IMG/VR virus record: IMGVR_UViG_3300017706_002460
Coordinates: 1 to 20,859 of that record
Length of the DNA stretch: 20,859 bases
Source: a virus
Direction: 5' to 3' (one strand)
Positions within the stretch are counted from its first letter, which is position 1. Each line of letters begins with the position of its first letter. Made by a program: the position numbers and the translations under genes. Below, piece after piece: positions 1 through 20,859 of this stretch. Under the pieces are notes generated by a model that saw nothing but the letters and a program-made list of their open reading frames with translations, was not told the origin of the DNA and did no database searches.

Positions 1-755
1 GCACAATTTAAACTAAAAGTCCCAGCTGCTATAGTAGGCATTAAATGTATTGCGTATTTAAACGTCGATAACATTTTCATCCAATCTATCCATGTTAGTC
101 GTGATAAATGATTTAAATCTGCTATATCACCTTCATTTTCACGTTTAGCATGGGATTCTTGTGTCCATATAGGAACATCAAAATCATTTGCAGCTATATA
201 ACCTTGAAAACCCCCATACCAACGTGCAAAATTACCACCTACAATAACTTTATCTTCAGGTTTTGGTGTTATATATTTAATTAAATCTTCTATAAGTAAA
301 GTAGGCATTACATTAATTTGTTTACTAGGAAATAAACCCTGGTAGAATTTAGTATCATGTTCATTATGAGCAAAAATACTATCACATTCAGATAATGTAT
401 TATAAAAATTTAATTGATCAATAATTTCATAATCATTAAATAACCATGATGGACCTTCCTGAATATAATGTACTTTATTATTATTTGATTTTAAAATTGG
501 TATTATATCTAATTCTAGAAGTTTGCTAATTGGATTGGATTTATCACTTAATTTTACCCCAACAGCATTTAAAAATACTTCTCCTTTAGGAATTATAATA
601 AAAACATGATCCTGGTTTTTTATATTTTGAAAGTTATGAATACAAGAATGGTTTGCTTCTAAAGCATTCATCCATGCAAATTCTGTTCTCATATTAGGAT
701 GAGTTGGAGGAATTTTACCCTCAAAATTCATTTCTGTTAGAAAAGTAATATTCAT
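1..755 (-). CDS. Putative GT-B-type glycosyltransferase, C-terminal part missing
   Basis: I translated this frame by hand. It opens with ATG at 753-755 and stays open for about 251 codons to the left edge, so the C-terminus lies outside the window. The N-terminus begins MNITFLTEMNFEGKIPP. Further on come an IQEGPSW segment, an AHNEHD segment and a GGNFARWYGGFQGY segment; alternating hydrophobic strands and Gly-rich turns suggest a GT-B Rossmann-type fold. It starts 3 bp after the stop of the DegT-fold gene and continues the glycosyltransferase block, which supports a sugar-transfer role. The donor and acceptor cannot be told. No Shine-Dalgarno sequence precedes the start. The family call is inference from pattern and context only. 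Confidence 0.6.
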   Translation of the reverse strand, partial: MNITFLTEMNFEGKIPPTHPNMRTEFAWMNALEANHSCIHNFQNIKNQDHVFIIIPKGEVFLNAVGVKLSDKSNPISKLLELDIIPILKSNNNKVHYIQEGPSWLFNDYEIIDQLNFYNTLSECDSIFAHNEHDTKFYQGLFPSKQINVMPTLLIEDLIKYITPKPEDKVIVGGNFARWYGGFQGYIAANDFDVPIWTQESHAKRENEGDIADLNHLSRLTWIDWMKMLSTFKYAIHLMPTIAAGTFSLNC

Positions 756-757
756 AT

Positions 758-1951
758 TTAAACTCTGTTTGCTCTATTTCTTAATTCAACATACTCTTTT
801 ATTTTATCACAAACATAATCTACATCTTTAACAGTCATTCCATGGTGGGCTCCTAATAAAAAACCATTTTTCATTATTGTGTCTGAATTTTCAAAATCCT
901 GTAAGTATTCTCTATAAATTGGGTGACGAGTTACATTACCAGCAAAAGTAACTCTAGTTTGGATGTTTTGATTTTCTAAATATGTTAATAAATCTAATCT
1001 ATGATTATATTGAAGTGGTATTGCTAACCAATTAGGTTTAATACTATCATTTGGTAATAATATTTCCTCTACATCTTTAAGATTTTCTAAATAACGTTCA
1101 ATATTAGTTCTTCTAATATGTTCAAATTTTTCAAATTTTTCTAACTGAACTAAACCGAATGCAGCATTCATTTCACTACATTTCATATTATAACCTAATA
1201 CACTGTATAAAAATTTATGATCATAAGGAATACCATCAACTTCATGATTAAATCTATCATCCATTATTTCAGAATCATCTCCCATTCTTCCCCAATCTCT
1301 AAATGATTTTGCTCTTAATAATTGTTTTTCATCATTAAACATTACCATTCCACCTTGTCCACCTGCTGTTATAACATGACTAGCATAAAAACTAGTTGTG
1401 GATACATCAGTTTCTTTAGTATAAGTCATAGTATCAGCTGAATCCTCAATTATGTATATGTCTTCCCTTCCTATTCTTTTTAATTCTGATCTTAATAATT
1501 TCCAATCAGGTTTGTTACCAATTAAATTAGGTACCATAATTGCTTTAACATCATGAAACATTTCTTCTTCTGGGTCTACAAGAAGTGATATAATATCTTT
1601 AATATCAGGAACATAAGTATTTAAATTAACATCACAAAATAAAGGTTTATACCCTAATTGAATAATAGGAGCTAATGTAGTTGAAAAAGTACAAGCAGGT
1701 GTAATTACTTTACAATCCTTTGGTAAGTCTAAACATGCTAAAGATAATAAACAGGCTGATGAACCTGAATTTACAAATAAACCATATTTTTTACCAAAAT
1801 ATTTAGCAACTTTTTCTTCAAATTCAATAGATTTAGGTCCAAATCCTGCTAACCAACCATCTCTTAAACATTGTTCTACAGCTTTAATTTCTTCTTCTCC
1901 ATAAGATTCAAATCTATTAGGAGCATACCATACTTTTTTAGATTGTTTCAT
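758..1951 (-). CDS. DegT/DnrJ/EryC1-fold PLP sugar enzyme, 3-dehydratase-like
   Basis: A fold-type I PLP enzyme of the DegT/DnrJ/EryC1/StrS family, which acts on nucleotide-linked keto-sugars. I start it at ATG 1951 (MKQSKKVWYAPNRFES, 397 aa); a longer frame to 2032 only overlaps the upstream gene and adds a sequence unlike the family. Visible features are NSGSSA (61-66) for phosphate binding and IIEDSAD (168-173) with the Asp that contacts the pyridine nitrogen. The usual internal-aldimine segment reads SFYASHVITAGGQGG, putting His192 where aminotransferases carry Lys. His at this site is known in the 3-dehydratases ColD and E1/RfbH, so a deoxysugar 3-dehydratase is more likely than an aminotransferase. 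Its first 14 bases overlap the upstream GT2 gene. Confidence 0.8.
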   Translation of the reverse strand: MKQSKKVWYAPNRFESYGEEEIKAVEQCLRDGWLAGFGPKSIEFEEKVAKYFGKKYGLFVNSGSSACLLSLACLDLPKDCKVITPACTFSTTLAPIIQLGYKPLFCDVNLNTYVPDIKDIISLLVDPEEEMFHDVKAIMVPNLIGNKPDWKLLRSELKRIGREDIYIIEDSADTMTYTKETDVSTTSFYASHVITAGGQGGMVMFNDEKQLLRAKSFRDWGRMGDDSEIMDDRFNHEVDGIPYDHKFLYSVLGYNMKCSEMNAAFGLVQLEKFEKFEHIRRTNIERYLENLKDVEEILLPNDSIKPNWLAIPLQYNHRLDLLTYLENQNIQTRVTFAGNVTRHPIYREYLQDFENSDTIMKNGFLLGAHHGMTVKDVDYVCDKIKEYVELRNRANRV

Positions 1952-2570
1952 AAAAATTATTTTGTCGTTCTTGTCTTTTGATATCTTTTGGGTGATATAA
2001 ACAATACTCTTCATCCATAGGAAGAGTTGCAAACTTTTTATACCCTACTAATTGCTCATGAACTGGTTTAGTCCAATAAATTCTTCCAGTATCATTTTTA
2101 TAAATTCTCATTTGATTATCAGGAAAATTGACCCAACCTTGATCATTTACCATCCAACCCCATTTAGTAATATGTTCTTGAGTTAATCCTTCAACAGTAT
2201 TTATTCTAGGAACCCAATATGCTTCAATTTCAGGATTCATTTCTAATAATTGAGGTAAAGCAGTACACATATGTTCATTAGGATATTCATCAGCATCTAT
2301 TAAAAATATCCAATCCCCACTACACATTTTATTTAGGTGATTTTTTTGTTTACCAAAATCACTATTTAAAGGGTTTGAATGCCAAGCGAAAGGTGATGTT
2401 GTTCCTACACTTTTAGCCCTAAGATACTCTTCTACCATTTCAGAACCATTTTGAGAATCATATAATATTACAATTTCATCTCCTTCACGTTTATGCTTTA
2501 TTAAAAAATTAACTAGTCTTTGTAATTCTATTAATTCATTGCAAACAGGTATAGCGTAACTTATTTTCAT
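1938..2570 (-). CDS. Family 2 (GT-A) glycosyltransferase
   Basis: A 210-aa GT-A protein. It starts with the typical GT2 N-terminus MKISYAIPVCNELIELQRLV, followed by DEIVILYDSQNG (nucleotide-binding strand). A LIDADEYPN segment near residue 90 holds the DxD-like metal/nucleotide-sugar site. The order resembles WaaE/KdtX-like and phage-borne GT2 enzymes that extend surface glycans. It follows the 155-aa unknown by 9 bp, and its 3' end overlaps the PLP sugar enzyme by 14 bp, so the two are probably translationally coupled. The leader TACCTGAATAAAATCATTTT has no Shine-Dalgarno sequence. A CGTATATT box lies about 28 bp upstream inside the preceding gene. The sugar transferred is unknown. Confidence 0.85.
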   Translation of the reverse strand: MKISYAIPVCNELIELQRLVNFLIKHKREGDEIVILYDSQNGSEMVEEYLRAKSVGTTSPFAWHSNPLNSDFGKQKNHLNKMCSGDWIFLIDADEYPNEHMCTALPQLLEMNPEIEAYWVPRINTVEGLTQEHITKWGWMVNDQGWVNFPDNQMRIYKNDTGRIYWTKPVHEQLVGYKKFATLPMDEEYCLYHPKDIKRQERQNNFYETI

Positions 2571-2579
2571 AAAATGATT

Positions 2580-3047
2580 TTATTCAGGTAATAATCCAAT
2601 ATACGAAAGTGCATCTATATATCCACGTTCTCTATCAAAATCTTTCATGTTTTCCATATCCATTCTATGTTTATAATATTCACCTGGTTTACCTGGGATT
2701 GGATATTTTACTTTTTCTACATCTTTAACTTCTATAGCTTTAGCAGCTGTCCATTTCCAATCTGTATTATTACTACCATTTGCAAATACCATACCTAATT
2801 CTGGTTGGTTTATAGTATTAGGTACCCAAATAAGTCCTGTTTTTGGGTCTTCCCAAGATAAATCTTTATATAATTCAGGAAGAGTGGATAATTGTTCTTC
2901 ATAAAAATCTGACCCTGGAGTCATTAAAGTATTAGTCCAAAAACCACACGATAAACTAAAGTAATTAGTTATATCTTCATTAATTTCTATTCTATAACAT
3001 AAATCCCCTCCACTTTTAGGACAAGTTATTATTTCATCATATTTCAT
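2580..3047 (-). CDS. Hypothetical protein, 155 aa, cysteine-containing N-terminus
   Basis: I do not recognise a named family. The N-terminus has CPKSGGDLCYRIEI (Cys9, Cys17) and then LSCGFWTNTLM. This looks like a zinc-ribbon layout in which one cysteine of the first pair (CPKS instead of CPxC) is missing. The middle has an aromatic and Pro-rich stretch (LPELYKDLSWEDPKTGLIW), and the end is charged. There is no signal peptide or membrane segment. It lies between two glycosyltransferase genes with 2-bp and 9-bp gaps, so it is part of the same transcription unit. Function is unknown; an accessory role in the glycan block is only positional inference. Confidence 0.75.
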   Translation of the reverse strand: MKYDEIITCPKSGGDLCYRIEINEDITNYFSLSCGFWTNTLMTPGSDFYEEQLSTLPELYKDLSWEDPKTGLIWVPNTINQPELGMVFANGSNNTDWKWTAAKAIEVKDVEKVKYPIPGKPGEYYKHRMDMENMKDFDRERGYIDALSYIGLLPE

Positions 3048-3049
3048 AT

Positions 3050-4360
3050 TTATGCTTTTTTTAGTTTTGGTAATTTTGATGTTTTTGTAATTTTCTTCAA
3101 AGGTGGTAAGTTTAAACCTACACTTACTGAAACATTATCTTCAAGTATTGATGATATTTTAGCTTTCATATTTTCAAAAGCAAAATAAGTTCTACTATGA
3201 TATCCTTGTTGTTTTCCTCTTTCAGACCAAAATTTATATTTATTATAAACTTCTCCATAACTCATATGAATTTGATGTGGGTCACAAGTAAACCAATTAG
3301 ATTCAGCTAAAAGTATATCTTTTTGTTGTGCCGAAGGGTGAACTGGTGTTAATTTTCCTCCTATTAATAAACTTTTTTCATTATGTAAAAAATCTACTTG
3401 TCCTGACCATGCAGAGCATATCACAGGTTTATTTGATAAACTAAATTCTAATAGTGGTCTTCCAAATCCTTCACCTTTAGTATGAGATACCATTGCTTTA
3501 ACTTTAGGATGATTATATAACTCATTCATTTCTTCATTTGAGAAATTTCCATGAAGTAAATACACATTAGGTAATTTACCACTACATGCTTCTCTAATTG
3601 AATTTATTCTATTCATTATTTCTCTTCTATCCATATGAGATGAAGAAACTGCTGATGTTTTGATAATTAATGCTGGTTTTTTCTTTTTGTTTTTAAAAGT
3701 TTCATAAAAAGATTTTAATGTTACTCCTATATTTTTTCTATCCTCTCCAAAAGCACCTTGCATCCAATGTCCTACAACTAAAAAAGCAAAATCTTCAGGA
3801 ATTGAATTAATGTCTTCAAACAATTCTAAATTTTTAATTTCTTTTTCTTTTATAGGTTTGTAAATATCTAAATTAGCACCTTCTAATAATACTTCTATTG
3901 GTTTTTCTATTTTAATTTCTCCAACTTTTTGATTAGTTTTTGAATCCATTCTATCAAATTTAGAATTTAAAAATACTTGTTTAGAATGTTCAGATGAAAC
4001 AACATTTAAATTCATTCTATTCATACCTTCAATCCAAGGGGCAGAACATAACGTTGTTTCAATTCCTGCTGTAAATCCTATATTAAACTTTCCAACAGGT
4101 TGAAATTCATTAGGTACTGTAATCTGGGCCCAAATATCAGGTTGTGATTGTAATTGGTTATTAGGTAATATATAGTTTAATAAAAATTCCCATTCAGGAT
4201 TATCTTCAATAAAACCAAAAGGAGTAGATCCCCACCTTTGTGACATAATTTTTACATCATATTTATCTAATTCAATAATTGATTTAACTAAATCTCTTGA
4301 TCTTGCTCCATATCCACTATATGTGTCAATTGGGCAGCTTATAACAAATGTATTTTTCAT
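3050..4360 (-). CDS. GT-B glycosyltransferase, GT4-like
   Basis: A 436-aa two-domain GT-B protein. The N-terminal domain begins MKNTFVISCPIDTYSGYGARSRDLV, with the Gly-rich acceptor-side loop common in GT4 enzymes. The C-terminal donor domain has FLVVGHWMQ, an IIKT strand, NVYLLHGNFSNEEMNELY, and the diagnostic E-x7-E motif in GEGFGRPLLE before the NKPVICSAWSG strand. The tail is Lys-rich (KLPKLKKA). There is no signal peptide, so it acts in the host cytoplasm on a nucleotide-sugar donor. It follows the second GT-B gene by 1 bp. It may modify a phage structural protein, host surface glycan or DNA; the sequence does not decide. The leader lacks a Shine-Dalgarno sequence. Confidence 0.88.
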   Translation of the reverse strand: MKNTFVISCPIDTYSGYGARSRDLVKSIIELDKYDVKIMSQRWGSTPFGFIEDNPEWEFLLNYILPNNQLQSQPDIWAQITVPNEFQPVGKFNIGFTAGIETTLCSAPWIEGMNRMNLNVVSSEHSKQVFLNSKFDRMDSKTNQKVGEIKIEKPIEVLLEGANLDIYKPIKEKEIKNLELFEDINSIPEDFAFLVVGHWMQGAFGEDRKNIGVTLKSFYETFKNKKKKPALIIKTSAVSSSHMDRREIMNRINSIREACSGKLPNVYLLHGNFSNEEMNELYNHPKVKAMVSHTKGEGFGRPLLEFSLSNKPVICSAWSGQVDFLHNEKSLLIGGKLTPVHPSAQQKDILLAESNWFTCDPHQIHMSYGEVYNKYKFWSERGKQQGYHSRTYFAFENMKAKISSILEDNVSVSVGLNLPPLKKITKTSKLPKLKKA

Positions 4361-4361
4361 A

Positions 4362-5783
4362 TTAGTATATTAATTTATGTGGTAAAACTCTTTTTTCATG
4401 TTCAGTATCTTTTAAAAATGAATATTTTTTTCTTGGTTTCCAAGTTGTAAACAATTTTTCAGTAGCTTCAATTATTTTATTACTCATTTTTTCAGAGGTA
4501 AACCCAGCTTCATCTCCTAAGGCCCATTCTTGACCTAATTTTCCAATTCTTTTTCTTTCCTCATTACCCATCTTATATAATTTCATCATTTGTTCAGATG
4601 CATCTTTAGCATCAATGTGATCATCATATATGTAAGGAGTTTGAGGTGAACCAACAATACCACTTGTTTTAGGATAAACAGGAAATGCCCATTCTCCATG
4701 TTTTTTATATTTTCCGTGGTGGTTTGAAGGAATTTCTGAAGTAAATTCTATCCATTTCCCATTTTCATCTTCAAAACGCATTTGATCTTGCATTCCACCT
4801 GTAACAGTAGCAATAAATGGTGTTCCTGTTAACATTGCTTCTGTTAAAGATAACCCCCAACCTTCAGCATTAGATAATTGTACTACACCATCTGCTGTGT
4901 TATACAACATATCCATTTCTTGGGTTGATAGTTTATGGTCTAAAATTCTAACATTATTTGTTCCAAAATATTCAATTACAGCTGGTAAATCTGTTCCTGG
5001 GTCAAAAACTGCTTCTGTTTTTAATGTTAATAGACATTTTGATCTTTCATTTTCTGGTAATTTATCCATAAATAATTTCCAAGCCATTATAGTATCAGGA
5101 ATACATTTTCTTCTAATATTTCTAGAATTAAATAATAAATGAAAATTTAAATCTTTTGGTAATTGTAAATTAGTTTTAAATTTATTTAGTTCTTCATTAT
5201 TATCTTCTATAATACCAAATATTTTATTATTTAATCCATGAGGCACATATTTAAATATTTTATCTTTACCTTTATCCCCTAATACTAATTTATTAATATT
5301 AACTGTTTGTTTTGATATTCCTAACAAAACATCACAGGATTCATAATATTCTTTATTGTACATGGGAGCAGGATAATTATCCCAAATATTAAGATAAATA
5401 ATAGGGATGCTTTTTCTTATTTCATCCTCAGCACTAAATAACCAAGCAAAATATCTTGGATCTGTTATTAACATTATAGCATCTGGATTTTCTCTTTTTA
5501 TTACTGTCCTTAGTAAATCCATATCCCCATATCCTGCTGCAGGGTATAAAGAAACACTAGCATCTAATACTTCACTTTCCTTTGCTACATCATTATCCAT
5601 TATAACTTGTTTTCCTTGTTCAGGATGTTCAACAGCTCCTGCTATTTGAGCCCAATTATAACGATGGCATGTATTTAAAATAGTTTCTCTTCCTACCTGG
5701 GCAACGCCAGAATGAACTCTAATATCATCAGTAATAAGAAGAATCTTTTTTCTGTCTTTTTTTGGAATATAACCTTCTTTCAT
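4362..5783 (-). CDS. GT-B glycosyltransferase, GT4-like
   Basis: A 473-aa GT-B protein. The N-terminal domain starts after a basic stretch (IPKKDRKKILLITDD) and has the loop VHSGVAQVGRE. A second strand carries PDAIMLITDPRYFAWLF. The donor domain has LLFNSRNIRRKCIPDTI (a GT4 sugar-phosphate region with Arg/Lys), DGVVQLSNAEGWGLSLTEAM with the E-x7-E pair, and GTPFIATVTGG. It lacks membrane segments. It is the first gene of the glycosyltransferase run, 13 bp after the ribbon-helix-helix-like gene. The leader GATAATTAAAATTAAATAAC is A/T-rich without a Shine-Dalgarno sequence. It is clearly distinct from the following GT-B protein, so the two probably add different sugars or act on different acceptors. 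Confidence 0.88.
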   Translation of the reverse strand: MKEGYIPKKDRKKILLITDDIRVHSGVAQVGRETILNTCHRYNWAQIAGAVEHPEQGKQVIMDNDVAKESEVLDASVSLYPAAGYGDMDLLRTVIKRENPDAIMLITDPRYFAWLFSAEDEIRKSIPIIYLNIWDNYPAPMYNKEYYESCDVLLGISKQTVNINKLVLGDKGKDKIFKYVPHGLNNKIFGIIEDNNEELNKFKTNLQLPKDLNFHLLFNSRNIRRKCIPDTIMAWKLFMDKLPENERSKCLLTLKTEAVFDPGTDLPAVIEYFGTNNVRILDHKLSTQEMDMLYNTADGVVQLSNAEGWGLSLTEAMLTGTPFIATVTGGMQDQMRFEDENGKWIEFTSEIPSNHHGKYKKHGEWAFPVYPKTSGIVGSPQTPYIYDDHIDAKDASEQMMKLYKMGNEERKRIGKLGQEWALGDEAGFTSEKMSNKIIEATEKLFTTWKPRKKYSFLKDTEHEKRVLPHKLIY

Positions 5784-5796
5784 TTGTTATTTAATT

Positions 5797-5991
5797 TTAA
5801 TTATCAATTTCTAGATTATTGTGATTATGTATTTTTTTTCTAAAATCTTCATCTGTAAGGTATAAATGAATCGCTCTATCAGACAATTTCTGAAATGAGA
5901 ATTTACGTCTTACACATTCAATTTTAAAGTTTTCAAATAAATTACTTTTTACTTTTACACTTGTAAGTGTCATGATTTTTTTATCAGTCAT
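5797..5991 (-). CDS. Small ribbon-helix-helix-like protein
   Basis: A 64-aa protein starting MTDKKIMTLTSVKVKSNLF. The short beta-like TSVKVKS segment, the helix NLFENFKIECVRRK, a turn (FSFQ), and a second helix KLSDRAIHLYLTDEDFRKKI give the beta-alpha-alpha pattern of ribbon-helix-helix DNA-binding proteins; the basic charge fits. The frame is open further upstream to 6162, but that part only shadows the nuclease C-terminus in another frame. I therefore choose ATG 5991 (5973, MTLTSV, is an alternative). It is preceded by a 43-bp gap containing the palindrome TATACGTATA. It could be a regulator of the downstream sugar genes; target and role are inference. Confidence 0.6.
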   Translation of the reverse strand: MTDKKIMTLTSVKVKSNLFENFKIECVRRKFSFQKLSDRAIHLYLTDEDFRKKIHNHNNLEIDN

Positions 5992-6018
5992 AGTTTTAAT
6001 TATTGGTTTATATTTGTC

Positions 6019-6028
6019 TATACGTATA
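6019..6028. promoter_or_regulatory. Palindrome TATACGTATA upstream of the RHH-like gene
   Basis: A perfect 10-bp palindrome in the 43-bp gap (5992-6034) between the nuclease stop and the ribbon-helix-helix-like gene, 27 bp before ATG 5991. Ribbon-helix-helix dimers usually bind palindromes, so it could be an autoregulatory operator. In AT-rich DNA such a palindrome also arises by chance, and no second copy is nearby. Confidence 0.25.
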
Positions 6029-6034
6029 TGCGGA

Positions 6035-6985
6035 TTATAAGTTCTTACCAAGGACATTACATAGTTTGTCATCTTCCTTAAATGCGCAGAAATGACAGTT
6101 CCATTTTGATGGTTGTGGAATGTGAAGTGTTTCTTTGTATCCGTTATAGTCAAATGCTTCATTTATAAATTCATTTAATATTTTTGTTGCTTTATTAGTT
6201 TTATTTTTACCAGAAGCTGGTGAAAATATTTGTATTGGTTTTTGAGGATATTCTCCTTCTTCATATACTTTTCTTCTAACAATTAGGAACTCAATATCAA
6301 TACTTTTTTCTGCTAATCCAAACTGTTCTGCAAAATATTTTTTATATAAAATCAATTGGAATTGTTTTTCTTCATCTTTTTTAGCATAACTATTCCAACC
6401 CTTAGTACTAGTTTTTATATCAATTATCTGAAATGTGTCTGTTGGTTCGTGGTATAATACAACATCTAAAAAACCATTGTATATAACGTTTTTATACGCG
6501 TTATTAGGAACAATAGATATAGGTATTTCACAACCTACTAAAAACCATCCTTTTTTACTAAAATATTTACCTTTATTTTTTTTAAAATATCTTAAAATTT
6601 TAACTCCATCTTGATAAAATTCTCTTATTTCTTCTGATCCACTAAAATGTTGATTTTTGTTTTTTTTATATTGAATTAAATATTCTTCCCTTAGTTTTTC
6701 TTCTAATAATTCTTCAATATTTTCTCTATCAGCTGCCGCACCACTTTGCTCATACATTACATCTAAATAATGTTGCATAACTTCATGAAAAGCAGTTCCA
6801 AATACTGTATGAATACTAGGACTATGTCTTTTATGGCCTTCTTTATACTGAAGAGCCCACTTTTTAGGACAACTTCTAAACATAGATAATTGTGAATAAG
6901 AAATATTTTTCTGAAACCCAAAATTAATAGGTTCAGGTTTATGATTTCTTATAATTTTTACAATTGGGGGAATTTTTCTAGCCAA
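6035..6985 (-). CDS. PD-(D/E)XK nuclease with probable 4Fe-4S cluster (RecB/Cas4/AddB-type)
   Basis: A 316-aa nuclease. It starts with the motif YSQLSMFRSCPKKWALQY (30-47), then GTAFHEVMQHY with His67. The active-site core is GFLDVVLY (Asp174) and IIDIKTS (Asp189, Lys191), followed by QLILYKKYF (Gln210, Tyr214). Cys39 plus a C-terminal trio, Cys297, Cys300 and Cys309 in CHFCAFKEDDKLC, matches the Fe-S arrangement of Cas4 and AddB nucleases. Proteins of this type cut or resect DNA ends. It lies downstream of the replisome genes, 4 bp from the DUF1599-like gene, suggesting recombination, repair or host DNA breakdown. No helicase domain is fused to it. Confidence 0.85.
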   Translation of the reverse strand: MARKIPPIVKIIRNHKPEPINFGFQKNISYSQLSMFRSCPKKWALQYKEGHKRHSPSIHTVFGTAFHEVMQHYLDVMYEQSGAAADRENIEELLEEKLREEYLIQYKKNKNQHFSGSEEIREFYQDGVKILRYFKKNKGKYFSKKGWFLVGCEIPISIVPNNAYKNVIYNGFLDVVLYHEPTDTFQIIDIKTSTKGWNSYAKKDEEKQFQLILYKKYFAEQFGLAEKSIDIEFLIVRRKVYEEGEYPQKPIQIFSPASGKNKTNKATKILNEFINEAFDYNGYKETLHIPQPSKWNCHFCAFKEDDKLCNVLGKNL

Positions 6986-6989
6986 AGCA

Positions 6990-7346
6990 TTATTTTTTCC
7001 ATTTATTACGTCCTACTAATAAACCAATAATACCATAATTAGCTATATCAATAAAAGTATCTTCCATTCCTTCTCCTTCAACAAATGCTCTACCATTTAA
7101 TAATAGATTTTTTAATCTACTTATTTTATCTGTTAATCTAATACATAATCCAGTAAGTGAAAATGTTTTATCATTATCGTTATTTAAAATATCTCCACCT
7201 AAAGCTATATTATTTAACCCATAATCCATATGTTTAGCCGCAAACATTACATACATTTCATTACTTATCTTTTTAAATTCTTCAGATAATTCTGGGTATT
7301 CTTTCTCGAATATTTTTACTATTTGTTCTTTATGAATTTGTTCCAT
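6990..7346 (-). CDS. DUF1599 / nucleotide modification associated domain 1 (Nmad1)-like protein
   Basis: A 118-aa helical protein. It has the family pattern I associate with DUF1599 (Nmad1): KHMDYGLNNIALGG (38-51), then LCIRLTDKISRLKNLL (67-82), and a conserved acidic end MEDTFIDIANYGIIGLL (94-110). These Asp/Glu-rich helices fit a role acting on a nucleotide, but the reaction is not established. Families of this name were noted for linkage to DNA base modification, which agrees with the 7-deazaguanine genes elsewhere in the window. It starts inside the end of the 72-aa gene (17-bp overlap), so translation is probably coupled. The family call is from memory of the motif layout. Confidence 0.7.
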   Translation of the reverse strand: MEQIHKEQIVKIFEKEYPELSEEFKKISNEMYVMFAAKHMDYGLNNIALGGDILNNDNDKTFSLTGLCIRLTDKISRLKNLLLNGRAFVEGEGMEDTFIDIANYGIIGLLVGRNKWKK

Positions 7347-7548
7347 AATACTTTTCTATTGTTTCTAATCTCTCTTCAGCTGATGCTAATAATTTTAAAC
7401 TTTTTGTAGCGTCTTTAAGAAAATCATCTGAAGTATGGTCTCCTATTCCTACTGCCATCTCAGTTAATAATTCTAATGCCATTAATGCTTTTGCTTTATC
7501 TGCTTCTGCTTGAGTTTTTAATGCCTGTATTACTTTATATTGTGCCAT
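7330..7548 (-). CDS. Hypothetical small helical protein, 72 aa
   Basis: I do not recognise it. It is Ala/Leu/Glu-rich and predicted by eye to be two amphipathic helices (roughly 4-32 and 42-67), possibly a short coiled coil, joined by a GIGDHTSDD turn. There is no Cys, signal peptide or membrane segment. It begins 1 bp after the gp62-like stop and overlaps the next gene by 17 bp. That packing, with open A/T-rich spacing like its neighbours, supports a genuine gene of the replication operon. Small helical proteins here could be accessory factors; nothing in the sequence shows which. Confidence 0.7.
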   Translation of the reverse strand: MAQYKVIQALKTQAEADKAKALMALELLTEMAVGIGDHTSDDFLKDATKSLKLLASAEERLETIEKYYGTNS

Positions 7549-7549
7549 T

Positions 7550-7984
7550 TTATAATTTTTTTATTAATTTTTTAACTTCTTTATCACTTGTGCCTAATTT
7601 AATAAGAATTTCCTTAATATCCTCCTTATTTAAAAGATTTACATATTCATTTGCTTCTACAAAACTACATTCAAAATATTTTACCATAGGTTCTAATATT
7701 TCTTTTGGGTTTTGTTTTGTTTTTGATTTAATGTATCTCAAAAACATTTTTTTTCTAGGAAGCATTTCACAATAAAAATTGTAAATTCCTTTTTTATCTG
7801 TTGGAGAGAATTTTTGTGCTAAATTAGCTATTTCTATATAACCTTGGTACATTGATACAAATCTATGAACCATATAAGCATTAAAACTCTCCCAAGCAAT
7901 TTCTTCAAAGCTATCTAAACTTGACTTTTTATCAGTTAATTCATTTAGCCATTCAAAAATATTTTTAGGATTTAATAAGGACAT
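7550..7984 (-). CDS. 62: Clamp-loader small subunit, gp62-like
   Basis: A 144-aa protein matching the pattern of T4-type gp62, the non-ATPase subunit that joins the gp44 tetramer to load the sliding clamp. Seen are the helix WESFNAYMVHRFVSMYQ (31-47), NFYCEMLPRKKMFLRYIKSK (basic, the most conserved gp62 segment) and a C-terminal helix set NKEDIKEILIKLG. It is shorter than T4 gp62 (187 aa) and closer in size to the compact gp62 of marine T4-like phages. Its start overlaps the 81-aa gene by 20 bp, and gp44 lies one gene upstream, as expected for the complex. Divergent family, so the call rests on motif and context together. Confidence 0.8.
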   Translation of the reverse strand: MSLLNPKNIFEWLNELTDKKSSLDSFEEIAWESFNAYMVHRFVSMYQGYIEIANLAQKFSPTDKKGIYNFYCEMLPRKKMFLRYIKSKTKQNPKEILEPMVKYFECSFVEANEYVNLLNKEDIKEILIKLGTSDKEVKKLIKKL

Positions 7985-8210
7985 CCTTATATTCTTCTCT
8001 TAATTCTTTAGGTAAAGAATCTTCTAAAATTTTACCTGTTTCAGAATCATAAAATACTGGAATAGGCATAATTGCATCTGAATCTGTTCCTGTTACAAAT
8101 TTAGAAACTTTACGTAATAAAGCTCCTTGTTGCCAAATTCTACTTCCACTTTCAGTTTCAATAGATGTTGTGTTTTTTAAATCGATATTTGGTTGTTGTC
8201 CGTTTTGCAT
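7965..8210 (-). CDS. Hypothetical protein, 81 aa, between gp44 and gp62
   Basis: Function unknown. The sequence has a conserved-looking core, GALLRKVSKFVTG, then AIMPIPVFYDSETGKIL. I recall small proteins in T4-like phages with the same LRK-SKF ... IPIPVF core flanked by two Cys pairs (a zinc ribbon); here the matching positions are TESGS and DSETG, with no cysteine in the whole protein. If the relationship is right, this is a metal-free version. It starts 6 bp after the gp44 stop and its end overlaps gp62 by 20 bp, so it is in the clamp-loader transcript and probably made in proportion to it. Confidence 0.72.
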   Translation of the reverse strand: MQNGQQPNIDLKNTTSIETESGSRIWQQGALLRKVSKFVTGTDSDAIMPIPVFYDSETGKILEDSLPKELREEYKDVLIKS

Positions 8211-8216
8211 AATTAA

Positions 8217-9143
8217 TTATTTTAATATTTGGGGTTTAATTGTTTCTATTATTTTTGACATTAAAGCCATACAATTGACTTCTTTATCTATTCTAAAATT
8301 TGATTGATATGAATATTCATTCACGTAAAAGGCAATCATACCTTCTTTTCCTGGTGCGTATTCAGATGAGTTATCATATAAAAACCTATATAATCCCTCA
8401 AAATCCTTTACATTAGAATCTGCTACTATTTGTCTAATTGTTCTCCAATTAGGTTTTTTTAATTTTAATTCTTCTAATATTTTATTTTGATAATTACTTT
8501 CTATTAATACACCACTGTCAAGTTTTAGTACGTTATCTACCGTAGATACCTGTATAGTATTAAGCATTTTACGTACATCAGGGTAATTATTATTAGTAAT
8601 AGTTTCTAAATCACTTACGCTACATTTGATGTTTTCTTTTTTAGTAACTTTTATTAAATGGTTAATAATTTTTAATTTATCTGGTGGTATTATTTTTAAT
8701 GTTTGGCATCTTGATTGTAAGGGATCAATTATTCTTTCTAAATAATTACAAGTTAATATAAATCTAGTTGAACGTGAAAATGTTTCAATTACATTTCTTA
8801 ATGATGCCTGAGCCATTATAGTTAAAAAATCTGCTTCATCTAAAATAACTATTTTTAATGATTTAAAAGACATAGTACTAGCAAACCCTGATACTTTATC
8901 TCTAATAGTTTCAATACCTCTTTCATCAGAAGCATTAATATATAATAAATCACAATTAACATTTTTAGCAATTAATTTAGCCAAAGTTGTTTTTCCTGTT
9001 CCTGCAGGACCATAAAATAATAAATTTTGGATATCATTTTGTGATATATAACTTTTAATAGTATCTTTAATACTTTTATTTCCTACATAATTATCTATAT
9101 TAGTAGGTCTATATTTTTCAACTAGTAAGCTATGATTTTTCAT
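8217..9143 (-). CDS. 44: Clamp-loader AAA+ ATPase, gp44-like
   Basis: A 308-aa AAA+ protein of the RFC/gp44 family that opens and loads the sliding clamp with gp62. It starts MKNHSLLVEKYRP, the usual beginning of this family. Walker A is GPAGTGKT (45-52), Walker B is VILDEADF (Asp102-Asp105), sensor 1 lies in RFILTCNY, and the arginine-finger box SRC is at 144-146. The C-terminal helical collar follows. T4 gp44 is 319 aa, so it is full length. The ATG lies only 6 bp downstream of a CGTATATT box; if that box is a promoter the transcript would be almost leaderless. No other Met or usable start precedes the conserved LLVEKYRP. Confidence 0.95.
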   Translation of the reverse strand: MKNHSLLVEKYRPTNIDNYVGNKSIKDTIKSYISQNDIQNLLFYGPAGTGKTTLAKLIAKNVNCDLLYINASDERGIETIRDKVSGFASTMSFKSLKIVILDEADFLTIMAQASLRNVIETFSRSTRFILTCNYLERIIDPLQSRCQTLKIIPPDKLKIINHLIKVTKKENIKCSVSDLETITNNNYPDVRKMLNTIQVSTVDNVLKLDSGVLIESNYQNKILEELKLKKPNWRTIRQIVADSNVKDFEGLYRFLYDNSSEYAPGKEGMIAFYVNEYSYQSNFRIDKEVNCMALMSKIIETIKPQILK

Positions 9144-9149
9144 AATATG

Positions 9150-9179
9150 AATATACGTAAGTTATTTTGGGAAAACAAA
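9150..9179 (-). promoter_or_regulatory. Promoter-like motif before gp44 (TTTG-N18-CGTATATT)
   Basis: On the minus strand TTTG (9176-9179) is followed after exactly 18 bp by CGTATATT (9150-9157). The same pair and spacing stands before folE and, with one change in each box, before the 98-aa/groES/groEL genes. It fills one of the few true gaps (9144-9182). The start codon lies 6 bp downstream. Confidence 0.5.
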
Positions 9180-9182
9180 TTA

Positions 9183-9455
9183 TTATGCACCTTGCCTAAA
9201 TTCTCCATACATACTATATTCTTTAGGTGCTTCAGGAACTATTTCTTCTTCATGAGACATTATAGCATATAATTTACTATCTAAGGGGGCTAATCTAAAT
9301 TCACAAGCTACACCTGTGTATTTAAAGTGTGCCTCTAAAGCATCAGTTAAAGTATCATGTACTATTTTTTTCTTATCATCTACTAAAATCCACTTGTCTC
9401 CAGGTGGTACTCTAGTAGCAATAAGTTTATTATGTTCTGTTGTTTTTATTTCCAT
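9183..9455 (-). CDS. Hypothetical protein, 90 aa, downstream of groEL
   Basis: No family recognised. The first half reads as alternating strands (LIATRVPPGDKWILVDDKKKIVHDT), then a helix DALEAHFKYTG, then a strand FRLAPLDSKLYAIM and an acidic, Pro-containing tail (EEEIVPEAPKEY). It could be a small alpha/beta domain. It begins 1 bp after the groEL stop and is the last gene of the hsp98aa-groES-groEL run, since a promoter-like motif follows it. Co-transcription with groEL could mean a chaperonin-related role, but nothing in its sequence demands that. Confidence 0.75.
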   Translation of the reverse strand: MEIKTTEHNKLIATRVPPGDKWILVDDKKKIVHDTLTDALEAHFKYTGVACEFRLAPLDSKLYAIMSHEEEIVPEAPKEYSMYGEFRQGA

Positions 9456-9456
9456 A

Positions 9457-11079
9457 TTACATTCCCATCATTGGGTTTACTGGTTCATTATTATCATTAT
9501 TTTTAGGTTCGTCTACTACTATACATTCTGTAAGTAATACTGTACCTGCTACTGAAGCTGCATTTTCAAGTGCTGTTCTAGTAACTTTAGTGGGATCAAT
9601 AATACCTTCTTTTTTCATATTAACCGTTTTATCAGTTTTAATATTATACCCATTCCAAGTATTTATTTTTCCTTCTATTAAAGAACGACCTGTCATTTGA
9701 GCTTCAACAGGTGCATAACCAGCATTTGTAAGTATTTGTTCAAAGGGTTTACCACATGCCTTATAAACAATATTTGATCCTATACATTTACTACAAGATG
9801 GTATTGCTTCTCTTGCATATAGTAAAGCAGCTCCCCCACCAGGTACAATACCTTCTTCAATAGCGGCTTTGGTAGCATGTAAAGCATCATCAACTCTATC
9901 TTTCTTTTCATTCATTTCTGTTTCAGTGTAACCACCAACATGAATAATAGAAACTCCTCCAGCCATTTTAGCTAATCTTTCTTGTAATTTTTCAGCTTCA
10001 AAAGGTGTAGTTGCTTTATCAATTTGAGTTGTTAGTTGTTCTAACCTTTCTTGAACATCTTTTTCCTCTCCTTTACCATCAATTATAGTTGTTTTATCTT
10101 TTCCTATAGTTACTGTACGAGCTTCTCCAAACCATTCCCAAGAAAATTTATCAAGTTTCATTCCTTTATCCTTATCAAATACTTGACCTCCAGTTACAGT
10201 AGCAATATCTTCTAATATTAATTTTCTTCTTTCACCAAAATCTGGGGCTTTGACAGCAGCTACTTTAATTGTGCCTCTTGCTTTATTAACAATTAATGTT
10301 GCTAAAGCTTCACTATCTACATCTTCAGCTATTATTAATAAAGATTTATTAGTATTAGAAACAGCTTCTAACATTGGTAATAAGTCTTTAACTTTAGAAA
10401 GTTTTTGATTTAAAACTAAGATATATGGGTCTTCTAAAGTACAAGTCATTGTGTTGTTATTTGTAACAAAATAATGAGATAAATATCCTCTATCAAACTG
10501 CATCCCTTCAACAGTTTCAAGATAAGTATCACCAGTTTTAGATTCTTCAATATGAACTACACCTTCAACACCTACTTTATCCATTGCTGTAGCAATTAAT
10601 TTACCAACTTCTTCATCATTATTTGCTGATATTGTTGCTATTTGTTCTAATTGGTCTTCTGATGAAATATCTTCTGATATTTTTTCTCTAAGATTTTCTA
10701 CAGCCTTTTTAACTGCTTTATCTATACCTCTTTTAATTTCAACAGCATTTGCACCATTAGCTAAATGTTGTAAACCATCATTAATCATTTCTCTAGCTAA
10801 TAAAGTAGAAGTAGTTGTTCCATCTCCTGCTTTGTCTGCTGTTTTAATAGAAGCTTCTCTTACTAAATTAACTCCTAAATTTTCTACAGGATCACTTACT
10901 GATATATGTTTAGCAACAGTTACACCATCTTTAGTTGATATAGGTGATTCATGTTGTCTTTCAATAACTACATTTCTACCATTAGGTCCTAATGTTGATA
11001 CTACAGCATTTGCTAATATATCAATACCTTTTACTAATTTTTTTCTTCCCTCAGGGCCGAATTCTATAATTTTACTCAT
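9457..11079 (-). CDS. groEL: Chaperonin GroEL (Hsp60), full length
   Basis: A 540-aa group I chaperonin (E. coli GroEL is 548). All domains are present in order. The equatorial domain has STLGPNGRNVVIE and the nucleotide motif GDGTTTSTLLARE, with Asp86 equal to the E. coli catalytic-magnesium Asp87. The apical domain has MQFDRGYLSHYFVTN, keeping the substrate/GroES-binding aromatics, and LLPMLEAV. The hinge and second equatorial half follow with RVDDALHATKAAIEEGIVPGGG, including the Asp equivalent to Asp398. The tail is short (NPMMGM) rather than a long GGM repeat. Oddities are SWEWFG where TLEDLG is usual, and a Cys-containing loop SCSKCIGSN. It overlaps groES by 8 bp, and should form the folding cage with it for phage proteins. 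Confidence 0.98.
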   Translation of the reverse strand: MSKIIEFGPEGRKKLVKGIDILANAVVSTLGPNGRNVVIERQHESPISTKDGVTVAKHISVSDPVENLGVNLVREASIKTADKAGDGTTTSTLLAREMINDGLQHLANGANAVEIKRGIDKAVKKAVENLREKISEDISSEDQLEQIATISANNDEEVGKLIATAMDKVGVEGVVHIEESKTGDTYLETVEGMQFDRGYLSHYFVTNNNTMTCTLEDPYILVLNQKLSKVKDLLPMLEAVSNTNKSLLIIAEDVDSEALATLIVNKARGTIKVAAVKAPDFGERRKLILEDIATVTGGQVFDKDKGMKLDKFSWEWFGEARTVTIGKDKTTIIDGKGEEKDVQERLEQLTTQIDKATTPFEAEKLQERLAKMAGGVSIIHVGGYTETEMNEKKDRVDDALHATKAAIEEGIVPGGGAALLYAREAIPSCSKCIGSNIVYKACGKPFEQILTNAGYAPVEAQMTGRSLIEGKINTWNGYNIKTDKTVNMKKEGIIDPTKVTRTALENAASVAGTVLLTECIVVDEPKNNDNNEPVNPMMGM

Positions 11080-11374
11080 TGTCTTCTTTTTTTAATTTTG
11101 CTAATATTTGATTTTCAGGTCCTACAAAATAATCATCTCCATCATGTTGTAATTTAGTAAATCCTTGTGTAGGTAATACAACAATATCTCCTATTTTTGA
11201 TTGTGTTTCAATAAATGTTCCTGATATTGTGTGTTGTCCAGGTCCTACTGCTACAACTTCTCCATGTTCATTTTTATCTTTTCCCATATCTGGTACTACG
11301 ATTGAGCCGTATTTAGCTTCTTCAGCCTCTATTGGTTTTACAATAACGGCATTAAATAGTGCTTCTAATTTCAT
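11072..11374 (-). CDS. groES: Co-chaperonin GroES (Hsp10)
   Basis: A 100-aa GroES (usual length 95-100). The beta-barrel start LFNAVIVKPIEAEEAKYGSI is followed by the mobile loop with GSIVVP, where IVV replaces the IVL tripeptide that docks on GroEL. The core HGEVVAVGPGQ and KIGDIVVLP are clear, as is the end FVGPENQILAKL. Unlike T4, whose gp31 is a remote GroES replacement working with host GroEL, this protein is a recognisable GroES and sits directly before its own groEL with an 8-bp overlap. It overlaps the 98-aa gene by 4 bp. Translation of the three genes is probably coupled. Confidence 0.96.
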   Translation of the reverse strand: MKLEALFNAVIVKPIEAEEAKYGSIVVPDMGKDKNEHGEVVAVGPGQHTISGTFIETQSKIGDIVVLPTQGFTKLQHDGDDYFVGPENQILAKLKKEDNE

Positions 11375-11667
11375 AATTTAGTAATTTCTGTTAATGTTTG
11401 TAATTCTTTTTTAATTTTATTCCATTCAGATAAATATTCTTTAACTGAATTGTATTGTTTATCTCCCCTGTTAAGTTTTGCTTTCATAATAGAATGTAGG
11501 GCTTGTCCAAAATCAGAATAATGCCCAATTGGCTTTTCATAATTTTTTCCTTCACTACCTTTTTCTAAATATTTAGCTTGTGGAGTTATTACCTCATATG
11601 CTGTGTAGCAATGAGAGTCTTTGCCTATGAAATAAGGCTCTAGTAAATCATCTTTGATTATAGTCAT
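11371..11667 (-). CDS. Hypothetical protein, 98 aa, upstream of groES
   Basis: No family recognised. The N-terminal half, LLEPYFIGKDSHCYTAYEVI, and GKNYEKPIGHYSDFGQALHSIMKAKL look like a small alpha/beta fold with an amphipathic helix, and the C-terminal half is a Lys/Glu-rich helix (SVKEYLSEWNKIKKELQTL). There is no membrane segment. It is the first gene after the promoter-like motif at 11693-11722 and overlaps groES by 4 bp (ATGA-type junction), so it belongs to the chaperonin transcript. A housekeeping role unrelated to folding is possible. Confidence 0.75.
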   Translation of the reverse strand: MTIIKDDLLEPYFIGKDSHCYTAYEVITPQAKYLEKGSEGKNYEKPIGHYSDFGQALHSIMKAKLNRGDKQYNSVKEYLSEWNKIKKELQTLTEITKL

Positions 11668-11692
11668 ATAACTTAATTTTTATTATTGATGT

Positions 11693-11722
11693 AATATACA
11701 AAAAATTTATAAATAAACCAAC
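11693..11722 (-). promoter_or_regulatory. Promoter-like motif before the 98-aa/groES/groEL run (GTTG-N18-TGTATATT)
   Basis: On the minus strand GTTG (11719-11722) is followed after 18 bp by TGTATATT (11693-11700). It matches the motifs before gp44 and folE in seven of eight bases of the downstream box and three of four of the upstream box. It lies in the 72-bp gap 11668-11739, 25 bp before ATG 11667. The spacer also contains TATAAATT, near the T4 late box. Confidence 0.5.
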
Positions 11723-11724
11723 CT

Positions 11725-11733
11725 AAGGGCGTA
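11725..11733. promoter_or_regulatory. Candidate operator AAGGGCGTA near the groES/groEL promoter
   Basis: The 9-mer AAGGGCGTA on the plus strand lies 2 bp upstream of the GTTG box of the chaperonin promoter-like motif. The same 9-mer occurs on the minus strand inside the hsp20 promoter region at 12220-12228. I found no third copy, and GGGCG is rare in this AT-rich window. A shared regulator of the chaperone genes is possible but unproven. Confidence 0.3.
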
Positions 11734-11739
11734 TTTTGG

Positions 11740-12162
11740 TTAATTTATTTTTAAAACTTTTGGCATAGCTTCTTTTGCAAATGGAATAGTCACAATTAGT
11801 AAACCATCATTAAAATTAGCTGTTGCTTTTTTAAGGTCGAACTTAGTTCCTACTTTATATCCTAAATTAAAAGAACGTTTTGCAATTCCTCTATGGATAT
11901 AATTTCGGGATTTTGGATCAGGGGTTTTTCCCTTATCATAATTAAAGGTGATCATGTCTCCTTCTAACTTAACTTCAATGGCTTCTTTAGGAATGCCAGT
12001 ACAAGCTAACTCAAAGGTTAAACCTATATCATCTTCAAAAATATTAATTGGGTATTGTTGTTTGGCTTGTGCAGCCGGAACGAATTGGGTGTTTGCTTCG
12101 AATAAATTTCGAAATAATAGGTCAAACGGATGGTGTGACCTTTCTAAAAAATGTGTACTCAT
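11740..12162 (-). CDS. hsp20: Small heat shock protein, Hsp20/alpha-crystallin family
   Basis: A 140-aa small heat-shock protein that holds unfolding proteins for refolding by ATP-dependent chaperones. The N-terminal arm HHPFDLLFRNLFEAN precedes the alpha-crystallin domain (about 37-128), with INIFEDDIGLTFELACTGIP, a LEGDMITF strand, and the family signature ATANFNDGLLIVTIP. The C-terminal VLKIN provides the I/V-x-I-type anchor used in oligomer assembly. Hsp20 genes are known in T4-like marine phages. It has its own 77-bp leader with a TATAAATA box and lies between the clamp gene and the groES/groEL run. Confidence 0.93.
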   Translation of the reverse strand: MSTHFLERSHHPFDLLFRNLFEANTQFVPAAQAKQQYPINIFEDDIGLTFELACTGIPKEAIEVKLEGDMITFNYDKGKTPDPKSRNYIHRGIAKRSFNLGYKVGTKFDLKKATANFNDGLLIVTIPFAKEAMPKVLKIN

Positions 12163-12206
12163 ATCACTTTGTTTTGTGCAGTCTATAAGATCTGCTGATT
12201 AATAAT

Positions 12207-12235
12207 TATTTATAAAACTTACGCCCTTGGGTCAA
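12207..12235 (-). promoter_or_regulatory. hsp20 promoter region: T4-late-like TATAAATA box with upstream TTGACC
   Basis: On the minus strand TATAAATA (12207-12214) matches the T4 late-promoter consensus and lies 44 bp before the hsp20 ATG. A TTGACC (12230-12235) stands 15 bp further upstream, close to a sigma-70 -35 box. The spacer holds the 9-mer AAGGGCGTA (12220-12228) shared with the chaperonin gap. The gap 12163-12239 has no other feature I can support. Confidence 0.45.
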
Positions 12236-12239
12236 TTTA

Positions 12240-12986
12240 TTATACATATGTTGAATCTTCTTTTCTTACCAGATAATATAAAGTTTTTATGTCTTCTGAT
12301 TGGAATTCTAACTTCATAAATCCATCTTCAGTTAAAGAAAGTTTACCACTTTCTAAATCTTTATTTGCTGATAATATATTTTTAAATGAGTCTGAATTAA
12401 ATGGTAGTTTTAATTCATTTTTAATTTCTACATTTTCATCAATGATATATTTAATTTTATTTGAAAAGTTATTTAAATCCCCAAAAGCAAACTCAACAAC
12501 TTTTCCTCTATCAGGATCTTCTTCAGTACTAATTAATACACTATTAATATCAGTTAATGCACTTTTTGCCTTAATAAAATTATTTACAATTTCAGAATTT
12601 AATCCTATAATTACATCATATTTATTTGGGAATTCTATTTCACGTTCTTTAGGTACTAATAATGTATCAGCTAATGAATATGTTACATTAAAGGACATAT
12701 CTTGTATACGTAATTTTGAAAATACTTTATGTTGTTTTTCTAAAGTAAGTAATAGTTCACCATTAGTAACAGATATTAGTTTACTTAGTTGTGATGTATC
12801 AAATATTGCTATTTCGCTATCTTCAATAGGAGAGGTATTGCATATTAAATCTCCTGCTATATCTTTAGCTTCAGATACAAAACTAATACTTAATTTACCT
12901 TCTTCAGTTAACCATCTAACAGATTGAACTAACCCATTTAAATAATACTTTGAGATTATTGATTGTAATTTTGATTTATTTATCAT
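12240..12986 (-). CDS. 45: Sliding clamp (DNA polymerase processivity factor), gp45-like
   Basis: A 248-aa gp45-type clamp (T4 gp45 is 228 aa). It trimerises around DNA and tethers the polymerase. The sequence shows the repeated strand-rich pattern: MINKSKLQSIISKYYLNGL, EIAIFDTSQLSKLISV (inter-domain region), DVIIGLNSEIVNNFIKA, and the conserved C-terminal strand pair FMKLEFQSEDIKTLYYLVRK, which closely follows gp45 ends. It lies 2 bp after polymerase part B, so it is in the same transcript. In T4 the clamp gene is next to 44; here hsp20, the chaperonin genes and a 90-aa gene separate them. The call rests on the fold pattern and the neighbours. Confidence 0.85.
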   Translation of the reverse strand: MINKSKLQSIISKYYLNGLVQSVRWLTEEGKLSISFVSEAKDIAGDLICNTSPIEDSEIAIFDTSQLSKLISVTNGELLLTLEKQHKVFSKLRIQDMSFNVTYSLADTLLVPKEREIEFPNKYDVIIGLNSEIVNNFIKAKSALTDINSVLISTEEDPDRGKVVEFAFGDLNNFSNKIKYIIDENVEIKNELKLPFNSDSFKNILSANKDLESGKLSLTEDGFMKLEFQSEDIKTLYYLVRKEDSTYV

Positions 12987-12988
12987 AT

Positions 12989-13918
12989 TTAAAATTTAAA
13001 AAATTTATTTCTGTGAGGATTTAAACTTAATGACCAACCTAAATCATTATAAAATCCTTCTAATTTGTTTAATAAAATACTGTCGAATACTTTTTGTCTA
13101 TCAGCATATTTCTCAATGAATGTATGAATTTGTTTTGGTATATCATAGTCTAGAAAAGCAATTGCTTCAATTCTATAAGGATTGTTTTTTAAATAAATCC
13201 ATTTAATTTTTTCTCCTTGTGTTATATAACTATACTTTTTATCTAATTTCCAAAATCTTAATAAATCATTGTAAGCAATAGCTGCTTTAACAGCTGCGGG
13301 TGCTCCTTTACCTACTAAAGAAAACATTTCTCCTGCTCTAGCTTTACGTTCAGTAAATTTATTTAATTTTTTTACTGCTTGGGGGTTACCAATTTTTTCT
13401 AAAGGTATTTTTCCACTTAATATTTTATTTCTAAATTCTAATAATTGAGCATCTATTTCTGATTTTGGTATTCCTTTAAGTACTTGTTCTAAACAACTTT
13501 TAAAAAATTTACCAAATACTGGTGGGAAATTAGCTTTTTTAAATTCTAAACCCTTTACATCCAATGTTTCATTTTCAATACCTTCCTGTTTAGTAATCCA
13601 TTGTGCATATCTTCTTGTAGCTCTAAAATAAGCTGATCTAATTACACATTCAGTTTTCATCTCTAATCTATGAGAAGAAACATTAAAGCAGTCTTTAGCT
13701 AATCTATCATAATCCTCAGTTATAATATCTTGATATTTAAGTGCTTGTTCTTCTAAAACACTATCCCTTTCTTTATCTGACATTTTATCAAAATTAGGGT
13801 ATAAATATCTTAATAAAGGTTCTGCATTAAAGTAATTAGAATCTGTATCAACATAAGCACAATAATTTGTATCACCTGGATCGCAAATCCACCATGGGGT
13901 ATCTTCTAAATGTTTCAT
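12989..13918 (-). CDS. 43B: DNA polymerase gp43, C-terminal part (palm motif C, thumb)
   Basis: A 309-aa C-terminal portion of a family B replicative polymerase. Motif C, AYVDTDSNYF, has Asp24 and Asp26, one of which is a catalytic metal ligand. Further on, KKYSYITQGEKIKWIYLK is the KKxY-like thumb-side segment, and the C-terminus ends RNKFFKF, resembling a clamp-binding tail. Together with part A it totals 914 aa against 898 for T4 gp43, so nothing large is missing. Its ATG overlaps the part A stop by 4 bases (ATGA at 13915-13918), so translation could be coupled and the two chains could assemble. Alternatively the break is a one-base frameshift (see findings). Confidence 0.9.
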   Translation of the reverse strand: MKHLEDTPWWICDPGDTNYCAYVDTDSNYFNAEPLLRYLYPNFDKMSDKERDSVLEEQALKYQDIITEDYDRLAKDCFNVSSHRLEMKTECVIRSAYFRATRRYAQWITKQEGIENETLDVKGLEFKKANFPPVFGKFFKSCLEQVLKGIPKSEIDAQLLEFRNKILSGKIPLEKIGNPQAVKKLNKFTERKARAGEMFSLVGKGAPAAVKAAIAYNDLLRFWKLDKKYSYITQGEKIKWIYLKNNPYRIEAIAFLDYDIPKQIHTFIEKYADRQKVFDSILLNKLEGFYNDLGWSLSLNPHRNKFFKF

Positions 13919-15732
13919 ATTTTACCTTTAATTACTTTGTTCATGTGTCTATTAGCGCATAAAGCACTTTCTTGTATAATACGCTGCCCACTTAATGTAA
14001 TTGCTTCAGATAACAATACATTACCATATCTAAACGCACCTAAAGCAGTTGCTCCATATAAACTATTTAATAAAATTTTCATAGTATATTGTTTCATGTG
14101 ATAAGAAGCACCTAACTCTTTATTTCCTGATTTAAATGCTTTTTTCATTTGGTTCTTATATAAAACTCTTTCATCAAACCATTTATTTAAAATTGTAGAT
14201 AATACAGACTCATGATCTGTTTTAAACATTACTCCATTAGCTGAAATAGCCCATTTATTTTCTTCAATAATTTCAATTAAATCTCCTATAGCTATTTTAG
14301 TACGTTTACGTTTAGAATTTTCAATTAATATTTCTTCTTTAGAATCTTTTGCTTTTAAATCATTTAACCCTAAACGATTATTTCTATCATCAGCATCTAA
14401 AATTCTTCCTACCATTGTTTCTTTACCAATATTAATTGTCATAATAATTGAAGGATATAGTGAGGTTAAATCTTCATCAAACATATAATTATATAATCCA
14501 GCTTGGGGGCAAAACAAATAACCACCAGCATAGGATATTTGATTTCCTTTTGCATCCCGTTTTACATAAGGATTTACATCTTTTGGAGGTGGGATTATTT
14601 CTTGACTTAATAAATAAGCTGAAATTGCCCCATCTTGGGTTTTTGTATTTGCGTATACTTCTTGGTAATTATGTTTTCCTTTATGAGCTAAATTATAAGT
14701 TAAAGCTAAATAACCTAATTTTTCATCTAATAATTTTAAAATCTCAACATCAACAAAATTATATTTAATAAATTTATTTATGTCAGATTTAAATAAGTCA
14801 TCAAGATTACCTTCATATTCAACTTTATTTACTCCAACATATTTTTCTCCAATAGCATCTAATCTCATTGATGGTTCATCCGCCCAGCTATATTTTTTAT
14901 GTAAACACATATAATCTAAAGATTCAACACCTACTATTTGAAGATATTGACCTCCATTTCTTCTATTATTATACCAAGGAGTTGGTCTTACTATCCCAAT
15001 TGGGGATAAATAATTCATAGCATCTTCAACTCCTATTACATTACACATTCTATAGTATAAATAAGGAATATCAAAATAATCACTATTCCACCCAACAATA
15101 ACATCAGGATCAATATCCCTAAACATTTCCCCAAAAACTAATAATAACTCTTCTTCTGTTTTACAAGGAATTATTTCTCTACCATTTTTACTTATAGTGT
15201 GGTTTAATTGATTTTCTTCATCTAAGATAACAATACCCCATTTAGGTTTTCCTTCTTTTGCCTGTTTATTATACCAAGCAATAGAAGTAATTCTTTTAGG
15301 AGCTGATTTAATATATTCAACAGTTAAAGCATCTCCCATTTCACATTCAATATCAAAAAATAATTCTTTATGAGTAGTAGATGGGGTGTCATCAACACCA
15401 TACTTTTCAATTAAATATTTTTGGTGTGCAGGCATATCATGCCAATGTAAATTTGGTGTATTATTTTGAAAATATTGACTGTCTGTATTATTTGTGTATT
15501 TATAGTTTGATATTCGTTTTAAATATTCCCCATTTAAGCCCCTTGCAACATGGTTATCTCTATCACACTCTACATATGCTATATTATCCCAAACATCTAA
15601 TTCATAACCTTTATCAGTCCAAAGATGTATTAAATGTTGATTTTTCTTTAATTTAAAAGGTAAATTTTTAAATGCTGGACTTTGAGGGTGATATTTACTA
15701 AAACTTTCTGCAAATATCTTTTTATACATCAA
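13915..15732 (-). CDS. 43A: DNA polymerase gp43, N-terminal part (exonuclease, palm motifs A and B)
   Basis: A 605-aa N-terminal portion of a T4-type family B polymerase. The proofreading exonuclease has Exo I FDIEC (Asp127, Glu129), Exo II VIVGWNSDYFDIPY (217-230) and Exo III KYNFVDVEIL (Tyr330, Asp334). The polymerase palm has motif A DLTSLYPSI with Asp427, and the fingers have motif B KILLNSLYG (Lys558, Asn562). It stops at ...NKVIKGKI, before motif C, so it cannot be a complete polymerase alone. The start overlaps the pyrophosphohydrolase gene by 11 bp. A split in T4-like gp43 is known from some Aeromonas phages, so two subunits are plausible. Confidence 0.93.
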   Translation of the reverse strand: MMYKKIFAESFSKYHPQSPAFKNLPFKLKKNQHLIHLWTDKGYELDVWDNIAYVECDRDNHVARGLNGEYLKRISNYKYTNNTDSQYFQNNTPNLHWHDMPAHQKYLIEKYGVDDTPSTTHKELFFDIECEMGDALTVEYIKSAPKRITSIAWYNKQAKEGKPKWGIVILDEENQLNHTISKNGREIIPCKTEEELLLVFGEMFRDIDPDVIVGWNSDYFDIPYLYYRMCNVIGVEDAMNYLSPIGIVRPTPWYNNRRNGGQYLQIVGVESLDYMCLHKKYSWADEPSMRLDAIGEKYVGVNKVEYEGNLDDLFKSDINKFIKYNFVDVEILKLLDEKLGYLALTYNLAHKGKHNYQEVYANTKTQDGAISAYLLSQEIIPPPKDVNPYVKRDAKGNQISYAGGYLFCPQAGLYNYMFDEDLTSLYPSIIMTINIGKETMVGRILDADDRNNRLGLNDLKAKDSKEEILIENSKRKRTKIAIGDLIEIIEENKWAISANGVMFKTDHESVLSTILNKWFDERVLYKNQMKKAFKSGNKELGASYHMKQYTMKILLNSLYGATALGAFRYGNVLLSEAITLSGQRIIQESALCANRHMNKVIKGKI

Positions 15733-16228
15733 AAAATTGTTTTAGGTTTGGTCTAAAGTAATTTATTGATTTCATTACTTTTTTATCTCGAGTTCTATAA
15801 ACAACATAACGGTTCCCTACTCTTTCAAAATGACAATTTTCTTTTTGTTCAGCTGCTCTAACATTAACTGTTTCGATTGCTTCCTGTGGGGTGTTACAAG
15901 ATTTAGACATATTTGATGCTTGAACTTCTTGATATGCTTTCCAAATATGACCTTTTAAACCATGTAACATAGTACCATTACCTAATGAAACATAAGCAAT
16001 ATCACATAATGCATCTAAAACCTCTACAATATCACCTTTTTCACAAGCTTCTTTATATTCAGCTAATTCTTCCTGGATAAAATCGTAAACAAACATCCAT
16101 TCTTTTTTTTCAGGAATTGTTGGTTCATAATTATTTGGTTTACCAAATGTTTCATTGAATTCTTCTACCTCATTTACAAAAGGTACATTCCAATATTTAT
16201 TTCCTAATTTTTCTTTTTTTTCACTCAT
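15722..16228 (-). CDS. MazG/phosphoribosyl-ATP pyrophosphohydrolase-like nucleotide pyrophosphatase
   Basis: A 168-aa protein with the all-alpha NTP-pyrophosphohydrolase core. After an N-terminal FNETFGKPNNYEP segment come EELAEYKEACEKGD (Glu53, Glu54, Glu57) and VEVLDALCDIAYVSLG (Glu69, Asp72, Asp76), the acidic E-E-x2-E ... E-x2-D-x3-D magnesium site. Then EVQASNMSKS, typical of a PRA-PH-like family common in Bacteroidetes and their phages. It probably hydrolyses a (d)NTP or alarmone-like nucleotide to the monophosphate. It stands between folE and the polymerase, 11 bp after folE, which suits dNTP-pool control. The exact substrate is unknown. Confidence 0.85.
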   Translation of the reverse strand: MSEKKEKLGNKYWNVPFVNEVEEFNETFGKPNNYEPTIPEKKEWMFVYDFIQEELAEYKEACEKGDIVEVLDALCDIAYVSLGNGTMLHGLKGHIWKAYQEVQASNMSKSCNTPQEAIETVNVRAAEQKENCHFERVGNRYVVYRTRDKKVMKSINYFRPNLKQFFDV

Positions 16229-16239
16229 AACTTTTTTAT

Positions 16240-16938
16240 TTAAATTTGATGTCCTCCATTATTAATTTTTAAACTGTCAAAAAACTCTTTTCTTGCTAAA
16301 TTAGTGTTTTGTCTAAATACACCTGATGCTTTAGTTGTTACCATACCAGCTCCTTGATGTTTTACTCCTCTACAACTTACACAATTATGTCCTGCAACTA
16401 TAGTTACTATGACACCTCTATTACCTTCAGTAATTTGATGCACAGCATTATGAATAGCTGATGTTAATTGTTCTTGTATTGCACCTCTTCTACCAAATAA
16501 TTCAACTATTCTATTTAATTTAGATAACCCAACTACTTGACCATCTTCCCCAGCTATATAACCTATATGAACTACACCACTAATTGTTTGATGATGATGA
16601 GAACACATTGATGTTAATGGAATATTTCTCTCAATTACAATTCCATCATAACCATCAGAAGGAAATGATGTAATAGGAGACATTGGAGTATATCTACCTG
16701 CCCATAAATCATTTACATATGCTTTAGCAACCCTTCTTGGGGTATCAGATGAATTTGGATCATTTTTCCAATCACAATCTAATGCATCTAAAAACTCTCC
16801 ATATGCTTTAGTAGCTTTTTCTATCATTTTTTCCTTTTGTTTATCACTTAAAGGGAAATTAGTTGCAACTCCATTTGCAAAACCTTTTTGTACAACTTCT
16901 AACTTTTCATGAATTTTAGCGTTTTTATTTTTTGCCAT
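16240..16938 (-). CDS. folE: GTP cyclohydrolase I
   Basis: A 232-aa FolE that turns GTP into 7,8-dihydroneopterin triphosphate, the first step towards 7-deazaguanine bases. The zinc ligands are visible: Cys112 and His115 in TSMCSHHHQTISG, and Cys186 in HNCVSCRGVKHQ. The substrate loop GLSKLNRIVELFGRRGAIQEQLT and the end MVTTKASGVF are conserved. The N-terminal 30 residues are a basic extension. With queC, queD and queE in the same block, it serves preQ0 synthesis rather than folate. It has its own promoter-like motif and an A/T-only leader (AACGTAAAATAAATAAAA) without a Shine-Dalgarno sequence, so it may start a separate transcript running into the replication genes. Confidence 0.96.
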   Translation of the reverse strand: MAKNKNAKIHEKLEVVQKGFANGVATNFPLSDKQKEKMIEKATKAYGEFLDALDCDWKNDPNSSDTPRRVAKAYVNDLWAGRYTPMSPITSFPSDGYDGIVIERNIPLTSMCSHHHQTISGVVHIGYIAGEDGQVVGLSKLNRIVELFGRRGAIQEQLTSAIHNAVHQITEGNRGVIVTIVAGHNCVSCRGVKHQGAGMVTTKASGVFRQNTNLARKEFFDSLKINNGGHQI

Positions 16939-16956
16939 TTTTATTTATTTTACGTT

Positions 16957-16986
16957 AATATACGAAAACTTTATTAGAAAACCAAA
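16957..16986 (-). promoter_or_regulatory. Promoter-like motif before folE (TTTG-N18-CGTATATT)
   Basis: On the minus strand TTTG (16983-16986) is followed after 18 bp by CGTATATT (16957-16964), 18 bp before the folE ATG. Both boxes and the spacing are identical to the motif before gp44. It fits exactly in the gap 16939-16986. The spacing and TTTG recall Bacteroidetes -33 elements, but the downstream box is not their TAnnTTTG. Confidence 0.5.
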
Positions 16987-17385
16987 CTATTTTAGGTAAT
17001 CTTGTATAGTTTCACTATCATCTCTCTCCCAAGGATAAATTATCCATTCATCTCCCTCATGTTCAAAGGCATATATGTTAGGTTCCAAACATGCCGTATG
17101 AGGTTTATAATGTAAGACAGCAGTAGTATAATCCTTCCAATTATCAAGAGTTACTCCACTATCACATATATCATCTACTATTAAACATTCATCAGGTTCA
17201 TAATGTTTAGGAATATCTATATATTCTAAATCTAAAATATGTGATATTAAAACAGCAGGAATTAATCCTCCTCTTTTTAAACCATGAACATATTTAATTT
17301 CTGGGTAGTTGAGTTTAATTTGATAACATAGCTTATCAACTAATTCTTCAACTTCATTCCATCCAACATAAATTTTATTATCCAT
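16987..17385 (-). CDS. Type I phosphoribosyltransferase
   Basis: A 132-aa purine/pyrimidine phosphoribosyltransferase. I start it at MDNKIYVGWN (17385), 1 bp after the nuclease stop; an ATG at 17418 would add 11 residues overlapping that gene. The PRPP motif is CLIVDDICDSGVTL (67-80), the PPi loop region is VHGLKRGGLIPAVLISHIL (33-51), and the end WERDDSETIQDYL resembles xanthine/guanine-type enzymes. It should join a nucleobase to PRPP. Its place beside folE and the queE group suggests purine recycling for the phage, with guanine or hypoxanthine as likely bases; the sequence does not decide. Confidence 0.85.
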   Translation of the reverse strand: MDNKIYVGWNEVEELVDKLCYQIKLNYPEIKYVHGLKRGGLIPAVLISHILDLEYIDIPKHYEPDECLIVDDICDSGVTLDNWKDYTTAVLHYKPHTACLEPNIYAFEHEGDEWIIYPWERDDSETIQDYLK

Positions 17386-17386
17386 A

Positions 17387-17725
17387 TTATCTTTTTCCAC
17401 CAAAATATTCTGTAGCATGACCTTCAGTTATTAATTGTTTATTTATATTTTTATCTTCTACTAATAAAGTACCTAAACATCTTCCATACTTTCCAACCCC
17501 ATGGGATTGAAGAATAAAATCCCCATCACCTAATAGTTCTATAAGTCTAGCTTTAGCAGCTAATCCTAATTTTTTTTCTTCTAAATCTCTAGTTCTTGAT
17601 TCAGGAGCATTCATGCCCATCATTCTAATCCTTACTTTTTTCCAAGTATCAAATCCTAAATCTACAAGAGCATCAACAGTATCACCATCAACTACTCTAT
17701 CTAATTTTGCGTTATATTTATACAT
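17387..17725 (-). CDS. Staphylococcal-nuclease-like (SNase) protein, cytoplasmic
   Basis: A 112-aa thermonuclease-fold protein. The N-terminal strand RVVDGDTVDALVDLG holds Asp13 and Asp15 of the calcium site. RIRMMGMNAPESR provides the catalytic Arg and Glu42. GKYGRCLGTL provides the second catalytic Arg, at 82 (counterparts of Staphylococcus Arg35, Glu43, Arg87). It is shorter than secreted nucleases and has no signal peptide, so it should act inside the host cell. It lies between the 44-aa ORF (8-bp overlap) and the phosphoribosyltransferase (1-bp gap). Host DNA degradation for nucleotide recycling is a reasonable role, given its neighbours. Confidence 0.9.
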   Translation of the reverse strand: MYKYNAKLDRVVDGDTVDALVDLGFDTWKKVRIRMMGMNAPESRTRDLEEKKLGLAAKARLIELLGDGDFILQSHGVGKYGRCLGTLLVEDKNINKQLITEGHATEYFGGKR

Positions 17726-17852
17726 TTTTTATATATTCTTTAAGTTTATCTATTAATAATAATACTTCATCTGGTTCCATAGTTACAGAGCAACATATGT
17801 TAACATTTTCTTCTATTTCCTCTAATATCTCAAGTGCTTCTTCTTTAGACAC
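17718..17852 (-). CDS. Small acidic ORF with GTG start, 44 aa
   Basis: Translated by hand. A GTG at 17850-17852 overlaps the queE stop (GTGTCTAA) and opens 44 codons ending TAA at 17718-17720, overlapping the nuclease start by 8 bp. It fills what would otherwise be a 119-bp gap. The product starts M/VSKEEALEILEEIEENVN, is strongly acidic, and ends with a helix VLLLIDKLKEYIKNV; the middle has ICCSV. It could be a small regulatory or accessory protein. Overlap at both ends fits the operon style here. No homologue recognised. Confidence 0.5.
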   Translation of the reverse strand: MSKEEALEILEEIEENVNICCSVTMEPDEVLLLIDKLKEYIKNV

Positions 17853-18627
17853 AACGTTCAGTATTAAAAGCTATAATATGAGATCTACCTGTAAATCTCC
17901 AACCTCTATCTCTTACAAAATTCATTACCTCAGGATATGATTCCATTAAACTTTCTCTAGTATCACCTGCGGGCATTGCCCAAACTTTATCATCTGGTAT
18001 ATTACATTCATTTAAAAATTCTTCTACTTCTTCTACCATAGATAAATTTTTATCTAATACTGGTTTGATATGATAATCAGAATGATACTCAATAGATTTA
18101 TTTATTGCCTCATAATTTAATCTTAATCTATTATGGGTTTTAATCATCCTTTCATCAACATCTTTTCCTTGAGGTGTTATTGCACCTAACTTTGGAATAG
18201 AATTACTAAATTTAGGACTAATAGATAATAAATTAATAGGATAATCTGTAGGGAGAAAATGAGAACCTTCTGTTTCAATAGTAATAAAAATATCTCTTTT
18301 ATGAGCAAAGTGAGTTAATTCATTTACTAATTTAGGATGCATTGTTGGTGATCCCCCAGTTAACATCATTTCTTTTATATGTGGATGTTGATCATACATA
18401 TCTATTATATCTTGAAATGAATATGTTCCTTTTTCAGGGTGAATACTTGTATACCATGAGTCACACCATCCTCCCTCACCAAAATAACATCTATGAGTGC
18501 AGCCTGTTGTTCTAACTACTATTGTTGGATATCCTTGTCTTGATCCTTCAGATTGTACTGCTGTATATACTTCTAATACTGGGATAATTTTATTATAATC
18601 TTCTATCCTTTTTAATTGTTTGTGCAT
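17845..18627 (-). CDS. queE: 7-carboxy-7-deazaguanine synthase, radical SAM
   Basis: A 260-aa QueE, which converts 6-carboxy-tetrahydropterin to 7-carboxy-7-deazaguanine (CDG). The N-terminus has YTAVQSEGSRQGYPTIVV, the usual QGEG-like substrate region. The SAM/4Fe-4S cysteines are Cys43, Cys47 and Cys55 in TGCTHRCYFGEGGWCDSWY, giving CX3CX7C instead of the usual CX3CX2C. MLTGGSPTMHP is the GGEP-like SAM motif (GGSP here), and ETEGSHF and SISPKFSNS are typical QueE segments. It follows queD after a 42-bp gap. The extended cysteine loop is a lineage variation, since non-canonical spacing is known in other QueE proteins. Confidence 0.9.
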   Translation of the reverse strand: MHKQLKRIEDYNKIIPVLEVYTAVQSEGSRQGYPTIVVRTTGCTHRCYFGEGGWCDSWYTSIHPEKGTYSFQDIIDMYDQHPHIKEMMLTGGSPTMHPKLVNELTHFAHKRDIFITIETEGSHFLPTDYPINLLSISPKFSNSIPKLGAITPQGKDVDERMIKTHNRLRLNYEAINKSIEYHSDYHIKPVLDKNLSMVEEVEEFLNECNIPDDKVWAMPAGDTRESLMESYPEVMNFVRDRGWRFTGRSHIIAFNTERCV

Positions 18628-18669
18628 GTGTTAATTTTTTAAAGTGGTTTTTCATTCACTGTTATACCT

Positions 18670-19134
18670 TTATTCAATGTAATATGCTGCATTTTTACCG
18701 TGTTCCATAAACTTAATTTTAGTAACCCTAACTCTATTATTAGTTTCAGTTTTAACAAAATTATTAAGCTTACTATAAATATATTCAGCAAATTTTTCTG
18801 CGCCAGTAGCTTCTACTTCTCTTAACTGAATAACTCCAGCTTGATCTAGTGCTTTAAATGAAACAATTCGTGGATCGTCTTTTGCTACAATTACAGTATG
18901 ATCAAACATATAATCCATCCAAGCTTTTGGTTGCATTCCATCAATAAGAGTATTAGCTCTTTTCATTCCACCAAAATCCCAAACCCAATTACGATTATCT
19001 AAATCCCCTTCAAATGTTGCTTTAAAAGAAATACCATACCCATGTAAAAATCGACAATGGGTTTCAACAGCTTTCCATTGTCTAAAACAACAACTAAAAC
19101 CATCAAATACTTTTGTAGATTGATACCTAGGCAT
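18670..19134 (-). CDS. queD: 6-carboxy-tetrahydropterin synthase-like (QueD/PTPS family)
   Basis: A 154-aa T-fold protein that should make 6-carboxy-5,6,7,8-tetrahydropterin from the FolE product. The core is THCRFLHGYGISFKATFEG, with candidate catalytic Cys27 and zinc ligand His31. MFDHTVIV carries the catalytic-Asp/His segment; EATGAEKFAEYI and KFMEHGKNAAYY are the typical substrate-binding end. The first zinc-ligand segment, normally FSAAH, reads FSCCF (13-17), and the HGH pair reads HGY, so two of three standard zinc ligands differ. It overlaps thioredoxin by 8 bp. The pathway context makes QueD much the best assignment, with metal binding uncertain. Confidence 0.85.
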   Translation of the reverse strand: MPRYQSTKVFDGFSCCFRQWKAVETHCRFLHGYGISFKATFEGDLDNRNWVWDFGGMKRANTLIDGMQPKAWMDYMFDHTVIVAKDDPRIVSFKALDQAGVIQLREVEATGAEKFAEYIYSKLNNFVKTETNNRVRVTKIKFMEHGKNAAYYIE

Positions 19135-19387
19135 TAAACCAAACTAAAATATCATTTATACTCATACCACCCCCATTTGTTCTTTTAAGTTCAGTTCCTT
19201 GCCTATCAGAAATAATTAATGTAGGTACACTTTTAACATTATATTGCTCTGTTGCTATAGCATCATAATCTGTGTTGATTTTTTTAACAGGTATCTTGTA
19301 TTGTTTTGTTAATTGTTCCATAACAGGTCCTAATAACCTACAAGGTTCACACCAAGGTGCTGTAAAATATATAATTCCTTTATCCAT
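19127..19387 (-). CDS. Thioredoxin-like protein with CEPC active site
   Basis: An 86-aa thioredoxin-fold reductant. The active site is APWCEPCRLLGPVMEQL (Cys13, Cys16), with the dipeptide EP in place of the usual GP. The cis-Pro is in SVPTLIISDRQG. It lacks the first beta strand and helix of a 105-aa bacterial thioredoxin, a normal trait of phage versions. The leader AAATAAATAAAAATAAA has no Shine-Dalgarno sequence. The protein may supply electrons to a ribonucleotide reductase (none in this window) or maintain cysteine enzymes of the block. A polymerase processivity role as in T7 is possible but unsupported. Confidence 0.88.
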   Translation of the reverse strand: MDKGIIYFTAPWCEPCRLLGPVMEQLTKQYKIPVKKINTDYDAIATEQYNVKSVPTLIISDRQGTELKRTNGGGMSINDILVWFNA

Positions 19388-19407
19388 TTTATTTTTATTT
19401 ATTTAAT

Positions 19408-19626
19408 TTATACTAATTCTTCTATTATACCTACAGCTTCAGATACTATTAATAACGTTACTGCAACACTAATGTTAAAAGGAATAAAAATATAACCTAA
19501 TATTCTTATACCAGACTTAACAAAACTGATTTTTTGATGCCATTCAGCATCAGGTAATTGTTTATTGTTTTTTAAAGCCATTTGACTTACTAATTTATTT
19601 ACTTCTTTTTCTAATTTTTTATCCAT
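19408..19626 (-). CDS. Small membrane protein, 72 aa
   Basis: The first 40 residues are polar and helical (KKLEKEVNKLVSQMALKNN). From about residue 42 comes a hydrophobic stretch, ILGYIFIPFNISVAVTLLIV, then SEAVGIIEELV: one membrane span, possibly two with the loop at PFN. It starts 8 bp before the queC stop, so it is coupled to queC, and precedes thioredoxin by 20 bp. There is no signal peptidase site that I can see. Unknown function; holin-like use is not supported by the context of biosynthetic genes. Confidence 0.72.
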   Translation of the reverse strand: MDKKLEKEVNKLVSQMALKNNKQLPDAEWHQKISFVKSGIRILGYIFIPFNISVAVTLLIVSEAVGIIEELV

Positions 19627-20449
19627 AATTTTCTAATAATTGTTTAACATGATTTTCTGCTACTTTATAATCTACAGGACCTGTTTCATCAGCATAACTC
19701 GTAGGATCAGGTCTTCCTAGTTTTATAAATGCTTCTATTCTTTCTACAGATGATGCAGATTTATAATCTGAATACCATTTGTAAGCGTTAGTTTCTGGTC
19801 TATGATAATGTTTAATTGGTTTATAAGATGTGTGAGTTCTTTTATAAACTTCATCAAAATCTAAATCTAATATTTTACATGAAGATTGACCATCTAATAA
19901 TATATCATATTTATCCCCATCTATAAAAGGTGTATAATACTTTACTTTATCAGCTTCCCAATTTCCTTGTTTAAAAGCTTCATAATCAGCATCTCTAAAT
20001 TCTTGTCTACAATCCGGGTAAATAGCATGATCACCTGCATGAATACCCATCGCAATATCTACATCACAATTTTTTTCATTTGCAATTGATAATGCTACTG
20101 CTTGAATAATTGATGAAAACATTTTATTTCTATTAGGTACAACAGTATCTTTCATATTATCTTCTTCATAATGTCCTTCTGGGACATCTTCTCCACCTTC
20201 AACTAAATTTGAATTTAATAAATCAACTAAACCATCTAGTTTTATTATTTGAAATTTTACTGTTTGATTATTTATATTTAAATAATTAACTAATTCTTGG
20301 GCTCGTTTTAATTCTATTTTATGTTTTTGACCATAATCAAAAGCAACTGCTGTTACATCATAATCATGAGCTAATAGATGGAGTAAAACTGTACTTGAAT
20401 CCATCCCACCTGATAGTGATAATACTGCTTGTTTTTTATTTATTGACAT
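19619..20449 (-). CDS. queC: 7-cyano-7-deazaguanine synthase-like (QueC), zinc cysteines absent
   Basis: A 276-aa PP-loop ATPase that converts CDG to preQ0 through an amide (ADG). SGGMDSS (13-19) is the PP-loop, followed by VTAVAFDYGQKHKIELKRA. The central segment IAMGIHAGDHAIYPDCR and the end VERIEAFIKLGRPDPTSY match QueC. However, the four C-terminal zinc-binding cysteines (SCY...CGxCxSC in ordinary QueC) are absent: THTSYKPIK and YSDYKSASSVERIEAF stand in their places. The structural zinc site is therefore lost or replaced, and activity could stop at CDG or ADG. It overlaps the upstream transglycosylase-like gene by 10 bp. Confidence 0.85.
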   Translation of the reverse strand: MSINKKQAVLSLSGGMDSSTVLLHLLAHDYDVTAVAFDYGQKHKIELKRAQELVNYLNINNQTVKFQIIKLDGLVDLLNSNLVEGGEDVPEGHYEEDNMKDTVVPNRNKMFSSIIQAVALSIANEKNCDVDIAMGIHAGDHAIYPDCRQEFRDADYEAFKQGNWEADKVKYYTPFIDGDKYDILLDGQSSCKILDLDFDEVYKRTHTSYKPIKHYHRPETNAYKWYSDYKSASSVERIEAFIKLGRPDPTSYADETGPVDYKVAENHVKQLLENYG

Positions 20450-20859
20450 TCTTTAAATTTTTTAAATTGTGTTAAATTGTGATTAATATTATATAATGTT
20501 TCTTGGCTTAGGGGTATTAATCCTAATTTATCAATCTTAGTTGATGATTTAGTATATAGCCCATTAGAACTATATTTAACTCCTTCTAAACCATGTATAA
20601 TAGGATTAGAAGTATCTATTGATTCAATAAAAGGAAAATCATTATAATAAGCAAATTCTTGAGGTAAAGCACATCCTAATAAATGTACTCTATCACTTTT
20701 TTCTATTAAATTACTTTTATACATCTTAGATATAGTCATTATACGACCTATCATTTTACCAACTAATGGGTTAGGATGAGGAAATTCTTCAGCATACCAA
20801 TCTGCACCATAACTAAATGCTATTTTTTTATAACCTTGTATTTTTAATATATTATAACA
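20440..20859 (-). CDS. dpdA: DpdA/TGT-like DNA guanine transglycosylase, C-terminal part
   Basis: The frame is open to the right edge, so the start lies outside the window; 139 residues are visible (hand-translated beyond the first Met). Landmarks are IAFSYGADWYAEEFPHPNP, a GRIMTISKMY segment, HLLGCALPQEFAYY and FIESIDTSNPIIHG. The last segment carries an Asp where TGT-fold enzymes place their nucleophile. This pattern matches the phage tgt/DpdA-type enzymes that exchange guanine for a 7-deazaguanine in DNA. The 10-bp overlap with queC and the folE/queD/queE genes downstream support a DNA-modification role rather than a tRNA one. A tRNA-acting TGT cannot be fully excluded without the N-terminal half. 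Confidence 0.75.
   Translation of the reverse strand, partial: CYNILKIQGYKKIAFSYGADWYAEEFPHPNPLVGKMIGRIMTISKMYKSNLIEKSDRVHLLGCALPQEFAYYNDFPFIESIDTSNPIIHGLEGVKYSSNGLYTKSSTKIDKLGLIPLSQETLYNINHNLTQFKKFKECQ

Follow-up and report, generated by a model that had tools for sequence, protein, structure and literature searches.

A T4-type DNA polymerase encoded by two genes cut between motifs B and C and inherited as a pair in a clade of T4-superfamily phages

The T4-type family B DNA polymerase (gp43) of an IMG/VR virus record is encoded by two overlapping genes on the minus strand of the 20,859 bases analyzed here, the whole of which we call the window. We consider it very likely, with a probability of about 0.9, that these genes specify a genuine two-subunit replicative DNA polymerase, the halves of which arose by one ancestral fission of gene 43 and have been inherited together ever since. 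The genes and the elements recognized in them are given below; the motifs (Exo I-III, A, B and C) were read off the translation of the window.

13915-15732, minus strand: part A of gp43 ('43A'), with the N-terminal domain, the 3'-5' exonuclease, the first half of the palm (motif A) and the fingers (motif B)
15346-15354, minus strand: Exo I (DIE), in part A
15070-15087, minus strand: Exo II, in part A
14749-14763, minus strand: Exo III, in part A
14452-14472, minus strand: motif A, in part A
14053-14079, minus strand: motif B (KILLNSLYG), the last catalytic motif of part A
13925-13929, minus strand: Shine-Dalgarno-like AAAGG, within the end of A and 6 nt ahead of the B start (weak evidence)
13915-13918, minus strand: ATGA overlap, in which the TGA of A (13915-13917) overlaps the ATG of B (13916-13918)
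12989-13918, minus strand: part B of gp43 ('43B'), with a 16-residue N-terminal extension, motif C (DTDS), the second half of the palm, the thumb and an FF-containing C-terminal tail
13871-13918, minus strand: N-terminal extension of B (MKHLEDTPWWICDPGD), conserved across the split clade and missing from fused homologues
13838-13849, minus strand: motif C (DTDS), the catalytic motif of part B

As in a T4-type family B polymerase, Exo I-III and motifs A, B and C are all present with their catalytic residues; the gp43 homologue here comes as two ORFs and not as the single polypeptide of T4-type gp43. The Pfam domains DNA_pol_B and DNA_pol_B_exo1 are detected in part A, which also matches RB69 gp43 (E 1.1e-40). 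Of the 856 positions of the PHROG 262 DNA polymerase, part A covers 20-567 (E 3.9e-108) and part B covers 565-844 (E 3.6e-47), so that together they make up one polymerase with no large gap and no duplication. Most of what the earlier note had read from the junction holds on the minus strand: the two parts do overlap by ATGA at 13915-13918, a TAA closes the B frame two codons upstream of its ATG, the exonuclease and motifs A and B lie in part A and the DTDS of motif C in part B, the arithmetic by which one added A would fuse the two frames is correct, and no X-XXY-YYZ heptamer occurs in-frame across the last 60 nt of A. Since relatives begin with MYKN or MYRN, the true start of part A is most likely the ATG at 15727-15729 (604 aa) and not the TTG one codon earlier. 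Counted from this ATG, the summed length of the two parts is 913 residues rather than the 914 given in the earlier note.

Part A stops a few residues past the helix that follows motif B, and part B begins about 20 residues ahead of the DTDS of motif C. Because A aligns up to residue 608 of RB69 gp43 and the model of B aligns from about 606-614, the break can be placed in the turn before the motif C strand, at about RB69 residue 613; fused homologues have only a short turn at this position. The monomer model of part B (pLDDT 85) shows the fold that the palm and thumb have in the C-terminal part of gp43; compared with the PDB, it matches residues from about 610 to 903 of RB69 gp43 over 275-282 residues (Z 21; best rows with rmsd 3.0-3.5). 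The conserved extension of B, MKHLEDTPWWICD, is seen in the split clade and not in fused homologues. Its residues 1-10 have a pLDDT under 50 in the monomer model, which fits, without showing, a segment that requires a partner, and we regard the extension as a candidate docking element.

Relatives of A and B were collected from IMG/VR along with MAG contigs, and 254 loci were assigned to the clade of the window. Both halves are found in 233 of these, the remainder having B only (17) or A only (4), and in all 233 the split is at the same place with not one fused. The earlier note had considered that relatives might all have a single uninterrupted gene; in the clade of the window, every locus that has both halves has them split. 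After merging identical proteins there are 134 distinct B proteins (some contigs yield two loci, one each from the A- and B-anchored searches), among which the distance from the stop of A to the start of B is -4 in 47, -1 in six, and 2, 9 and 16 nt in one each; in the other 78 it is at least 150 nt and reaches 3092 nt. Almost all clade members share the residue at which B starts, and the bases of the A-run at the junction vary between close relatives with the ATGA overlap being kept. The exact 30-base junction of the window has no match in any other IMG/VR contig, the B/clamp region has no nucleotide relative among 50,697 phage records, and the nearest phage protein to B is 35% identical. A 968-aa open frame printed for one record (L122) was rejected as a fused gene, as its DNA has stops between the halves. 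The B proteins of L121:2506-3549 and L123:3013-4104 are 348 and 364 aa long and, compared with the 309-aa form, contain internal insertions. MAG bins that hold contigs of the split clade were assigned to Flavobacteriales, Flavobacteriaceae, Pelagibacter and another bacterium, which may reflect binning.

Trees were built without the junction columns from thinned or deduplicated rows (56 and 112), both excluding L202 and any locus that has a single half or in which A or B is short; three loci with very long branches (L205, L211 and L299) are in the first tree and were dropped from the second. In both, the split clade is one side of a single, long-stemmed branch supported at 100; these supports are SH-aLRT values from quick searches, and the fused rows have long branches, which leaves the exact outgroup unsure. 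Outside the clade lie 146 loci, of which 137 are fused, five split and four without A, the fused thus being 137 of the 142 that have both halves. Four of these five splits (L296, L297, L300 and L301, placed in neither tree) belong to the window's own clade, with B identities of 69-71%, and the fifth, L202, reads as a split intein. The best reading of this distribution is that the split of the clade arose in a single fission of gene 43. In the second tree, rooted on a cyanophage row for reading the ancestral state, all the deep branches of the split clade have spaced halves, usually with one particular small gene (c0, see below) between them, and the adjacent form, the window included, is nested within (40 of 93 rows adjacent, seven changes). 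As the deep branches are spaced and the adjacent form lies inside them, the ancestor of the clade probably had genes between A and B, the ATGA form being derived. With the break ancestral to the clade and the ATGA overlap probably a later compaction, the picture in the earlier note of a polymerase broken at an A-run is misleading.

A break in the same turn is seen in LR756508.1, a 484-kb uncultured phage (L162:7965-15889), where other genes, about 3 kb in all, separate the halves. Its polymerase additionally has two cis inteins, one in motif B and one in motif C, with the gene break lying between them. Since LR756508 clusters with fused polymerases of the Mel-JY01 type (support 97), its break probably arose independently, in another fission at this turn. 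When its B half was used as query against IMG/VR, none of the 42 pattern matches was confirmed as a relative.

The 59 distinct spaced loci have 113 intervening ORFs, which fall into 18 clusters. The most frequent, c0, is a conserved protein of about 86 aa (KQSIRKG...FFRKMLKQGG; for example L155:5695-5952) that stands between the halves in 47 of the 59 by clustering and 48 by profile, and in none of 44 adjacent loci. It has no Pfam or PHROG match and no significant PDB fold match (best E 1.3, an absence that shows little). That c0 might be a third gene fixed between the halves was rejected, as three long records of the adjacent type hold it about 7 kb upstream of A; being kept away from the halves in these records, its position alone is no argument for a polymerase subunit. 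A protein of about 72-74 aa with an LDLHG motif is found between the halves in 16 of the 59 spaced loci; its weak Pfam match is far below the cut-off and was taken as chance. Cupins resembling mannose-6-phosphate isomerase occupy this place in 11 of the 59, and other intervening products include DUF2452, DUF6165 and PLP-dependent proteins, among more. The sole hint of a mobile element is a 145-aa SegE/GIY-YIG-like ORF between the halves in L023. The best explanation is that the intervening genes entered with or after the fission and that the ATGA form of the window lost them.

Could the two genes nevertheless yield one polypeptide? A programmed -1 frameshift at the A-run, giving a fused protein besides A, might be suspected from the short A-run and ATGA at the junction, and AAAAAAT does occur near the end of A in three of the 44 adjacent loci. 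However, a slippery heptamer is absent from the window and from the other 41, and frameshifting is impossible where the halves are at least 150 nt apart with genes between them, which makes this reading very improbable. We give an equally slight chance to joining of the halves after their synthesis, either by splicing of a group I or II intron or by protein trans-splicing of a split intein. Inteins do occur in the PolB of related phages (split in motif C of L202, cis in motifs B and C of LR756508), though recognized by eye and not by profile, and a SegE/GIY-YIG-like ORF stands between the halves of L023. Against an intron stand the 4-nt overlap, which leaves no room for one in the window, and the lack of any Rfam match in 14 sources. 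Intein halves are excluded in the window and its close relatives because A ends soon after the last conserved helix and B starts about 20 residues before motif C, so that the ends of both are too short to hold them.

Several observations bear on whether the split enzyme is functional. Compared pairwise with eight close relatives, the window gives dN/dS values of about 0.09-0.11 across B and about 0.09-0.20 across the final 150 codons of A, and as judged from these close relatives both halves are under purifying selection. Among 33 split A proteins the residues of the exonuclease motifs and of motifs A and B do not vary, nor does motif C among 45 B sequences, 12 of them fused. In seven long related records (93-166 kb, without a completeness estimate), no PHROG 262 polymerase occurs besides the split pair; none has a PolA match above the cut-off, two having matches below it and five no match. 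Five of the seven have a T4-type portal protein, which identifies them as phages of the T4 superfamily. The window, at 20.9 kb, would allow for another polymerase elsewhere in its genome, with A and B decaying as a split relic, but the low dN/dS, the invariant catalytic residues and the polymerase content of the long records argue against this and render it still less probable than the preceding two readings. A sequencing or assembly indel in the homopolymer of an ordinary single gene can be practically dismissed: the record is metagenome-derived with an A-run at the junction, and a paper on the T4-like phage ZZ1 (PMC4177764) traces split genes to read-assembly errors, but the same split in the relatives, the overlap kept despite differing junction bases, the whole genes between the halves of many of them and the conserved B extension missing from fused homologues cannot be so explained. 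By these comparisons the break in the window is ancient and inherited, not an error of sequencing. Among the three readings offered in the earlier note, the two-subunit enzyme is the one retained, the slippage site and the indel having failed.

We thus return to a two-subunit enzyme, and the best reading is an obligate replicase with its halves held together non-covalently. Gene 43 would have undergone a single fission in the turn that joins the fingers-to-palm helix to the motif C-bearing strand of the palm, and the two resulting genes would have been inherited jointly across a large clade of mostly uncultured T4-superfamily phages, with other genes coming between the halves at that time or later and being lost again in the ATGA form. 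A and B would fold on each other to rebuild the palm, the aspartate of motif A (from A) and the aspartates of motif C (from B) making one active site, and the conserved N-terminal extension of B may aid docking. Assembly of the halves into one palm without a covalent bond is most likely by analogy with phage 25, for which it is reported for gp43A and gp43B (PMC2988022). B also overlaps or abuts the stop of the preceding gene (as ATGA or TAATG) in 42 of the 44 adjacent and 52 of the 59 spaced loci, and for this reason its translation may be coupled to that of the preceding gene; in the window the ATGA overlap would couple B to A such that the halves are made together. A Shine-Dalgarno-like site, however, precedes B in a minority, 17 of the 44 adjacent and six of the 59 spaced loci. 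As a bolder extension, which we think unlikely, the whole mostly uncultivated T4-superfamily lineage might replicate with an obligate heterodimeric, palm-cut gp43 whose small subunit has evolved a docking peptide specific to the clade (MKHLEDTPWWIC), with c0 as an accessory or third component, and the split might control replicase assembly as opposed to being a neutral scar.

Polymerases in two pieces are known already, as split gp43 in the Aeromonas phages 25 and 44RR and Acinetobacter phage ZZ1, and as split PolB in archaea. In Aeromonas phages 44RR2.8t and 25 the split gp43 (43A/43B) is encoded by two adjacent genes, the halves being set apart by a seg-type endonuclease or by an untranslated spacer, and the overexpressed halves of phage 25 co-purify and have polymerase activity, as described in PMC2988022. 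The window is similar in that its T4-type gene 43 consists of two neighbouring ORFs arranged in this order, and the SegE-like ORF of L023 recalls the one described there for phage 25. However, 44RR is broken between motifs A and B (43A of 498 aa ending before motif B, 43B of 391 aa, 49-nt gap), whereas the window is broken between motifs B and C, with a 4-nt overlap and no seg-type endonuclease or spacer. Unlike in the Aeromonas type, the split is also fixed across a deep clade, and in many relatives the halves are separated by metabolic and other genes, not only endonucleases. Acinetobacter phage ZZ1 is likewise T4-like with a split gene 43, though a single phage (PMC4177764). The family B polymerase PolB3 of Methanobacteriales is also made as two polypeptides, thought to derive from erratic excision of an intein according to PMC4104785; it differs in being archaeal. 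Pseudomonas phage MIJ3 has a fractured PolB with a split intein and a free-standing endonuclease (PMC6892783), and in L202:3001-7084 the break falls within motif C of PolB, the two halves being separated by a free-standing endonuclease-like ORF (5142-6110). Both resemble many of our loci in having the polymerase as two ORFs with something between them, but they have intein halves at the break, and the window and its clade have none. LR756508.1 shares the turn between motifs B and C and the intervening genes, and differs in its grouping with the fused type and its two cis inteins.

In a search of the open-access PMC literature, no description of the gp43 split of this clade was found. As far as we have seen, the new elements are an intein-free break between motifs B and C in a phage, its fixation in a deep clade and the housing of genes between the halves. 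On the two-subunit reading, a replicative polymerase can survive a cut between the two palm motifs that bear its aspartates and persist over a large radiation, with unrelated genes tolerated between its halves. The 134 distinct B proteins form a natural set which, with the fused Mel-JY01 type set against the split one, lets one ask by comparison how an enzyme makes up for being split. The clade may be missed or miscounted by gene callers and by marker-gene surveys looking for a full-length gp43.

Other replication genes accompany the polymerase in the window:

12240-12986, minus strand: likely sliding clamp, in the position of gp45 immediately downstream of B
8217-9143, minus strand: clamp loader large subunit (gp44-like), by Pfam and PHROG
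7550-7984, minus strand: clamp loader small subunit (gp62-like), by PHROG

The putative clamp is without a Pfam or PHROG match and shares 25% identity with the gene that follows PolB in Microcystis phage Mel-JY01, a phage with a gene order resembling that of the window and a polymerase of one ORF. Genes for GroES, GroEL and HSP20 (9457-12162) lie within this replication cluster, between the clamp and the clamp loader. On the other side of the polymerase, at 16240-20449, are genes for GTP cyclohydrolase I, a 6-pyruvoyl-tetrahydropterin-synthase-like protein, a radical SAM protein and QueC, neighbours that point to a 7-deazaguanine/queuosine-type pathway.

Follow-up and report, generated by a model that had tools for sequence, protein, structure and literature searches.

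We identified a one-strand gene cassette that probably directs 7-deazaguanine modification of phage DNA, combining preQ0 synthesis and DpdA-catalysed base exchange with putative guanine recycling by a phosphoribosyltransferase (PRTase). The cassette is carried by record IMGVR_UViG_3300017706_002460, a stretch of 20,859 nt that was analysed as a whole (the window) and is a fragment ending inside dpdA. The source is an uncultivated T4-like tailed phage (family B polymerase), probably marine. 7-deazaguanine DNA is a known means by which phages evade host restriction enzymes. Pfam and PHROG searches located FolE, QueE, QueD and QueC, together with the 3' half of a gene of DpdA type, all on the minus strand, which bears out the sequence-only reading that had put these functions on one strand. 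An Rfam search gave no match. The genes of the cassette are the following:

15722..16228, minus strand: MazG/PRA-PH-type nucleotide pyrophosphohydrolase (PF01503, 7.5e-11)
16240..16938, minus strand: folE, GTP cyclohydrolase I (PF01227, 1.2e-42; phrog_2197, 6.5e-59; many PDB FolE matches)
16987..17418, minus strand: XGPRT-like PRTase (NCBIfam xanthine PRTase, 7.9e-12; PDB purine PRTase 1vdm, 8.5e-11)
17387..17725, minus strand: SNase-type nuclease (PF00565, 2.3e-12; phrog_452)
17845..18627, minus strand: queE, radical SAM 7-carboxy-7-deazaguanine synthase (phrog_2076, 4.3e-50; PDB QueE 5tgs)
18670..19134, minus strand: queD, 6-carboxytetrahydropterin synthase (phrog_2389, 5e-41; PF01242, 1.5e-12)
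19127..19387, minus strand: thioredoxin, 86 aa (PF00085, 9.4e-15)
19408..19626, minus strand: orphan of 72 aa (no Pfam or PHROG match)
19619..20449, minus strand: queC, 276 aa, no GAT domain, 10-bp overlap with dpdA (PF06508, 7.6e-38)
20440..20859, minus strand: dpdA 3' half, residues 125-263 of 263 aa, the 5' half lying outside the window (phrog_19058, 2.6e-19)

The same one-strand cassette was seen again in at least 26 of the 30 related viral loci having enough sequence. QueC and QueE are encoded in all 30 of these long loci, QueD in 29, PolB in 28 and FolE in 26, all on one strand; as in the window, DpdA is encoded alongside the pathway in every locus with QueC (30/30). Since this block is present in dozens of related viral loci, the cassette is not a chance assembly. 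The pyrophosphohydrolase, PRTase, nuclease, thioredoxin and orphan genes had not been listed in the sequence-only reading. Thioredoxin is found in 24 of the 30 loci, and small ORFs similar to the orphan were detected by phmmer in many related cassettes. The MazG/PRA-PH-type gene, present in 23 loci, encodes a protein 73% identical to its homologue in the cassette of the Flavobacterium phage vB_FspM_immuto_2-6A (MW353175; immuto), and MazG-like enzymes are also frequent in phages unconnected with the 7-deazaguanine pathway. The SNase-type nuclease (6/30 loci) is a lineage-specific passenger.

In the mechanism that we propose, FolE, QueD, QueE and QueC would convert GTP to preQ0, and a zinc-free DpdA of the type found in Campylobacter CP220-group phages would then put preQ0 in the place of guanine in phage DNA after replication, where the preQ0-type base would act as a shield against host restriction enzymes. 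FolE retains the CSHHH and NCVSC motifs. A motif survey placed the cluster motif of QueE, which has the form CX3CX7C, at 18463-18501, and alignment revealed QueD to be a FRQW / HCRFLHGY variant.

QueC is unusual. The canonical motifs of the family, SGGxDS, YxQxHxxE, VPxRN and YPDC (PMC13329287), are kept as SGGMDSS, YGQKHKIE, VPNRN and YPDC. In place of the zinc cysteine motif stand THTSYKP (19817-19837) and SDYKSASSVERIEAF (19727-19771), and in alignments none of the four cysteines of the C(x)8CxxCxxC motif is found in the window, in immuto or in any relative reaching the motif. All four are present in QueC of E. coli and of seven other phages and viruses. The missing motif is called a hallmark of the QueC family, and its loss counts against the explanation that we favour. 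Zinc-free QueC is the sole full-length QueC in some bacteria and archaea, including bacteria with TGT and QueF, and for this reason the phage enzyme is probably still active. We rejected the idea that without zinc QueC goes no further than ADG, on three grounds: CP220-type phages, with ADG in their DNA, have a zinc-motif QueC; the zinc-free QueC of immuto occurs together with QueF, an enzyme that needs preQ0; and the zinc-free form is the sole full-length QueC of bacteria encoding TGT and QueF.

The dpdA fragment features the motifs HLLGCALPQEF (20653-20685) and SIDTSNP (20602-20622), the latter being the likely nucleophile motif. In tblastn searches the fragment is 39% identical to the immuto product annotated as a DNA guanine transglycosylase (DpdA). 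The upstream half of the gene, to which the sequence-only reading had looked for zinc and substrate-pocket residues, could be read from relatives 99% identical across the shared part (e.g., L006:9629-10420). The resulting 263-aa protein matches phrog_19058 at 3.4e-42 and is 36-39% identical to the CP220-type protein. It does not match the TGT family PF01702 in Pfam, and only a weak DUF6610 match was obtained with Pfam and NCBIfam. PDB sequence searches gave nothing useful, and comparison of structures was needed. In a Foldseek search with an AlphaFold model of the full protein (pLDDT 93.6, pTM 0.90), all 50 PDB matches listed were TGTs or the DNA preQ0 insertase 7ui4, with a best E value of 2.3e-8 and query TM scores of 0.57-0.64; structure alignments put identity at 11-16%. 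By this figure and the missing Pfam TGT match the protein is remote from the biochemically studied DpdA types, which counts against the explanation that we favour. When the DpdA profile was compared by hhalign with single TGT and DpdA sequences, the sole informative match was gp42 of the Cellulophaga phage phiST (3e-11), a protein that also matches in structure (TM 0.83).

Residues D53, PD84, Q115, G186 and D206 do not vary among the proteins of the window clade, immuto and the CP220-type phages; from their order we take them as candidate counterparts of the catalytic aspartates and base-binding residues of the TGT superfamily. Family alignments revealed no zinc cysteine cluster, and zinc-/tRNA-type TGT (PF01702) was not found above the cut-off in 12 related contigs. 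Grouping of the full gene with tRNA-specific TGT would have spoken against a role in DNA; the gene groups with the CP220-type protein. The TGT fold, the missing TGT Pfam match, the missing zinc cluster and this grouping together sustain the DpdA assignment, and from sequence and model we infer that the window transglycosylase is a zinc-free CP220-type DpdA acting on DNA. The CP220-type DpdA was reportedly named DpdA3 by Cui in 2023. In phage CAjan, 7-deazaguanine in DNA requires DpdA, and restriction is blocked by bases of this kind (PMC6884629).

Neither QueF nor a glutamine-amidotransferase domain turned up in the window proteins scanned, so the earlier remark that no QueF is visible in the window holds. 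In searches that rest on family models and cover fragment genomes, no QueF exceeded the cut-off among 18 and 28 related contigs (two sets that overlap, one contig being 170 kb long), and there was no GATase_6 in 19 related contigs. Two related contigs gave weak QueF matches, which we disregarded as lying below the cut-off; one of them is at the position of FolE, a relative with the T-fold. The gene content is that of preQ0-type phages, with DpdA, FolE, QueD, QueE and QueC and neither amidotransferase nor QueF in the fragment genomes; archaeosine (dG+) phages are marked by Gat-QueC, QueF-L or ArcS, but here QueC is not fused to GAT and the related contigs searched gave no QueF above the cut-off and no GATase_6. 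The proposed choice among preQ0, ADG and CDG can thus be narrowed. CDG is unlikely because QueC is present, and dPreQ0 (or dADG) is expected because the related contigs yielded neither QueF above the cut-off nor GATase_6, dPreQ0 being the likeliest product on gene content and dADG less probable. The suggestion that the phage replaces part of its guanines may be too modest, as the characterised CP220-type relative has dADG at 100% of dG (PMC8306585); occupancy would be high, perhaps complete.

A gene beyond the window could tailor the base of the same cassette further, giving dPreQ1, a formyl or methyl derivative, or dG+; we regard this as unlikely. In immuto, whose cassette is closely related, dpdA is accompanied by QueF and a formyltransferase. 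Since the window and related genomes are fragments, a tailoring gene could lie elsewhere, and it might belong to a family that these models do not cover. Against this stand the QueF and GATase_6 searches, together with the finding that the only formyltransferase in the related contigs, that of L106, is part of a sugar-nucleotide cassette, for which reason we did not accept it as tailoring the base.

The XGPRT-like PRTase gene lies between QueE and FolE. The protein features a PRPP loop (VDDICDSG, 17155-17178), a base-site lysine in YKPH (17098-17109) and the sequence EWIIYPWE (17026-17049); D88, D89, D92, K115 and W134 of E. coli Gpt are invariant in the alignment. The same alignment led us to discard the notion of a PRTase without the base-site lysine. 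Among isolated phages, 17 records match the PRTase, nearly all of them 7-deazaguanine phages where checked, and once, in the Stenotrophomonas phage vB_SmaS_Bhz54, it is fused to FolE. Judging from these sequences, the enzyme probably recycles guanine displaced by DpdA: guanine freed at each exchange would be converted to GMP, refeeding GTP to FolE. That some 7-deazaguanine phages thus own a guanine-recycling loop, running from displaced guanine through GMP and GTP to FolE, is a proposition to which we give slightly less than an even chance. No description of such a loop was found in the literature searched, and phosphoribosyl enzymes go unmentioned in Hutinet 2019 (PMC6884629). The PRTase is accessory at most, since it is present in only 7 of the 30 long related loci.

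The PRTase and MazG-like genes within the cassette could also be taken to act on the nucleotide pool, the former making deazaguanine nucleotides and the latter clearing dGTP, so that the phage polymerase inserts modified dGTP while DpdA is marginal or has another role. When the DpdA of Campylobacter phages had yet to be recognised, a modified-dGTP route was suggested for these phages (PMC6884629), and kinase-like genes adjoin dpdA in immuto, phiST and one CP220-type phage. We consider this route very unlikely, as it is DpdA and QueC, not the PRTase, that occur together in all long loci, the PRTase resembles guanine/xanthine enzymes and has the Gpt base-site residues, and MazG-like enzymes are common in phages unlinked to the pathway. 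Service to host or phage tRNA, as a source of queuosine precursor, is more improbable still: although QueC, QueD and QueE are akin to cellular enzymes of queuosine and archaeosine operons, the transglycosylase has neither a tRNA-TGT family match nor the zinc cluster, its gene is fixed beside DNA replication genes, it has a homologue in phages whose DNA is completely modified (PMC8306585), and the window contains no tRNA gene.

Among the closest known systems is that of immuto, in which QueD, QueE, PRTase, FolE, pyrophosphohydrolase and DpdA follow the order of the window, QueC is zinc-free (64-68% identical) and QueE has the CX3CX7C motif. In contrast to the window, immuto has QueF and the formyltransferase next to dpdA, a family A DNA polymerase, and QueC outside the block. 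The Campylobacter CP220 group (Eucampyvirinae) shares the DpdA-type homologue (phrog_19058), annotated there as hypothetical, but its QueC is of the zinc type and is encoded elsewhere in the genome. PhiST features a QueD-QueE-FolE-MazG block, the DpdA-like gp42 and a related PRTase; however, it has no QueC, its PRTase maps elsewhere and its DNA polymerase is of type III. CAjan and Rosebush (preQ0-type, group 2; PMC6884629) combine DpdA or DpdA2 with FolE, QueD, QueE and QueC, have no amidotransferase and fall in the same predicted product class, but their DpdAs belong to other subfamilies and QueC is zinc-type in the related phages examined (Seurat and Ares). Bhz54 carries a QueE-QueC-QueD-FolE-transglycosylase cassette with a PRTase segment, but it is an unrelated small siphophage and the segment is fused to the FolE N-terminus.

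Compared with known 7-deazaguanine phages, the cassette adds a variant lineage of enzyme and an enzyme likely to recycle guanine. In uncultivated viruses the CP220-type transglycosylase, which in Campylobacter phages goes with complete guanine replacement, is widespread (at least 581 IMG/VR stretches), and an unannotated Campylobacter phage gene (phrog_19058) is now linked to the TGT fold. Zinc-free QueC puts in question the need of this enzyme for its hallmark zinc site. The cassette also offers a testable idea of how such phages handle displaced guanine: if the recycling loop is real, whole-genome base exchange would partly supply its own precursor.

FolE, QueE, QueD and QueC were unambiguously identified in the window, 20,859 bp of viral DNA from IMG/VR, by Pfam and PHROGs searches, along with a dpdA fragment recognised by phrog_19058 and tblastn, which bears out the sequence-only reading that the four genes and a DpdA-like gene occupy one strand. 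The dpdA and queC genes overlap by 10 bp. These cassette genes and all other window genes discussed here lie on the minus strand. Outside the cassette are a clamp-loader-like AAA ATPase, a PD-(D/E)XK nuclease, glycosyltransferases, a DegT aminotransferase and the following:

6990-7346 (-), DUF1599 protein of 118 aa (PF07659, "nucleotide modification associated domain 1", 1.4e-8)
9457-12162 (-), GroEL, a GroES-like ORF (11072-11374) and Hsp20, encoded together
12989-15732 (-), family B DNA polymerase (PolB), two ORFs sharing a 4-bp overlap (ATGA)

Taken together, the non-cassette genes suggest a T4-like tailed phage. SLYGA (14050-14064) lies on one side of the PolB break point and the YVDTDS motif (13838-13855) on the other; among related loci, PolB is split in 16 and fused in 10.

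Gene context was surveyed in 30 related loci, each extending 9 kb or more beyond dpdA on its downstream side. In these loci, which are mutually related and in a few cases derive from near-identical contigs, so that counts are non-independent, QueC and QueE are always present, and next in frequency come QueD (29/30), PolB (28/30), FolE (26/30), thioredoxin (24/30) and a MazG-like gene (23/30), all on one strand. The window QueE features a CX3CX7C cluster motif (18463-18501, -) in place of CX3CX2C, as do all marine relatives checked, Cellulophaga phage phiST and Flavobacterium phage immuto; Cysteiniphilum has CX3CX8C. Similarly, the window QueD is of the FRQW / HCRxLHGY form (19036-19086, -) found in phi38:2 and immuto, without the HGH seen in the E. 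coli enzyme. The cassette also occurs in contigs binned as Pelagibacter and Flavobacteriales genomes (L107, L109, L111), which are probably phage contigs. Upstream of dpdA, the closest relatives carry a UV-damage endonuclease (UvdE) and an ATP-dependent DNA ligase (L006:8406-9302 and L006:5978-7255).

The open dpdA fragment (20440-20859, -) has no Pfam match, and was recognised by phrog_19058 (2.6e-19) and, in tblastn, by the annotated DNA guanine transglycosylase of immuto (39%) and 14 CP220-type Campylobacter phage records, whose products are mostly "hypothetical". The missing half was read from IMG/VR contigs L004, L005 and L006 (99% identical across the fragment), giving a protein of 263 aa; repeating the scan with a more inclusive alignment brought the number of encoding stretches to at least 581. 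An AlphaFold model built from 36 relatives (pLDDT 93.6, pTM 0.90) matched, in all 50 PDB structures listed, tRNA-guanine transglycosylases (TGT) or, at rank 10, the DNA preQ0 insertase DpdA (7ui4). Viral structure library matches include phiST gp42 (TM 0.83) and phage queuine-ribosyltransferase-like proteins. D53, PD84, Q115, HLLG186C and SID206TSNP are invariant across the window clade, immuto and one CP220-type protein, in an order that appears to resemble that of TGT residues. The full protein lacks a PF01702 match and the zinc cysteine cluster; the modelled product is thus TGT-like in fold, yet not a tRNA-type TGT, and no tRNA-type TGT was found in 12 related contigs. Grouping with tRNA-specific TGT, which had been named as evidence against DNA modification, was not seen; by sequence, the protein groups with its CP220-type counterpart. 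In CP220 and CPt10, dADG accounts for 100% of dG (PMC8306585). The likely CP220-type transglycosylase of Campylobacter phage vB_CjeM_WX1 (L002:9460-10236) is annotated as "hypothetical protein"; a kinase-like gene follows the transglycosylase gene there and in immuto, and one precedes it in phiST.

The absence of QueF noted in the window extends to related contigs, as none reached the cut-off in 18 contigs, and another group of 28, sharing members with the first and including one of 170 kb, gave only two sub-threshold matches. GATase_6 was not found in 19 related contigs. The sole formyltransferase, considered as a base-tailoring gene, sits in a sugar cassette and was rejected. Given this gene content, preQ0 is the expected product in DNA, and ADG is possible. 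Of the proposed 7-deazaguanine modification, the genes are confirmed and the modification itself is probably right.

The window QueC retains SGGxDS, YxQxHxxE, VPxRN, YPDC and the zinc-region tyrosine, and none of the four cysteines of C(x)8CxxCxxC, which has been called a hallmark of the QueC family (PMC13329287). Alignments revealed the same loss in immuto and every IMG/VR relative reaching the motif; E. coli has all four cysteines, as do seven other phages or viruses, one of CP220 type among them. Scanning bacterial and archaeal genomes identified zinc-free QueC in Cysteiniphilum, Facilibium, Legionella gresilensis and Marine Group II archaea. The archaeal genes adjoin FolE and QueE, often also QueD, and the gammaproteobacterial ones usually QueE and QueD. 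In five bacterial genomes checked, the zinc-free form is the only full-length QueC, and TGT and QueF are present, so the variant probably functions as a preQ0 synthase; these genomes suggest that not every QueC requires the zinc site. Some Marine Group II proteins (L126, L127, L131, L140) carry a C-terminal extension, which we take to be akin to methionine sulfoxide reductase B.

Between QueE and FolE, a gene (16987-17418, -) encodes a phosphoribosyltransferase (PRTase) resembling xanthine-guanine PRTase; aligned with E. coli Gpt, it keeps that enzyme's PRPP-loop aspartates, Lys115 and Trp134. Only 17 of 50,697 phage records match it at 1e-5: immuto, the phiST group, Stenotrophomonas and Pseudomonas phages, Brevundimonas phages and one 4-kb fragment. 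Every record checked (immuto, phiST, Bhz54, StAshley and Baskent_P4_1) has 7-deazaguanine genes. In StAshley, the PRTase directly follows FolE; in the Stenotrophomonas phage Bhz54, it is joined to FolE (residues 118-296) in a single protein, as an N-terminal segment that has a loop of the PRPP type and the motif WVVFPWE and gives no Pfam PRTase match. The gene occurs in only 7 of the 30 related loci, which makes it an accessory rather than a required step and speaks against a nucleotide-pool route dependent on it. Guanine recycling is the simplest reading of the gene's role, since each base exchange by transglycosylation would free one guanine, which the PRTase may recycle while FolE uses up GTP.

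The phage is an uncultivated new example of an already known type, phages with 7-deazaguanine gene cassettes. What goes beyond the descriptions found is the lineage of zinc-free QueC and the proposed guanine-recycling PRTase.
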